A DNA stretch of 61,296 nucleotides. It comes from an uncultured SAR86 cluster bacterium. GTDB taxonomy: Bacteria > Pseudomonadota > Gammaproteobacteria > Magnimaribacterales > D2472. Below are positions 1-61,296 of this stretch, in pieces (the stretch's first letter is position 1; each line of letters begins with the position of its first letter). The position numbers were made by a program, and so were the translations under genes. A model generated the notes under the pieces. It did no database searches and was not told the origin of the DNA. It saw only the letters and a list, made by a program, of their open reading frames with translations. The stretch lies in NCBI GenBank assembly GCA_902516285.1, contig CABXXT010000008.1:1-61296 (forward strand). The letters are read 5' to 3'.

Positions 1-33
1 TGTTCTAATATTAAATCTTATAATTAAACTAAT

Positions 34-1470
34 ATGTTAGTAAAAATATTCATAATATTAATAATTGTTACTTCTGGTTTTGCTTCATCAGATGAGACAG
101 CTGCAAATAACACAAAATTACCAATTCTGGGAGATAGAGTTTCAGGAGCAGTTTCAGCAGCACAAGAAAAAGCAATTGGTGAAATGTTTCTTAAGCAAGT
201 TTACTCTCAAGCGCCTTTGATATCAGATCCAATTATCTTTGATTATACTGAGCATCTTATATATAGATTATCTGAATACAGTCAAGTTGAAGATAGATAT
301 TTTTCAATATTGCTTATTGATGATGATTCTCTAAATGCATTTGCTGCGCCAGGAGGAATTATAGGTATCAACGGTGGATTGTTCCTTAATTCAGATAATG
401 AAGGACAATTTTCTTCAGTTTTAGCTCACGAACTTGCACATCTAAGCCAAAGACACTTTGCAAGAAATGTTCTTAAATCACAGGATACTAATCTTGCATC
501 AACCCTTGTCATGGTCTCATCAATTGCGATTGCACTAATAAGCAATAATCCAAATGCCATGGCAGTTGGTCCTGCTATCCTACAATCACAAAATTTGCGA
601 TACAGCAGATTGTTTGAAAAAGAAGCTGATAGAGTTGGTTTTATGAATCTTGTAAATGCAGGATATGATCCAAAGTCAATGGGAGAAATGTTTGAAAATA
701 TGAATAATCTAAGAAGACTTTCTGGAGATCTTCCCCCAGAATTCTTATTAACTCATCCTTTGTCATCATCAAGAATCAGTGATGCATTTAATGCAGCGGA
801 AAATATTTCAAGTGAAAACACTAAAAAAGATAGTCTTGAATTTTCGCTCATGAAGTCAAGACTTGAAGTCTATTATGAAACTATTCCCTCAAATTCAATT
901 AGAATCTTTAAAGCAAGGGTGGAGAATAATCCTTCAGATTCTAATTTTTATGGTTTAGCCCTTGCGCATAGTAATAATAATAACTACACAGAAAGCATCA
1001 AACTTCTTGATAAGCTTATAGCTAAATATCCAAAAAATCTTGTTTTAAATAATACTAAAGTTGATGTTTTAAATGCTGCTAGCAAATATGATGATGCTCT
1101 AAAATTAGTAAATAAATTTTTAGAAATTTCTCCTAGGAATTATCCATTATCTATTTCAAAATCAAAGATTCTTTTACAGATTGATAAGAAATTTGAGGCA
1201 GAAGAAATAATTAGAGATCAGCTAATAAGAAAAAATAGAGATCCTGAGCTATGGTTACTATTATCTGAAATTCAAAGAGCTGGACAAAATATAGTTGGGT
1301 ATCATCAAAGTAGAGCTGAATATTTCATACTTTTAGGACAAAATGAAAAAGCTCTAAACCAATTAGAATTTGCACTTCAACTTACACAAAATAACTTTCA
1401 AGTATCTGAGAGGATTATGACAAAAATTGTAGATATTAAAGAAATTCTAAATGCGTCTAGGGGCCTTTAA
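34..1470 (+). CDS. bepA: BepA-like periplasmic M48 metalloprotease/chaperone with TPR repeats
   Basis: BepA (YfgC) degrades or chaperones misassembled outer-membrane proteins such as LptD in the periplasm. The 478-residue protein starts with a hydrophobic signal peptide (about residues 1-18). It then has an M48 domain with the zinc motif HELAH at residues 132-136 and the third ligand Glu197 in the FEKEAD motif. The C-terminal half (about 275-470) consists of TPR-like helical repeats, as in E. coli BepA (about 487 residues). The start is the ATG at 34; only 33 bases precede it, so its promoter is not visible. It converges on the transporter gene, with a 14-bp overlap of the 3' ends. Family assignment is firm; the exact client proteins are inferred. 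Confidence 0.88.
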   Translation: MLVKIFIILIIVTSGFASSDETAANNTKLPILGDRVSGAVSAAQEKAIGEMFLKQVYSQAPLISDPIIFDYTEHLIYRLSEYSQVEDRYFSILLIDDDSLNAFAAPGGIIGINGGLFLNSDNEGQFSSVLAHELAHLSQRHFARNVLKSQDTNLASTLVMVSSIAIALISNNPNAMAVGPAILQSQNLRYSRLFEKEADRVGFMNLVNAGYDPKSMGEMFENMNNLRRLSGDLPPEFLLTHPLSSSRISDAFNAAENISSENTKKDSLEFSLMKSRLEVYYETIPSNSIRIFKARVENNPSDSNFYGLALAHSNNNNYTESIKLLDKLIAKYPKNLVLNNTKVDVLNAASKYDDALKLVNKFLEISPRNYPLSISKSKILLQIDKKFEAEEIIRDQLIRKNRDPELWLLLSEIQRAGQNIVGYHQSRAEYFILLGQNEKALNQLEFALQLTQNNFQVSERIMTKIVDIKEILNASRGL

Positions 1471-2713
1471 GTTTAGTCTGTTTAGAAATTTTAATACCTA
1501 AAAAAGAAACGCATGCAGCTACAGGAATAGCAAATAGAGGGAGCATGTTTAATGCAACTGTTGTTAATTTCCCAATTGCAATTATGCTGCTTCCAGTCAA
1601 GTCACCAAATCTAGAAATAAAAGTATCGATGAAAACTGATGATTTATATCTATCATCTTTTTTTAATGAACTAAAGATTATCTCTCTTGTTGGTTTGTTA
1701 ATTGCATACTCAAATACTCTAAGAATTATTTGAATAATTGCAACAACAGTTATAGATGGAATAAATCCATAGGACATGAAAGCTAAGATAAATATAAATC
1801 CATACATCATCAAAATATTTTTTATCCCAATATGCTTGATAATTATATTTGTTAAAAAAATCTGAAATATAAACGTCAGTGGAGAAATAATTTGCTCAAT
1901 GAGAGAAAAAAACTCTATTCTTTGTTGAGGATCTTGTGACCATGATTCAACTATATGAGCAGCAGTAATCCATTGAACAGTCATAAGCCCAGTCCAAATC
2001 CAAACATATAAAGAGATGTTTCTTATTTCGCTCTTCTTAATAGAGTTAGCTATAGCATCGAGACTTCCGCCTCCAACATTTTTAAGCTCTAATTTATTTA
2101 GAGACTCTGATTTGTTTATCATTTGAATTGCAAATATCATTGCTAAAAATAAAAATGAGGCCGAAAAGATACTAAAAAGCTCAAGACCATACTCATTAAA
2201 AGATCCTGATATTTCCTTAGTTATTGAGGATCCGAAGAATGCTCCTAAAGATCCACCAGCCATAATTACTCCATAAAAATTTCTTGTTTTAAAATCTCTG
2301 AATAAATTAATAATTACAACCCAAAAAATTGATACTATAAAGAATGAGAACACGTTACTCCAAACATAAAAAACTCTCTCTAACCAAACTGAATTACCAA
2401 GGTCAAGAACTCTCCAAGACAACATAAAGAAAATTAAATTAATTATAAAAAACGAGTAGCAATAAAAGATTATTTTTTTAAGATTAGCTCTGCTTGCAAT
2501 CCATGAATACAATGGATTTAGCAACAACATCGTTAGCGCTCCAGCGCCTAAGAGATATGGAAGTTCATTAACATTTGAAACAGCCATTTCATTTCTAACA
2601 GGCCGCAAGATGTACCATGAAGATAGGACTAAAAAGAATAAAAAACCTCCTTTAAATGCATCGACAGTGAAGGAAGTTCTTAAATTAAGAAAGAGATTTC
2701 TTAAAAAAAACAT
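1457..2713 (-). CDS. Nucleotide (ATP/ADP-type) exchange transporter family membrane protein
   Basis: Polytopic membrane protein of about 418 residues with roughly 12 hydrophobic segments. An early WYILRPVRNE motif and a late segment around KDDRYKSSVFIDTF resemble the NTP/NDP exchange (TLC/Npt) transporters and their MFS-like relatives in free-living proteobacteria. Substrate is unknown: intracellular parasites use the family to import ATP, which is not a safe inference here. The frame is open to a TTG at 2731, but the ATG at 2713 is preferred because the tRNA-Lys 3' end lies at 2735. It may be co-transcribed with that tRNA. A general MFS-like transporter of unknown substrate is the alternative. 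Confidence 0.6.
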   Translation of the reverse strand: MFFLRNLFLNLRTSFTVDAFKGGFLFFLVLSSWYILRPVRNEMAVSNVNELPYLLGAGALTMLLLNPLYSWIASRANLKKIIFYCYSFFIINLIFFMLSWRVLDLGNSVWLERVFYVWSNVFSFFIVSIFWVVIINLFRDFKTRNFYGVIMAGGSLGAFFGSSITKEISGSFNEYGLELFSIFSASFLFLAMIFAIQMINKSESLNKLELKNVGGGSLDAIANSIKKSEIRNISLYVWIWTGLMTVQWITAAHIVESWSQDPQQRIEFFSLIEQIISPLTFIFQIFLTNIIIKHIGIKNILMMYGFIFILAFMSYGFIPSITVVAIIQIILRVFEYAINKPTREIIFSSLKKDDRYKSSVFIDTFISRFGDLTGSSIIAIGKLTTVALNMLPLFAIPVAACVSFLGIKISKQTKLKGP

Positions 2714-2734
2714 TAAAGTATTATGCCCCAAAAA

Positions 2735-2810
2735 TGGTGGGTCGCACAGGATTCGAACCTGTGACCAATTGGTTAAAAGCCAACTGCTCTACCAGCTGAG
2801 CTAGCGACCC
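2735..2810 (-). tRNA. tRNA-Lys (anticodon UUU)
   Basis: A 76-nt cloverleaf reads on the minus strand. The 7-bp acceptor stem GGGTCGC/GCGACCC is perfect. The D-arm is GCTC..GAGC, the anticodon stem GTTGG/CCAAT encloses the loop CTTTTAA with anticodon TTT, and the T-arm is ACAGG-TTCGAAT-CCTGT. Discriminator A and CCA are encoded. It sits directly downstream of cpoB, as the lysT cluster follows tol-pal-cpoB in enterobacteria, which supports vertical inheritance. Confidence 0.98.
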
Positions 2811-2837
2811 AGGGTAATACATAAATAAAGATGGTGA

Positions 2838-3491
2838 TTATTCCATATTTTTCAATATCTGCAAGGATAAAGAAGATGCAGTATTATTAGGATATTGTCG
2901 AATAACAAAATTATATTTATTTGAAGCCATATTAGTTTCACCTTTTTTCATGTAGATGTCGCCTATCTTCTTGTGTGACAGAGGAACTCTATAATGATTT
3001 GGAAATGAATTTATTAGCTCCAAATAAAATTTATTTGCATTTTCTAGATCATCATTAATAAAAGAAATTTCACCCAACCAAAAATACGCTAATGGCTTTT
3101 TTTCTTTATTGTCAAAATTACTTATAAAAAAGTTAAAAAGATTATAAGCTCTATCATATTCTTGATTTTCTAATGATGTAATTGCTCCATTATAAATTTG
3201 GTCTTCGCTTTTGGGGTCTTCAATACCTTTAAATTTAATATCTGACGCTAAATTAAGGTCGTCAATATTTAAAGAGTTATTTTCAGAGACTTCTATAGAT
3301 TCGTTGATTAATTTTTCAATTAAAAAATTCTGAGACTCAACTTTATCCCTTAATTCTGCGATTTCTGTTTCAAGCTCCTGTATTTTTAAAAATAAAATAT
3401 CAGTTTTTAGATCTTCATTATCATCTGCTTGAACAGCAATATGAAAAATAATAATAGGTAATAGAAATAATAAAGAAAATTTAATATTCAT
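2838..3491 (-). CDS. cpoB: CpoB (YbgF), Tol-Pal-associated periplasmic TPR protein
   Basis: CpoB coordinates PBP1B activity with Tol-driven outer-membrane constriction. The 217-residue protein has a signal peptide (about 1-22), a coiled-coil trimerisation region (about 28-65, pattern ILFLKIQELETEIAELRDKV), an acidic linker, and C-terminal TPR repeats (about 100-215) with the family-typical AYFWLGE and YPNNTAS elements. It is the last protein gene of the tolQRAB-pal run, 3 bp after the pal stop, and is followed by tRNA-Lys. Slightly shorter than the E. coli protein (263). Confidence 0.85.
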   Translation of the reverse strand: MNIKFSLLFLLPIIIFHIAVQADDNEDLKTDILFLKIQELETEIAELRDKVESQNFLIEKLINESIEVSENNSLNIDDLNLASDIKFKGIEDPKSEDQIYNGAITSLENQEYDRAYNLFNFFISNFDNKEKKPLAYFWLGEISFINDDLENANKFYLELINSFPNHYRVPLSHKKIGDIYMKKGETNMASNKYNFVIRQYPNNTASSLSLQILKNME

Positions 3492-3494
3492 TAA

Positions 3495-3980
3495 TTAATC
3501 TATCTCAACTCTTCTATTCTTTGCATAACTTTTTTCATTTTGACCCGACATTGCAGGAATTTCTTCACCATAGCTTTTTACAATGATTCTGTTCTTATTT
3601 ATACCATTTAGTATTAAGTATTCAGCTACGGTTTCTGCACGTCTTTGACCTAAAGCTAAATTATATTCACGAGTGCCTCTTTCATCAGCATGACCAGATA
3701 AAGTTAATCCAATTGCAGGATTTTCTTCTAATGCATTAACAGTACTTTTCAATGTTTGAAGAGATTTGGTTGTAAGGTTTGACTTATCAAACTCAAAATA
3801 AATAATTGCATTAGCAAAAATTGCCTCGCTATCATAACTAATCTCAGAACTGCTCAATGATGCTTGAACAGTTCTCACATCCTCAGAATAAACTTTTTCC
3901 TGAGAAACATTCATGCTTGAACATGAGGTTAAAAAAATTAAAAAAAATAACAAATGAAAATTAATTCTTGAATACTGCAT
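3495..3980 (-). CDS. pal: Peptidoglycan-associated lipoprotein Pal
   Basis: Pal anchors the outer membrane to peptidoglycan and is the outer-membrane partner of TolB. The 161-residue protein has a lipoprotein signal with lipobox LTSC (Cys20 lipidated). An OmpA-like domain (about 52-161) contains the peptidoglycan-binding stretch LSGHADERGTREYNLALGQRR. The C-terminus ends right at the conserved KNRRVEID strand, so there is no extra tail. It lies 15 bp downstream of tolB on the same strand, between tolB and cpoB as in most gammaproteobacteria. Confidence 0.96.
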   Translation of the reverse strand: MQYSRINFHLLFFLIFLTSCSSMNVSQEKVYSEDVRTVQASLSSSEISYDSEAIFANAIIYFEFDKSNLTTKSLQTLKSTVNALEENPAIGLTLSGHADERGTREYNLALGQRRAETVAEYLILNGINKNRIIVKSYGEEIPAMSGQNEKSYAKNRRVEID

Positions 3981-3995
3981 AAATTACTCCTTAAA

Positions 3996-5252
3996 TTATC
4001 TCAAAAAACTTGACCAAGATGGTTCACGAACAGCACCTTCAGAGGCAGGTAAAATAAATTTTGCTCCACTTAAAGTAACACCAGCGAGCATCCCAGTACC
4101 ATTAATTTTTACTGCATAAACTATAACATTTCCGTTAGGAGAAATACTAGGTGATTCATCCATCATTGAGTTTGTTAAAGTTCTAACAAAATTTTCATTA
4201 AAGTATTTAAGTGCAATCTGAAACTGATCTTTGCTTCTATGCACAAAAACTATCCCCTCATTGTTTGGCAAATAAGATCCTTTAGCGTTGTAATTTCCAT
4301 CAAAAGTAATCCTCTTTGGTTTTGAATTAAATTTTCTTAAATTTATTTCATATAATTGAGGAGATCCTGATCGACCGGAAGTAAACATAATTTTAGTTCC
4401 TCTTGGTGACCATACTGATTCAGTATCAATACTATAATGATTTGTTAATCTAGTAAGGTTTTTATTTTTTAAGTTCAATATGTAAATTTCAGCATTACCA
4501 TCTTGATACATTGTTAAAGATAAAAATTTTCCGTCTGGAGACCATGCTGGTGAGCTTATTTGCTTTGAGTTTTCTATCACGATCTCCCTTTCACCAGAAG
4601 CTATATCCTGAATATATACTTTAGCCATACCAGTTTCGAATGATACGTATGCTACCTTTTTCGAATCAGGAGACCATGTTGGTGAAATTATTGGCTCAGA
4701 GCTTGTAAGCAATAGTTGTTCATTCTTTCCATCAGCATCTGAAATAACTAGATTGAAATTATCTTTCTCAGTAACGTATAAAATTTTTGTAGCTGATATT
4801 CCCTTTATACCAGTTATTTCTTCATAAATACCATCTGCAACATAATGTGCTAATTGCCTATTTCTATTTGGAATTCCAAAAACAGTTGAGTTTCTTACCT
4901 GAGTACCCCTTTTAATATCAAAAACTTTGTATTCTACTGAATTGCTATTTCCATCAATAAAAACCTCTCCAAATACAAGATAATCAATATTAAGAATCTT
5001 AAAATCGTTATAAATTATTTCATTTTCATTTTTAGGTAATGATAACAAATCATCATCTTCAAAAATATTAAACTCACCAGATCTGATAAGGTTATTTCTA
5101 ATTACTGAATTTATCTCATTAACTGTTTTAGCGTCTCCATTAAATGTTACTAATGCAACCCTATAAGGATCATCTGTACCCTGGGTAACCTCTAAGATAA
5201 GTTCAGAAATTAAGATATTAGAAAATATTAGTAAAAAAATTACTCTGTTCAT
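3996..5252 (-). CDS. tolB: TolB periplasmic beta-propeller protein
   Basis: TolB links TolA to Pal in the Tol-Pal envelope machine. The 418-residue protein has a signal peptide (about 1-17) and an N-terminal alpha/beta domain. A six-bladed propeller (about 160-415) carries WD40-like/TolB repeats visible as PTWSPDSKKVAYVS, PAWSPDGKFLSLT, SVWSPRGTKIMFTS and similar strings. Length is normal for the family (430 in E. coli). Its start overlaps the tolA stop by 4 bp (ATGA-type), indicating translational coupling. Confidence 0.95.
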   Translation of the reverse strand: MNRVIFLLIFSNILISELILEVTQGTDDPYRVALVTFNGDAKTVNEINSVIRNNLIRSGEFNIFEDDDLLSLPKNENEIIYNDFKILNIDYLVFGEVFIDGNSNSVEYKVFDIKRGTQVRNSTVFGIPNRNRQLAHYVADGIYEEITGIKGISATKILYVTEKDNFNLVISDADGKNEQLLLTSSEPIISPTWSPDSKKVAYVSFETGMAKVYIQDIASGEREIVIENSKQISSPAWSPDGKFLSLTMYQDGNAEIYILNLKNKNLTRLTNHYSIDTESVWSPRGTKIMFTSGRSGSPQLYEINLRKFNSKPKRITFDGNYNAKGSYLPNNEGIVFVHRSKDQFQIALKYFNENFVRTLTNSMMDESPSISPNGNVIVYAVKINGTGMLAGVTLSGAKFILPASEGAVREPSWSSFLR

Positions 5253-5875
5253 GATGGATTAAATTTTATAATTACTGTCCCAAAGCTAGATGAAAAAAGG
5301 CTTGCTGAAATTTTTTTATAAAAACTAAAAGTCTCAACTCTTTGGACAGCTTTAATTGCAGAATTATCAAATCTTATATTGCCGCTACTTTTTATAAGGT
5401 TTACGTTAAGAACTCTGCCGTTTTTATTAATTGTAAGTCTTAAATTACAGATTAATCCTTCTTGGATGTTAATTGGTTTTCGCCAAGCTTCTTGAATATT
5501 TTTTACTATCAAGGAAGAGTATAAATCAATTTCATTTTGTTCTGTTCTCTCAGAGATTAGGTTATCTTCTTTTAAAAGCTCATCAAAACCAATTGTAGTT
5601 ATAAGCGAATCAAATGGGATAGAGTCTGCAGAAGTCTCATTTTTAATACTTGGTTCTGATGACTCAATTTTTTGTGGTTTGATAATTTTATTGATAGTTT
5701 TGTTTATTTTTACCGCAGATTGATCTTTATAAATCAAACTTACGTTAACCGGCTTAGTTAATATTGAAGCTTGCTTAGACTCAAAATAAAAGAAGCCAAG
5801 TAAGTATAAAAGAATTAAGGCATGTATTAAAAATGAGACAAAGGAGGCTTCAAAATAAGTTTTATTAATTCTCAT
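5249..5875 (-). CDS. tolA: TolA-like protein, short form
   Basis: TolA spans the periplasm and transmits proton-motive force from TolQR to TolB/Pal. This 208-residue protein has one N-terminal membrane helix (about 13-30), a polar linker and a C-terminal TonB/TolA-like domain (about 115-208) with the typical VKNIQEAWRKP start and NKNGRVLNVNLIKSSG hairpin. E. coli TolA has 421 residues with a long Ala/Lys-rich helix; here that domain is cut to about 80 residues without the repeats. Position between tolR and tolB supports the call. A generic TonB-family protein is the only alternative. Confidence 0.82.
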   Translation of the reverse strand: MRINKTYFEASFVSFLIHALILLYLLGFFYFESKQASILTKPVNVSLIYKDQSAVKINKTINKIIKPQKIESSEPSIKNETSADSIPFDSLITTIGFDELLKEDNLISERTEQNEIDLYSSLIVKNIQEAWRKPINIQEGLICNLRLTINKNGRVLNVNLIKSSGNIRFDNSAIKAVQRVETFSFYKKISASLFSSSFGTVIIKFNPS

Positions 5876-6287
5876 AGCCGGAAGTTACAATTCCTATATT
5901 AGAAATTCCAATACTCTGAATTGATGCCATTGCTTTTGCTACATATTCAAATGCCACATCTTTATCATTTTGAAAAACTACTTCTACTTCTGGATTTGCA
6001 TCAAAAATTACTTTTGATTTTCTTTTTAGCTCTTCTAAGTCTATTGAAAGAGATTCATCCCCAACATTGATAAAATAATCTCCATTTTTATCTATCGATA
6101 TTACTAACGGTTCATTTTGTACTGTCATTTTTGTTGTGTCTGTTTGAGGCAAATTAACCTCAATTCCTTGAATTAAAAGAGGTGATAAAACCATAAATAT
6201 AATTAAAAGAACAAGCATCACATCTATGTATGGAACAACATTTATTTCAGCTTTAAGATTTTTCTTTTTTGCAAGCCTATAAATCAT
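5865..6287 (-). CDS. tolR: TolR (ExbD family) proton-channel subunit
   Basis: TolR forms the ion channel of the Tol motor with TolQ. The 140-residue protein has a short cytoplasmic N-terminus, a single membrane helix with the key aspartate in INVVPYIDVMLVLLIIFM (Asp22), and a periplasmic ExbD-type domain (about 55-138). It overlaps tolQ by 1 bp and tolA by 11 bp, a tightly coupled operon. Length is standard for the family. Confidence 0.95.
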   Translation of the reverse strand: MIYRLAKKKNLKAEINVVPYIDVMLVLLIIFMVLSPLLIQGIEVNLPQTDTTKMTVQNEPLVISIDKNGDYFINVGDESLSIDLEELKRKSKVIFDANPEVEVVFQNDKDVAFEYVAKAMASIQSIGISNIGIVTSGYEN

Positions 6288-6955
6288 TATTTTTTAATTG
6301 ATTGCTTATAAAAAATACTGGCCAGTTCTTCTGCAAAAATCATTGTACTCTGACTAATAGACTCTGATTCTGAAGTAAATTTATTAAATGCCACTACTGC
6401 AGGAATTGCAGCAAATAAACCCATTCCTGTTGCAATTAAAGCTTCAGAAATACCTGGAGCAACTGCATTAATGGTTGCTTGAGTTGCATCAGATAAACCT
6501 TGAAATGAAGTCATAATTCCCCAAACTGTTCCAAGTAAACCAACATAGGGGCTAACAGAACCAACATTAGCAAGGAATGATAAATGCTTATTCATTTCTT
6601 CCTCATCAGATGCAATTGAAACTCTCATTATTCTATTAATACCTTCAAGATCTAGTTCTGAAATTGTTTCATTTGTATTTATATCTTGAAACTCATCATA
6701 AGAATTCTTGAATAAATTCATAGAACCATATAGAAAATCATTATCTGACAAATCCTTGTAAAGCAAAGTAAGATCTTTATTATTCCAAAAATTTTTAAGA
6801 AATTCGTTATTAAGATTTTTTATTTTTGTAAAAAAATTGTATCTTTCAATAATAACTATCCAAGATAGAATTGACGCAACAAAAAGTAATGTCATAACAA
6901 TTTTTACAACTAAGCCAGCCTCTAAGAAAAGATTTAAAACTGATATTTCATCCAT
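6287..6955 (-). CDS. tolQ: TolQ (MotA/TolQ/ExbB family) proton-channel subunit
   Basis: TolQ is the inner-membrane motor subunit that energises TolA. The 222-residue protein has an N-terminal helix (about 14-35), a cytoplasmic loop, and two further helices around SVSPYVGLLGTVWGIMTSF and EALIATGMGLFAAIPAVVAFN, the conserved core of the MotA/ExbB/TolQ family. It is the first tol gene after ybgC (8-bp gap), as in other gammaproteobacteria. Confidence 0.96.
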   Translation of the reverse strand: MDEISVLNLFLEAGLVVKIVMTLLFVASILSWIVIIERYNFFTKIKNLNNEFLKNFWNNKDLTLLYKDLSDNDFLYGSMNLFKNSYDEFQDINTNETISELDLEGINRIMRVSIASDEEEMNKHLSFLANVGSVSPYVGLLGTVWGIMTSFQGLSDATQATINAVAPGISEALIATGMGLFAAIPAVVAFNKFTSESESISQSTMIFAEELASIFYKQSIKK

Positions 6956-6963
6956 GATTTATT

Positions 6964-7374
6964 CTATGTGAGATTTGATAATAATTCATCAGGAAATTTT
7001 ATTGGTTTTTTTTTAGTCAAATTTATAAAACAAACCTCAACTCTTCCAGATACAAGAATTTTATTATCATTTTTATTTAAAACTTTTTGATAGAAAACTA
7101 TTCTTGCATTTGATTTTTTTTCTACATAAGATTTGACAATTATTTCAGTTCCGAGCCCAGCTGAGTTAAGGTAATCAAGTTCAATGCTCTTTACTACAAA
7201 TGCTTTATCATGGTTTCTGAGCTCCTTCTGTGAAACTCCTACTTTTGATAAAAAATTAGATCTAGCTCTCTCAAAAAATTTTAAATAATTTGCGTGATAT
7301 ATAACTCCTTGAAAGTCTGTGTCCTCTATAAAAATTTTTTGTTTAAGGTCATCACACTTGATATGTTTGTTCAT
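6964..7374 (-). CDS. ybgC: YbgC-type acyl-CoA thioesterase (hot-dog fold)
   Basis: YbgC hydrolyses acyl-CoA or acyl-ACP at the membrane and is traditionally the first gene of the tol-pal operon. The protein (about 136 residues) has the 4HBT signature EDTDFQGVIYHANYLKFFER with the catalytic aspartate. The frame extends to a TTG at 7383, but the ATG at 7374 is better: an AGAGGA Shine-Dalgarno lies 11 nt upstream. It overlaps the end of the upstream nuclease gene, whose stop is at 7352. Confidence 0.92.
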   Translation of the reverse strand: MNKHIKCDDLKQKIFIEDTDFQGVIYHANYLKFFERARSNFLSKVGVSQKELRNHDKAFVVKSIELDYLNSAGLGTEIIVKSYVEKKSNARIVFYQKVLNKNDNKILVSGRVEVCFINLTKKKPIKFPDELLSNLT

Positions 7375-7777
7375 GTAATTCAATATCCTCTTGAAATAAC
7401 TCTAATATAATTTGAATAAAGTCTGGCCACAAAAGATCAACTGTAACCAAATCATTCTTTATTCTGCTATTAATTGAGCAAGCTAAAATGCGAACTTTTA
7501 TTGGTCTATTGTTAAATTTATATACAAGTGCAGGTTTTAATCCATTAGTCTTAGATGATGCTATAACCTGTTCCCACCAGTCTGGTCTAGGTTCTGCACC
7601 AGTGCCATAAGCCTTGCATTCAATACACCAACTGCCTAGCATCAGGTCTGGCAGTTCCTTTGTTCTTGTTTGCTCTAATATCCTTTTAACAGGATTTTTT
7701 AAGTTTAAATCTTCTATCAACGCATTAGCAATCTGTCTCTCAAATGCAGCACCTTTATTTCTTGAGTTAATTGACAA
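7352..7777 (-). CDS. PD-(D/E)XK nuclease, putative Holliday-junction resolvase replacing RuvC
   Basis: This 141-residue protein has a compact nuclease core: NKGAAFERQIANAL with Glu13, then PDLMLG with Asp44 and the E-x-K pair in CIECKAYG (Glu53, Lys55), followed by DWWEQV with Gln70. That is the metal-binding pattern of the PD-(D/E)XK superfamily, and the N-terminal motif resembles archaeal Hjc and phage-encoded resolvases. It lies between yebC and ybgC, where ruvC, ruvA and ruvB normally sit. The start is a TTG 2 bp after the yebC stop, with AAAGG upstream; the next in-frame Met is residue 46, inside the catalytic core. Function as a resolvase is inferred from fold and context; a restriction-like or repair nuclease is the alternative. 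Confidence 0.68.
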   Translation of the reverse strand: MSINSRNKGAAFERQIANALIEDLNLKNPVKRILEQTRTKELPDLMLGSWCIECKAYGTGAEPRPDWWEQVIASSKTNGLKPALVYKFNNRPIKVRILACSINSRIKNDLVTVDLLWPDFIQIILELFQEDIELHEQTYQV

Positions 7778-7779
7778 AA

Positions 7780-8517
7780 TTAACCTTTAACCTCAAAGTC
7801 TTCTGGAAATTCGCCATTTGTATGAACTTCTTGTACATCATCAAGATTATCCATAAACTCCATAATATTAAAAACTTTTTCAGACATTTCTTCATCAAGA
7901 TCTATAGAGGTTTCTGCTCTCAAGGTTAACTCAGCATTTATATAATTAACCTCAAAATGTTTAAAGACATCTAAAACTTTATTAAAATTATTAGACTCAG
8001 TAGTTACTTCATAAAAATCTTCTTCTTCGGTAAAATCATCAGCACCTGATTCAATGACTATTTCCATTAGTTTCTCTTCAGAAAAGTCTTTGCTTATATG
8101 AATTATTCCAAGTTTTTTAAATAGATATGAAACTGATCCATCCGTTCCAAGATTGCCACCAAACTTTGAGAAAGCATGTCTTACATCTGAAACTGTTCTA
8201 TTTCTATTGTCCGACATAGTTTCAACTAAGATTGCAACCCCACCAGGGCCATAACCCTCAAATATAATTTCTTCAAGAGCTCCTGATTCGCCAGTACCTG
8301 AACCTTTTTCAATCGCTCTTTTAATATTATCTTTAGGCATGTTTGCAGTATTTGCTTTTTCTAGCGCCAATCTTAGTCTTGGGTTGTCGTTTGGATCAGG
8401 ACCATCTTTGGCTGCAACTGTGATTTCTCTAATAACTTTTGTCCAAACTTTCCCTCTGGAGGCATCCTGCCTTGCTTTTCTATGCTTTATATTTGCCCAT
8501 TTTGAATGACCAGCCAT
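7780..8517 (-). CDS. yebC: YebC/PmpR-family protein (TACO1 family)
   Basis: YebC-family proteins act as transcriptional regulators and, as shown more recently, as ribosome-associated factors that relieve stalling. The 245-residue protein opens with the family signature MAGHSKWANIKHRK and contains GPGGVAILVE and the LGTDGSVSYLF element. Length equals the E. coli protein (246). It follows aspS by 3 bp, the usual gammaproteobacterial pairing. Confidence 0.95.
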   Translation of the reverse strand: MAGHSKWANIKHRKARQDASRGKVWTKVIREITVAAKDGPDPNDNPRLRLALEKANTANMPKDNIKRAIEKGSGTGESGALEEIIFEGYGPGGVAILVETMSDNRNRTVSDVRHAFSKFGGNLGTDGSVSYLFKKLGIIHISKDFSEEKLMEIVIESGADDFTEEEDFYEVTTESNNFNKVLDVFKHFEVNYINAELTLRAETSIDLDEEMSEKVFNIMEFMDNLDDVQEVHTNGEFPEDFEVKG

Positions 8518-8520
8518 AGA

Positions 8521-10287
8521 TTATTCTTCCTTGAATATGCTTTTTATTTTAAGTTCTTCAAGTTGTTTTTTTTCAACTTTACTTGGCGCATCTGTTAGCA
8601 AACATGTCGCACTTTGAGTTTTTGGAAATGCTATAACATCTCTAATATTAGTAGTGTCAGATACCAACATAACAATTCTATCTAGCCCAAAAGCAATTCC
8701 CCCATGCGGTGGACACCCCGATGAAAGAGCTCTTAAAAGAAAACCAAATTTATTCTCTGCATCTTCTTTAGTAATATTTAAAATATCAAAGATTGTCTGC
8801 TGCATACTCTTGTCATATATTCTTAGTGACCCTCCACCAATTTCGTAACCATTTAGTACAACATCATAAGCATGAGCAATTGCATCTTCTGGTTTTTCTA
8901 AAATATCTTTTTGCGAGCATTTTGGTAATGTGAAAGGATGATGAAGTGGAGTCAGGTTACCTTCATTATTTAATTCAAACATAGGAAAATTTATAATCCA
9001 ACAAGGCGCCCACTTGGTTATATATAAATTTAAATCTTCTCCTAGTTTTTTAATAAGGCTGCTCATTGATAAATTTACAACAGCTGACGAACCAGCTCCA
9101 AAAAATATTAAATCTCCAGTTTCTGCATCTAAATTTTTAATAATATTTTTAACAGTTTCATTATTTAAAAACTTTAAAATTGGAGATTGGATGCCATTTT
9201 CAAAATCATCAACATTATTTATTTTTATATATGCCAAACCCTTTGCACCCAGTTTATAAACAAATTTAGTGTAATCATCTATTTGTCCTCTAGAAAGTGA
9301 ATTTCCTTTTGGGACTTTTAGAGCAACTACTCTTGAATTTAATTTTCTTGCTGGCTCAGAGAAGACTTTAAATTCTTCTTCTTTTACAAGTTCTGAAATC
9401 TCTATCAGTTTTAAAGGTATTCTAAGATCTGGCTTATCACAACCATAATCATGCATTGCCTTATGCCAATCTATTACCTCAAATTTTTCTAGTTTTTCAT
9501 TGCAAAATTCTTTAATGATTTTTTTAATCATTTTTTCACTTAAATCAATAATCTCATCTTGATTTATAAATGATGCTTCAATATCAATCTGTGTAAATTC
9601 TGGTTGTCTATCAGCTCTTAAATCTTCGTCTCGAAAACATCTTGCAATCTGATAATATTTATCAAGCCCACCTATCATAAGTAATTGCTTAAAAAGTTGT
9701 GGAGATTGAGGCAAAGCATAAAAGCTTCCAGGTTGAACTCTGCTGGGTAGAATATAGTCTCTTGCACCTTCTGGTGTAGCTTTTGTTAAGATTGGTGTCT
9801 CTATCTCATGGAAGCCATTTTTGTCTAAATAATTTCTTACTAAAGAAGTAATTTTAGATCTTGTAATAATTCTTTCGTTCATTTCGGGCCTTCGGAGATC
9901 CAGAACTCTGTTTTTTAATCTCACATCTTCATTAACTTCTTGATATTCATCTATTGGAAATACAGGAGTATTTGCTTTGCTTAAGATATTTATATTTTTT
10001 ACTTCGATTTCAATTTCACCTGTATGCATGTTTTTGTTAACTGTTCCTTCAAGCCTACTTCGAACAATTCCACTGATCTGAACAACAAATTCATTTCTTA
10101 TGGTTTCAGCTAATTGAAAAGATTGTTGATTATCAGGATTGACAACTGCTTGGCATATACCTTTTATGTCTCTTACATCAAGAAATATTACTCCACCATG
10201 ATCCCTTCTTCTGTGGATCCAGCCACAAATAGTAACCTCTTCATTTAAATTTGATGATGTAATTTCACCACAATAATTAGATTTCAT
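8521..10287 (-). CDS. aspS: Aspartate-tRNA ligase
   Basis: AspRS charges tRNA-Asp. The 588-residue bacterial-type protein has an N-terminal OB-fold anticodon domain (about 1-105, with [20 protein letters not shown]). The class II core carries motif 2 around [21 protein letters not shown], a GAD insertion (about 285-410), and motif 3 [12 protein letters not shown] near the C-terminus. Length matches E. coli AspS (590). The GAD-containing bacterial type can be discriminating or not; whether it also charges tRNA-Asn cannot be read from this window. Confidence 0.97.
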
Positions 10288-10299
10288 TTTTTTCCCTAT

Positions 10300-10590
10300 C
10301 TATTTATTAATTTTATCTTGTTTAGAGGCTTTCTTGGAGTTTGTTTTAGAAGTTTCTTCTGATTTATGCTCTTTAGAGGGCTCGCTCGTCAAAATATTTC
10401 TCTTTTTACCTGTTTTAAAGTCGGTTTCATACCAACCTCCACCTTTTAATCTAAAAGATGGTGCAGAAACTAACTTTTTTAAGGATTTCTTATTACATTT
10501 TGGACAAATTTCACTTGGTTTATCATTTATTTTATGAATTAATTCTAATTGGTGTTCGCATATTGAACATTTGTAGTCATAAATCGGCAT
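10300..10590 (-). CDS. FmdB-family small zinc-ribbon protein
   Basis: A 96-residue protein begins MPIYDYKCSICEHQLELIHK and has paired Cys-x2-Cys knuckles (Cys8/Cys11 and Cys29/Cys32), followed by the conserved APSFRLKGGGWYETDFK stretch. This is the FmdB/putative regulatory zinc-ribbon family, often located just upstream of aspS as here (12-bp gap). The C-terminal 30 residues are a low-complexity Lys/Ser/Glu tail. Molecular function is not established. It is divergent from proS with only 31 bp between start codons. Confidence 0.85.
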   Translation of the reverse strand: MPIYDYKCSICEHQLELIHKINDKPSEICPKCNKKSLKKLVSAPSFRLKGGGWYETDFKTGKKRNILTSEPSKEHKSEETSKTNSKKASKQDKINK

Positions 10591-10621
10591 AAGTTCTCAA
10601 AAAAAGATAAAATTATAAACT

Positions 10622-11899
10622 ATGTTGTTTTCAAATCTACTAATACCAACACTTAAGGATGCTCCTCAAGAAGCCGAAATAATTAGTCATAAATTAATGC
10701 TTCGTGCTGGCATGATTAGAAAAGCTGCTTCAGGTATATATACTTGGTTGCCATTGGGACTAAAAGTCTTAAAAAAAATTGAAAATATTATTAGAGAAGA
10801 AATGGATGAATCTGGTGCTCAAGAGGTTTTCATGCCTATGGTTCAACCAAAAGAATTATGGGATGAAACTAAAAGATGGGACAAAATGGGTCCTGAATTA
10901 CTGAGAATTAAGGATAGGCATGAAAGAGACTTTTGTTTAGGTCCAACACATGAAGAAGTTATTACGGATATTATTAGAAATAATGTAAAAAGCTATAAAC
11001 AACTCCCTTTAAATATTTATCAAATACAAACTAAATTTAGGGATGAGGTGAGACCAAGATATGGAATCATGAGAGGAAGAGAATTTCTGATGAAAGACTC
11101 TTATAGTTTTAATATTGATGAGTCATCGCTTCAAGAAACATATATTTTAATGCGAGAAACATATAAGAAAATTTTTAACAGAATTGGACTTGATTTTAAG
11201 ATTTCAAAAGCAGACTCAGGTGCAATTGGTGGAGATAGCTCAGAAGAGTTCCATGTATTGGCTGAGAATGGAGAAGATACAATTGCTATAAGTGATGGTT
11301 CTGAATTTGCAATTAATACAGAGCTTTTGCTTTCCGAGGGACAAGATATAGACTCACTAGAAGGAAAACCATCACCAGATGGTAAAGGTGTAATTCAGAT
11401 AAAAAAAGGTATTGAAGTTGGTCATATATTCAAGCTGGGCAAATTATATGCTGAGTCAATGAAAGCAAACGTTTTGAATGCTGATGGCAAAGCCTCAACA
11501 TTACAAATGGGCTGTTATGGTATCGGTGTCTCAAGATTAGTTGCTGCCGCTATAGAGCAAAACTATGATGAAAAAGGAATAATTTGGCCACATAATATAT
11601 CTCCTTTTGATATAAATATTATTTCTATTGGTCATAACAAAGAACAGGAAATAACTGAAGCAGCAATTAATTTGTATGATCAGCTCACAAAAATGAATTA
11701 CTCAGTTCTTCTTGATGACAGAAATGTTGGTTATGGTTCAAAAATCAAGGATTCTGAACTTATAGGTATTCCTTTAAATATAATTATTGGAAAAAATTAT
11801 ATTGAAAATAAAGAGATAGAGCTAATCGCAAGAAATGGGGATAAATCAATGAATCCAGTTGATGATATTAAAACCATCTTAAACTTTTTTAAAAATTAA
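10622..11899 (+). CDS. proS: Proline-tRNA ligase lacking the INS editing domain
   Basis: ProRS charges tRNA-Pro. The 425-residue protein carries class II motif 2 in FRDEVRPRYGIMRGREFLMKD and motif 3 in CYGIGVSRLVAAAIEQ, plus the C-terminal anticodon-binding domain (about 332-425). The usual gammaproteobacterial enzyme is about 570 residues, with a roughly 180-residue INS domain between motifs 2 and 3 that hydrolyses Ala-tRNA-Pro. Here that region shrinks to about 35 residues (about 222-258). The compact form is common in Alphaproteobacteria. The frame is intact, so this is a domain loss or a transferred gene, not a truncation. It converges on the alpha-E gene (4-bp overlap). Confidence 0.95.
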   Translation: MLFSNLLIPTLKDAPQEAEIISHKLMLRAGMIRKAASGIYTWLPLGLKVLKKIENIIREEMDESGAQEVFMPMVQPKELWDETKRWDKMGPELLRIKDRHERDFCLGPTHEEVITDIIRNNVKSYKQLPLNIYQIQTKFRDEVRPRYGIMRGREFLMKDSYSFNIDESSLQETYILMRETYKKIFNRIGLDFKISKADSGAIGGDSSEEFHVLAENGEDTIAISDGSEFAINTELLLSEGQDIDSLEGKPSPDGKGVIQIKKGIEVGHIFKLGKLYAESMKANVLNADGKASTLQMGCYGIGVSRLVAAAIEQNYDEKGIIWPHNISPFDINIISIGHNKEQEITEAAINLYDQLTKMNYSVLLDDRNVGYGSKIKDSELIGIPLNIIIGKNYIENKEIELIARNGDKSMNPVDDIKTILNFFKN

Positions 11900-12786
11900 T
11901 ACGAAAAGAACCTCTCATTAATTTCTTTATCTAACTTGATTAAACCAAACTGAAAATTATCTAAATGTTTTAATATTTTTTTGTCATATTTATATACATT
12001 ATTTTTCTCAAGGTTTTTTAATAAAGATTTTGTGATTTTTTTAATATTTGTAGACTTCGGTAAAAATTTCTGAACTTCAATAAGCTTATCAACACAATAT
12101 TTTAAAGATCTTGGAAACAACTTTTCCATTATCATAAAACCAAGCACTACTTCTTGATTTAGATTCTCTTTATTTATAGTTTTAAAAGATTCATATCCGT
12201 TGATAGACCTAAGAACACTACTCCATTGTAAATTTTGATAATATTTATTCACATACGTTTCTTTTCTAAGAATTTGATCTTCAATAATTCTGGAAAGCAT
12301 GTCCGCCCTTTCAATAAATCTTCCCAACTTTATAAAATTAAAGACATCATTTCTTTGCATTCCATCAGAAATAATTGCAAAAAATCTCTGTGAATTTCTA
12401 ATTATTTGATACAAATCTTCACTATTTCTCTTTACTGCACCATTATTAAAATCAGAGTAGAGATTGTTGAATTGTTCCCAAGCTGATTTAGGAAGCATTG
12501 TTAAAAGATATCTTGAATTCATTTTTGCCATTTCAATTGAATATTTAATTGAAGATGGATTTTTTTCGTCTTCTATAAGATAGAAAAAAACATTTTCCTT
12601 TGAGTTACTTTTTTTGAAGTCATCAAAATGACCTGTAATCTTAATTAGATGTTTTAAATCGTTTGATTCATCATGGGGTATATCAAGAAGGAGGTCAGAA
12701 TTTACATTTATCAGTCTTGAGGTATTTTCAATACGTTCAATATATCTAGAAAGCCAATATGTTTTTTCTGCGATGCTTGATAACAT
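11896..12786 (-). CDS. Alpha-E domain protein (COG2307) of the ATP-grasp/Anbu module
   Basis: A 296-residue all-helical protein starts MLSSIAEKTYWLSRYIERIENTSR, the signature opening of alpha-E (DUF403) proteins. It also has the FIKLGRFIERADMLSRIIED repeat of that motif near the middle. These proteins accompany circularly permuted ATP-grasp ligases and are proposed, from comparative genomics, to take part in peptide synthesis or modification; no reaction has been established that I can cite. The gene follows the ATP-grasp gene by 1 bp on the same strand and so falls under the same leader. Family certain, function open. Confidence 0.88.
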   Translation of the reverse strand: MLSSIAEKTYWLSRYIERIENTSRLINVNSDLLLDIPHDESNDLKHLIKITGHFDDFKKSNSKENVFFYLIEDEKNPSSIKYSIEMAKMNSRYLLTMLPKSAWEQFNNLYSDFNNGAVKRNSEDLYQIIRNSQRFFAIISDGMQRNDVFNFIKLGRFIERADMLSRIIEDQILRKETYVNKYYQNLQWSSVLRSINGYESFKTINKENLNQEVVLGFMIMEKLFPRSLKYCVDKLIEVQKFLPKSTNIKKITKSLLKNLEKNNVYKYDKKILKHLDNFQFGLIKLDKEINERFFSY

Positions 12787-12787
12787 T

Positions 12788-14218
12788 TTAATTAACTATC
12801 CATGTATCTTTACTTCCACCACCTTGAGATGAATTTACTATAGTTGATCCTTTTTTAAGAGCAACTCGTGTTAGTCCTCCATTAGTCACAAAAGTTTTAT
12901 TGCCTGATAAAATAAAAGGACGCAGATCAATATGCCTTGGTTGAATACTTGTTTTTATAAGAGTTGGTGTTGTAGAGAGTTTTATAAGAGGTTGTGCAAC
13001 AAAGTTCCTTGGGTTGGATTGTATTTTTAATTTGTATTGACTTAATTCTTTTTTTGTAGCACTAGGCCCTATTAAAATTCCATATCCACCTGATTCATTT
13101 ACAGGCTTTAAAACTAATTTACTGATATTTTCTAAAACATATTGCTTATCTTTTTCAAAGGCACATAAATATGTTTTTACCTGTTTGAGTTTTGATTTCT
13201 CTCCAAGGAAAAATTCAATCATTTTTGGAACAAAGGCATATACAGCTTTATCATCTGCTACTCCAGAGCCAGGAGCATTAACTATAGCAATCTTTTTTTC
13301 TTTCCAAGATTTAATTATACCCGGAACTCCTAAAACAGAATCCTTTTCCCATACCTCAGGATCTAAAAAGTTGTCGTTAACTCTTCTGTAAATCACATCT
13401 ACTTTTTTTTGACCATTTATGGTTTTTAAACATACATAATTATCTTTTGATAAAAATAAATCAGATGATTCAACAAGATCAACCCCCATTTGTTGAGCTA
13501 AATAAGCATGTTCAAAGTAAGCTGAATTAAAAACCCCAGGGCTAAGGATTACTATAGTCTTATTTTTTTCCTTGCTATAACTTGCATTTGATAAACATGT
13601 ATAAAGTTGAGAAGTATAGTCATCTACTGGTGAAACTTGATATTTGTTAAAAAGATCTGTTACCACCTTTTTCATTACATTTCTATTTTCAAGCATATAA
13701 GCAACACCAGATGGTACTCTTAAATTATCTTCTAATACAAAAAAATTGCCTCGGTGATCCCTAATTAAGTCAGTACCAGAAATATTTGCCCATATTTTAT
13801 TTTTTGGAATTATTCCAGAACATTCTTTTAAATAATTTGGTGATTCTAAGATTAATGATTTTAAAACAGGGTTTTTATTAAGGAACTCTTGCTTATGATA
13901 GACATCATGAATAAATAAATTTACTGCTTTTATTCTTTGTATTAGGCCCTCTTTAACTTCTATCCATTCTTTTTCCTTTATTATTCTGGGCATTAAATCA
14001 AGCGGCCAGTCTCTATCAATAAGCTTATTATTATCATAAACTCTGAAAGTAACTCCCATAGACCTAATAATTGAATCGCGAGTTTTTATTAAAAATCTTT
14101 TTTTCGTTGGTGTTAGTTTTGAAAAGTAATTAAAAGCATTGCCAAAACCTCGCCGAGGTAATTGCTTATTGTTTAAATATTCGTCAAATAATTTATTTTC
14201 TTTAGTTTTATTATTCAT
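12788..14218 (-). CDS. Circularly permuted ATP-grasp type 2 ligase-like protein (COG2308)
   Basis: A 476-residue protein of the circularly permuted ATP-grasp family (DUF404/DUF407). Typical elements are SMGVTFRVYDN, the segment HDVYHKQEFL, GTDLIRDHRGNFFVLEDNLRVPSG (metal/nucleotide-binding acidic residues), LKPVNESGGYGILIGP and DLRPFILSG near the end. Such proteins are predicted to form amide bonds by ATP-dependent carboxylate activation, acting with alpha-E proteins, a transglutaminase-like protein and Anbu. Here the transglutaminase is absent. The ATG at 14218 lies about 45 nt downstream of a predicted glutamine riboswitch on the same strand. Substrate unknown. Confidence 0.9.
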   Translation of the reverse strand: MNNKTKENKLFDEYLNNKQLPRRGFGNAFNYFSKLTPTKKRFLIKTRDSIIRSMGVTFRVYDNNKLIDRDWPLDLMPRIIKEKEWIEVKEGLIQRIKAVNLFIHDVYHKQEFLNKNPVLKSLILESPNYLKECSGIIPKNKIWANISGTDLIRDHRGNFFVLEDNLRVPSGVAYMLENRNVMKKVVTDLFNKYQVSPVDDYTSQLYTCLSNASYSKEKNKTIVILSPGVFNSAYFEHAYLAQQMGVDLVESSDLFLSKDNYVCLKTINGQKKVDVIYRRVNDNFLDPEVWEKDSVLGVPGIIKSWKEKKIAIVNAPGSGVADDKAVYAFVPKMIEFFLGEKSKLKQVKTYLCAFEKDKQYVLENISKLVLKPVNESGGYGILIGPSATKKELSQYKLKIQSNPRNFVAQPLIKLSTTPTLIKTSIQPRHIDLRPFILSGNKTFVTNGGLTRVALKKGSTIVNSSQGGGSKDTWIVN

Positions 14219-14262
14219 TTTAAATTTATTTACTTAATAGAAAATGAATAAGATAAGATAAA

Positions 14263-14320
14263 GAATCGCGTTCCTTCGGCTCTCACCTACTTCCGTCTTC
14301 TATTAAAAGATGAACGATTT
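14263..14320 (-). promoter_or_regulatory. Glutamine riboswitch (glnA RNA type) upstream of the ATP-grasp/alpha-E operon
   Basis: On the minus strand this GC-richer island in an AT-rich gap contains the two strongly conserved blocks of glnA-type RNAs: GACGGAAGTAGG (14297-14286) and CCGAAGGAACGCG (14279-14267), preceded by ATCGTTCA (14317-14310 region). P1 can form from AATCG (14319-14315) and CGATT (14268-14264). A P2 hairpin forms within TCTTTTAATAGAAGA, and a short P3 sits around AGG/CCG. Spacing and order match the glutamine-binding aptamer known from cyanobacteria and marine metagenomes. The leader continues 44 nt to the ATG at 14218 with no obvious terminator, so translational control is the likelier mode. 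The sequence match is direct; ligand identity is inferred from the family. Confidence 0.85.
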
Positions 14321-14418
14321 TTATACTTTACCAAAGACAGTTAGGAAACATAATGATTATTATGTATTTTTTTGTTATATAAATATAGAATAGTTATTTC
14401 ATTAAAGTAAGTAAAAAT

Positions 14419-15141
14419 ATGACATATTGTGTGGGAATGAAAATGGATGATGGTATTGTAATGGTATCAGATTCAAGAACTAATGCAGGATTAGATAATG
14501 TTTCTACCTATAAAAAAATGTTCTCATATTCAGTTGGTGATAGATGTATAGTTATTGTTACCTCAGGAAACTTATCAACGTCTCAACATGTATATAAAAC
14601 TTTACAAAATGACCTGAATTCAAACAATCCTACAAATAGTTTAAATATATGTAAAAATTTTGATGATGTCGCTGATTATGTTGGAAAAATATCATGGAAT
14701 CATTCGAAAACTGATGGCATATCATTTAATACTCATTTGGGTTCTAATTTTATAATCGGTGGTCAAATTCAAGGACAAGATCCTGATTTGATGATGGTAT
14801 ATCCTGTTGGCAATTATATTAGAGCATCAGAAATAAAGCCTTTTTTTCAACTGGGTGAAACTAAATACGGCAAGCCCATTCTAGATAGATTGATTAGAAA
14901 AGATACTTCCTTAGGTGATGCAGCAAGATGTGCTCTTGTTTCATTTGATTCTACTATGAAAAGTGATTTAACTGTGGGTCCACCAATAGATTTAATTGTC
15001 TACAAAAAAGACACCATTCAAATTTCTCAAGAAGAGCATCTTCAGTTCAAGACACCTTTTTTTTCAGATCTTTCCAGTAAATGGTCTGAGGGATTAAGAA
15101 ATTTATTCAAAGAATTGCCTAAGTTTGATTGGGAAAAATAA
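14419..15141 (+). CDS. Anbu, proteasome-related Ntn-hydrolase peptidase
   Basis: A 240-residue protein of the Anbu (ancestral beta subunit) family, an Ntn hydrolase related to HslV and proteasome beta subunits that forms open-ring assemblies. After Met removal the N-terminal nucleophile would be Thr2 (MTYCVG). Other proteasome-fold residues are Asp18 and Arg20 in VSDSRTNAG and Lys32/Lys33 in YKKM. The GPPIDL motif near residue 194 is also family-typical. It is divergent from the ATP-grasp operon across a 200-bp gap, so the riboswitch on the other strand does not precede it. Peptidase activity and substrates are inferred. Confidence 0.88.
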   Translation: MTYCVGMKMDDGIVMVSDSRTNAGLDNVSTYKKMFSYSVGDRCIVIVTSGNLSTSQHVYKTLQNDLNSNNPTNSLNICKNFDDVADYVGKISWNHSKTDGISFNTHLGSNFIIGGQIQGQDPDLMMVYPVGNYIRASEIKPFFQLGETKYGKPILDRLIRKDTSLGDAARCALVSFDSTMKSDLTVGPPIDLIVYKKDTIQISQEEHLQFKTPFFSDLSSKWSEGLRNLFKELPKFDWEK

Positions 15142-15143
15142 TA

Positions 15144-16322
15144 TTAAACTCTTTTTATAATCGTTGCATTAGCTGTGCCTCCGCCCTCGCATATTGCTTG
15201 AAGTGCATACTTACCATTTCTTCTTTCAAGTTCATGCAACATTGTGGTCATCAACTTTGCTCCAGTAGCTCCCAAAGGATGTCCTAAAGCCATAGCACCG
15301 CCATTTACATTTAATTTTGCTCTATCAGCTTTTAATTCAGTCGCCCAGGCAAGTGGAACTGGAGCAAAAGCCTCATTAACTTCATAAATATCCATATCAT
15401 CTATGCTTAAGCCAGCTGAATCTAGTGCTTTAAATGATGCAGGTATTGGTCCTGTAAGCATGTAAACTGGATCATCTCCAACTACAGAAATTGATACTAT
15501 TTCAGCCCTAGGTGTAGCACTAATTTTTTTAAGGCCTTCTTCATTGCAAATTAAAACAGCTGCAGCTCCATCTGTAATTTGACTGGCATTACCAGCTGTT
15601 ATTACTCCACCGTCTGAAACCGGTTTAAGTCCAGCCAATTTATCTAAACTTGCATCAAATCTTATACCTTCATCAATCATAACCAAGTCTTCAATACCTT
15701 TATCATTTTTTGCTTTAATGGGTAGTATTTCTTTATCAAAAAAATTTGATTCGGTAGCAATTACAGCCTTTTGATGACTTTCCAAAGCGAATTGATCTAA
15801 ATCTTCTCTTGATAAATTCCACTTTTTTGCAACAAGTTCAGCACCTGTAAATTGTGAAAAGAATACTCCAGGATATCTTTCTTTCATTCCATTTGAATCA
15901 AAGGGAAAACCATGACCAGCATCCATACCATCGATTACCGATGCTCCAATAGGTACTATAGACATTACTTCAACACCACCACCTATAACTATATCTTGGG
16001 TTCCAGACATTACAGCCTGTATAGCAAAGTGTATTGCTTGTTGAGACGAGCCACATTGCCTATCAACAGAAGTCCCAGGAACTGATTCTGGATAAGATGA
16101 AGATAAAACGGCGTTTCTCGCCACATTACCAGATTGAGCACCGACTTGATCAACACATCCAAATATGACGTCATCTACAAGAGCTGGATCCATGTCAAGA
16201 CGATTTACTATTTCATCAAGAACTTTTGCACCCAAGTCTGAGGGATGCCATTTGCTAAGCAAGCCATCCTTTTTACCACCGGCAGTTCTCACTGCCTCCA
16301 CAATATATGCTTTTTCTGCCAT
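15144..16322 (-). CDS. Acetyl-CoA C-acyltransferase (thiolase)
   Basis: Thiolases cleave or condense acyl-CoA. The 392-residue protein has the full catalytic set: Cys90 in DRQCGSS, His348 in GHPLGATG and Cys378 in CEGGGTANA. It is closest to acetyl-CoA acetyltransferase (AtoB/PhaA-like) or the degradative FadA type; which one cannot be decided from the sequence alone. No beta-oxidation partner lies next to it. Its ATG follows directly the hairpin that ends recA, and the AGGA ribosome-binding site is part of that hairpin. It converges on the Anbu gene with a 2-bp gap. Confidence 0.9.
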   Translation of the reverse strand: MAEKAYIVEAVRTAGGKKDGLLSKWHPSDLGAKVLDEIVNRLDMDPALVDDVIFGCVDQVGAQSGNVARNAVLSSSYPESVPGTSVDRQCGSSQQAIHFAIQAVMSGTQDIVIGGGVEVMSIVPIGASVIDGMDAGHGFPFDSNGMKERYPGVFFSQFTGAELVAKKWNLSREDLDQFALESHQKAVIATESNFFDKEILPIKAKNDKGIEDLVMIDEGIRFDASLDKLAGLKPVSDGGVITAGNASQITDGAAAVLICNEEGLKKISATPRAEIVSISVVGDDPVYMLTGPIPASFKALDSAGLSIDDMDIYEVNEAFAPVPLAWATELKADRAKLNVNGGAMALGHPLGATGAKLMTTMLHELERRNGKYALQAICEGGGTANATIIKRV

Positions 16323-16358
16323 AAAAAAATTCCTATTAAAATAATATTAATAGGAATT
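16323..16358 (-). terminator. Rho-independent-type hairpin between recA and the thiolase gene, overlapping the thiolase RBS
   Basis: Perfect 11-bp inverted repeat AATTCCTATTA (16358-16348 on the minus strand) and TAATAGGAATT (16338-16328), with a 9-nt loop. On the minus strand it is followed by a run of seven T residues counting the end of the stem. The stem is AT-rich, so its strength is modest. The T-run ends at the thiolase start codon (16322), and the AGGA in the 3' arm is the only Shine-Dalgarno candidate for that gene. Confidence 0.7.
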
Positions 16359-16373
16359 ATATCAAAAAACTAA

Positions 16374-17381
16374 TTACTTAGTTTTAGGGGAAATGTAAGA
16401 TGAACGAATTTCTTTAACTAACTTATCTCTAACTTTACTATTCTCTTTAAGAAATAAGCTTGCTTTAACCTTGCCTTGTCCAATGCTTTCACCATCTAGC
16501 TTATAAAATGCACCAGACTTATCAACTAATCCTATTTTATTTCCATAATCAAGAATCTCACCTTCTTGATTAATTCCTTGACCATAAATTATTTGAAATT
16601 CTGCTTGTTTAAAGGGCGGCGAAACTTTATTTTTGACAACTTTTACTCGCGTTTCATTTCCCATTACCTCATCGCCTTCTTTTACAGCACCAATTCTTCT
16701 TATATCGAGTCTAACTGATGAATAGAATTTAAGAGCATTACCACCTGTTGTTGTTTCTGGACTTCCAAACATAACTCCTATTTTCATTCTTATTTGATTT
16801 ATAAAAACAACAGTTGCGCCTGATCGTTGAATATTTCCAGTTATTTTTCTTAGTGCTTGTGACATAAGTCTAGCTTGGAGACCAACATGATGATCACCCA
16901 TTTCGCCCTCTATTTCAGCTCTCGGTACAAGAGCAGCCACAGAATCAATTATTACCAAATCTACACTTTTAGACTTTACGAGCATATCAGCAACTTCTAA
17001 AGCTTGCTCACCAGTATCGGGTTGAGATAAAAGTAACTCATCTACGTTCACACCAAGCTTTTCAGCGTACTGAGGATCTAAAGCATGCTCAGCATCTATA
17101 AAAGCGCATGTACCTCCTTCCTTTTGACATTGAGCAATTATTTGAAGTGTTAATGTTGTTTTACCAGAAGATTCAGGTCCATATATCTCTGTAACTCTAC
17201 CTTTTGGAATACCACCAATTCCTAAGGCAATATCGAGACCTAAGGATCCTGTTGAAATTGAGGGAATATCTAAATTTTCTCGATCACCCATCCTCATAAC
17301 AGTTCCCTTTCCGAAATGGCTATCTATATCCGCAAGAGTATCCTTAAGTGATTTCGAGGTGGTGTCTTTTGATTTAGGCAT
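16374..17381 (-). CDS. recA: Recombinase RecA
   Basis: RecA forms filaments on single-stranded DNA, carries out strand exchange and triggers LexA self-cleavage. The 335-residue protein has Walker [10 protein letters not shown] (68-76), the [21 protein letters not shown] Walker B/L1 region and [26 protein letters not shown] (L2). There is no intein. The ATG at 17381 has a strong AAGGAG ribosome-binding site, uncommon in this window. A LexA box lies 18 bp upstream. No recX follows, unlike many gammaproteobacteria. Confidence 0.98.
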
Positions 17382-17399
17382 AATAAACTCCTTAATTTA

Positions 17400-17415
17400 C
17401 TGTATATTTATACAG
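17400..17415 (-). promoter_or_regulatory. LexA (SOS) operator upstream of recA
   Basis: CTGT-ATATTTAT-ACAG matches the enterobacterial LexA consensus CTGT-N8-ACAG exactly, and the flanking TA on both sides extends the match to 19 of 20 positions of TACTGTATATATATACAGTA. It overlaps the likely -10 region of recA and lies between recA and the divergent ferredoxin gene. The lexA gene itself is not in this window. Confidence 0.92.
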
Positions 17416-17480
17416 TATATAGTAATTTTTCATTTTTTTAAATAGTTTTGTGTAAATTTAAACATCAGTAGGTTAAAATC

Positions 17481-18104
17481 ATGCATTCTCTAGCAATTAT
17501 GACATACGTAGTAACAGAATCATGTATAAAATGTAAATACACAGACTGTGTAGAAGTTTGTCCTGTCGATTGTTTTTATGAAGGTCCTGAGTTTTTGGTA
17601 ATACATCCAGATGAATGCATTGACTGTGGTCTTTGTGAACCAGAGTGCCCTATTGAGGCAATATTTGCGGATGATGAATTACCAGCAAACCAAATCGAAT
17701 TTGTTGAAATAAATGCAAGACTTGCTGATGTTTATGAAAATATAACCGAGGCTAAAGAACCACTTCCTGATGCTGATCACTTTAAAGATTTAGAGAATAA
17801 AAGAGAATTTTTAAATATTGGCATTAACAATCAAAATGAAACAACGTCACCAAGTGAAAATTCAAATACGATATTGCTTTATGATAATGGAGAAATGATT
17901 ATTAATAATTCAAAATTCAAAATTAATGAACTTTCTAATATGGATAACATAATTTTTGAAAATACTCTTTTAAATAATCTGAATAAAGATAATATTGTCA
18001 ATCTTAATGTAGAGGGAAAGGCATATCACGAATGGGCGATGAAAATTATGGAATTTCTTCAAAAGAATAAATTCTTAGATGTTCAAATCAAAACCTTAAA
18101 ATAA
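17481..18104 (+). CDS. fdxA: FdxA-type 7Fe ferredoxin with an unusual C-terminal extension
   Basis: The first about 110 residues are a seven-iron ferredoxin ([3Fe-4S] plus [4Fe-4S]) with [14 protein letters not shown] and [12 protein letters not shown], used for low-potential electron transfer. The family start would be MTYVV at 17499. The ATG at 17481 is kept because AGTAGG lies 8 nt upstream; this adds six residues. Normal FdxA ends near residue 107-112. This one continues for about 95 residues, an acidic Asn-rich linker and then a strand-helix domain (about 135-207) that I do not recognise with certainty. The position between recA and the surE-pcm block matches the Pseudomonas rpoS-fdxA-mutS-recA locus. 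Ferredoxin function is firm; the extension is open. Confidence 0.85.
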
Positions 18105-18116
18105 TTAAAAGGCAAT

Positions 18117-18857
18117 CTAATATACTTCTGGGTTAGGCAATATCATTGAAATAAGGCTGTCAATGCCTGCTGCAAAGATTAATCCTCCAAAGAATACTAG
18201 CATCATATTTCCAAATCTTATGTAAGCTTTATTGATTAATCTTGGCATAAGAATTAATGAAATAATCATTCCAATAAAAAAAGGGTATAAAATCTCTAAG
18301 TTTAAACCTGAAATACTTCCAATTATTAGTGGATAGATGCCAACAGCTAATAAAAAAGCGCTCCCTGAAATTCCAGGAAAAAGTAGGAATGAACATGCAA
18401 AAAAACCAAATAAAATTAAGGCAGCTGAAGATGGCACAAAAGGACCTTCAGGAGGATATGCACCTGACATATAAAATCCACTCAATGAAAATCCAATCAA
18501 TATGGAAATTATAATGCATACATAAAATGATTTACCCTTATTTATGTCTCCATTGATGAATGTATTTATAACTAAAAAAATTCCATATCCTACCATTAGG
18601 ATTGCAATTAAAATATTAAATGTCTTAGTAAAGCTTTGATATAAAAAATCAATTAAAGAAGAAAACAAAAATACACTTAAAATCATGCCAAATAAAAGAG
18701 GTATTATGAGATTTGAATTTTTAAATTTTCTTAAGAAATCTAGTAATTTTTCGTAAACACCAAACATTAGTGCAACTGTGGCTCCAGATATACCTGGAAG
18801 TAATTCCGATAAACCAATAAAAATTCCTGCTATAAAGAATCTAGTTTTCTCTTTCAT
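18117..18857 (-). CDS. DUF368 family membrane protein, likely polyprenyl-phosphate translocase
   Basis: A 246-residue polytopic membrane protein (about 7-8 hydrophobic segments) has the twin inverted signatures of DUF368: GLSELLPGISGATVALMFGVYEKL near the N-terminus and LLFPGISGSAFLLAVGIYPLI after residue 155. Members of this family have been implicated in recycling undecaprenyl phosphate across the inner membrane. That fits a locus rich in peptidoglycan genes, but the role here is inferred. The start overlaps the pcm stop by 4 bp. It occupies the position where nlpD-rpoS often follow pcm. Confidence 0.8.
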   Translation of the reverse strand: MKEKTRFFIAGIFIGLSELLPGISGATVALMFGVYEKLLDFLRKFKNSNLIIPLLFGMILSVFLFSSLIDFLYQSFTKTFNILIAILMVGYGIFLVINTFINGDINKGKSFYVCIIISILIGFSLSGFYMSGAYPPEGPFVPSSAALILFGFFACSFLLFPGISGSAFLLAVGIYPLIIGSISGLNLEILYPFFIGMIISLILMPRLINKAYIRFGNMMLVFFGGLIFAAGIDSLISMILPNPEVY

Positions 18858-19534
18858 ACATCATTCCCATCATCTGATTTTCCTGCCAACATAGGCACAA
18901 AAGACACATCTTCATATTCTTGTTCTTTTATTTCATCTTCTTTGGCTTTTAGGATAACATTTAATTTTTGTTCAGAGCCTCCTACAGGAATTACTAATTT
19001 TGCATCGTTTTTGAGAAGATCAATAAGATCATGTGGATATGCTCTTGGCGCAGCAGCACATAAAATACCATCGTACTTTTTATCCTTATCCCAATCCTGA
19101 TAACCATCTCCGTATTTAAATAAAATATTGCTGATTTTAAGGTGAGCTAAATTTTCTCTAGACTTTTGAACTAAAGGTTTGATTCTTTCTATTGAGTCAA
19201 CTCTTTCGCTAAAGAAAGATAGAACTGCTGATTGATATCCACAACCAGAACCAATCTCTAAAAGGTCCTCAAAGACTTTACCCCTTCCATTGGTATGAGA
19301 AATTAATAACTCTGTCATTCTTGCAACTATATATGGTTGTGAAATAGTTTGCTTGTAACCTATAGTTAAGGACCTATTTTCATATGCTCTAGACCATAGC
19401 GCCTCATCAACAAATATGTGTCTTGGAACTTGGGAAATTGCATCTAAAACTCTGAAGTCTTTAATACCCAACTCTAAAAGGGTTTCAATCATTTCTTCTC
19501 TGACTCTCCTAAATGTAAAACCAGAGCTATTCAT
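18854..19534 (-). CDS. pcm: Protein-L-isoaspartate O-methyltransferase
   Basis: Pcm methylates isoaspartyl residues in damaged proteins using S-adenosylmethionine. The 226-residue protein contains the family motif TISQPYIVARMTELL, the SAM-binding motif LEIGSGCGYQSAVLS and the GDGYQDW and CAAAPRAYPHDLI stretches. The C-terminal about 20 residues are acidic and longer than in E. coli (208 residues). It overlaps surE by 8 bp, the classic surE-pcm pair. Confidence 0.93.
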   Translation of the reverse strand: MNSSGFTFRRVREEMIETLLELGIKDFRVLDAISQVPRHIFVDEALWSRAYENRSLTIGYKQTISQPYIVARMTELLISHTNGRGKVFEDLLEIGSGCGYQSAVLSFFSERVDSIERIKPLVQKSRENLAHLKISNILFKYGDGYQDWDKDKKYDGILCAAAPRAYPHDLIDLLKNDAKLVIPVGGSEQKLNVILKAKEDEIKEQEYEDVSFVPMLAGKSDDGNDV

Positions 19535-20282
19535 CTAAAAATTTTGATATTTCTTCAAGAAAAGACTGAGAGTTTAAACTGTAATCAAGAATTGAAAACG
19601 AGACAAATCCATTTTTAACCGCTTCTGCATCTGTCATAAAGCTGTCTAATAAAGGTTCACCAGATGCATTATATCTATATTTATATACATCATTTGGTGA
19701 TTTATTTTCCTCAATAAGAATAGGTCTGGCAGGGATACCTCTTTTAGATAAGCCCGATGCAATATATCCTTTGTATTCTTCCTCTGAAATATCAGGAAAG
19801 TTAATATTAATCACTTTTCCCTTGAAATTTTCACCATATCTAAAGATTTTTTCAATCAACTCAACTGATTTTTTTATTAGGAAATTTAAATCTTTTGCAT
19901 CATAAGAAGCTACTGATAGTGCTACTGGTGGAAATTTTAGATTTCTGCCTCCAATTGCAGCACCTACTGTTCCAGAATATAAAACATCATTTCCAATATT
20001 TGCACCATGATTTATACCAGATATAACAATATCAAACTCAAAGTCTACAATACTTAACAAACCCAAATATGTACAATCTGCTGGAGTACCATCGACTGCA
20101 TAAATTCTGTCTTCAATCTTTGTGACCTCTATTTCACTTAAATATGAAATAGCTGCGCTCATTCCACTACAGTTATTTTTAGGTGCAATCATCCATACTT
20201 CATGATTTTTAGAAAGCTCTTTGTATAAACTTTTTATATTAATCGCATCATACCCATCATCATTTGTTAGTAATATTTTCAT
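19527..20282 (-). CDS. surE: 5'/3'-nucleotidase SurE
   Basis: SurE is a metal-dependent phosphatase acting on nucleoside monophosphates and short polyphosphate. The 251-residue protein opens MKILLTNDDGYDA (metal-binding Asp8/Asp9) and has NNCSGMSAAIS, SGINHGANIGNDVLYSGTVGAAIGG and the GTPADCTYLGL motif. Length matches the E. coli enzyme (253). It follows ispDF with a 4-bp overlap; truD, normally between them, is absent. Confidence 0.94.
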   Translation of the reverse strand: MKILLTNDDGYDAINIKSLYKELSKNHEVWMIAPKNNCSGMSAAISYLSEIEVTKIEDRIYAVDGTPADCTYLGLLSIVDFEFDIVISGINHGANIGNDVLYSGTVGAAIGGRNLKFPPVALSVASYDAKDLNFLIKKSVELIEKIFRYGENFKGKVININFPDISEEEYKGYIASGLSKRGIPARPILIEENKSPNDVYKYRYNASGEPLLDSFMTDAEAVKNGFVSFSILDYSLNSQSFLEEISKFLDE

Positions 20283-21415
20283 TGCTTCTCTCTTAAATTT
20301 ACATAGCTTTGAACAGCAATTGCTTTATTTTTTCCAATAATGCCTATTTTTTCTGAGGTTGTTGCTTTTAAGCCTATTTTATCTATTGGTATTTCTAAAA
20401 TTAATGAGAGACTTTTTAAAATATTATCTCTGTGAGGATTAATTTTAGGTTCTTCACAAATAATGACGGTATCTACATTATAAATCTCAAGATTTAATTC
20501 ATTTAATTTATCAAGACAAAATCTAATAATCTTTGTGCTATCTAAATTTTTATTTTTTTCATCTTGATCTGAAAAATACTTACCAATATCACCTATTCCT
20601 GATGCGCCTAAGATAGAATCAGCTATAGAGTGAAGTAATACATCACCATCTGAATGCGCTATTATTTTGTAATTACAATCAATATTACATCCTCCCAATA
20701 TTATTCCAGAGCCATTTTTGTATTTATGTAGATCGAAACCAATTCCAGATCTAGTTAAAAATTTATTTAACATATCTAAATCATCGGGTTCAGTTATCTT
20801 AATATTGGATCTTCTGCCTTTAATCTTAGAAGTCTTTAAATTTAAATATTCAATAGCAAAAGACTCATCTGGACATTCTATATTTTCGTCAATACATTTC
20901 TTTAAAGATAGCTTAAGATCCTTGAATTTTGATATCTGTGGAGTTTGAACTAGATGGTATTTATTTTTATCTTTAGTGTGCGTTTCTTTAATTGAATCGT
21001 ATACCGGAGTGAAGAGATAAGAACAACTTGCTCCAGTTTCTTCAATATCATGCAATAAATTTAATATATCATCCTCAATTATATTTGGACGGGCTGCATC
21101 ATGTGTTATCACGTAATCATAATTATCTTTAGCATGCGCAAGAGCATTGAATATTGATTTCTGTCTGGTATTTCCACCAATAACAAGTTCAATTTTCTTT
21201 GAATTGTAAAAGTTTTGATTTTTAATTTCTAAGTCATCTTTAGAAATTGCTATAATTATCTTAGAAACATTTACTGAGTCAATAAATGGTTTTACAGATC
21301 TTTCAATAACTGATCTTCCATCTAATTTGCTATATTGTTTAGGGACGTTGCTACCAAATCTTTTGCCTGCACCAGCTGCTGCAATAATAACCAATAAATT
21401 ATTCATTTTTTTCAT
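20279..21415 (-). CDS. ispDF: Bifunctional IspDF (MEP cytidylyltransferase / MECDP synthase)
   Basis: A single 378-residue protein joins two enzymes of the non-mevalonate isoprenoid pathway. Residues about 5-215 are IspD (AAAGAGKRFGSNVPKQY, the CTP site, and VITHDAARPN). Residues about 222-378 are IspF (GIGFDLHKY, HSDGDVLLHSIADSILGA with metal-binding His/Asp, and ATTSEKIGIIG). The linker is only a few residues and the frame is continuous. In most gammaproteobacteria the two genes are separate but adjacent; fusions are typical of alpha- and epsilonproteobacteria. Overlaps ftsB by 17 bp. Confidence 0.93.
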   Translation of the reverse strand: MKKMNNLLVIIAAAGAGKRFGSNVPKQYSKLDGRSVIERSVKPFIDSVNVSKIIIAISKDDLEIKNQNFYNSKKIELVIGGNTRQKSIFNALAHAKDNYDYVITHDAARPNIIEDDILNLLHDIEETGASCSYLFTPVYDSIKETHTKDKNKYHLVQTPQISKFKDLKLSLKKCIDENIECPDESFAIEYLNLKTSKIKGRRSNIKITEPDDLDMLNKFLTRSGIGFDLHKYKNGSGIILGGCNIDCNYKIIAHSDGDVLLHSIADSILGASGIGDIGKYFSDQDEKNKNLDSTKIIRFCLDKLNELNLEIYNVDTVIICEEPKINPHRDNILKSLSLILEIPIDKIGLKATTSEKIGIIGKNKAIAVQSYVNLREKQ

Positions 21416-21707
21416 CTTTTATATTCTCATCTTGAAAAGAAATAAATTCCTCATCTTTATAGGTAAGATTTAATTTTTCTCTTGCGAAGTTTTCAATATG
21501 ATCATTTGAGTTTTGGGCATTTTTAATTTCAAATTCAAGAATTTCATTTTGTCTCTTCAATTCTTCATTTTTAATTTGTTGTATTTTGCTATCTTCAATT
21601 AATTCTGCTCTCTTGTTATAACTATTCTCACCAAAAAAAATACTTTTTGATAAAAAAATAACAATTAAACTTAAAACGGCCAACAGTACGTAATAGAGTC
21701 TGTTCAT
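21399..21707 (-). CDS. ftsB: Cell division protein FtsB
   Basis: FtsB is a bitopic divisome protein that forms a complex with FtsL and FtsQ. The 102-residue sequence has one N-terminal membrane helix (about 4-23) and a leucine-zipper-like coiled coil (about 35-72), then NFAREKLNLTYKDEEF, the FtsB end motif. It overlaps eno by 4 bp. The eno-ftsB-ispD order is conserved across gammaproteobacteria and is strong support for a gene too variable to call by sequence alone. Confidence 0.88.
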   Translation of the reverse strand: MNRLYYVLLAVLSLIVIFLSKSIFFGENSYNKRAELIEDSKIQQIKNEELKRQNEILEFEIKNAQNSNDHIENFAREKLNLTYKDEEFISFQDENIKDEKNE

Positions 21708-22978
21708 TTAAGCAAAATATTACTGCTTTCTTCTTCGATCCAAAGCAATCTATTGTATTTTGCTACTCTGTCTGATCTGCATGGAGCTCCTGTTTTGATT
21801 TGACCAATACCCAAACCTACAGCAAGGTCAGCTATTGTTGTATCTTCAGTCTCACCAGATCGATGAGAAATAATTGACTCAAAATTATTTTGATTTGCGA
21901 AATGAATAGTTTCTATTGTTTCAGTTATTGATCCAACTTGATTGAATTTTATTAGTATTGAATTGGCCATTTCCTCATTAATACCATCTTTAAGAATTTT
22001 TTTATTGGTAACAAATAAATCGTCTCCAACGAGCTGACATTTTGATCCAAGTCTCTCTGTAAGTAATTTCCAACCATCTTTGTCATTCTCATCCATGCCA
22101 TCTTCTATTGAAACTATAGGATAATTTTGAATTAAATCATCTAGGTAATCTACAAATTGCATAGATGAGAGTTTCTTACTTTCTCCTTTTAAAATATATT
22201 CATTGTTATCAAAAAACTCACTTGCAGCACAATCAAGAGCAATATTTACATCTTTACCTGGTACTAATCCTGTCTCTTTTATTGCATCAACAATTAACCT
22301 TAATGCTTCTTTATTAGACTCAAGGCTTGGTGCAAAACCACCCTCGTCACCTACCGCTGTAGAATAATTATTTTTTAAAAGTATTTTCTTTAAATTATGA
22401 TAAATTTCTGTAGCCCATTGCATAACCTGGACAAAGTCTTTTGCTCCACTAGGAATGATCATAAATTCTTGAATATCAATATTGTTATCTGCATGTTCGC
22501 CGCCATTAAGAATATTAAACATAGGCAAAGGCATGCAATGGTTTACATTTTGACCAGATATATCTTTATATATTTTTGAAAAGTGTTTATAGAGTGAAAC
22601 TTTATTGGCTTTTGCAGCTACATGAGCAGTTGCAAGAGATATAGCTAAAATTGCGTTTGCTCCAACTTTTGATTTATCCTCTGTATCATCAAATGATATG
22701 AGTAATTCGTCAATTTCTTTTTGGTTATTTGGATTTTTACCGATAACGATAGAAGACAATACATTATTTATATTGTTGACTGCTTTTGTCACACTTTTTC
22801 CATGATATGAAATATCGTTATCTCTCAATTCAAGTGCCTCTTTTGAGCCAGTAGAGGCTCCACTAGGAACCATAGCAGAGGCTGATGTTCCATCATCTAG
22901 GCTTACCTTACAAGATATTGTAGGAACACCTCTTGAATCAAATACTTGAATAGCGTTAATTGAAGATATTTTTTGCAT
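21704..22978 (-). CDS. eno: Enolase
   Basis: Enolase converts 2-phosphoglycerate to phosphoenolpyruvate in glycolysis. The 424-residue protein has the expected landmarks: NAIQVFDSRGVPT, SGASTGSKEALELRD, VGDEGGFAPSL, a metal-binding SIEDGMDENDKDGW, GDDLFVTN, and the active-site Lys in LIKFNQVGS followed by SHRSGETEDTTIADLAVG. Slightly shorter than E. coli Eno (432). Part of the pyrG-kdsA-eno-ftsB run, 3 bp from kdsA. Confidence 0.97.
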   Translation of the reverse strand: MQKISSINAIQVFDSRGVPTISCKVSLDDGTSASAMVPSGASTGSKEALELRDNDISYHGKSVTKAVNNINNVLSSIVIGKNPNNQKEIDELLISFDDTEDKSKVGANAILAISLATAHVAAKANKVSLYKHFSKIYKDISGQNVNHCMPLPMFNILNGGEHADNNIDIQEFMIIPSGAKDFVQVMQWATEIYHNLKKILLKNNYSTAVGDEGGFAPSLESNKEALRLIVDAIKETGLVPGKDVNIALDCAASEFFDNNEYILKGESKKLSSMQFVDYLDDLIQNYPIVSIEDGMDENDKDGWKLLTERLGSKCQLVGDDLFVTNKKILKDGINEEMANSILIKFNQVGSITETIETIHFANQNNFESIISHRSGETEDTTIADLAVGLGIGQIKTGAPCRSDRVAKYNRLLWIEEESSNILLK

Positions 22979-22981
22979 CTA

Positions 22982-23812
22982 TTATTTTATTTCGATATCG
23001 TCTTGATTTTTAACAAATTCATCAAGCTCTGCAATTTGTTTTAAAAATTCTTCTAAAACTGACAAAGGTAAAGCGCATGGCCCGTCACATTTCGCTTCAT
23101 CTGGATTAGGGTGAGCTTCAAGAAACAACCCTGCAATTGATTGAGATATTCCAGCCTTCGCTAGACTTAAAACATATTCTCTTCTTCCACCTGTTGCGCT
23201 TCCAAGACCACCGGGTAATTGAAGTGAATGAGTAACATCAAACATAACCGGCTTAGATAATTCTTTAAGAATTTGAAAATTTAAAGTATCAACAACTAGA
23301 TTGTTATAGCCAAATGAGTTTCCTCGTTCGCATAGTATTATCTTGTCATTACCTGCTGCTGAACATTTTTCAATAATGTTAGACATTTCTGGAGCAGATA
23401 AAAATTGAGGCTTCTTAAATTGTATAATTGAGTCTGTTTTTGCTGCAGAACTAACAAGATCAGTTTGTCTTGCTAAAAAAGCAGGAATTTGAATTACCTC
23501 ACAAACCTCACTGACTGCTTTTGCTTGATCTGGTTCATGAATATCAGTAATGACTGGGACTTCAAAAGTTGTTGAGACTTCTTGAAGAATTTTAAGACCC
23601 TCTTCTATTCCTGGGCCTCTAAAAGAATTTATTGAGCTTCTATTTGCTTTATCAAATGAACCTTTAAATATGTAACTTATATTTAGTTTTTGAGAAACTT
23701 CTTTAAACTTTTCTGCAACCACCATAGCTAAATCTCTTGATTCAAGAACATTCATGCCACCCATAAGGGTCATGGGAGCCGAATTATCAATTTTAAAATT
23801 TCTTAACTTCAT
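22982..23812 (-). CDS. kdsA: 3-deoxy-8-phosphooctulonate (KDO-8-P) synthase
   Basis: KdsA condenses arabinose-5-phosphate and PEP to KDO-8-P for lipopolysaccharide. The start is the ATG at 23812 ([10 protein letters not shown]), because family alignment begins there; the open frame extends upstream only into the pyrG end. The 276-residue protein has [39 protein letters not shown] and [12 protein letters not shown]. Its arabinose-5-phosphate comes from KdsD, whose gene is also in this window (55.5 kb); kdsC is not. Confidence 0.95.
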
Positions 23813-23813
23813 T

Positions 23814-26535
<2,722 letters not shown>

Positions 26536-26539
<4 letters not shown>

Positions 26540-27906
26540 TCGAAAGTATCGTAAAAACTGTCACTTGAGAAATTTTCAAATCTTGTAAGTTCTTTTAAGA
26601 AAGTTAGATTAACAGTTCCAATTGGTCCATTTCTTTGTTTACCAATTATAATCTCTGCTTTATTTCCCTGTTCAGAGTCTTCATTGTAGACCTCATCTCG
26701 ATATATAAATAATATTACGTCAGCATCCTGCTCAATTGCACCAGAATCTCTTAAATCTGCCATTATTGGTCTTTTGTTTGGTCTCTGCTCAACAGCCCTA
26801 TTTAATTGTGATAGAGCAACGACGGGCACACTTAACTCTTTTGCAAGAGACTTTAACGATCTGGAAATTTCAGATATTTGATTAACTCTATTTTCTGTAG
26901 ACAATGGAAGTTGCATCAACTGCAAATAGTCAACAACTATTAAAGACAATCCATTTTCTTCAGTTCTTGCTAGCCTTCTGGCTTTTGCTCTTAATTCCAT
27001 TGGAGAAAGAATTGAACTATCATCAATCCATAAAGGTTTATTTTTTAAATTATCACTTTGTTTTAATAATAGTCTCAACTCGTCATCTTTCAACATCCCT
27101 GATCTAACATTTTGCTGATCTAATCTACTCATTCCTGAGAGCAACCTAGTTGTTAGTGATTCAGCTGGCATCTCAAGACTGAATATTAAAACTGACCCAT
27201 TAGTATCATCATCAAACAAAACATTTTCAGCAATATTCATAGCAAGAGATGTTTTCCCCATACTTGGTCTTCCAGCAACTATAATGAGATCACCATCTTG
27301 GATTCCTTGCAATTTTTTATCCAAATCTTTAAAACCAGTTGAAGAGCCTATAAGTCCGCCAGATTTATTTGATAATTCATGAAGTCTATCCATCGTAGAT
27401 GGTATAAGATCTTTCATAGATTGAATACTTTGATCATTCTGATTAGTTTCGTCATTTAGAGCAAAAATCATACTTTCTGCCTTATCAAGCAAGGAAGCTC
27501 CATCTTGTCCTTGAGGGTTTGATATCAATTCTGATATATCTGCATTTGCTCTCATAAGCTTTCTAGTTATAGATCTTTGCCTAATAATTTCAGCATATGC
27601 CTCTAAGTTCGCTGCAGTTGGAGTCGAAGTCGCTAATTCTATTAAATATTCTTTTCCGCCTACTTTATTTAACGAATTTTTGTTCGTAAGCTTTTCTGAA
27701 ACAGTTAACGGATCTAAAGGTTTATTTTCTTCAATAAGTTCAGACATTGATTGAAAAATTATTTGATGATCTTTACCATCAAAATCATTTTCTTTTATAA
27801 CTTGTATTACAGTATCAAATCTGTGAGTTTCTAGCATCAAGCCACCCAGAACAGCCTTTTCAGCCTCTCTAGCTTGTTCGTTTTGATTAATATTTAAATC
27901 TGACAT
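26536..27906 (-). CDS. dnaB: Replicative DNA helicase DnaB
   Basis: DnaB is the hexameric 5'-3' helicase at the replication fork. The 456-residue protein has the N-terminal DnaG-binding domain (about 12-115, with EKAVLGGLMLE) and a RecA-like core. Walker A is GRPSMGKTSLAMNIA and Walker B lies in LIVVDYLQLMQ. The DRRGSGAIEQDADV-type segment reads DLRDSGAIEQDADVILFIYRDEVY. No intein or insertion. Second gene after rplI in the rpsF-rpsR-rplI-dnaB-alr block. Confidence 0.97.
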
Positions 27907-27944
27907 TGGAGTATGATTTTTGCATCATATGTCAAAATATACAA

Positions 27945-28391
27945 CTACTCAGGCAATACTTTTACAATAATTTCTACATTGACCTCAGGGTGTATATTTA
28001 AAGTTACATTATGATCGCCAGTTTCCTTTATTGGACCATCTGGTAATTGAACTTCGCTTTTGTCAATGTGAATTTGGTTATTTAAAAAAGCTTCAGAAAT
28101 TTCTCTTGTACCAACAGAACCATATAAGGCACCCTCTTCTGTTACAGGAACGATTATTTCACAGAAAGCGCCTTCAAGCTTTTTAGATCTTTCTTGAGCT
28201 TTAACTAGAGCATCTTCAGACAATGCAGCAAGTTCATCTTTTTTTGCCTCAACTTCAGCAATATTTTTTTCACTAGCAAAAGCAGCCTTCTTTTGTGGAA
28301 TTAAAAAATTTCTTGCGTATCCAGAATTTACATCAACAATATCGCCTATATTGCCTAATCTTTGAATTTTGTCTAATAAAATTATTTTCAT
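27945..28391 (-). CDS. rplI: Large ribosomal subunit protein bL9
   Basis: bL9 is an elongated 50S protein near the L1 stalk. The 148-residue sequence has the N-terminal domain [29 protein letters not shown] with the conserved PQKKAAFA, a long connecting helix (about 42-75) and the C-terminal domain containing LYGSVGTREI. Length equals E. coli L9 (149). The start overlaps the rpsR stop by 1 bp. Confidence 0.97.
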   Translation of the reverse strand: MKIILLDKIQRLGNIGDIVDVNSGYARNFLIPQKKAAFASEKNIAEVEAKKDELAALSEDALVKAQERSKKLEGAFCEIIVPVTEEGALYGSVGTREISEAFLNNQIHIDKSEVQLPDGPIKETGDHNVTLNIHPEVNVEIIVKVLPE

Positions 28392-28588
28392 TATTTATGC
28401 ATATCTGTATATGGGATCAATGCTAAAAATCTTGCAATTTTAATACTTTTAGTTATTTTTCTCTGGTTTGATGCTGAGATACCCGTTACCCTGGCAGGAA
28501 TAATTTTGCCTGTTTCAGTAATAAATTGTTTTAAAAGATTAATATCCTTAAAGCTAAATCTTTCGGGGATCTTATATTTACTCATCAT
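28391..28588 (-). CDS. rpsR: Small ribosomal subunit protein bS18, short N-terminus
   Basis: bS18 binds bS6 on the 30S platform. The recognisable protein is [19 protein letters not shown].., with [38 protein letters not shown] as the conserved core; at 65-66 residues it is shorter than E. coli bS18 (75). The basic RRRKFCRF N-terminus of most homologues is missing. The start is the double ATG at 28588/28585, which overlaps the rpsF stop. The frame is open further upstream (to 28678), but there it is only the shifted reading of the acidic rpsF tail. Function firm, start slightly uncertain. Confidence 0.9.
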
Positions 28589-29072
28589 CTTGCTCGGTTT
28601 CATTTTTATTATTTGAAGCGTTCTCCTCAGAATTTTCTTTAACTTGTGAGGCTTCATTTTCTTTAACTGAAGAGTCATCTGATTTTATATTAACTTTTTC
28701 TTGAGCTTTTTTATCTAAATTTTCTTCTGACTCAGAATCATTATTTTTATTTTTTGAATCTATTAATAATTGAGAATCTTCACCAGAATGTTCTTTAACA
28801 GAAATAAATAAATATCTGATAATAGTATCATTATATTTAATTTTATTTTCAACCTCACTAAGCTTTAAAGAGTCACCTTCAATATTAAAAATCAGATAAT
28901 GACCTTTATTATGATTGTTAATAGAATATGCTAATTGCCTTCTTCCAATATCTTCTGTTTTAAGTATATTAAAAGAGTTGTCCTTTAATAGTTTTTCAAA
29001 GTCTTTAAGAAAGTTATCAACCTTTGAAGAAAGGTTAGGATTTAATATTATAATTGCTTCGTATTTTCTCAT
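28578..29072 (-). CDS. rpsF: Small ribosomal subunit protein bS6 with long acidic tail
   Basis: bS6 is a 30S platform protein and partner of bS18. The first about 97 residues form the bS6 fold ([41 protein letters not shown]). The remaining about 65 residues are a charged low-complexity tail rich in Ser, Asn, Glu and Lys, ending EQDDE. E. coli bS6 also carries a short glutamate tail (added by RimK) but is only 131-135 residues. First gene of the rpsF-rpsR-rplI-dnaB-alr block, 77 bp after ftsA, with AGGG ahead of the ATG. Confidence 0.93.
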
Positions 29073-29149
29073 TATTTCCCTATGGTTAAAGATTTTTATT
29101 TAATATAAAAACCAAGGAAGATGCATTCTAATTGATTACTTTTTTATAA

Positions 29150-30373
29150 TCAATACTCGTTTATGACAACCCTCAAAATCTTCGAAAAGAACCCTTGTTT
29201 TTCTTCTGCTAACATTTGATTATTAATTTGTTTGAAACCATGTTCAATAAGGCCTATTGATGTTGAATATATCGGATTCTGTAGTATTGTTTCCATACCT
29301 TTAAATTTTGTTGGGATTCCAAGTCTTACAGAAGTTTGAAAAATTGATTCAGCTAATTCAACAACACCCTCCATTTTTGATGTGCCACCAGTGAATACAA
29401 GGCCAGCTGAAATATTATCTTCAAAACCATTTCTTACTATTTCAGCTTTGATAAGCTCAAAAAGCTCTGAGTATCTAGGTTGTATAATATCTGCTAAAGC
29501 ACTTCTAGATAATTCTCTGGGTGGTCTTCCGCCAACCGCAAGAACTTCTACTGTTTCATCATCTTTTGTAAATTCAGTTACAGCGCAACCATTTTTTTGT
29601 TTTATATCTTCTGCCTGAGGTGTTGGAGTCCTCAAAGCTTGAGCAATATCACTGGTTACTTGATCACCAGCAATTGGAATAACGCCTGTAAATACAATTG
29701 AACCAGAATTAAAGATTGCAATGTCAGTAGTACCTCCACCAATATCAACTAAACAAACACCTAAATCTTTTTCATCATCAGATAAAATTGAATGAGAGCT
29801 TGCTAACTGTTCTAGGACAAAACCTTGAACCCCTAGTCCACAATTTTTAATACATTTTTCTATATTTTTTATTGCGCTGTTAGAGCAAGTAACTAAGTGA
29901 ACTTTTGCTTCAAGCCTAACACCAGACATACCTAAAGGATCTAAACTAACCTCTTGTCCATCAATTACAAATTCTTGGGGTAATACATGAAGAACTCTTT
30001 GATCCGATGGAATAGATACTGCTTGCGCAGAATCTATTACTCTATCAATATCGAATGATGTTACTTCTTTATCTTTTATGCCAACTGCACCTTGCGAATT
30101 TAAACTTTTGATATGATTTCCAGCAATACCAACAAATACAGATTTTATTTTTTCTTCAATCATAGATTGTGCTTGTTCTACTGCTTTGCTTATTGCATCA
30201 GTTGTAGCATCAATGTTAACTACTACACCTTTTTTTAAACCGCTTGATGGGTATGCTCCCAATGCGATTATTTCTAGCCTATCTTCAACAAACTTACCAA
30301 CAATACATACAACTTTTGAAGTACCAATATCTAAGCCAACAACAATATTAGAACTTTTAGTTTTACTTGCCAT
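29150..30373 (-). CDS. ftsA: Cell division protein FtsA
   Basis: FtsA is the actin-like ATPase that tethers FtsZ to the membrane. The 407-residue protein has the actin-fold motifs NIVVGLDIGTSKVVCIVG and LVDIGGGTTDIAIF, a family-typical DPLGMSGVRLE, GLVFTGGTSKMEGV, and a C-terminal amphipathic helix (GFFSKILRVV) for membrane binding. It overlaps ftsQ by 11 bp. The usual next gene, ftsZ, is missing here; it sits 13 kb away at the other end of the dcw cluster. Confidence 0.96.
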   Translation of the reverse strand: MASKTKSSNIVVGLDIGTSKVVCIVGKFVEDRLEIIALGAYPSSGLKKGVVVNIDATTDAISKAVEQAQSMIEEKIKSVFVGIAGNHIKSLNSQGAVGIKDKEVTSFDIDRVIDSAQAVSIPSDQRVLHVLPQEFVIDGQEVSLDPLGMSGVRLEAKVHLVTCSNSAIKNIEKCIKNCGLGVQGFVLEQLASSHSILSDDEKDLGVCLVDIGGGTTDIAIFNSGSIVFTGVIPIAGDQVTSDIAQALRTPTPQAEDIKQKNGCAVTEFTKDDETVEVLAVGGRPPRELSRSALADIIQPRYSELFELIKAEIVRNGFEDNISAGLVFTGGTSKMEGVVELAESIFQTSVRLGIPTKFKGMETILQNPIYSTSIGLIEHGFKQINNQMLAEEKQGFFSKILRVVINEY

Positions 30374-30977
30374 AATTTAGAGCAACTCCATCTCTATATC
30401 TCATATCTATAATACTAGGTATTTTAGTATTGTCGTACAAATAATTTGAAGTATCTTGAAACTTTTTAAATTTATTCTTTGAAAGATCTTTTCCAAACCT
30501 TATTAAAAATTTATCTGTTTTAACATCCCATCCATTTACAAATGAATATGTTATTGTAAAACTATCAAAATTAAGCTTACTTAATTTCATTTCATTAATA
30601 ATTTTTTGAATTTCTTCAATATTTTGTATTGGTCCATTTACTGTAATTAATTTTTTATAAGCCTTATAAAATTTAAATTTTTTTAAGTCCTCATCATAGA
30701 AAAAGTCATCATTAAGAACAAAAATTGGCTCTCTATTTTTAATAGTTAAAAATATTACTTTTGAAAAAGGTTTATGCATTATTGAATAACTCTTGATCCA
30801 ATCTTGGTCTTTGATAATCTGTTCTATATCATGTTTAGAATTTAATTTTTCAAGTTTAGAAATAAAATTGTCCTGAGATTTATATTGAAATCCAGATTCA
30901 AAATTAATGTTTATTGTATATTTAGCAAAAAGATTTGAGGCACAAATAATTAATATTAATATTTTATAGAGATGCAT
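30363..30977 (-). CDS. ftsQ: Cell division protein FtsQ, short form
   Basis: FtsQ connects early and late divisome proteins. Only 204 residues (E. coli 276). It starts directly with a hydrophobic segment (about 4-18, ending SNLFA) with almost no cytoplasmic region. It then carries a POTRA/FtsQ-type periplasmic region: IKSYSIMHKPFSKVIFLTIKNREPIFV and the C-terminal DMRYRDGVALNYGK, which matches the end of FtsQ proteins. The N-terminus could also read as a cleavable signal peptide. Position between ddl and ftsA makes the call secure despite divergence. Confidence 0.83.
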   Translation of the reverse strand: MHLYKILILIICASNLFAKYTININFESGFQYKSQDNFISKLEKLNSKHDIEQIIKDQDWIKSYSIMHKPFSKVIFLTIKNREPIFVLNDDFFYDEDLKKFKFYKAYKKLITVNGPIQNIEEIQKIINEMKLSKLNFDSFTITYSFVNGWDVKTDKFLIRFGKDLSKNKFKKFQDTSNYLYDNTKIPSIIDMRYRDGVALNYGK

Positions 30978-31932
30978 TTATAATTTTTTTAACTACATCA
31001 TTAAATGACAAACCTAAAAATTGACCCGATCTAGGAACACAACTATGGTTTGTCATGCCTGGTACCGTATTAATTTCTATGATATAAAATTCACCATTTA
31101 TATTCTGCATAAGATCTACTCTTCCCCATGCCTTACACTTTAAGGCTTTGAAGGCAGAAAGAGATATTTCCATTATATTTTCCATTTCTTCATTATTTAA
31201 TACTGCTTTTTCGAGACGAGTTTCATTTGATAAATACTTTGCATCATAATCATAAAATTGATTTTTTGTGATTATTTCAATCGGAGGGTAGCATTGCTCG
31301 TCAATTATGGTCATAGTAAATTCTCTTCCCTCAATAGCTTCCTCAATCATAAATATTCTATTGGGATCGCTTGAACTTTTGATTGACTCTAAAAATTGTT
31401 TGTTACTAGAAATTTTAAAGATATCTAAACTAGACCCATCAGTAATTGGTTTCAAAAATACTGATCCTTTTTTTCCAAAAGTATTAATGATAGTGCTTGA
31501 AAATTCTTTATCACTATGTTTTTTAAATGGTAGCAAATTAGAATCTTCATCTAAGCTTTCTAACTTATAATTATCTTCAATAAGTTTCCAGTTAGGAGTT
31601 TTTAAATTTTTTTGTCTTAAAATTTCTTTTGTTAATGCTTTGTTCCATGTTTTGAAACAAGCCTCATAGGAAGAACCCGAATATGGAATATTTAGAGCAT
31701 CTAATTTTCTTTGTAATTCTCCTCCCTCACCTTCAAAACCATGAAGAGCTATGAAAATAAAATCATATTTTTTTAGAATATTTAAGGAACTGAGTCCTTT
31801 GAAGTCTATTAAATTTGATTTATAACCTAAATCCAATATCGATCGATATACAGCTTCTCCACTTTTGAGTGATATATCTCTTTCTAATGAAGTTCCTCCA
31901 TATAAAACTGCAATTTTATTCAATTCATCCAT
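30964..31932 (-). CDS. ddl: D-alanine-D-alanine ligase
   Basis: Ddl makes the D-Ala-D-Ala dipeptide of peptidoglycan. The 322-residue ATP-grasp enzyme has KIAVLYGGTSLERDISLKSG, FIALHGFEGEGGELQ, FLKPITDGSSLDI and the metal-binding IIEINTVPGMTNHSCVP near the end. It sits between murC and ftsQ as in the canonical dcw cluster, overlapping murC by 13 bp and ftsQ by 14 bp. Confidence 0.95.
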   Translation of the reverse strand: MDELNKIAVLYGGTSLERDISLKSGEAVYRSILDLGYKSNLIDFKGLSSLNILKKYDFIFIALHGFEGEGGELQRKLDALNIPYSGSSYEACFKTWNKALTKEILRQKNLKTPNWKLIEDNYKLESLDEDSNLLPFKKHSDKEFSSTIINTFGKKGSVFLKPITDGSSLDIFKISSNKQFLESIKSSSDPNRIFMIEEAIEGREFTMTIIDEQCYPPIEIITKNQFYDYDAKYLSNETRLEKAVLNNEEMENIMEISLSAFKALKCKAWGRVDLMQNINGEFYIIEINTVPGMTNHSCVPRSGQFLGLSFNDVVKKIINASL

Positions 31933-33314
31933 TTATTCTTCAAAGATTCACATACATATGAAATGCTTCCTGCACCTTGGGTAACTAATATATCAAATGC
32001 ATCTTTTTTCTTCAGAATTATATTGTGAATATCATTATGATTTTTTACATAAGTTATATCTTTGTGTCCATTTTGTTTAAGTGTTTCTTTAATAATCTTA
32101 GAGTTTATTCCTTTGATAGGTTTTTCACTAGCTGGGTAAATATCTAATAATATCAATAAGTCTGTTCTTTTAAGAGTGTTTATGAAGTCTTCAAAAAGTT
32201 GTGCTGTTCTTGAAAATCTGTGAGGTTGAAAAATCATACATACTTTTTTATTTGGAAACTCTTCTTTGTATGCATTTATATTTGACTCAATCTCAAGAGG
32301 ATGATGGCCATAATCATCAATAAGAATCATTTGTTTAGATCCAATTTTAATTAAGTGTTTTTCATACCTTCTTTCAACACCAGAGTACTCTCTTATCGCT
32401 TTTTTAATGGCACTAATTGGCAACCCCTCTTCCAGTCCAACACTAATTGATGCTGCAGCATTAAAGACATTATGCTTACCTGGTAAATTAATAATAAACT
32501 TATGAGACTTTTTATTTCTTTTATCAAAAATTTCAAAATGTTGTTTTCCCTTTCTTGAATTAATGCTATTAATCCTATAGTTGTTCTTTTTAGATTCTCC
32601 AAAAGTAATTTGCGTTCTTGAAATTCTGTTTGAGATTTTTTTCACATTTTTATCATCTCCATTAATAACTATATAACCGTAAAAAGGAACATTTGCAGCA
32701 AACATTACAAATGAATCTAAAAGTTTTTCAAATCTATTATCATAATGAACTAAATGATCGTCGTTGATATTAGTAAGAACAGCAACATCCGGCTGAAGAT
32801 GCGTAAATGTTCCATCACTTTCATCAGCCTCAACAACAATATATTTACCATCTCCAAGATGAGAGTTTTTGTTAGAGCTTAATACCTTACCACCAACAAC
32901 ATATGTTGGGCTTAAATTTGCCATACTAATAATTTTTGCAATCATACTAGTTGTTGAAGTTTTACCATGGCTGCCTGCAACAGCAATACTTTCATATCCA
33001 ATCATAATACTTCCAAGCATTTCCGCTCTTGGTATTACTGTTATTGATTCGTTCTTGGCCTGAATAAGTTCCGGATTTTTTTTATCTATTGCTGAAGAAA
33101 TTACAACTAGATTTGTGCCCTTAATATTTTTCTTTGAATGACCAATAAAAACTTTTGCTCCATCTTTTCTTAGCTTTTTAAGGTCAACTGAGTCCAAGAT
33201 ATCTGAGCCTGAAATTTTGTAGCCTTTTTGCAATAAAACTTTTGCTATTCCAATCATTCCAGCCCCACCAATTCCTATAAAATGAATCTTTTTTACTTTC
33301 TTGAAAGGTTTCAT
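31920..33314 (-). CDS. murC: UDP-N-acetylmuramate-L-alanine ligase
   Basis: MurC adds L-Ala to UDP-MurNAc, the first step of the stem peptide. The 464-residue protein has the N-terminal Rossmann motif IHFIGIGGAGMIGIAKVLL, the ATP loop AVAGSHGKTSTTSMIA, VVEADESDGTF and NINDDHLVHYD. Its C-terminal domain contains YGHHPLEI and FQPHRFSRT. Length and motifs are normal, in contrast with murD in the same cluster. 4-bp overlap with murG. Confidence 0.97.
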   Translation of the reverse strand: MKPFKKVKKIHFIGIGGAGMIGIAKVLLQKGYKISGSDILDSVDLKKLRKDGAKVFIGHSKKNIKGTNLVVISSAIDKKNPELIQAKNESITVIPRAEMLGSIMIGYESIAVAGSHGKTSTTSMIAKIISMANLSPTYVVGGKVLSSNKNSHLGDGKYIVVEADESDGTFTHLQPDVAVLTNINDDHLVHYDNRFEKLLDSFVMFAANVPFYGYIVINGDDKNVKKISNRISRTQITFGESKKNNYRINSINSRKGKQHFEIFDKRNKKSHKFIINLPGKHNVFNAAASISVGLEEGLPISAIKKAIREYSGVERRYEKHLIKIGSKQMILIDDYGHHPLEIESNINAYKEEFPNKKVCMIFQPHRFSRTAQLFEDFINTLKRTDLLILLDIYPASEKPIKGINSKIIKETLKQNGHKDITYVKNHNDIHNIILKKKDAFDILVTQGAGSISYVCESLKNKWMN

Positions 33315-34351
33315 ATTTGTAAATCTTTCTCTACATTTGTAACTATTATTTTAGATGCTTGGTGGTGATTTTTATTTTCTATTTTTTTCCATTCAGCATA
33401 AGTTTTATTACCTAAAATACTTTTTAATTTATTTATTAATTCCCCTTGGCCATCTTTTTGTTCATGTATAACACACATGCCAATTTTTTCGATGCTTTTT
33501 GCATTTTTAAATTGATGATTATCTATTGATGTTGGTAAAGGGACAATTAGGGCACCTCTCCTCATAGATGAAATTTCAGACAAACTAAGAGCTCCTCCTC
33601 TAGATATTACAAAATCAGACCATAATATTTGCTCAGCTGGATTATTATAAAATTCAACTATTTCAATGTTTGGTCTATGCGAGCGATAAAATTTATTAAC
33701 AATTTCAATATTATTCATTCCACACTGGTGTTTAATTTTTAAATTAAATGGTAGTTCCGTTAATGCTTTTGGAATATTTTCATTAATAAATTTTGCTCCT
33801 TGACTTCCACCAGTTACATAGATTTTAATTTCTTTAGAATGTTCTTGATGATCTTTATTATTTGAATATTCTTCTCTAATGGGATTACCAGAAGTAATTG
33901 AATTTTTTAGTTTTATTCCATCAAATCCAAGAAAATTTATTCTAGCAATTTTAGCAAGTAATTTATTAGCAGATCCCATAACTGCGTTTTGCTCATGAGT
34001 ATAGATAGGTACTCTTTTGAAAAAGCAAGCAAGGCCAGCAGGAACAGTAATAAATCCTCCAAATCCTATCATTGCATCAATTTTTTCATTATTAATTATT
34101 TGTATTACATAAAAGATATTTTTAAATATCTGAAAAGTAACTTTCAGCTTTTTAAAAAAGCTAGAACCTCTAAAACCTTCCATCGGTATGGAGTAAAACT
34201 TTGAATTTAATTCATTATAAGCATTCTTTTCAATTAAATTACCTGTACCAAGAAGAATTAATTGATGATTATTTTTAATGAGCTCTTTCGCTACTGTTAC
34301 TGCAGGATATATGTGGCCACCTGTTTTAGCTGCTACTATTAATAATTTCAT
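33311..34351 (-). CDS. murG: Lipid II synthase MurG
   Basis: MurG transfers GlcNAc to lipid I on the inner face of the membrane. The 346-residue GT-B glycosyltransferase has the N-terminal loop AAKTGGHIYPAVTVAKEL, IGFGGFITVPAGLA, YTHEQNAVMGSANKLLA, the second G-loop VTGGSQGAKFINE and FVISRGGALSLSEI. 3 bp downstream of ftsW on the minus strand. Canonical position between ftsW and murC. Confidence 0.96.
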   Translation of the reverse strand: MKLLIVAAKTGGHIYPAVTVAKELIKNNHQLILLGTGNLIEKNAYNELNSKFYSIPMEGFRGSSFFKKLKVTFQIFKNIFYVIQIINNEKIDAMIGFGGFITVPAGLACFFKRVPIYTHEQNAVMGSANKLLAKIARINFLGFDGIKLKNSITSGNPIREEYSNNKDHQEHSKEIKIYVTGGSQGAKFINENIPKALTELPFNLKIKHQCGMNNIEIVNKFYRSHRPNIEIVEFYNNPAEQILWSDFVISRGGALSLSEISSMRRGALIVPLPTSIDNHQFKNAKSIEKIGMCVIHEQKDGQGELINKLKSILGNKTYAEWKKIENKNHHQASKIIVTNVEKDLQI

Positions 34352-34354
34352 TTT

Positions 34355-35464
34355 TTAAAGTAACTTATTTTCATTATTGATTCTTAGAACAATGCCCATT
34401 AAAGATAACATTATAATAATACTTGTGCCTCCATAACTTATAAATGGAAGTGTTAAACCTTTGGTGGGTAACAAACCTATATTTACAGCAATATTAAAAA
34501 AAACTTGTATTACTAACAGAAGAAAAATACCAAAAATTGTGTAGCCTTGAAAAGGCCTACTCTTTTTAAAAGAATCGAATGCTATAGATAATAATCCAAT
34601 AAAAAGAGTTACATATAAAGATATCAAAATTAAGCCTCCTAATATGCCAAGCTCTTCAATAAGAATTGCAAAGATAAAATCTGTGTGAGCTTCTGGCAAG
34701 AAAAAACTTTTCTGAAAACTATTTCCAAGTCCAACTCCTAACCAGCCACCTTGACCAATGCTTATTAAAGAATTAGAAAGTTGCCATCCAGCGTTTTGAA
34801 CAACATCAGTAGCAAATGGATCAGTAAAAGCTAGAACTCTAGCAAGTCTCATTGGTGATGTTGATATTGCAAGATATCCTAATAGTGCTATTAACAAAGT
34901 AAGTAAAACTAATTGAAAAAATGAAATTCCTGCATAAAAAAGAATTCCAACAACTAATATACATATAATCGCAGTAGTGCCAAGATCTGGTTGTCCCATA
35001 ATTAATACTGAAATAATAAACAAAAGTATTAATGGTTTTAAAAAACTTCTTAAAGAATCAATTTCTGACATTCTTCTAACAGAATATCCAGAAATATATA
35101 AAATTAAACTGAGTTTACAAATTTCAGATGGTTGTATGTTGATTGGTCCAATTCTTATCCATCTAATACTTCCATTAACACTTGTACCGACATCTGGTAA
35201 AAAAAGGGCTACTAATAATAAAATACTTAGTAGCATAAATATCCAATCAGTTTTAAATAAAAATTCAGATGGGATCAGTAAAAATGCTGACAAAACAATT
35301 ATTCCTATGGCCAAAAAAAATGATTGTCTTTGTACAAAATAAAAGGGATTAGATGTCATATCTTCCGCTATATAAATACTAGAGGAAGTAATCATGATCA
35401 ATCCTAAGATAATCAAAAAACACAGCGGAAAAATAATTAGAATATCGTTTTTAGATATTTTCAT
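34355..35464 (-). CDS. ftsW: FtsW, SEDS-family septal peptidoglycan polymerase
   Basis: FtsW polymerises lipid II at the septum with FtsI. The 369-residue protein has about ten membrane helices and the SEDS signatures GSIRWIRIGPINIQPSEICKLSLILY, LPEAHTDFIFAILIEELG and FISYGGTSIIIMLSLMGI near the C-terminus. Shorter than E. coli FtsW (414), because the cytoplasmic N-terminus is minimal. It abuts murD with no gap. Between murD and murG, as in the canonical cluster. Confidence 0.95.
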   Translation of the reverse strand: MKISKNDILIIFPLCFLIILGLIMITSSSIYIAEDMTSNPFYFVQRQSFFLAIGIIVLSAFLLIPSEFLFKTDWIFMLLSILLLVALFLPDVGTSVNGSIRWIRIGPINIQPSEICKLSLILYISGYSVRRMSEIDSLRSFLKPLILLFIISVLIMGQPDLGTTAIICILVVGILFYAGISFFQLVLLTLLIALLGYLAISTSPMRLARVLAFTDPFATDVVQNAGWQLSNSLISIGQGGWLGVGLGNSFQKSFFLPEAHTDFIFAILIEELGILGGLILISLYVTLFIGLLSIAFDSFKKSRPFQGYTIFGIFLLLVIQVFFNIAVNIGLLPTKGLTLPFISYGGTSIIIMLSLMGIVLRINNENKLL

Positions 35465-36493
35465 TTATATATTTTTTGCAAATGAATCAAAGGCCTTACC
35501 CCGCTCAATAAAATTTTTATAATCTTTTCCGCTGGGATATCCTGGGGAAAATAAAATATTTTGTAGTTTGTTTTTGTTTTTAATGAAAATAAGTAATTCT
35601 TGAAGAGTTTCAAATGAATGCTTATTACTATTCTTAATACATTTGTTTAGTTCATTTAAATGTTTGCCAAAAATTAAAACTTCGTTTGGACCATCAATAA
35701 ATATCTCTCTGAACTTCTCTTTTTTTGGATCTCCACAAACTATCAGGATGTAGTCTGAGTCAAATATTTTATTTGCCTTCCTCAAGGCATAAAATAACGC
35801 ATGTGAATTAGTAGATTTTGAGTCATTAATAATCCTATTAGAAATAGACTGAAATCTATAAGGGAGATTCTTAAATTTAATTTCTTTAGCTTTTGATTTT
35901 GTTATCCAATTAAATAATATGTATGGATCCATTTCAAATGAAATACTTTTTTTTGCTTGTAAAATTTTTTCTTTAGCAAGTTTGTATAATTCAAAGTCCC
36001 CATGATAATCCAGATGATCAGTATCAATATTTAATAAAATCCCGTAATCTAAATTATTTTTTTTCATTTTATCTAGTTGAAAGCTTGATAACTCAATTAC
36101 AGAGTAGTCTCTATTATTATTAATGTTATCCAACATAGTATTTCCAATATTTCCAATAAGGTTTGATGAACTATTGATGTTAAATAACTGATGCAAATGA
36201 TATGCCGTTGTACTTTTTCGATTAGTGCCAGTGATACCTATTTTAATAGAATTGTCTTCTTTAAAAAAAATATCTATGTCAGTTAAAACATTCTTATTAG
36301 CGTTTTTTAAATTTTCGAATATTTCTTTTGAAATGCCAGGACTACATAAGATTTGATCATAACTTTTGAGTTTATACTTTTTGTTAAGTTCAGGAATATT
36401 TATATCAAAAATATCATATTTTATTTTTTTTTTAATTAAATATCTTTCAAAGGATTTTCCGGTCTCGCCATAACCATAAATTAGTGATTTCAT
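35465..36493 (-). CDS. murD: MurD-like UDP-MurNAc-L-Ala D-glutamate ligase, shortened and with altered P-loop
   Basis: MurD adds D-Glu to UDP-MurNAc-L-Ala. This copy has only 342 residues (E. coli 438). Recognisable parts are YGYGETGKSFERYL, SPGIS, the ATP loop region IGITGTNRKSTT, IELSSFQL, NIDTDHLDYHGDFELY, RFQSISNRIINDSKSTN and the closing FSPGYPSGKDYKNFIERG. In the P-loop the usual Gly of GTNGKS is Arg92 (codon CGA, one base from GGA). About 70-80 residues of the central domain between HLDYHG and PYRF, including the conserved HN motif, are missing. The frame is open and coupled to its neighbours (6-bp gap to mraY, abuts ftsW), so it is expressed; activity is uncertain. Confidence 0.82.
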   Translation of the reverse strand: MKSLIYGYGETGKSFERYLIKKKIKYDIFDINIPELNKKYKLKSYDQILCSPGISKEIFENLKNANKNVLTDIDIFFKEDNSIKIGITGTNRKSTTAYHLHQLFNINSSSNLIGNIGNTMLDNINNNRDYSVIELSSFQLDKMKKNNLDYGILLNIDTDHLDYHGDFELYKLAKEKILQAKKSISFEMDPYILFNWITKSKAKEIKFKNLPYRFQSISNRIINDSKSTNSHALFYALRKANKIFDSDYILIVCGDPKKEKFREIFIDGPNEVLIFGKHLNELNKCIKNSNKHSFETLQELLIFIKNKNKLQNILFSPGYPSGKDYKNFIERGKAFDSFAKNI

Positions 36494-36499
36494 AAGTAT

Positions 36500-37585
36500 T
36501 TATCTGAGTTTAAGCGTTGCAAGAGCAATAAGAATCAAAACAAGGGTTATAATCCAAAAGCGTACAATTATTTTAGGTTCTGTATATCCTTTAAGTTCAT
36601 AATGATGATGAATTGGTGCCATTAAGAATACTCTCTTTCCTCTTGTTTTAAATGATATAACTTGGATAGCAACGCTGAGTGTTTCAATTACAAAAACACC
36701 TGCCATTATTGCAAAAACAAGTTCATGTCTTAAAATTATTGCCATAATCCCTAAAACTGCGCCAAGGGTTAAGGAACCAATATCACCCATGAAAAGTTGA
36801 GCGGGATAAGTGTTGTACCATAAAAATCCTATTCCAGATCCTATTAAAGCGCCACAAAAAACTATCAATTCACCAGATAAAGGAAGATGAGGAAGATATA
36901 AATAATCTGCTATTAACTGATTACCCATTGCATATGCTATCAAGCCTAGCGCTCCTCCAATTAAGACTGAAGGAAGAATAGCAAGTCCATCTAAACCGTC
37001 GGTTAGATTCACAGCATTTGAGGAGCCTATAAGAACAAACATACCAAAAGAAATAAAAATAAATGGAGACATTGGAATAATAAAATCTTTAAAAAATGGG
37101 ACAATAAAAGAAATCTCTGGAGTAATTTCTGCAGAATAATATAAATAAAACATACTTATAAACGCGATTATAGATTGCGAAATAATTTTTTGTTTTGAAG
37201 TCAATCCATCTGAGCTCTTTTTTTTAATTTTTAAGAAATCGTCAAGGAAGCCAATTATTGAAAACCCTATAGTTACTCCTAATACTACCCAAATATACCT
37301 ATTTCCAAGATCTGCCCACAGGAGAGTAGAAATTGTTAAAGAAAATAAAATTAACAATCCACCCATTGTAGGTGTTCCAGATTTTTTTAAATGAGATTCT
37401 GGGCCGTCTTCTCTTACATACTGCTCAAACTGAATAGATTTAAGAAAATTAATTATTAATGGTCCCATTAAAATTGAAATCAATAATGCAGTCAAAGTTC
37501 CACCTATAGTTCTTACAGTCAGGTATCTTAATACATCAAAACCTGGATCAAAGGATACAAGAACTGTTCCTAAATACTCAAACAT
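36500..37585 (-). CDS. mraY: Phospho-N-acetylmuramoyl-pentapeptide transferase MraY
   Basis: MraY makes lipid I by moving phospho-MurNAc-pentapeptide to undecaprenyl phosphate. The 361-residue, about ten-helix membrane protein has the family motifs SGTPTMGGLLIL, the cytoplasmic DDFLKIKKKSSDGLTSKQK, NAVNLTDGLDGLA and the HHH loop FLMAPIHHHYELKG. Length equals E. coli MraY (360). Overlaps murF by 8 bp. Confidence 0.97.
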   Translation of the reverse strand: MFEYLGTVLVSFDPGFDVLRYLTVRTIGGTLTALLISILMGPLIINFLKSIQFEQYVREDGPESHLKKSGTPTMGGLLILFSLTISTLLWADLGNRYIWVVLGVTIGFSIIGFLDDFLKIKKKSSDGLTSKQKIISQSIIAFISMFYLYYSAEITPEISFIVPFFKDFIIPMSPFIFISFGMFVLIGSSNAVNLTDGLDGLAILPSVLIGGALGLIAYAMGNQLIADYLYLPHLPLSGELIVFCGALIGSGIGFLWYNTYPAQLFMGDIGSLTLGAVLGIMAIILRHELVFAIMAGVFVIETLSVAIQVISFKTRGKRVFLMAPIHHHYELKGYTEPKIIVRFWIITLVLILIALATLKLR

Positions 37586-38918
37586 TTATAAATCTCTCCA
37601 TTTTCATTCCTCTAGATCCTTTTATTAAGATAACATCTTTTGAAGTAATATTTTCTTTTAAATAGCCCTTTAATTCTTCTTCCTTAATAAAATATATTCC
37701 ATTTTTTCCAAAGCTATCAATTGCATGCTTTGTAAGCTTCCCATAACCAATCAATACATCTATACCTTTTGCATTTGCATATTCACCAATATTTTTATGA
37801 AGTTTTTTTCTGTACCTACCTAGTTCGAGCATATCTCCTAAAATTAAAAATTTTCTTTTTTTATAACGGCTTAGCAAATCAATAGATTTTTTTGCTGAAT
37901 CAGGATTTGCATTGTAAGAGTCATCAATTAAAGTTGATCCTCCTATCCATTTCATTTTAGTCAATCTGATATTTTTTAGATTTTTTGAATTGATAATCAT
38001 TGCAAACTTTTCTAGATTTAAATCTAAACAATAGTGCGCAATGCAGCTTGCTAAAATATTTTTTATGTTATGTTCTCCTACCATAGAAGTATTGATGTAT
38101 ATATTTGCTTTAAGGTGCGTTGAATTAATATAAAAACTGATCCTTTTTTCATTTATATTTATTTTTGTAGGGAAGAAATCTGCTGCATTACACATTCCAA
38201 AAGTTAAAACTTTTATGTCAGAACGAACATTTTTCCAATAATCAATATGTTGTTTGTTTTCAAAAGGAACTATCAAATAGCCATTGCTTTTAATATTTTT
38301 AATAATTTCAGACTTCGCTCTGAAAACACCATTAGTGTTTTTTAAAGTTTCAAGATGTGAGTTTCCTATATTTGTAATGATGCCAATATTTGGACTTAAT
38401 ATCTTACTTAAATAATTAATATCATTAAATTTTGAGGCGCCAATTTCCAAAATCAAAGAATTTGATTTTGGAGAAGCATTTATAACGCTTAAAGGCATCC
38501 CAATTTCATTATTATAATTTTGAATAGTACTTGATGATCCTTTTATAGTTTGAGAAATAATGCTTGTAGTAGATGTTTTTCCATTGCTGCCTGTTATAGC
38601 AATTACTTTTCCGTTGTATTCTTTGATGATGTTTTTGGTTATCTTACCCAAAGACAAAATAGAATTTTTCACATAAATAATCCTGTTATTCTTTGATCTG
38701 ATAAATCTTTTATCATCAACTATTGCTATGACTGCACCTTTTTTTATAGCCTCGTCAACATAATCATTACCATTAAAGTTTTTTCCCTTAATAGCTACAA
38801 AAATATAGCCCTTTTTTAAAGATCTGGAATCAATAGAAATACCTTTAATAGAAAAATTTTTTTGAATCTTTTTGCCAATATATTTTTCTAAATCTTTAGT
38901 ATTAGCTATAAATTTCAT
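37578..38918 (-). CDS. murF: MurF, UDP-MurNAc-tripeptide D-Ala-D-Ala ligase
   Basis: MurF adds the D-Ala-D-Ala dipeptide to complete the UDP-MurNAc-pentapeptide. The 446-residue protein has the N-terminal substrate domain (DSRSLKKGYIFVAIKGKNFNGNDYV), ATP loop AITGSNGKTSTTSII, ILEIGASKFNDINYL, DDSYNANPDSAKKSIDLL and LGDMLELG. It overlaps murE by 17 bp and mraY by 8 bp. Confidence 0.96.
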   Translation of the reverse strand: MKFIANTKDLEKYIGKKIQKNFSIKGISIDSRSLKKGYIFVAIKGKNFNGNDYVDEAIKKGAVIAIVDDKRFIRSKNNRIIYVKNSILSLGKITKNIIKEYNGKVIAITGSNGKTSTTSIISQTIKGSSSTIQNYNNEIGMPLSVINASPKSNSLILEIGASKFNDINYLSKILSPNIGIITNIGNSHLETLKNTNGVFRAKSEIIKNIKSNGYLIVPFENKQHIDYWKNVRSDIKVLTFGMCNAADFFPTKININEKRISFYINSTHLKANIYINTSMVGEHNIKNILASCIAHYCLDLNLEKFAMIINSKNLKNIRLTKMKWIGGSTLIDDSYNANPDSAKKSIDLLSRYKKRKFLILGDMLELGRYRKKLHKNIGEYANAKGIDVLIGYGKLTKHAIDSFGKNGIYFIKEEELKGYLKENITSKDVILIKGSRGMKMERFINV

Positions 38919-40365
38919 TAACTACCTCATGATCACTATGATGAAGAAATTTTCCAGCTATTTCTTGAGTTTCTTCGTGACCCTTACCTAAAATAATCAT
39001 ACAGTCATTTTTGCCTAATAATTTACTTCCATAAATAATAGCTTCTTTTCTGTCCTCAATAGCAATTACGTTGTCTAATTTATTTCCCACTTTAGAATCT
39101 GCAAAAATATCGCTAAAAGTTTCATTTCTTGAATTATCAGAAGTAAAGATTACTTTGGAAGATCTTTTTATAGCTTGACTGAGCATTTTCGGTCGCTTTG
39201 TTTTATCCCTATTACCTCCACATCCAAAAACAACAACCAAATTGTCAAAATATTTTTGAACTGAACTTAAAAGCACTTTGAAAGCATTACTATTATGAGC
39301 ATAATCTATAATTATTTTTGCAGGAATATTCTTTATTAACTCTACTCTGCCTTTAGGTAGTTTTAGAAAAGATAAATCATTAATATCATTTTCTGAAAAA
39401 TGATCGAACCCCAGCGAGCTAATTGCAAAAACGAGATTGCTGACATTGAATTCAGGAAATAGACAACATGAAAATTTAAAAATTTTGCCTTTAAAATGCT
39501 CTTGGCCATTAGGAGGGTTATTAATCAAAATATTGAATTTACATTCAAGAAGAGATATTTCGTTTATATTAAAGAAAATGTCTGAAGAATTATTATTACT
39601 GACAGATGTGATCTTATAATCATTATCTTTAATAAATCTATAATTTTTTTTTAAATTGTAAGACTTAGCATCAATAAGTTTTGTAGCAGAGTTAGTCTTA
39701 AAAATTTTAAATTTTGCATCAATATAACTAGATAAATTTTTGTGATAATCTAAATGATCGCCTGTTATATTTAAAATAGAAGTTGCATTCAAATAGGAGA
39801 TACCTCTAAGTCTATTTTGGTCGAGTGCATGAGAAGAAATCTCAATACATATATTTATGGGATCATCTAAGTCAAGTGAGCTAATAATTTCAAATAACTC
39901 AAAGATATCTGGTGTTGTTTTTGATGAAAATGAGTTATCAAATTTACTTTCTTTTCGTTTTATACCAAGAGTTCCAATGTAAATTGATTCAAAATTTTTG
40001 TTTTCAAGCAGCTGATGACACATGTAAGCTACAGATGTCTTGCCATTTGTACCTGTGAATGTAAAAAAATTATTTTTATTAATGTCAATTTCATAAAAAG
40101 AATTTAGAAAATTAATAATTTTATTTTCTAAATCATTTACATAAAAAATTTTCTTATTTTTTGCTTTAAAATTAATATCATTGTGAACAACAATGCATGC
40201 ACCTAAGTTAATTGCTTCTTCTGCATAAGCACTTCCGTGACAATTTGAGCCGTCAAGACCGAAAAAAATTGTATCTTTTTTTATTTTTTTTGTTGAGTTT
40301 GTAGCATAAGAAATTTTAGTTTTTTTAGGTAATTTAATGCCTAAAGTTTCCTCTAAATTATTCAT
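38902..40365 (-). CDS. murE: MurE, UDP-MurNAc-dipeptide meso-diaminopimelate ligase
   Basis: MurE adds the third residue of the stem peptide. The 487-residue protein has NSTKKIKKDTIFFGLDG at the N-terminus, ATP loop FTFTGTNGKTSVAYMCHQLL, EISSHALDQNRLRG and GDHLDYHKN. In the C-terminal domain are CGGNRDKTKRPKM and TSDNSRNE, the Asp-Asn-x-Arg type motif that specifies meso-diaminopimelate. 8-bp overlap with ftsI. Confidence 0.96.
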   Translation of the reverse strand: MNNLEETLGIKLPKKTKISYATNSTKKIKKDTIFFGLDGSNCHGSAYAEEAINLGACIVVHNDINFKAKNKKIFYVNDLENKIINFLNSFYEIDINKNNFFTFTGTNGKTSVAYMCHQLLENKNFESIYIGTLGIKRKESKFDNSFSSKTTPDIFELFEIISSLDLDDPINICIEISSHALDQNRLRGISYLNATSILNITGDHLDYHKNLSSYIDAKFKIFKTNSATKLIDAKSYNLKKNYRFIKDNDYKITSVSNNNSSDIFFNINEISLLECKFNILINNPPNGQEHFKGKIFKFSCCLFPEFNVSNLVFAISSLGFDHFSENDINDLSFLKLPKGRVELIKNIPAKIIIDYAHNSNAFKVLLSSVQKYFDNLVVVFGCGGNRDKTKRPKMLSQAIKRSSKVIFTSDNSRNETFSDIFADSKVGNKLDNVIAIEDRKEAIIYGSKLLGKNDCMIILGKGHEETQEIAGKFLHHSDHEVVNEIYS

Positions 40366-41977
40366 CCTTAAAGTATCCTAAATAATTAAGCGTGCTTTCT
40401 GCAATTTTTAAAAATACTGGTGCTGCAACAGATCCGCCAGAGTAGGAGTTTAAAGAGGGCTCATCAATAGAAACAAAGATTGTTAAAGATTTATCACTAA
40501 GTGGAGTTATTCCAACAAACGAAGCCATATAAGAATCTTCTGCATAACCTGAACTTCCTCTAACTCTATGAACAGTACCTGTTTTACCTCCTTCAGAAAA
40601 ACCATTTATGTCTGCAGACCTTCCAGTGCCAACCTTAGTCACCATGCTAAGAGAGTCTAAAATATGAAGAGCTGTTTCAGGTGAAATTACTTTTCTTGTG
40701 GTAACTTCTTGATCTTTTAAAATTTTAAAATCTTTAAAAATTCCACCATTTGCAAAAACAGAATACGCAGATGCAATTTGAAAAGGACTTATGGTTAAGC
40801 CATAACCATAACCCAAACTTGCAAGTTCCTTATCAATTACATTCTCTTTAATATTCATATAACCAAACGCTGAAGAAGGAAAATTTAAAGATATTGGTTT
40901 TGTGAATCCAAATTTATAATAATTTTTTTTTAGTTCTTCGTACCCAAGTTCTAGAGCTATTTTTGAAGCGCCAATTTGGCTAGAAACTGCTATTATTTCT
41001 TTTGGTGTTAACTGTTGATGATCTTTTGAATCAACAATAACTTTGTCATTTAAACTAAGTCTTCTTGGAATATCTATTAGTTGATTAGGTGCAATAATTT
41101 TATTTTCAAACGCTCTTGATAAAACTATTGGCTTTAAAACTGATCCTAACTCATATGCATCAACTAATACTCTATTTTTTTGAATTTTTCTTTGTGGATG
41201 ATTAGGGTTGTAAGAAGGATAACTAGCCATAGCAAGAATTTCACCATTTTTATTATCAAGAATTATCGCCGAACCTGATTTTGCCCTATTATTTTTAATT
41301 GCCTCAACTAAATACTTGTAAGCAAAAAACTGAATTGTTGCATCTATTGTAAGATAAATATCACTTCCTTGAATCGTTTTAGAAACTTCGATCGGTTTAG
41401 AAATAATTTCTTGTTTTGCATTCTTAAAATACTTTTGTTTTCCAGCTACTCCTGATAAAACATTGTCATAACTTTTTTCAAGACCTTCTTGAGCCATATC
41501 TTTTCCATAAAACCCAATTAACGGTGCGATTTGGTCGCCCAATGGATAATGCCTACTGTGCCTTATCTCAATCTCTGTATTTTTTAACTTCAATTTTTTA
41601 ATACTTAGTAATAATTTGTTTGAAATACTTTTCTTTATAAGTGTTTTTCTTTCAAATTCTTCATTAATTAAATCTGGATCTATTTCAGCAATCTCTGATA
41701 ATTTTAATAATTGAGATTTATTAAATCCCTTTAATGCATATAAATCATAGTTGACTATGGAAACCGCTAATGGGAAATTGTTTCTATCAAAAATTGAACC
41801 TCTAACAGGGGTTGAAGTCCTATATTTTATATATCTTTTAGCGCCCTCATTTTGAAGAAACCCACTATCAGAAATTTGTATAGAAAATATTTTATAAAGT
41901 ACAGTTGTTAAGCAGATTAATATTGATGCAAATATTAAAAATAATCTCCAATTTAAATGATTAATTTTGTTTTTCAT
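40358..41977 (-). CDS. ftsI: FtsI (PBP3), septal peptidoglycan transpeptidase
   Basis: FtsI cross-links septal peptidoglycan with FtsW. The 539-residue class B PBP has an N-terminal membrane helix (about 12-30), a pedestal region with RYIKYRTSTPVRGSIFDRN, and the transpeptidase domain. The SxxK motif lies in GSVLKPIVL and KTG in EGGKTGTVHR. The SxN motif reads SSQ (residues 332-334) where most homologues have SSN. Length is similar to E. coli (588) minus part of the C-terminus. Overlaps ftsL by 17 bp. Confidence 0.95.
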   Translation of the reverse strand: MKNKINHLNWRLFLIFASILICLTTVLYKIFSIQISDSGFLQNEGAKRYIKYRTSTPVRGSIFDRNNFPLAVSIVNYDLYALKGFNKSQLLKLSEIAEIDPDLINEEFERKTLIKKSISNKLLLSIKKLKLKNTEIEIRHSRHYPLGDQIAPLIGFYGKDMAQEGLEKSYDNVLSGVAGKQKYFKNAKQEIISKPIEVSKTIQGSDIYLTIDATIQFFAYKYLVEAIKNNRAKSGSAIILDNKNGEILAMASYPSYNPNHPQRKIQKNRVLVDAYELGSVLKPIVLSRAFENKIIAPNQLIDIPRRLSLNDKVIVDSKDHQQLTPKEIIAVSSQIGASKIALELGYEELKKNYYKFGFTKPISLNFPSSAFGYMNIKENVIDKELASLGYGYGLTISPFQIASAYSVFANGGIFKDFKILKDQEVTTRKVISPETALHILDSLSMVTKVGTGRSADINGFSEGGKTGTVHRVRGSSGYAEDSYMASFVGITPLSDKSLTIFVSIDEPSLNSYSGGSVAAPVFLKIAESTLNYLGYFKDE

Positions 41978-42239
41978 AATTTATTATCTTTGGTGCCTTT
42001 TTTTGCATTCCTAATGTCTCTTTTGCAATTTTTTCAATACTTGCGGGAGAATTTTCTATATGAAATTGTGTGACCAACTTTAAATTTAGATCTTTAAGAT
42101 TTTCAAATTCAATCAGAAGATTTTCATTATTATTATAAAGAGTACTAATTTCCCATGAGAGTTTGATTTTTTCAAATGAAAGAAACAAGATTGTATTTAA
42201 TACAACTACAAGATATAAAAAATAGGCTCTATTAATCAT
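41961..42239 (-). CDS. ftsL: Cell division protein FtsL
   Basis: FtsL is a bitopic divisome protein that pairs with FtsB. The 92-residue protein has one membrane helix (about 5-23), a coiled coil (about 30-60) and the terminal motif PASIEKIAKETLGMQ. Sequence conservation is low, but the topology, length and position between rsmH and ftsI are diagnostic. Overlaps rsmH by 4 bp and ftsI by 17 bp. Confidence 0.9.
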   Translation of the reverse strand: MINRAYFLYLVVVLNTILFLSFEKIKLSWEISTLYNNNENLLIEFENLKDLNLKLVTQFHIENSPASIEKIAKETLGMQKKAPKIINYEKQN

Positions 42240-43129
42240 AGCTTTTTAAAAACTCTCATAACTGCACTTCTCGAACGTGGGTTCTTTTTAATCTCTTCTT
42301 TGCTAGGTCTAATTTTTTTTGCAACACATTCAAAAGTTTTCTTTGTTTCATTATTGATTGGAATATCCTTAGGAAATTTTCTTATTGTTGGTCTAAAAAA
42401 ATTTTTGATAATAGTATCTTCAAGTGACTGAAATGCAATCGTTACAATAATCCCATCTTTTTTAATGATTTTGCTGGCATCTCGTAAAGACTTTTGCAAC
42501 TCTTCTAATTCATCATTAATGAAAATTCTAAAAGCTTGAAATGATTTTGTTGCAGGATGAGTTTTATTTCTTTTTTCCGGATACACTTCTTCAATAGTAT
42601 TGGCTAAGTCTTTTGTATTTCTTAATGAGTTTTCAGATATTTTTCTAACAATTGCTTTTGCAATCAAAGCTCCATGTTTTTCATCTCCAAAATTATAAAG
42701 AATATCTGATATTTCTTTTGTTGTTGCTTTGTTTAACCATTCTGAGAGGGGTTGACCTCTTTTATTGTTAAATCGCATATCAATAGGACCTTCTTGATTG
42801 AAACTAAATCCTCTTAATGGATTATCAAAATGAGTTGAGCATACTCCTAAGTCATATAAAATGCCATCGATGCTGTTATCTTGAAAGTAATGATCTAAAT
42901 TTTTAAAAGAATCATGGAGCATTTTAAAATTATCCTGCGGCAATTTTTTTGAAAATTTTGAGGCCTCAGGATCTTTATCGAAAGAAGTTAAGTATCCATT
43001 TGTAGATATTCTATTTAGAATTTCTGTTGAATGCCCGCCTCTACCAAATGTGCAATCTATATAACTACCATCCTGATCATTGATCAAAAAATCTATAGAT
43101 TCTTCCAGTAGAACTGGAAAATGTAGCAT
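42236..43129 (-). CDS. rsmH: 16S rRNA (cytosine(1402)-N4)-methyltransferase RsmH
   Basis: RsmH (MraW) methylates N4 of C1402 in the 16S rRNA decoding centre. The 297-residue protein has HFPVLLEESIDFL, the SAM-binding DCTFGRGGHSTEIL, LYDLGVCSTHFDNPLRGFSF, MRFN, and the C-terminal FQSLEDTIIKNFF and NPRSRSAVMRVFKK. Normally the second gene of the dcw cluster right after mraZ; here ftsZ is inserted between them (1-bp gap to ftsZ). Confidence 0.97.
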   Translation of the reverse strand: MLHFPVLLEESIDFLINDQDGSYIDCTFGRGGHSTEILNRISTNGYLTSFDKDPEASKFSKKLPQDNFKMLHDSFKNLDHYFQDNSIDGILYDLGVCSTHFDNPLRGFSFNQEGPIDMRFNNKRGQPLSEWLNKATTKEISDILYNFGDEKHGALIAKAIVRKISENSLRNTKDLANTIEEVYPEKRNKTHPATKSFQAFRIFINDELEELQKSLRDASKIIKKDGIIVTIAFQSLEDTIIKNFFRPTIRKFPKDIPINNETKKTFECVAKKIRPSKEEIKKNPRSRSAVMRVFKKL

Positions 43130-43130
43130 T

Positions 43131-44240
43131 TTAATCTACTTGTTTTCTCATAAAAGTTGGCACATCAAGGAAATCAATTGCCTCTGCAGACGATGTGCCA
43201 ACTTTCTGACTGGTTTTGTCTTTATCTAAACCTACAGGATTTAATTTCATCGACGGTTCATTATCAATTACAAGAGAAGGTGCTCTTTGATCTACTCCAG
43301 TTGCAACGATTGTTACTTGAAGGTCATCTCCAAAGCTATCATCGTAAACTAAGCCATATATTATGTTTGCATCCTCGCTTACTATTTCATCAACAATATC
43401 GGCAACTTCTGTTTGGTCTCCCAATGTTGGTTTTTTTGCAGTAATATTTACCAAAACACCACGAGCATTTTTTAAATTAATATCTTCTAATAACTCACTT
43501 CTTACAGCCTGAGTACCTGCTGCTTCAGCTCTATTTTTTCCACTTGCTCTCCCGGTACCCATCATCGCAATTCCTTTTTCTGACATAACAGTTTTCACAT
43601 CTGCAAAATCAACATTGATATGACCTTTTTTCATAATTATGTCAGATATGCCTTGAACAGCTCCTCTTAAAACATCATCTGCTTTTGCAAAAGCTTCTTG
43701 CATTGGAGTATCTTCACCTAGGATTTCATATAGTTTTTGATTAGGTATTGTTACAAGGCTATCAACTTCTTCAACAAGTGATGCTAATCCTTTCTCAGCA
43801 GCACCCATTCTCTTTTTTCCTTCAAAACGAAAAGGTTTTGTTACGACGGCAACTGTTAAAGCACCTAATTCTTTAGCAATTGAGGCAATGACAGGAGCTG
43901 CACCGGTTCCGGTTCCACCACCCATTCCTGCTGTAATAAAAATCATATCTGCTCCAAAGAGTAATTCTTCAATTGCAGTTCTATCACTCTCTGCTGCTCT
44001 TTTGCCAATTTCAGGATCAGCTCCAGCACCTAATCCTTTTGTTAATCCATTTCCTAGTTTAAGTGTAATCGCTCCATCAGCTGATGATAGTGCTTGCGTA
44101 TCAGTATTAGCACATATAAAGTCTACGCCCTCTATATTATGATTTATCATATGAATAACTGCATTGCCTCCGCCTCCACCTACTCCTACTACTTTAATCT
44201 TAGCATTTTCAATTTCCTGACTAATTACTTCAAAATCCAT
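43131..44240 (-). CDS. ftsZ: Cell division GTPase FtsZ (relocated within dcw)
   Basis: FtsZ is the tubulin-like GTPase forming the division ring. The 369-residue protein has KVVGVGGGGGNAVIHMI, the tubulin signature GGGTGTGAAPVIA, the T7 loop NVDFADVKTVM and the C-terminal peptide LDVPTFMRKQVD that binds FtsA/ZipA. In most gammaproteobacteria ftsZ follows ftsA; here it lies 11 bp after mraZ and 1 bp before rsmH. Expression may therefore come from the mraZ promoter. The gene itself looks entirely normal. Confidence 0.97.
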   Translation of the reverse strand: MDFEVISQEIENAKIKVVGVGGGGGNAVIHMINHNIEGVDFICANTDTQALSSADGAITLKLGNGLTKGLGAGADPEIGKRAAESDRTAIEELLFGADMIFITAGMGGGTGTGAAPVIASIAKELGALTVAVVTKPFRFEGKKRMGAAEKGLASLVEEVDSLVTIPNQKLYEILGEDTPMQEAFAKADDVLRGAVQGISDIIMKKGHINVDFADVKTVMSEKGIAMMGTGRASGKNRAEAAGTQAVRSELLEDINLKNARGVLVNITAKKPTLGDQTEVADIVDEIVSEDANIIYGLVYDDSFGDDLQVTIVATGVDQRAPSLVIDNEPSMKLNPVGLDKDKTSQKVGTSSAEAIDFLDVPTFMRKQVD

Positions 44241-44251
44241 TTTTTCCCCTT

Positions 44252-44719
44252 TTAAAATGACATTGATTTAATACTCTCTGGGAGAACAACATCTAATATT
44301 TCAGCAGATAGTGGTCCACCTGTTTGCCTCATTTCCCAATTTTTAATATTCCATATTTCAAATTTATTTCCCATGCCAACTAATGCAATCTGTTTTTGAT
44401 TTTGAATTTCCGAATATACTTGAAGATCTGTTGGAATTCTTAGGAGCATTCTTCCATAAACATCAAGATGACATTCATGAGCATTTCCTAAGATTGTCCA
44501 TTGTAGATTTCTTACAATTGGATCAAGTCCTTGAAGAGATTCTAATTTTTTAGAAATGTGTTCCCACTCTGAAGAAGCATAAACTTTCAAAGATGAATAT
44601 TGAGGATCCTTTGTAATTACAATCTTGTTATTTTTTTGAAGTTGCAAGTCATCTCTATATCTAGCGGGTACTAAAAGTCTTCCTTTCTTATCTAGAGTTA
44701 CTGCATTAAATCCATACAT
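44252..44719 (-). CDS. mraZ: MraZ, dcw transcriptional regulator
   Basis: MraZ is a SpoVT/AbrB-type DNA-binding protein that represses its own dcw operon. The 155-residue protein has two AbrB-like repeats: NAVTLDKKGRLLVPARYRDDL (about 5-25) and HECHLDVYGRMLLRIPTDLQ (about 82-101). First gene of the cluster; the repeat operator lies 22-58 bp upstream of its ATG. Length matches E. coli (152). Confidence 0.96.
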   Translation of the reverse strand: MYGFNAVTLDKKGRLLVPARYRDDLQLQKNNKIVITKDPQYSSLKVYASSEWEHISKKLESLQGLDPIVRNLQWTILGNAHECHLDVYGRMLLRIPTDLQVYSEIQNQKQIALVGMGNKFEIWNIKNWEMRQTGGPLSAEILDVVLPESIKSMSF

Positions 44720-44739
44720 TTATAAAATATAAAGTCTTT

Positions 44740-44780
44740 TTACACACTTTGCAACACTTTTACACACTTTTTCACACAAA
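44740..44780 (-). promoter_or_regulatory. Candidate MraZ operator: GTGTG repeats with 10-bp period
   Basis: Upstream of mraZ the minus strand reads GTGTG-AAAAA-GTGTG-TAAAA-GTGTT-GCAAA-GTGTG: four 5-bp boxes with exact 5-bp spacers. Known MraZ operators are three or more short direct repeats with the same 10-bp spacing, TGGGA-like in E. coli and AAAGTG-like in Mycoplasma. The architecture fits; the box sequence differs from E. coli and resembles the Mycoplasma form. Binding is inferred. Confidence 0.72.
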
Positions 44781-44811
44781 TAAATATCAACCTTATTTAT
44801 AACAAAAAAGT

Positions 44812-45138
44812 GAGTTGGTTTGTAAGCCGGATTCTGTAAAAGATGATCATCTATCTTGATATTGTGTTGCCACAATACTCTAGCAACCTACCCAAATCCA
44901 AAGCGAGCAACTTTATAGGATTTCTATTTGGTTTTGCTTCAAGCTGGGGTTTGCAATGCCTTAAATGTTACCATTTAAGCGGTAAGCTCTTACCTCACCA
45001 TTTCACCCTTACCAAAAAATTGGCGGTATATTTTCTGTTGCACTTTCCGTAAGCTCACGCTTCCCAGGCGTTACCTGGCGCTTTGCTCTTTGAAGTCCGG
45101 ACTTTCCTCTAAAAAATTAGCGATCATCCAACCAACTC
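44812..45138 (-). ncRNA. rnpB: RNase P RNA (rnpB), bacterial type A
   Basis: On the minus strand the segment has the conserved P4-forming AGAGGAAAGTCCGGACTTC near the 5' end. Further elements are CGCCAGGTAACGCCTGGG (P7-P10 region), GGGTGAAATGGTGAGGTAAGAGC, GGCATTGCAAACCCC, AACCAAATAGAAATCCTATA, GGTAGGTTGCT, and the 3' AGAATCCGGCTTAC. Complementary ends GAGTTGGTT/AACCAACTC form P1. About 327 nt. RNase P processes tRNA 5' ends. It lies between rsmI and mraZ, as in Pseudomonas, and accounts for the largest protein-free stretch in the window. Confidence 0.97.
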
Positions 45139-45161
45139 ATCGCTATTATAATAAGGTTTTT

Positions 45162-45977
45162 TTATTTTTCTATAAGATAGTCGTATATTTCTCTCTTATT
45201 TTGTTTTGTTATTAGAGAAATTAATTTAGCTGCATCTGATGCTGAAAGTTTTTCTAAAAATGCGTTTTTTACTTTTTTATTAATATCAAATTTATTGTTT
45301 TTAAATGAATTTCCTTCAAGCACAATAACTATCTCACCCTTAATAGATATTTTTTTTTCCTCAATCGTTTTAATAATATTGGATAAATTACCAATAATAA
45401 TATTTTCATGTAGTTTGGTCATTTCTTTACATATTGAAATTTTCCTTGTGGGTTCAAATGTATTAAGCATATTGCTGATAGATTGTTTCAAACGCTTTGG
45501 CGATTCAAAAAATATAGATGTTTTAGAATCATTTTTAATAGAATTATAAAAATTTTCTTGATCATTTTTTTTTCTGGGTATAAAGCCATAAAATGCGAAT
45601 TGATTTGTTGGAAGGCCAGACATTACGAGACCACTTATAACTGAACTTGGGCCGGGGATTAATGAAAAAAATATTTTTTCTTTTATGCACTGTTGGATTA
45701 ATTTATATCCTGGATCAGAAATTGCAGGAGTTCCCGCATCTGTAACTATTGAAACAGATTTGTTTTTTCTAATTAGTTTCAATATTTCTCCTATTAGTTT
45801 TTCTTCATTATGTTCATGGAAGCTTTTTGAAGTTTTTTTACAATTAATATGATTTAGAAGTTTTTTAAAATTTCTGGTATCTTCTGAATATAAATAATCT
45901 GAGTTTCTAATTACCTCAATTGCTCTCAGTGATATATCATTTAGATTGCCGATTGGTGTTGATATGAAATTTAACAT
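45162..45977 (-). CDS. rsmI: 16S rRNA (cytidine(1402)-2'-O)-methyltransferase RsmI
   Basis: RsmI 2'-O-methylates C1402, the same nucleotide RsmH modifies. The 271-residue tetrapyrrole-methylase-fold protein begins MLNFISTPIGNLNDISLRAIEVI and has YSEDTRNFKKLLNHI, VSIVTDAGTPAISDPGYKLI, the SAM-site PGPSSVISGLVMSGLP and FYGFIPRK. Divergent from the LpoA-like gene with 16 bp between start codons, the usual rsmI/lpoA arrangement. Confidence 0.95.
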   Translation of the reverse strand: MLNFISTPIGNLNDISLRAIEVIRNSDYLYSEDTRNFKKLLNHINCKKTSKSFHEHNEEKLIGEILKLIRKNKSVSIVTDAGTPAISDPGYKLIQQCIKEKIFFSLIPGPSSVISGLVMSGLPTNQFAFYGFIPRKKNDQENFYNSIKNDSKTSIFFESPKRLKQSISNMLNTFEPTRKISICKEMTKLHENIIIGNLSNIIKTIEEKKISIKGEIVIVLEGNSFKNNKFDINKKVKNAFLEKLSASDAAKLISLITKQNKREIYDYLIEK

Positions 45978-45993
45978 TTTTTAATAAACTTTT

Positions 45994-47151
45994 ATGAAGC
46001 TAACCATAACATTAATTTTATATGCTTTATTTATATTTATATCATCTTGCTCAAGTACGGTTATATTAAAAAGCAGTTCATTTAGTGATAAAGAATTTTT
46101 TAATTCAGTCTTTAATGAAACAAACCTTAGTAGCAACGAAAAAAAAGAGTTATCAAGTATCATATATAAACTCTATACATTTAATTACTTATTCGAAGAA
46201 GATATTGAAACTTTGCTTTTGAATCTTGAAAACAATAGCTTTAAAAAAGAGTTTGAAGATGAAATAGAAAATTTATTATTTAATAATATTAATGCTCAAA
46301 AAAATGTTCTTAATTTAAAAATTAAAACACCTAATAAAAATAAGGAATTAATTATTGAATCTCTTTTGAAAGAGAATATTAAATTTAATGTTGATTTTAA
46401 TTCTTCAAACGGCTTTGAGCTAGAGAAAAATATCTTAAATTCAAAAAATAAATTTTTTTGCAAAAGTTTTAAAGATGAGCAACATGAATTAATTGATAAA
46501 AGTGTATTTAATGTTGATAGAGATTTTTCAAAGAAAATTCTCATTGTCTATTCTTCAGAATATATTAAAAAAGTTGAAAAATTAAAAATGGATTATCCTA
46601 ACGAGATTTATCATTTAATTGATTCTGTAAATATTGAAAGTGATGTTCAGAAACTTTTGAAGGCATATGACAGCAATAGAAGACTATCTTTCATTGAATC
46701 TTTAGATAAAAAAATTACTATTGAACACTTTCCAAGATCAAGAAATGATATTGATAAAGTATATTTTCTCTTGGATTATAAATTAGGGAAAACCATCGTA
46801 CCAATTTATAGAAATCTAGACTTTGGATCAAAACTTTTTTCAAATACAGAAATTATTTATGGAGCTAATAAGGTTAGCGATTTGGCAGATTTCGAAGGTA
46901 TTTTAATACCAATTAATAAGCAAATGATAGAAAGAATTGCTCAAATAAAAGATATAACTAATTTAGAAAATGAATTTGAGAAAATGATGGTCAGTGATTA
47001 CCTAATTTTAGAAAAGTTTACAAATAACAATTTTTATGGCTCTGAAATATATTTAAGTACTGGTTTTGTTAATATTAATGGGAATGAATGTATTTCCAGA
47101 AATATTCCAATGTGGAAAATAGATATTAACGAAATTACTAAACAGATTTAA
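45994..47151 (+). CDS. Divergent LpoA-like outer-membrane lipoprotein (PBP1A activator)
   Basis: A 385-residue lipoprotein with lipobox ISSC (Cys19). Overall similarity to known families is low. The stretch FPRSRNDIDKVYFLLDYKLGKTIVPIYRNL followed by ADFEGILIP (about 245-305) parallels the LpoA C-domain pattern (RRDID..FL..., IKP.., DL.GI..). The position divergent from rsmI is exactly where lpoA sits in gammaproteobacteria. The N-terminal domain is much shorter than the TPR-like domain of E. coli LpoA (678 residues). If correct it activates PBP1A. Alternative: an unrelated lipoprotein. Its 3' end overlaps sspA by 14 bp (convergent). No yraN follows. Confidence 0.6.
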   Translation: MKLTITLILYALFIFISSCSSTVILKSSSFSDKEFFNSVFNETNLSSNEKKELSSIIYKLYTFNYLFEEDIETLLLNLENNSFKKEFEDEIENLLFNNINAQKNVLNLKIKTPNKNKELIIESLLKENIKFNVDFNSSNGFELEKNILNSKNKFFCKSFKDEQHELIDKSVFNVDRDFSKKILIVYSSEYIKKVEKLKMDYPNEIYHLIDSVNIESDVQKLLKAYDSNRRLSFIESLDKKITIEHFPRSRNDIDKVYFLLDYKLGKTIVPIYRNLDFGSKLFSNTEIIYGANKVSDLADFEGILIPINKQMIERIAQIKDITNLENEFEKMMVSDYLILEKFTNNNFYGSEIYLSTGFVNINGNECISRNIPMWKIDINEITKQI

Positions 47152-47749
47152 GATCTCTTTCGAGGGAAGATAGGCTATCTAAAAATCCAGGTCTCTCAAA
47201 TACATTTTTTTGATAATCTATAAGAGGTTTTAGATGTCTATTCACAGGCAATTTTATTCCAATTGAGGGTAGTCTCCATAAAATGGGAGCAAAATAGCAA
47301 TCTACAATTGTAAATTCATCACTCATAAAAAACTTAAACTCCTTAAAAGTTGGAGCAATTGAAGAAATTTCATGAAGAAGCTCTTCTCTGATCTTAATTA
47401 ATTCTTTTTCAGATTTATCTTTTGCAATTAAAGTGTCTACCATGGGACACCATTCTCTATCAATTCTTAACATAAGAGTTCTACTGTTAGCTCTTGCTAC
47501 TGGATAAACAGGTAATAGAGGAGGATGAGGAAATCTTTCATCAAGATATTCCATCATTACAGATGTATCATGGATTGCTAAGTCTCTATCAACTAATATT
47601 GGAAGTTTATGGTAAGGACTGATTGATAAAATTTCATCAGAAGCTTCATCTGTTTTTAATTCAATAATCTCGGCTGAAATATCCTTTTCAGCTAAAACAA
47701 TCTTAACTCTTTGGCTGTAGTGATCATCCCGATCTGAATATAAAATCAT
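47138..47749 (-). CDS. sspA: Stringent starvation protein A (GST-fold RNA polymerase-associated protein)
   Basis: SspA binds RNA polymerase and modulates stress and growth-phase transcription. The 203-residue protein has an N-terminal thioredoxin-like GST domain (MILYSDRDDHYSQRVKIVLAEKDI, SPYHKLPILVDRDLAIHDTSVMMEYLDERFPHP) and a helical C-domain with DEFTIVDCYFAPILWRLP. It follows petC by 11 bp as in Pseudomonas and E. coli relatives; sspB, its usual partner, is absent. Confidence 0.92.
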   Translation of the reverse strand: MILYSDRDDHYSQRVKIVLAEKDISAEIIELKTDEASDEILSISPYHKLPILVDRDLAIHDTSVMMEYLDERFPHPPLLPVYPVARANSRTLMLRIDREWCPMVDTLIAKDKSEKELIKIREELLHEISSIAPTFKEFKFFMSDEFTIVDCYFAPILWRLPSIGIKLPVNRHLKPLIDYQKNVFERPGFLDSLSSLERDLKSV

Positions 47750-47760
47750 ATCTTCTCCTC

Positions 47761-48564
47761 TTACTTTTTTAGATAATCTTTATGATATTCTCTATACAAC
47801 AAAGAGGAAACTGCAGTAAAAATTAAGAAATAAAATACTACATACCAACCAATTCTTTCCCTTGTTGCCTTAGATGGCTCACCAACATAAACTAAAAAAT
47901 TTGTTATATCATATATTAAATTATCGAATTCTTCTCTAGTTAATGTTCCTGTACCTTGTTCGACTTCAAGAAAACCACACTTTTCCTTTGTAATTGAAAC
48001 ACCATATTCATCTCTTTTCTCACCACCGTTTTCTGCTTTTACAGGAATGTTTTTACACACTAACTTTTGATTGCCTTGAAGAGACATCAACACATTTGGC
48101 ATTGCCGTTCCAGGATAAACTAGATTATTAACTCCATATTGTTTAGAAGAATCTTCATAGTAGGCTCTTAAATAAGAATAAATCCAATCATCACCTTTAT
48201 ATCTAGATACTAACGTAAGATCAGGAGGCATAACTCCAAACCAATTTGCAGAATTGCTAGGCATTGCTCCTGTCATTAAGTCGCCAGCTTTAATAGATTT
48301 ATCAAAAACCAGATTTTCAAAGAAAATATCTTCAGGAATCTTAAGATCTTTTGCTACCCTTCCCCATCTTGAGTACTTAAGTGAATGACATCCATAGCAG
48401 TAATTTATGAAAGCAGAGGCACCTCTTTGAAGAGATTCAACATCATTAAGAGAATATTTAAATTTGTCACATTCACCATAATCTTTGCATGGTCCTCCTT
48501 CTGCAGAATAAACTTCATTGCTTATAAAACTAATTAATAGAAAGAATAAAAATTTATTTATCAC
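47761..48564 (-). CDS. petC: Cytochrome c1 subunit of the bc1 complex
   Basis: Cytochrome c1 passes electrons from the Rieske protein to soluble cytochrome c. The 267-residue protein has a signal peptide (about 1-20), the haem c site CYGCH (about 56-60), a methionine ligand region PGTAMPNVLM, and a C-terminal membrane anchor (about 240-258) followed by a basic tail. Overlaps petB by 4 bp in the petABC operon. Confidence 0.95.
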   Translation of the reverse strand: MINKFLFFLLISFISNEVYSAEGGPCKDYGECDKFKYSLNDVESLQRGASAFINYCYGCHSLKYSRWGRVAKDLKIPEDIFFENLVFDKSIKAGDLMTGAMPSNSANWFGVMPPDLTLVSRYKGDDWIYSYLRAYYEDSSKQYGVNNLVYPGTAMPNVLMSLQGNQKLVCKNIPVKAENGGEKRDEYGVSITKEKCGFLEVEQGTGTLTREEFDNLIYDITNFLVYVGEPSKATRERIGWYVVFYFLIFTAVSSLLYREYHKDYLKK

Positions 48565-49778
48565 AATCTTTGTGGAACAACTTTAGTAGTTTCATATTTT
48601 GTATAAATTGGCATTAGTAAAAAATATGCAAAATAAATTATTGTGCAAATTACACTCATTGTTTTTCTAATTTCTGTTACGCCAACAGTTCCAAGATATC
48701 CAAGGGTAATAAAACTAACTGCAAACATTGTAAGAGCAATTTTGCTATACAAGCCTTTATATCTTATTGAAGCAACTTTACTCCTATCTAGCCATGGAAC
48801 AACAAAGAAAATTGCAACAGCTGAACCCATTACTATTAATCCACCCAGAGGATCAGGTACAGCTCTAAGCATTGTGTAAAATGGTGCGTAATACCATACA
48901 GGAGCAATATGTTCTGGAGTTACAAGTGGATTAGCCTCTTGAAAATTTGCCATCTCAATAAAATAACCACCACCTTCAGGGAAAAAGAACATGATTACAG
49001 AGAATACTGTCATGAAAACACCGATGCCAACCAATGCATTTAGTACTTTGTATGGAAAAAATGGGACACTATCTAGAGGTACTCCGTCATCATCAAGATG
49101 AGCTTCAATATCCACCCCTTCTGGATTCCCAGCACCAACTTCATGAAGAGCTACTAGATGAAGAAAAACTAGAGCAATTAAAACTAATGGGAGTGCAACA
49201 ACATGAAGTGCAAAAAATCTAGAAATTGTAATTCCTGATATGTAGTAATCTCCTCTAACCCATAATTCAAGTGACTCTCCTATATATGGTATTGCTCCAA
49301 AAAGAGAAATAATTACTTGGGCACCCCAATAAGACATTTGTCCATAAGGTAATACATATCCTAGAAAGCCCTCAGCCATCATGGCTAAATAAATCGTACA
49401 TCCAAAAACCCATACTAATTCTTTAGGTTTTTGATAAGAACCATAAAGCAATCCTCTAAACATATGTAAATAGATAACTGCAAAAAATAAAGATGCTCCA
49501 GTAGTATGGATATATCTTATTACCCATCCATAATCGACATCTCTCATAATATATTCAACAGAGGAAAATGCCTGCTCTTCTGTATTAGAATAAGGCATTA
49601 TTAACCAAATGCCTGAAACTATTTGTATGATCAGTACAACAGAAGCCAGAGCTCCAAACAGATACCAAAAATTTACTTTTGATGGAACAGGATGTTTTGA
49701 GAGGTGTCTTTCAAAAGTATTAACAATAGGAAGTCTGGCGTTAAGCCAAGTAAATAATTTTCCAGCTATTTGAGTCAT
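48561..49778 (-). CDS. petB: Cytochrome b subunit of the bc1 complex
   Basis: Cytochrome b carries the two b haems and the quinol sites Qo and Qi. The 405-residue protein has about eight helices with paired haem histidines in VIRYIHTTGASLFFAVIYLHMFRG and FFALHVVALPLVLIALVFLHLVALHEVG, and the Qo PEW-type motif in PEHIAPVWYYAPFYTMLRAVP (reads PVWY). Full length for the proteobacterial enzyme. 1 bp after petA. Confidence 0.96.
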   Translation of the reverse strand: MTQIAGKLFTWLNARLPIVNTFERHLSKHPVPSKVNFWYLFGALASVVLIIQIVSGIWLIMPYSNTEEQAFSSVEYIMRDVDYGWVIRYIHTTGASLFFAVIYLHMFRGLLYGSYQKPKELVWVFGCTIYLAMMAEGFLGYVLPYGQMSYWGAQVIISLFGAIPYIGESLELWVRGDYYISGITISRFFALHVVALPLVLIALVFLHLVALHEVGAGNPEGVDIEAHLDDDGVPLDSVPFFPYKVLNALVGIGVFMTVFSVIMFFFPEGGGYFIEMANFQEANPLVTPEHIAPVWYYAPFYTMLRAVPDPLGGLIVMGSAVAIFFVVPWLDRSKVASIRYKGLYSKIALTMFAVSFITLGYLGTVGVTEIRKTMSVICTIIYFAYFLLMPIYTKYETTKVVPQRL

Positions 49779-50360
49779 TTATATCTCCTTATCCTCTCCA
49801 ATAGTTAAAATACTTCCATCAAACATATGAGGTGGTACTATTAAATTTGTTGGTGCTGGAACACCTTTATAAACCCTACCAACCATATCAAACATTGATC
49901 CATGACATGGACAAAAAAATCCTCCATTCCAAGATTCATCCCAAGGCTTTGGCTCCACTTCAGGATAGTACTTTGGGGAACAACCCAAATGTGTGCAAAC
50001 ACCAGACATGATTGAATATTCGGAACTCCTTGATCTAGTTGGGTTCAATCCTTTATACGGCTCTGTAATAGTTTCAGAGTTTGGATCCGCTAATTTTGAT
50101 ACAGATTTTTCCAAACTTGCGAGACTTTCATCAGTGTGTCTTACAACGAATACTGGTTGTTTTCTCCATGCAATCTGTATTTGTTGACCATATTGCATTT
50201 TTGAAACATCTATTTTTACTGGTGCACCAGCAGCTTTTGCTTTTGCACTAGGATTCCATGCTGCAATAAATGGTGTTGCAGCAAAAGGTAGTCCAGATAA
50301 ACCAACCGCGCTAGTTAAACCAATTAGGACTTTTCTTCTTGTTTTATCTTTTTCTTGCAT
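49779..50360 (-). CDS. petA: Rieske iron-sulfur subunit of the bc1 complex
   Basis: The Rieske protein accepts electrons from ubiquinol. The cluster ligands are in CTHLGCSP and CPCHGSMFD. The N-terminus MQEKDKTRRKVLIGLTSAVG is a twin-arginine-type signal anchor. The open frame extends to 50516, but that part is hydrophobic noise across the promoter; ATG 50360 or the ATG at 50375 are the real candidates. A predicted extended -10 element at 50391-50399 would give leaders of about 24 or 9 nt, favouring 50360. About 193 residues, normal. Confidence 0.93.
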   Translation of the reverse strand: MQEKDKTRRKVLIGLTSAVGLSGLPFAATPFIAAWNPSAKAKAAGAPVKIDVSKMQYGQQIQIAWRKQPVFVVRHTDESLASLEKSVSKLADPNSETITEPYKGLNPTRSRSSEYSIMSGVCTHLGCSPKYYPEVEPKPWDESWNGGFFCPCHGSMFDMVGRVYKGVPAPTNLIVPPHMFDGSILTIGEDKEI

Positions 50361-50390
50361 TAAGGATGTGTGCATACAAATTTTGGCATA

Positions 50391-50399
50391 ATTATACCA
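50391..50399 (-). promoter_or_regulatory. Extended -10 promoter element for petABC-sspA
   Basis: The minus strand reads TGGTATAAT, a perfect TATAAT preceded by TGn. The -35 position (17 bp upstream) is weak, as usual for extended -10 promoters. It is the only good promoter candidate in the 94-bp gap between rpsI and petA. Inferred from sequence. Confidence 0.55.
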
Positions 50400-50454
50400 T
50401 ATTGAGATGATATAAAACTCACTTATATATAAAAATAAGAAATATATATAAAGT

Positions 50455-50847
50455 TTATCTTTTTGAGAACTGCTTACTCTTTCTAGCTTTAACCAAGCCA
50501 GGTTTCTTTCTTTCAACTCGTCTCGGATCCCTAGTAAGAAGTCCAGCTTTTTTAAGTTGAGGTCTTAGCTCTTCGTCAAATGAGGTAAGTGCTCTTGATA
50601 TTCCGTGTCTTATTGCTCCTGCCTGTCCAAAACTGCCACCACCCTTAACTTTTACATCTATATCAATCTTTTCAACAAGTTTAGTTAGCTCAAGTGGCTC
50701 TAGAACCAGCATCTGAGCAACTTTTCTTCCAAAGTAACTGCCTAGTTCAGAATTATTTACACGTATCTTGCCCTTACCCTTTTTTAAATATACTCTTGCA
50801 GAAGAAGTTTTTCGTCTTCCGGTGGCATAATGAACCTCAATTGTCAT
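50455..50847 (-). CDS. rpsI: Small ribosomal subunit protein uS9
   Basis: uS9 is a 30S head protein whose C-terminal tail reaches the P-site tRNA. The 130-residue sequence has [74 protein letters not shown]. The terminal Lys-Arg is conserved. Length equals E. coli S9. 4-bp overlap with rplM. Confidence 0.98.
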
Positions 50848-51278
50848 ATCATTGGATTCCAGTTTTTAGGTTTTTGCGACTCGTGGTCATGATTAGGGCC
50901 TCTAAATACTTTAAGTTTTTTAATAATTTCTTTTCTTAGTTTATTTTTTGGAAGCATGCCCTTTACAGCGTTTTCAATTATCTTTTCAGGATTTTGTTCA
51001 TTTAAGTCCTTGAAGGTCCTAGTTTTAAGACCACCGGGATACAATGAATGTGTATAGTATTTTTTATCAGTGAATTTAGACCCTGTAACCTTAACCTTTT
51101 CCGCATTAACAACAATTACATAATCACCACCATCTGTATGAGGGGTGAATGAAGGCTTATCTTTACCTCTTATTCTGTCAGCTATTTTTGTAGCAAGCCT
51201 TCCTAGAACTCTATCAGAAGCATCTAGAACAAACCAATCTCTGGATACATCTTCTTTTTTTAACGAGTAAGTTTTCAT
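50844..51278 (-). CDS. rplM: Large ribosomal subunit protein uL13
   Basis: uL13 is an early-assembling 50S protein. The protein starts [30 protein letters not shown] at the ATG 51278; another ATG two codons earlier (51284) is possible. Other landmarks are [31 protein letters not shown] and [31 protein letters not shown]. About 144 residues, as in E. coli (142). Followed by rpsI with overlap, the universal pair. Confidence 0.98.
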
Positions 51279-51300
51279 AATCATTTAAATTTAGTAGCGA

Positions 51301-51329
51301 ATATTAATGTTTACTTAAAGATATATCAA
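51301..51329 (-). promoter_or_regulatory. Sigma70-type promoter for rplM-rpsI
   Basis: TTGATA (51329-51324) and TAATAT (51306-51301) are separated by exactly 17 bp on the minus strand, placing the transcription start near 51294, about 16 nt before the rplM ATG. Each hexamer matches the consensus at five or four of six positions. It is in the only gap upstream of rplM. Confidence 0.6.
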
Positions 51330-51352
51330 TATCTATATGCATTTAATTGATA

Positions 51353-52402
51353 TTAATATTGATGAAAATAATCACGATTTTGCATTTCTTTTAATCTACT
51401 CGAGCACCTCACCCATAAATTATCAATTTTTTTTCCAAAATATAATGAAGATAATTCGATATTAGATGAAAAAAATTTAACTTTTGATTTTTTCATATAA
51501 GCAATATCTATAAAAGATATAAACCTCCTAACTAGATCAATTGAATCATCATCACATAAAATAAAATCACTTATAAAAATCCAATCAAACTTTTCACATA
51601 TATGCTCATAATCACTTGAGCTTGTTGAATCGCTAAAAAAAGATACAAATTCTACCCAAAGAAAATTATTTGATGCATTTTTACAATTAAATTTTCTATC
51701 ATTTATGACTAATTTATTGTTAACGGTGTTTATTCCAAAAGATTTACTTATCAATTTGTGTATATCATCGTCTTTAAAAAATTCAATATATTTATGATCC
51801 ATGTTAACAATCTTCTTAGTTCTATAATCTATATCTCCTTTCAAATGAAATATTTCTATTTTGGTCTTTAAAAAATTGATTGATTTCATAAACTTTTGTC
51901 TTTGAAGCCCATCTATATATAAATTATCTGGATGAGCATTTGAAGTAATTAGAATAGTTACATTTAGATATAAAAGCATATTTAAGAGATTTCCTATAAT
52001 CATTGCATCTGCCACATCCTCAACTTGAAATTCATCAATGCAAATTAATTTATTATTTTTAGACAATAGTTTTGCTATCTCTTTTAATGGGTCTTTGTTA
52101 CCAGAGAAATTAGTAAGATTTTCATGAATAAAATTCATAAACTCAATGTAGTGGAAATTTTTAAAGTTAATTTTTTTTGGTAAATTTTTTAGAAAAGCAT
52201 TTATTAGAAGGGTTTTTCCTCTACCAACCTCACCCCATATATAAATACCTTTGGTTCTTTTTTGAAATAAATTCACAATTGGGGCAAATATATGAGTATT
52301 TAGTTGTATATTATCAAAGGACTTGATGAGATCTTTTTGAAAAACATTAGGAATACTTCCTTGGTTTTTAAGTTCATCGATGATATTTTTGCTCATAGAC
52401 AT
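51353..52402 (-). CDS. zapE: ZapE-type AFG1-family ATPase
   Basis: ZapE is a divisome-associated AAA-like ATPase (AFG1/LACE1 family) reported to affect Z-ring stability. The 349-residue protein has Walker A IWGEVGRGKTLLINAF, FHYIEFMNFIHENL, Walker B LICIDEFQVEDVADAMI, and TSNAHPDNLYIDGLQRQKF with the arginine finger. The C-terminus has the conserved RRFISFIDIAYMKKSKV. ATG at 52402, with a second in-frame ATG at 52396. Adjacent to rplM-rpsI, as in E. coli. Confidence 0.92.
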   Translation of the reverse strand: MSMSKNIIDELKNQGSIPNVFQKDLIKSFDNIQLNTHIFAPIVNLFQKRTKGIYIWGEVGRGKTLLINAFLKNLPKKINFKNFHYIEFMNFIHENLTNFSGNKDPLKEIAKLLSKNNKLICIDEFQVEDVADAMIIGNLLNMLLYLNVTILITSNAHPDNLYIDGLQRQKFMKSINFLKTKIEIFHLKGDIDYRTKKIVNMDHKYIEFFKDDDIHKLISKSFGINTVNNKLVINDRKFNCKNASNNFLWVEFVSFFSDSTSSSDYEHICEKFDWIFISDFILCDDDSIDLVRRFISFIDIAYMKKSKVKFFSSNIELSSLYFGKKIDNLWVRCSSRLKEMQNRDYFHQY

Positions 52403-52403
52403 T

Positions 52404-53378
52404 ATGAAATTTTTTAATAAAAATATTTTAAGTTACGTATTTGTAATACTCATTACTTTCATAGGCACATGGTACTTTATAACTAATGACAAAAACAAAT
52501 TAGTATACGCAACAGAAAAATCAATTGCTTCGGTAGTAACAATCTCATCAACATCTGAGAGAGGTTACAAAGGTAAAAGAAATGAAATAGGCTCTGGAGT
52601 TATTTTTTCAGATGATGGATACATTGTCACAAATCTTCATATTTTAAAAGGTCAAAACATAGAAGTTGGCCTCAAGAGTGGTAAGGTCTTCGATGCAAAA
52701 ATTATTGGTTTTGATGAAAATTCAGATTTAGCTGTTTTGAAGATTTCACCTGATGAGGAAATATATCCAATTAATTTTGCAAATTCAAAGCACTTGAAGA
52801 TTGGAGATAAAGTTTTGGCAATAGGAAATCCATATGGAATTGGTATTTCTGTTTCAAGTGGAATTATTAGTGCTACTGGGAGGGATTATGGAAACCCTTA
52901 TCTTCAACTTATTCAAACAGACGCTGCCATAAATCCTGGTAATTCTGGAGGAGCTTTGATAAATGAAAATGGAAATTTAATTGGAATAAATTCAAAAATT
53001 TTTTCTAAAACTGGTGCATATCAAGGAATTGGATTTGCTATTCCATCTAATTTAGTTGTTCAAATTGCTACTCAATTAATAAAATATGGAAAGATTAATA
53101 CATTGTGGATAGGAAATTTTCGAGTTTCTAATGTGAAGCTAAAAAGGAATAATCGTATTATTGATGGGTTAAGAATTATTGAGCTAGATGAAATTGGTCC
53201 ACTATATGAAAAGGGCATTAGAGTAAATGATATTATTTTAAAAATTAATGGACAAAACGGGAATTGGAATAATCTGGTTCAATCTATGAAGTTTGCAACC
53301 CTAGGAGAAAAGCTACAACTGGAGTTTTATTCAAATGATGAAGGTATTCTTATGCACGAATTTAAATACGAAGATTAA
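52404..53378 (+). CDS. degS: DegS-type membrane-anchored serine protease with one PDZ domain
   Basis: DegS senses misfolded outer-membrane proteins and starts the sigma-E stress cascade by cleaving RseA. From ATG 52404 the 324-residue protein has one N-terminal membrane helix (about 6-24). The trypsin-like domain carries His in TNLHIL, Asp in NSDLAVLKI and Ser in NPGNSGGALINENG; a single PDZ follows (about 225-322). An earlier start (52380) is possible but lies inside zapE. It is divergent from zapE, with start codons 1 bp apart. rseA and rpoE are not in this window. Confidence 0.9.
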   Translation: MKFFNKNILSYVFVILITFIGTWYFITNDKNKLVYATEKSIASVVTISSTSERGYKGKRNEIGSGVIFSDDGYIVTNLHILKGQNIEVGLKSGKVFDAKIIGFDENSDLAVLKISPDEEIYPINFANSKHLKIGDKVLAIGNPYGIGISVSSGIISATGRDYGNPYLQLIQTDAAINPGNSGGALINENGNLIGINSKIFSKTGAYQGIGFAIPSNLVVQIATQLIKYGKINTLWIGNFRVSNVKLKRNNRIIDGLRIIELDEIGPLYEKGIRVNDIILKINGQNGNWNNLVQSMKFATLGEKLQLEFYSNDEGILMHEFKYED

Positions 53379-54634
53379 CTAGGCAGCCTAGTGATTTCAG
53401 CACCAAGGTAATTTAATTTTTCTTCAATTCTTTCATAGCCTCTGTCAATGTGATATATCCTATCTACTATTGTTTCGCCTTCTGCACATAGGCCTGCGAT
53501 AATTAAACTCGCGGAAGCTCTTAAATCTGTTGCCATAACTTCTGCACCATAGAGAGAATTCACACCCTTAATAATAGCTTGATTCCCTTTAACACTAATA
53601 TCGCATCCCATTCTATTTAACTCTAAAACATGCATAAATCTATTTTCGAATACTGTCTCATTGACTTTTGCAATACCAGAAGAAATAGCATTAATAACTG
53701 AGAATTGTGCTTGCATATCGGTTGGAAAATTAGGGAAAGGTGCTGTAGTTATATCAACAGGTTTTGGAATACTTTCTCTCATAAAAACTGAGATAGAATT
53801 TTTATCATATTCAATACAGGCTCCAGTCTCCTTAAGCTTTTCAATAACTTGCATTAATCTTGAAGGATCAATATTCTCAATTAAAATTTCTCCTTGTGTT
53901 ACAACGGCCGCAACTAAATATGTTCCAGCTTCAATCCTGTCAGCAGGAATATTAAATTCAGCTCCCTGCAACTTCTTAACACCAGTAATTTTAATCAAAT
54001 CTGTCCCAGCACCATCAATTTTTGCTCCCATTTTATTTAAAAATTCAGCGAGATCTTTTATTTCTGGCTCTTTAGCAACATTTTGAAGAGTTGTTACTCC
54101 TTCGGCCATGGAAGCTGCCATCATTAAATTTTCAGTTCCTGTAACAGTGATGCCATCAAATACAATATCTGCACCTTTTAGTTTGTTAACTTTCGCCTCT
54201 ATATAACCATTTTTAAGACTTATATTTACTCCTAACTTTTTGAGGGAATCTAAATGATAATTCACTGGCCTAGATCCAATTGCACAACCTCCCGGCAATG
54301 CAATTTTTGCCTCACCATATTTTGCTAATAAGGGTCCAAGAACTAAGATTGATGCTCTCATGGTTTTAACTAATTCATATCTGGCTTCTATTTCTTTAAG
54401 ATCAGATGTATTAATTGTGAAATTCATGTTCTCATCTAGTGAAATTTCCGCTCCCATTGATCCTAATAATTCAAACATAGTAGTAATATCTTGAAGATAG
54501 GGGAGATTTTTTAAAACTATTTTTTCATCAGATAAAATTGATGCTGCAATAATTGGTAATGCAGCATTTTTTGCGCCAGAACAACTTATTTTTCCTTTTA
54601 AATTATTGCCGCCTTTTATTAAAAGTTTTTCCAT
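53375..54634 (-). CDS. murA: UDP-N-acetylglucosamine 1-carboxyvinyltransferase MurA
   Basis: MurA transfers enolpyruvate to UDP-GlcNAc, the first committed step of peptidoglycan synthesis. The 419-residue protein has the inside-out alpha/beta barrel motifs KISCSGAKNAALPIIAASIL, GGCAIGSRPVNYHLDSLKKLG (the Cys is the fosfomycin target), DRIEAGTYLVAA, FPTDMQAQF and TDLRASASLIIAGLCA. Full length as in E. coli (419). 4-bp overlap in convergent orientation with degS; ibaG is 4 bp upstream. Confidence 0.97.
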   Translation of the reverse strand: MEKLLIKGGNNLKGKISCSGAKNAALPIIAASILSDEKIVLKNLPYLQDITTMFELLGSMGAEISLDENMNFTINTSDLKEIEARYELVKTMRASILVLGPLLAKYGEAKIALPGGCAIGSRPVNYHLDSLKKLGVNISLKNGYIEAKVNKLKGADIVFDGITVTGTENLMMAASMAEGVTTLQNVAKEPEIKDLAEFLNKMGAKIDGAGTDLIKITGVKKLQGAEFNIPADRIEAGTYLVAAVVTQGEILIENIDPSRLMQVIEKLKETGACIEYDKNSISVFMRESIPKPVDITTAPFPNFPTDMQAQFSVINAISSGIAKVNETVFENRFMHVLELNRMGCDISVKGNQAIIKGVNSLYGAEVMATDLRASASLIIAGLCAEGETIVDRIYHIDRGYERIEEKLNYLGAEITRLPS

Positions 54635-54638
54635 ATTT

Positions 54639-54854
54639 TTAGCTTGATTTTGTTTCTATGCTTAACGCATGAAGTTCGCCTGATTGAAATTGTGATTTAA
54701 GTAATTCTAAGACTTTCTTATGCTGATCTAAAAGTTTTAGTTTCTTAAATGATGGAGAAGTTATAGTTAATTTTAAATTACATGAATCACCTTCAAAATG
54801 ACACACAGCATCTGGAATATTTTCCTGTATGATTTCTTTTATGAGTTCTTCCAT
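54639..54854 (-). CDS. ibaG: BolA-family protein IbaG/YrbA
   Basis: IbaG is a small BolA-like protein that partners monothiol glutaredoxins in iron-sulfur handling. The 71-residue sequence has the class II KH-type core with SFKKLKLLDQHKKVLELL and ends shortly after the SGELHALSIET strand. Shorter than E. coli IbaG (84-89). Between mlaC and murA, exactly its ancestral place. Confidence 0.86.
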   Translation of the reverse strand: MEELIKEIIQENIPDAVCHFEGDSCNLKLTITSPSFKKLKLLDQHKKVLELLKSQFQSGELHALSIETKSS

Positions 54855-55484
54855 TTAAGAAATTCCAGCGTCACCAGCATCTGAAACCCAATTCTCAATA
54901 GTTAATTCAATGTTTTCATCATTTGATATTGCAAGTGCTTGAAACTGATTCCTAAATGTTAATCCTAAGTTAACTCCATTAATTATTATGTTAACAATCT
55001 TCCATTTTTTTTTAACCAATCTTAGTTTATATGAAATAGGATATTTGCTGCTTCCTGTATCTAATGTTTGCTTAACTTCAATATTTTTTAAATTTCCATT
55101 TTTAGCAATGTTATCTGGAAATTCAGTAGTAATTGTTGAATTTCCCCATTGTGCTAATGTCTCAGCATATGTGTCTAATAAAGAATCTTTAAAAACTAAT
55201 TCAAATTTAGATCTTTCTTCTTTTGTTGCAATTAAATAATATTTTTTTCCCATTACACTTGCTGAGACTCTCCTAAAATCTATCATCGGCTCAAAAATCT
55301 CTTTAATTTTATTTTCATATGCTTCTCTATTAGAGCTGAATAAATCAGAATGATTTGTAAGCAACTCAACCATTTTTTGTGCATTGGAGTCTATAAAATA
55401 ATGAGGATTAGTTTCAGATCTTAATGAGATGGAGGTTAAGATTGACAAAAAAAATATTAATAAATTTTTATGTAAATGCAACAT
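54855..55484 (-). CDS. mlaC: MlaC, periplasmic phospholipid-binding protein
   Basis: MlaC shuttles phospholipids between outer and inner membrane in the Mla system. The 209-residue protein has a signal peptide (about 1-22), followed by the MlaC/Ttg2D domain with EPMIDFRRVSASVMGKKYYLIATKEERSKFELVFKDSL and GVNLGLTFRNQFQALA. Only mlaC of the mlaFEDCB genes is here; mlaB is missing between mlaC and ibaG, and the adjacent gene at its 5' side is the divergent kdsD. Confidence 0.88.
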   Translation of the reverse strand: MLHLHKNLLIFFLSILTSISLRSETNPHYFIDSNAQKMVELLTNHSDLFSSNREAYENKIKEIFEPMIDFRRVSASVMGKKYYLIATKEERSKFELVFKDSLLDTYAETLAQWGNSTITTEFPDNIAKNGNLKNIEVKQTLDTGSSKYPISYKLRLVKKKWKIVNIIINGVNLGLTFRNQFQALAISNDENIELTIENWVSDAGDAGIS

Positions 55485-55527
55485 TAGTCTATTATAACAT
55501 TTGATTTAAAATTAATTTTCTACTTTT

Positions 55528-56493
55528 ATGAAAAAGCATGACTACATAGCCTCTGCAAAAAGGACTCTGAAAATTGAATCTGATTCAATTAAAGATATTT
55601 CAAGTCAACTAGACAAGTCTTTTATTAATTTATGTGATTCAGTAATAAATCTTAAAGGCAACTTGATTATTATGGGAGTTGGAAAGTCAGGGCATATTGC
55701 TCAAAAAATTTCAGCAACATTATCAAGCACAGGTACTCCATCAATTTTTATTCATCCAACAGAGGCTGCACATGGAGATATGGGACTTGTAAAAAAAGAG
55801 GACATTGTTCTCTTAATTTCAAATTCAGGCGAAACTGATGAAATTATAAACATAATTTCATCTCTAAAGAGGCATTGCAAAAAAATTGCATCACTTACAT
55901 CAAATAATACTTCAACTATCGCCAAATCATCAGATATTAGGATTCAAATAAAATCTTTACAAGAGGCATGTCCACTTAACTTGGCCCCAACATCATCCAC
56001 AACAAATTCACTAGCATTTGGTGACGCATTATCAATTGCATTGCTTGAAGCAAAAGGTTTTTCAAAAAAAGATTTTGCATATTCTCATCCAGCTGGAAAA
56101 CTTGGGAAAAAATTAATTACAAAAGTGAAAGATTTAATGCATACCGGAAAAGATATTCCAAAAGTTAGTCCTAATACAAAACTGAATATGGCTCTGCTGG
56201 AAATTACCGAAAAAAATCTTGGTATTACTCTAGTAGTTAAAAACTATGAGGTTATTGGTATTTTTACCGATGGTGATTTAAGAAGATGTTTAAATCAAAA
56301 GATTGATATTAATAATACAGAAATTGCAAAAGTAATGACTAAAACATACAAGACAATTGATGCAAATGATTTAGCAGTTGATGCAGCAAAATTTATGGAA
56401 AAAAACAAGATATTTACCCTAGTTGTTAAAGAAAAAAGTAAAACGGTAGGTATCATTACAATGCATGATCTAATTGAGTCAAGGATACTTTAA
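55528..56493 (+). CDS. kdsD: Arabinose-5-phosphate isomerase KdsD
   Basis: KdsD makes D-arabinose-5-phosphate for KDO synthesis by KdsA. The 321-residue protein has a SIS domain (about 35-170, with MGVGKSGHIAQKISATLSSTGTPSIFIHPTEAAHGDMG and SNSGETDEI) and two CBS domains (about 205-320, with IFTDGDLRRCL). It starts the kdsD-lptA-lptB-rpoN run; kdsC and lptC, normally next, are absent from it. Divergent from mlaC across 43 bp. Confidence 0.94.
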   Translation: MKKHDYIASAKRTLKIESDSIKDISSQLDKSFINLCDSVINLKGNLIIMGVGKSGHIAQKISATLSSTGTPSIFIHPTEAAHGDMGLVKKEDIVLLISNSGETDEIINIISSLKRHCKKIASLTSNNTSTIAKSSDIRIQIKSLQEACPLNLAPTSSTTNSLAFGDALSIALLEAKGFSKKDFAYSHPAGKLGKKLITKVKDLMHTGKDIPKVSPNTKLNMALLEITEKNLGITLVVKNYEVIGIFTDGDLRRCLNQKIDINNTEIAKVMTKTYKTIDANDLAVDAAKFMEKNKIFTLVVKEKSKTVGIITMHDLIESRIL

Positions 56494-56904
56494 TTGAAGC
56501 ATATATGTACATTTATATTCTGTTTTGTTTTCTTTAATACTATATTCGCAGATATTTTCGATGAAAAAACAAATATAAGTGCTGAAAAAATTGAATACCA
56601 TCAAAATTTAAATGAGGTTACATTTTTTAAAAATGTGCTGATTGAATCAAATATTTTTTCAATAAAAGCAAATAGAGCTACATATAACAATAATAAAAAT
56701 TTGTTTTTAATTAAAGGATTGCCATCGGTAATAAAATCTAATAACTCAAATAAAGTTTTTAGTGGAGTTGCTGATGAAATCTTACTTTTTTCAGATGATA
56801 AGGTTCACCTCAAAGGAAATGCAAATATAAAAATTGACAACATAAGCATTTCTTCAAAATTGATAATTTTTAATCCAATTACTGGAAAAATATTCTCAGA
56901 GTAA
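56494..56904 (+). CDS. lptA: LptA-type periplasmic LPS-transport protein
   Basis: LptA forms the periplasmic bridge that carries lipopolysaccharide to the outer membrane. The 136-residue protein has a signal peptide (about 1-20) and an OstA-like beta-jellyroll with ISAEKIEYHQNLNEVTFFKNVLIES and LKGNANIKIDNISISSKLIIFNPITGKI. There is no other Met in the frame, so translation must begin at the TTG at 56494, directly after the kdsD stop. It is short (E. coli 185). lptB follows 4 bp later. Identity rests on the fold pattern plus context. Confidence 0.8.
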   Translation: MKHICTFIFCFVFFNTIFADIFDEKTNISAEKIEYHQNLNEVTFFKNVLIESNIFSIKANRATYNNNKNLFLIKGLPSVIKSNNSNKVFSGVADEILLFSDDKVHLKGNANIKIDNISISSKLIIFNPITGKIFSE

Positions 56905-56908
56905 AGGC

Positions 56909-57622
56909 ATGCTAGATATAAAAAATATTTCAAAATATATCAATGATAAGCAAATTATTAAAAATATTAACTTTCAAGTAAATAAAGGTTTTATATATGG
57001 TCTCTTGGGTCCAAACGGTGCTGGTAAAACAACAATATTTTACATCATTGCAGGTCTTATCAAATGTACTTCTGGGGAGGTAATCTTATCAAATTATAAT
57101 ATCACTAATCTTGCTATGCACAAAAGATCAAATATGGGAATCAAATATCTTCCTCAAGAACCATCTATTTTTCAAAATTTGAGCGTAATAGAGAATTTAA
57201 GTGGTCTAGCAGAATTAGATTTAAATAGTCAAAAAGATATTAAACATTTTGTTGAAAAGTCAATGGATGAATTTGGCTTAGAAAAAATATCCAAATTAAA
57301 GGGGAGACAACTATCGGGAGGACAAAGAAGAAAGGTAGAGATTGCAAGAACTCTTGCGTCAAATCCAAAAATTATCTTATTAGATGAGCCATTTGCAGGT
57401 ATTGATCCAATAGCGATAGAGGATATTAAAAATATCCTAATTAAACTTTCAAAAAAAGGAATCGGGATATTGATCACTGATCATAATGTCAGAGAAACAT
57501 TAGAAATATGTCATGAAGCTGCAATTTTAATGAACGGAGAAATTATTGCCAAAGGTAGTAAAAAAGATTTAATTGAAAATAATCTTGTTAAGAAAGTTTA
57601 TTTGGGCAATATGTATAATTAG
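56909..57622 (+). CDS. lptB: LptB, LPS-export ABC transporter ATPase
   Basis: LptB powers extraction of LPS from the inner membrane with LptF/LptG. The 237-residue ATPase has Walker A GPNGAGKTT (34-42), LPQEPSIFQNLSVIENL (Q-loop), the signature LSGGQRRKVEIARTL, Walker B IILLDEPFAGIDPIA and ITDHNVRETL. Length equals E. coli LptB (241). Between lptA and rpoN as in gammaproteobacteria. Confidence 0.96.
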   Translation: MLDIKNISKYINDKQIIKNINFQVNKGFIYGLLGPNGAGKTTIFYIIAGLIKCTSGEVILSNYNITNLAMHKRSNMGIKYLPQEPSIFQNLSVIENLSGLAELDLNSQKDIKHFVEKSMDEFGLEKISKLKGRQLSGGQRRKVEIARTLASNPKIILLDEPFAGIDPIAIEDIKNILIKLSKKGIGILITDHNVRETLEICHEAAILMNGEIIAKGSKKDLIENNLVKKVYLGNMYN

Positions 57623-57626
57623 TGCA

Positions 57627-58892
57627 ATGGCTATTAATTTATCAAAAAATTTACTACAAAAACAATCATTAAAGCTTACACCATCTCTAAAAAAGTCCAT
57701 TGATCTTCTTCAGCTATCACGGTTTGAATTAATTAAAAAGATTGAAAAAGAAATTGATCAAAATCCTTTTTTAGAAAAAGAGGATACATTTGAAGTTGAT
57801 ATCAAAACCTTTGGTACTGATTTTAATTTTGAGATTGAATCTAAGGTTGGTCTGAGAGAAACACTTTTAAAACAAATTGATGAACTTCATCTTGATGATC
57901 AAGACATTAAAATTGCCCAAGTGATTATTGATTGTATGGACGAATCAGGTCAGCTAATTGACGATATAGAGGATGTTTGTTCAATTATGAATTTTGTTTT
58001 TAATCAAAACAAAGTCGAAATGGTTCTTAAAAATATCATACAGAGATTGTCACCTATAGGTGTTGGTTACAGAGATCATAAGGAGTGCATACAAATACAA
58101 ATAAATCATAAGAACATTTCAAGAAAAATTAAAAATATATGTAATCAAATTCTGTTTAATGAAAAGCTTGATGAGATTGATATTATCAGAGAAGAATTAA
58201 TTAATAGTGGTATTACAAAAGAAGAATACGAAGAAGCGTTAATCGAGATAAAAAAGTGTGATCTTAGTCCTGGTTTAAATTTTAAAGATACAAAGTTTAT
58301 TTATCCTGATCTAAAGATCTTTAAAAAAGATTCGAACTATCAAGTCAACTTTATTAAAGATACTTTCCCTGTTATTAGTCTTGATGATGAGTTAGTTTAC
58401 AAAGTTAAAAAGGAAATGAAATCTAATAACAAACAAATTCTACAAAAAATTAATGATGCTAAATGGTTGATGTCTTCAGTAAAAAAAAGAAACGAGACCG
58501 TTCAAAAAGTTGGTGAGTACATATGCTCAATACAAATAGCATTTTTTGAAAACAATCCTCTTAAAATTAAAACTTTAAGTAACAAAGATATTGCTGAAAA
58601 AATTGGTGTTCACCCCTCTACTGTTTCCCGAATATTACGTCATAAATATATTGAAACACCAAAAGGTATAATGTCATTGAAAGCTTTACTTGTTTCATCA
58701 GTATCTAGAACTCGAAATATATCTGCTGTTCAGTTAATGAAATTAATAGGAGATATTGTTAATGACGAAAAAAAACCTAAAAGCGATAAAAAAATAGCAA
58801 TAGAGTTGAATAAAAAAGGATTTAATCTTGCACGAAGGACTATTGCCAAATATAGGAAGAAAAACAATATTCCTTCATCAAGATACAGATAA
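57627..58892 (+). CDS. rpoN: RNA polymerase sigma-54 factor
   Basis: RpoN directs transcription from -24/-12 promoters with activator ATPases. The start is ATG 57627 (MAINLSKNLL), 4 bp after the lptB stop; the open frame extends into lptB but family alignment begins here. The 422-residue protein has region I (LKLTPSLKKSIDLLQLSRFEL), an acidic-poor region II, the core-binding domain, the HTH in KDIAEKIGVHPSTVSRILRHKYIETPKG and the RpoN box ARRTIAKYRKKNNIPSS. Shorter than E. coli (477). The usual followers hpf and ptsN are missing. Confidence 0.93.
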   Translation: MAINLSKNLLQKQSLKLTPSLKKSIDLLQLSRFELIKKIEKEIDQNPFLEKEDTFEVDIKTFGTDFNFEIESKVGLRETLLKQIDELHLDDQDIKIAQVIIDCMDESGQLIDDIEDVCSIMNFVFNQNKVEMVLKNIIQRLSPIGVGYRDHKECIQIQINHKNISRKIKNICNQILFNEKLDEIDIIREELINSGITKEEYEEALIEIKKCDLSPGLNFKDTKFIYPDLKIFKKDSNYQVNFIKDTFPVISLDDELVYKVKKEMKSNNKQILQKINDAKWLMSSVKKRNETVQKVGEYICSIQIAFFENNPLKIKTLSNKDIAEKIGVHPSTVSRILRHKYIETPKGIMSLKALLVSSVSRTRNISAVQLMKLIGDIVNDEKKPKSDKKIAIELNKKGFNLARRTIAKYRKKNNIPSSRYR

Positions 58893-58910
58893 ATTTTAAT
58901 AATGTAAAAA

Positions 58911-60251
58911 GTGGATATAGAAGAAAATAAAAATAATTTAGAAATCATTCTAGATGATTCTTCTGACTTGTCTTTAAACCAAATTCGAAGGCTTCTGAAC
59001 AAGATGTCATCGTCGGAAATTGCTCATGCATTAGAGTCTTCTCCCCCAAAACAAAGAAAACTTTTATTTTCTCTTCTTAAAACTGATGAAGAGGGAGATG
59101 TTTTATTTGAGTTAGGGGAAGAAATCCAACAAGATTTGGTTTCAGATATTTCTGATGATGAACTTACTGAGGCTGTGAAAGAGCTAGAACTTGATGAAAT
59201 AGTTGATATTTTACAAAACTTGCCAGAAGAGAGAACAAAAATGGTTCTCTCAAAAATGTCTCAAATTGACAGAAAAAGAATAGAAAAAGGCCTTACTTAT
59301 CCTGACAACACCGCAGGTGGACTTTTAAATACTGATGTAATCAGTGTGCGGCCAAAAAACTCAATTGAAGTGGTAATCAAATATCTAAGAGATCAAGGCG
59401 AGCTACCAGAAAATACAGATAAAATTTTCGTTGTAAACGATGATAATGAATATTTAGGAGAGTTAGCAATTAGCAAAATTATTACAGCAATCCCATCTAT
59501 GACTGTAAGAGAAATTATGGAAACAGAAATTGCACCACTTTACGTAGATCAAGATGATAAAGAGGTTGCAACTATTTTTGAACGAAATAATCTTATTTCT
59601 TCGCCTGTAGTTAATGAAAGTAATCAGCTTATTGGAAGAATTACAATTGATGATGTTGTTGATGTAATTCGAGAGGACGCTGATCAAAATCTTCTTGGAA
59701 TGGCCGGAGTTGCTGAAGATACTTTTGCCCCTCCCGGAAGAGCAGCTAAAACAAGAGTATTTTGGCTAACAATGAACTTGCTAACTGCATTTATAGCCTC
59801 AAGTACCATAAATTTATTTCAAGATGTTTTGGATAAGATTGTTTACTTAGCAATATTAATGCCCATTGTTGCAAGCATGGGAGGTGTTGCCGCAACTCAA
59901 ACTCTTACTATTGTTTTGAGAGGATTAACGTTAGAACAAATTAATACCTCTAACATAAGGTGGTTATTTAAAAGAGAACTCGCTGTATCAATATTGAATG
60001 GTATTGTTTTATCTATTCTTGTAGGATCAGTCACTTATATTTGGTTTCAACAATTTACATTAGCGATTTTAATTTCTTGTGCATTAGTAATTAACTTAAT
60101 TGCATCTGTTGCAGCAGGTATTTTTGTTCCGCTAATTCTAAGAAATTTTAATCAAGATCCTGCTATTGGTGGAAGTGTTGTGGTCACTACGGTTACAGAC
60201 GTCATAGGATTCTTATCTTTCTTAGGACTTGCTACAATTTACTTAATTTAA
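58911..60251 (+). CDS. mgtE: MgtE-type magnesium channel
   Basis: MgtE is a magnesium-gated Mg2+ channel. The start is a GTG at 58911; the next ATG is 27 codons in. The 446-residue protein has an N-domain of helical repeats (about 30-130), two CBS domains (about 135-255, with TDVISVRPKNSIEVVIKYLR and PVVNESNQLIGRITIDDV), and five membrane helices. The latter include TMNLLTAFIASSTI, MPIVASMGGVAATQTLTI and a terminal TVTDVIGFLSFLGLA. The pore and selectivity motifs look intact. 3' end overlaps the yhdP-like gene by 9 bp (convergent). Confidence 0.94.
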   Translation: MDIEENKNNLEIILDDSSDLSLNQIRRLLNKMSSSEIAHALESSPPKQRKLLFSLLKTDEEGDVLFELGEEIQQDLVSDISDDELTEAVKELELDEIVDILQNLPEERTKMVLSKMSQIDRKRIEKGLTYPDNTAGGLLNTDVISVRPKNSIEVVIKYLRDQGELPENTDKIFVVNDDNEYLGELAISKIITAIPSMTVREIMETEIAPLYVDQDDKEVATIFERNNLISSPVVNESNQLIGRITIDDVVDVIREDADQNLLGMAGVAEDTFAPPGRAAKTRVFWLTMNLLTAFIASSTINLFQDVLDKIVYLAILMPIVASMGGVAATQTLTIVLRGLTLEQINTSNIRWLFKRELAVSILNGIVLSILVGSVTYIWFQQFTLAILISCALVINLIASVAAGIFVPLILRNFNQDPAIGGSVVVTTVTDVIGFLSFLGLATIYLI

Positions 60252-61296
60252 TCTATTAATAACAGGTTCATTAATTGTGCCTTCTACAGCAAAATTCAAT
60301 GTAGACACATCATCTAATCTATCATCAAATATATTTTCAAGAACAAAACCGCCTGCTAAAGCGGGCACTCCTCCAAGAATTGCAGCATACCAGGGAATAT
60401 TTTCAGATACTTTTAGTCTCATTTGTAAATCTAAATTTAATTCCTCTAAATAACCATCATTATTTTTTAAGATTTCACCAAGCCATTGCATTTTTGCTTC
60501 TGCAGTTTCAAATTTAATAGGATTTTTAAAGAGTGCCCTATTTTTACCAATGTAAAAATCTCCTTCTGCCCTATCAATTATTAAATTATTTGAAATGATA
60601 TTTTTGTCATCATTGATATTGTCGATGAGGGCATTTAAATTAAATAATTTCAAAGTTCTAAGCAAAGGCGAATCTGGTAAAGCAGTTTTAGATTCAAAAT
60701 CTTTTATCAAAAATCTTATATCACCCTCAAGATCTCTAATGTTACTAAGGTTCACCCATTGAATATTTAAATCTGAAAAAAAGTAATCAAAATCAGAATT
60801 TATTAGATTACCAAGCAAATTTTTCTCATTATTTAGCTCATACGTACCTCTAATTTTATATAAATCATTTTGATTGTTATAACTAATATAGGCTTTTTTA
60901 TTTTCACCAGATGGTCCAATATTTATGTTACTGCTTGAAATGTATATATTATCGATTGTTGTTAATGTTTTATTTCTTAAAAAATAAAAATCAACACTCT
61001 GAAACATATCATCAAATGTTTGAATATTTTTTCCTACAAATCGTAGATTTATATTATTCAAATCAAAAGAATCATTTGATTCAAAGATATTTATTCCCTT
61101 AAATTCAAATCTAGTATTAAAAACATCAATTCTTGAAAATCCAGTAGAATCAATTCGAAATGTTCCATTCAGATTATTGCCATAAAAAGATGCTTTGGTT
61201 TCATTACCATTAAAATTAATTTCAAAATTTTGGTTAGAATAAATATTTTTGAAAAAATCTAGCTTGTTTATTTTAAGTTTAATTAATTTGAGATTT
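60243..61296 (-). CDS. YhdP-like AsmA-family lipid transport protein (C-terminal part, runs off window)
   Basis: YhdP/TamB-type AsmA-like proteins form periplasmic bridges for phospholipid transport. The frame is open from 60243 through the right edge at 61296, so the first apparent start (TTG at 61061) is not the true one; about 351 C-terminal residues are visible. They form alternating amphipathic beta-strands ending in the YhdP C-terminal pattern: SNNLIIDRAEGDFYIG, a hydrophobic PWYAAILGGVPALAGGFVLE hairpin and LNFAVEGTINEPVI. The N-terminal membrane helix is outside the window. A TamB-like relative is the alternative, but the hydrophobic C-terminal hairpin favours YhdP. Confidence 0.75.
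   Translation of the reverse strand, partial: NLKLIKLKINKLDFFKNIYSNQNFEINFNGNETKASFYGNNLNGTFRIDSTGFSRIDVFNTRFEFKGINIFESNDSFDLNNINLRFVGKNIQTFDDMFQSVDFYFLRNKTLTTIDNIYISSSNINIGPSGENKKAYISYNNQNDLYKIRGTYELNNEKNLLGNLINSDFDYFFSDLNIQWVNLSNIRDLEGDIRFLIKDFESKTALPDSPLLRTLKLFNLNALIDNINDDKNIISNNLIIDRAEGDFYIGKNRALFKNPIKFETAEAKMQWLGEILKNNDGYLEELNLDLQMRLKVSENIPWYAAILGGVPALAGGFVLENIFDDRLDDVSTLNFAVEGTINEPVINRLN

Follow-up and report, generated by a model that had tools for sequence, protein, structure and literature searches.

An intact type-1 glutamine riboswitch precedes the ATP-grasp/Alpha-E operon of a SAR86 bacterium and probably took the place of NtrC/sigma-54 control

Introduction

Riboswitches of the glnA type have been described from cyanobacteria and marine samples, where they precede genes for PII, glutamine synthetase, glutamate synthase, ammonium transporters, and PMT1479 (Weinberg et al. 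2010, PMC2864571, in the part consulted). In the same part, the authors infer that glnA RNAs lower expression upon nitrogen depletion. The sections of a review that we consulted (PMC6316151) present glutamine riboswitches as restricted to cyanobacteria and activating, with the associations to glutamine synthetase, PII, and ammonium transporters found only in environmental sequences. According to these sections, the cyanobacterial switch activates gifB, which encodes an inhibitor of glutamine synthetase, and DUF4278 corresponds to the N-terminal region of IF17, the glutamine synthetase inhibitor of cyanobacteria. A glutamine riboswitch has also been reported in phages of OM43 and SAR11, with none in the OM43 host (PMC9004378, in excerpt).

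The Anbu operon consists of genes for Anbu, an ATP-grasp protein, Alpha-E, and a transglutaminase (Iyer et al. 2009, as cited in the consulted parts of PMC5666114 and PMC6376114). The same parts describe the Anbu system as having no known substrate and cite the induction of Anbu in nitrogen-limited Pseudomonas putida (Hervas 2008). Domains of this operon associate with urea-metabolism domains in marine metagenomes (PMC3597751, in the part consulted). Our literature search, which covered mostly titles and abstract openings, returned no report that connects a glutamine riboswitch with SAR86 or with the ATP-grasp/Alpha-E operon and no description of an exchange with NtrC/sigma-54.

Results

An intact glutamine aptamer in front of the ATP-grasp gene

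The window, i.e., the whole stretch of DNA analyzed here, comprises 61,296 nucleotides of a SAR86 genome assembly (1.08 Mb, 81% complete). When the window was compared in full with 4227 Rfam families by cmscan, three matches reached the gathering score: RF01739 (Glutamine/glnA), a class A RNase P RNA (44807-45139, minus strand, 324 bits), and one tRNA (2738-2810, minus strand). The latter two are ordinary. The RF01739 match runs from 14318 to 14265 on the minus strand and spans model positions 1 to 53 of 53, with no nonstandard pair marked in the covariance model (CM) alignment. Its score of 62.9 bits lies above the curated gathering score of 35. RF01704 (Downstream-peptide, or type 2) was not reported in scans of all Rfam families, either at this site or at the long-looped copy described below. 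The features of the aptamer are as follows.

14265..14318, minus strand: complete type-1 glutamine riboswitch aptamer (RF01739; 62.9 bits, E 1.4e-11; mean pairwise aptamer identity 93% in six nonredundant intact leaders)
14312..14316, minus strand: 5' strand of P1, CGUUC, partner 14273-14269 (CM alignment; invariant in 20/20 aligned aptamers)
14296..14310, minus strand: P2 hairpin (CM alignment; two outer pairs invariant in 20/20; inner pairs left out of the count)
14278..14287, minus strand: P3 hairpin (each of the three pairs has two-sided changes within the set of 20 aptamers; 98.3% of cells paired)
14269..14273, minus strand: 3' strand of P1, GAACG (CM alignment; invariant in 20/20)

The original prediction had placed both glnA-aptamer blocks on the minus strand at 14220-14320, with a P1 able to form around them. 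The CM check confirmed this at full length: the conserved blocks GACGGAAGUA and GAAGGAACGC lie within P1/P2/P3, and P1 pairs CGUUC with GAACG. All pairs of the window copy are preserved, as is every position that is invariant in the 20-sequence alignment. Sequence and structure place this intact riboswitch in an established class, the type-1 glutamine aptamer, and we hold with high confidence that it binds glutamine.

A spacer of 46 nt separates the aptamer from the ATG (14218) of the ATP-grasp gene, which would place the riboswitch in the 5' UTR of the gene under control. The neighboring genes are as follows.

12788..14218, minus strand: circularly permuted ATP-grasp gene, 476 aa (PF14403, CP_ATPgrasp_2, 493.9 bits; PF04174, 410.7 bits)
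11896..12786, minus strand: Alpha-E gene, 296 aa, 1 nt 3' of the ATP-grasp gene (PF04168, 212.7 bits)
14419..15141, plus strand: divergent Anbu-type (proteasome-like) gene, 240 aa (PF00227, 43.8 bits)

We take the circularly permuted ATP-grasp gene to be of the COG2308 type. It probably forms one operon with the Alpha-E gene, while the divergent Anbu-type gene is outside riboswitch control. Pfam assigns this gene to the Proteasome family only; the name Anbu comes from the original prediction, and the match fits it. Thus, three genes of the Anbu operon set lie side by side in the window, and an Anbu homologue is divergent from the ATP-grasp gene in 51 of the 52 SAR86 genomes that have the latter, the 52nd being interrupted by a contig end. 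The transglutaminase core domain PF01841 was not found in the genome at its 81% completeness. Both the gammaproteobacterial host and the location upstream of a circularly permuted ATP-grasp/Alpha-E operon were as originally proposed.

NtrC and sigma-54-like sites at the same operon in relatives

The ATP-grasp gene is present in 52/203 genomes of the order (two in pieces) and in 16/107 genomes of the family. Searching for the same aptamer upstream of these genes, as had been suggested, we located the riboswitch site in 12/52 SAR86 genomes. Nine copies are intact (G000, which is the window's genome, G053, G056, G057, G066, G067, G077, G079, and G098; 61.5-66.6 bits) and three are decayed. A riboswitch (61 bits) is also found at the ATP-grasp locus of the SP147 record, which is labeled Rhodospirillaceae, a label that is probably wrong. 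Upstream of the other 40/52 orthologues, RF01739 gave no match at E 1 (the upstream region of G107 is lost to a contig end), and no other RNA family reached its gathering score upstream of the orthologues lacking the riboswitch.

In the protein tree, the 13 riboswitch loci group as a single clade (SH-aLRT 99), which adjoins sequences of genera g5 and g7. The tree was made by a quick method with no bootstrap and comprised the 37 full-length SAR86 rows of 53 loci plus six outgroup rows. The closest gene clade consists of 12 genomes with 80-100% protein identity to the window's protein, and the site is present in 12/12 of them, degenerate in 3. This outcome favors the original prediction, which absence of the blocks in close relatives would have contradicted. 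The ATP-grasp locus of G098 (L088, G098:C5; labeled genus g9) is almost identical to G056:C17 (L091) of genus g1, which reflects either gene transfer or contamination.

Control by NtrC and sigma-54 operates at low nitrogen. We scanned the intergenic region of 52 loci (51 genomes and SP147) with a sigma-54-like pattern, TGGCACGN4TTGCW (12 scored positions, GG and GC required), and, in this SAR86 scan, with the NtrC pattern GCACN7GTGC (8 scored positions). In family f3, a perfect NtrC palindrome was found at -80 and a sigma-54-like site scoring 9-11 of 12 at -36, both in 11/11 loci. Because these loci are related, 11/11 represents conservation rather than 11 independent events. The perfect palindrome was absent from every non-f3 locus among the 52. 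Genus g5, on the sister branch, carries the sigma-54-like site TGGCATAATTATTGCA (10 of 12) in 3/3 loci, without the palindrome. Neither site was seen in clear form in G049 (g7) or in the orthologues of family f2, among which G112 came closest with an NtrC score of 7 of 8; the f2 orthologues thus have neither the switch nor a clear NtrC/sigma-54 pair, though many f2 genomes have ntrC. Among the 13 riboswitch loci, none reached 10 of 12 for sigma-54, and the NtrC score was never above 5 of 8. G053 is the sole riboswitch locus with a sigma-54 score of 9, and that site overlaps the aptamer. The only perfect NtrC palindrome in the window's own genome lies inside a long glutamate-synthase-like reading frame and therefore marks no promoter.

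Class-wide, the ATP-grasp gene was found in 102 genomes, and we scanned upstream of the 30 best-scoring matches outside SAR86 (L184-L213). NtrC scores of 9-10 of 10 occurred at 6 of these best 30 of 102 loci and sigma-54 scores of at least 10 of 12 at 7, with 0 in reversed sequences in both cases. Three of the best 30 had both sites (L190, L191, and L209), and the majority lacked the pair. NtrC/sigma-54 control of the ATP-grasp operon therefore seems, from these motifs, neither confined to SAR86 nor general.

Taken together, we think it quite likely that this is a nitrogen-starvation operon in which NtrC/sigma-54 control was exchanged for a glutamine riboswitch, the direction of replacement being our reading of the sequences. 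The original prediction had tied the operon to nitrogen status. That tie is independently strengthened by the sites in relatives and by Anbu induction in nitrogen-limited P. putida (consulted parts of PMC5666114 and PMC6376114).

Promoter, expression platform, and sign of the switch

The leader between promoter and start codon contains the following candidate elements.

14325..14333, minus strand: candidate extended -10 element TGGTAAAGT (by eye, 11 leaders)
14260..14266, minus strand: linker AUUCUUU, which can pair with GAAGGAA (14277-14271) in competition with P1 (folding; suggestive only)
14211..14251, minus strand: 11-bp hairpin UUAUUCAUUUU/AAAAUGAAUAA around the AUG at 14218-14216, a candidate expression platform (folding compared to shuffles)

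By eye, TGnTAnAGT upstream of the aptamer is retained in 10/11 leaders, G053 being the exception; a consensus promoter scanner reported nothing at 14325..14333. Judging from the sequence, the transcript may begin where the aptamer does, near 14318. A transcription terminator was considered as the expression platform and rejected for this leader, as no terminator-like site was found on the minus strand of 14100-14500 (one there lies on the plus strand).

When the linker alone was folded at 20 C, the window leader concealed its AUG more than any of 200 shuffles did. Concealment was within the best 5% of 200 shuffles in 5/8 intact leaders, i.e., 3/6 independent groups, and unremarkable in the remaining three intact leaders and the three decayed ones. 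The near-copies G057 and G098 were left out of this test. For most intact leaders, the fold predicted without ligand has GAAGGAA base-paired to the U-rich linker that follows, excluding P1. Without ligand, the aptamer fold is modeled as 2.7-9.4 kcal/mol less favorable than the free fold in all eight leaders. Forcing the bound aptamer lowered the predicted unpaired fraction of the start region from 0.63 to 0.31 and 0.30 in the window leader and G067, respectively; among the remaining six intact leaders, the decrease was 0.06 at most, or there was none. These models give no uniform mechanism across leaders, and we regard the result as weak.

The expected outcome is that the switch is OFF at high glutamine, which we consider probable; the sign is the element of which we are least sure. 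That it acts on translation has somewhat better than even odds in our judgment. Translational repression by glutamine is favored with modest confidence, mainly because the alternative control of this operon is NtrC.

The main competitor is a true glutamine riboswitch of opposite sign, which would turn the operon ON at high glutamine as in cyanobacterial gifB, e.g., for storing or capping excess nitrogen in peptide. The literature gives this reading weight: in the sections consulted, both cyanobacterial types are described as activating (PMC6316151) and both motifs are inferred to lower expression on nitrogen depletion (PMC2864571), and the same aptamer family lies before SAR86 DUF4278 genes, the gene type that it activates in cyanobacteria. 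Against it, the operon of relatives lies behind NtrC/sigma-54-like sites, whose control works at low nitrogen, and P. putida induces Anbu when nitrogen is limiting (cited in the consulted part of PMC5666114). In addition, folding predicts that the start region closes in the bound state of the window leader and of its 97% relative. We therefore judge the ON sign unlikely, while giving it a real chance, and continue to prefer an OFF switch.

Glutamine riboswitches elsewhere in SAR86

One correction to the original interpretation concerns how widespread the aptamer is. RF01739 was matched in 86/203 genomes of the order at E 1e-4 (81 above the curated score) and in 50/107 genomes of the family at E 0.01 (49 above it). 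In a class-wide sample, 4/369 genomes had a match at E 1e-4, and three of these are SAR86. The glutamine aptamer is thus common in this group, and the window occurrence is not isolated. The fourth genome, G486 (L120, G486:C1), has the riboswitch at two sites, before gltD-like and gltB-like genes, each followed by a hairpin CACCAAACU/AGUUUGGUG. Presumably, some of the environmental sequences behind the published associations come from SAR86.

Four RF01739 matches in the window's own genome reach E 10. Two score 12-13 bits, which is chance level, and the only clear riboswitches are the window copy and one on contig 15 (L067:5280-5423, minus strand, G000:C15). The contig-15 copy has about 91 nt in its P3 loop and scored 32.1 bits in the genome scan and 48.4 bits with more flank. 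It was considered as a type-2 (Downstream-peptide) element and rejected, since with enough flank it is RF01739. It precedes a 54-aa DUF4278-like protein (24.6 bits, just below the 25.3 cutoff). Across SAR86, DUF4278 gave 23 matches, and 18 of the 20 loci scanned have RF01739 upstream, 17 of them long-looped and one an ordinary tandem.

We named further riboswitch targets by a Pfam scan of example loci. In genus g3, the targets are glutamine synthetase (Gln-synt), a Gcw_chp-like porin gene with an ammonium transporter, and a TonB receptor; the riboswitches of this genus are often tandem. The f4 loci read (G182, G190, G191, G193, G194, G195, and G199) have it before glutamine synthetase or the Gcw_chp-like/ammonium-transporter pair, and G191 also before a small reading frame. 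All three g12 loci read (G115, G119, and G121) have it before gltB. Tandem glutamine riboswitches also precede unnamed small reading frames of about 45-75 aa in several SAR86 genera (L117, L118, L105, L027, L030, and similar loci); two of these frames were scanned and gave no Pfam match.

Of the 203 genomes, 123 gave a match to the sigma-54 DNA-binding domain (PF04552, E 1e-5) and 142 one to ntrC (TIGR01818, E 1e-100). At these thresholds, rpoN and ntrC were both absent from g3 (0/10), f4 (0/21), and the f2 genus g12 (0/9), many of which are incomplete drafts. These are the three groups in which the riboswitch loci read include glutamine synthetase, ammonium transporter, or glutamate synthase genes. 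The f2 genera g11 and g13 have the sigma-54 domain as fragments only (38-46 bits) and g14 has none, despite the presence of ntrC in all three; this may mean that NtrC acts without sigma-54 there or that the drafts are incomplete. The window's own genome retains both rpoN (58437-58889 of the window) and ntrC. Losing sigma-54 or NtrC therefore did not force the swap in this genome, and we rejected it as an explanation for the window clade.

Riboswitches frequently sit on genes of the pathway of their own ligand, and ATP-grasp enzymes make amide bonds. On these general grounds, glutamine or a gamma-glutamyl compound could be the substrate or product of the ATP-grasp enzyme, with the switch as pathway-specific feedback, which the original prediction had raised. 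The SAR86 switch, however, also precedes transporters (the TonB receptor and the porin-like gene with its ammonium transporter), gltB, and small proteins, and it therefore reports general nitrogen status. The NtrC-type sites at the same operon in relatives likewise argue against feedback, as does a homologue from Yersinia bercovieri, whose phosphate release was stimulated by neither glutamine nor glutamate under the assay conditions (PMC6376114, in the part consulted). Because the switch is also found at unrelated genes for transport and assimilation, and because the operon has NtrC-type sites elsewhere, we rejected substrate feedback as the main explanation and consider it improbable; a general nitrogen signal explains the switch.

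Conservation and decay of the aptamer

Three of the 12 SAR86 sites are degenerate: G080 (37.3 bits, still above the cutoff), G069 (26.4 bits), and G062, which has no match at E 1 and was recognized by eye and with a relaxed pattern. G062 and G069 group together on the tree, and G080 is separate. These losses could suggest a former glutamine riboswitch that is decaying in the window clade and is kept by descent, not function. Against this, the mean pairwise identity of six nonredundant intact leaders is 93% in the aptamer compared to 58% in the adjoining linker and 68% on the promoter side, and the window copy keeps all its pairs and invariant positions. We consider decay at the window locus very improbable and retain the view that the riboswitch is functional.

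The covariation alignment comprised the window aptamer and 19 of the 38 remaining once 69 had been thinned. Among the helix cells counted, 99.5% were paired. P3 showed 21 cells with double changes compared to 6.9 in shuffles, while P1 and the outer P2 pairs were without variation. Chance resemblance or membership in another RNA class is already refuted by this conservation and covariation and by the E value of 1.4e-11 against all Rfam families.

Discussion

Our preferred explanation, which we hold to be probable as a whole, is a functional type-1 glutamine riboswitch that turns OFF the circularly permuted ATP-grasp/Alpha-E operon and has replaced NtrC/sigma-54. The extended -10 promoter bordering the aptamer would drive transcription. 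With plentiful glutamine, the aptamer would make P1 and bind glutamine, the start codon would be held in its hairpin, and expression of the operon would be low. With scarce glutamine, the 3' aptamer strand would instead pair with the linker, and the operon would be expressed. The switch would have replaced an NtrC site and a sigma-54 promoter in the ancestor of the window clade, and the ATP-grasp/Alpha-E operon would be part of the nitrogen-limitation response. The observations beneath this model are the aptamer match, its conservation, the gene order, the clade, and the NtrC/sigma-54-like motifs in relatives. Several points count against it: the activating cyanobacterial type and the lowered expression of glnA RNAs on nitrogen depletion (PMC6316151 and PMC2864571, in the parts consulted) oppose the OFF sign, 3/12 riboswitch loci are decayed, family f2 has neither control, and the modeled switching is not uniform. 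The original interpretation holds for aptamer type, host, operon, and the tie to nitrogen, and gains no support for glutamine or a gamma-glutamyl compound as substrate or product.

More broadly, we lean toward a picture in which the SAR86 glutamine riboswitch took over nitrogen control gene by gene where NtrC/sigma-54 was kept, the window clade's operon being an example, and also in lineages that lost both, where it would control glutamine synthetase, ammonium uptake, and glutamate synthase. The circularly permuted ATP-grasp/Alpha-E/Anbu set would then be a nitrogen-starvation system, for scavenging or recycling, whichever sensor it has. In the parts of the literature consulted, this set is without a confirmed physiological role. 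With two unrelated nitrogen sensors at one operon, its physiology becomes accessible to testing, the prediction being expression when nitrogen is limiting.

Compared to the described type-1 glutamine riboswitch (RF01739), the window element is alike in its complete aptamer, with all conserved blocks, P1-P2-P3, and a likely 5' UTR location, and in the tandems found elsewhere in SAR86. It differs in its host, a gammaproteobacterium, and in its target, since a circularly permuted ATP-grasp/Alpha-E operon is not among PII, glutamine synthetase, glutamate synthase, ammonium transporters, PMT1479, or DUF4278, the targets named in the consulted parts of PMC2864571 and PMC6316151. SAR86 is thus a host group for riboswitches that the review calls restricted to cyanobacteria (PMC6316151, in the sections consulted). 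With the cyanobacterial gifB/DUF4278 regulon, it shares the aptamer family, and the second copy in the same genome precedes a DUF4278-like protein; however, the cyanobacterial switch activates a glutamine synthetase inhibitor, whereas the window target is a ligase operon that is likely turned OFF.

The Anbu operon is matched in that the proteasome-like, circularly permuted ATP-grasp, and Alpha-E genes occur together at the window too. Here, however, the proteasome-like gene is divergent and not cotranscribed, and PF01841 was not found in the 81%-complete genome. Finally, the gammaproteobacterial nitrogen-limitation operons under NtrC/sigma-54 offer the nearest regulatory parallel: f3 (NtrC and sigma-54-like sites) and g5 (sigma-54-like site) have such elements at the same operon and in the same intergenic region, and the signal would be the same. 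The window clade has an RNA sensor there, and NtrC/sigma-54 sites were not found at its loci. It would thus exemplify, among streamlined ocean bacteria, the substitution of an RNA sensor for a two-component/sigma-54 circuit.
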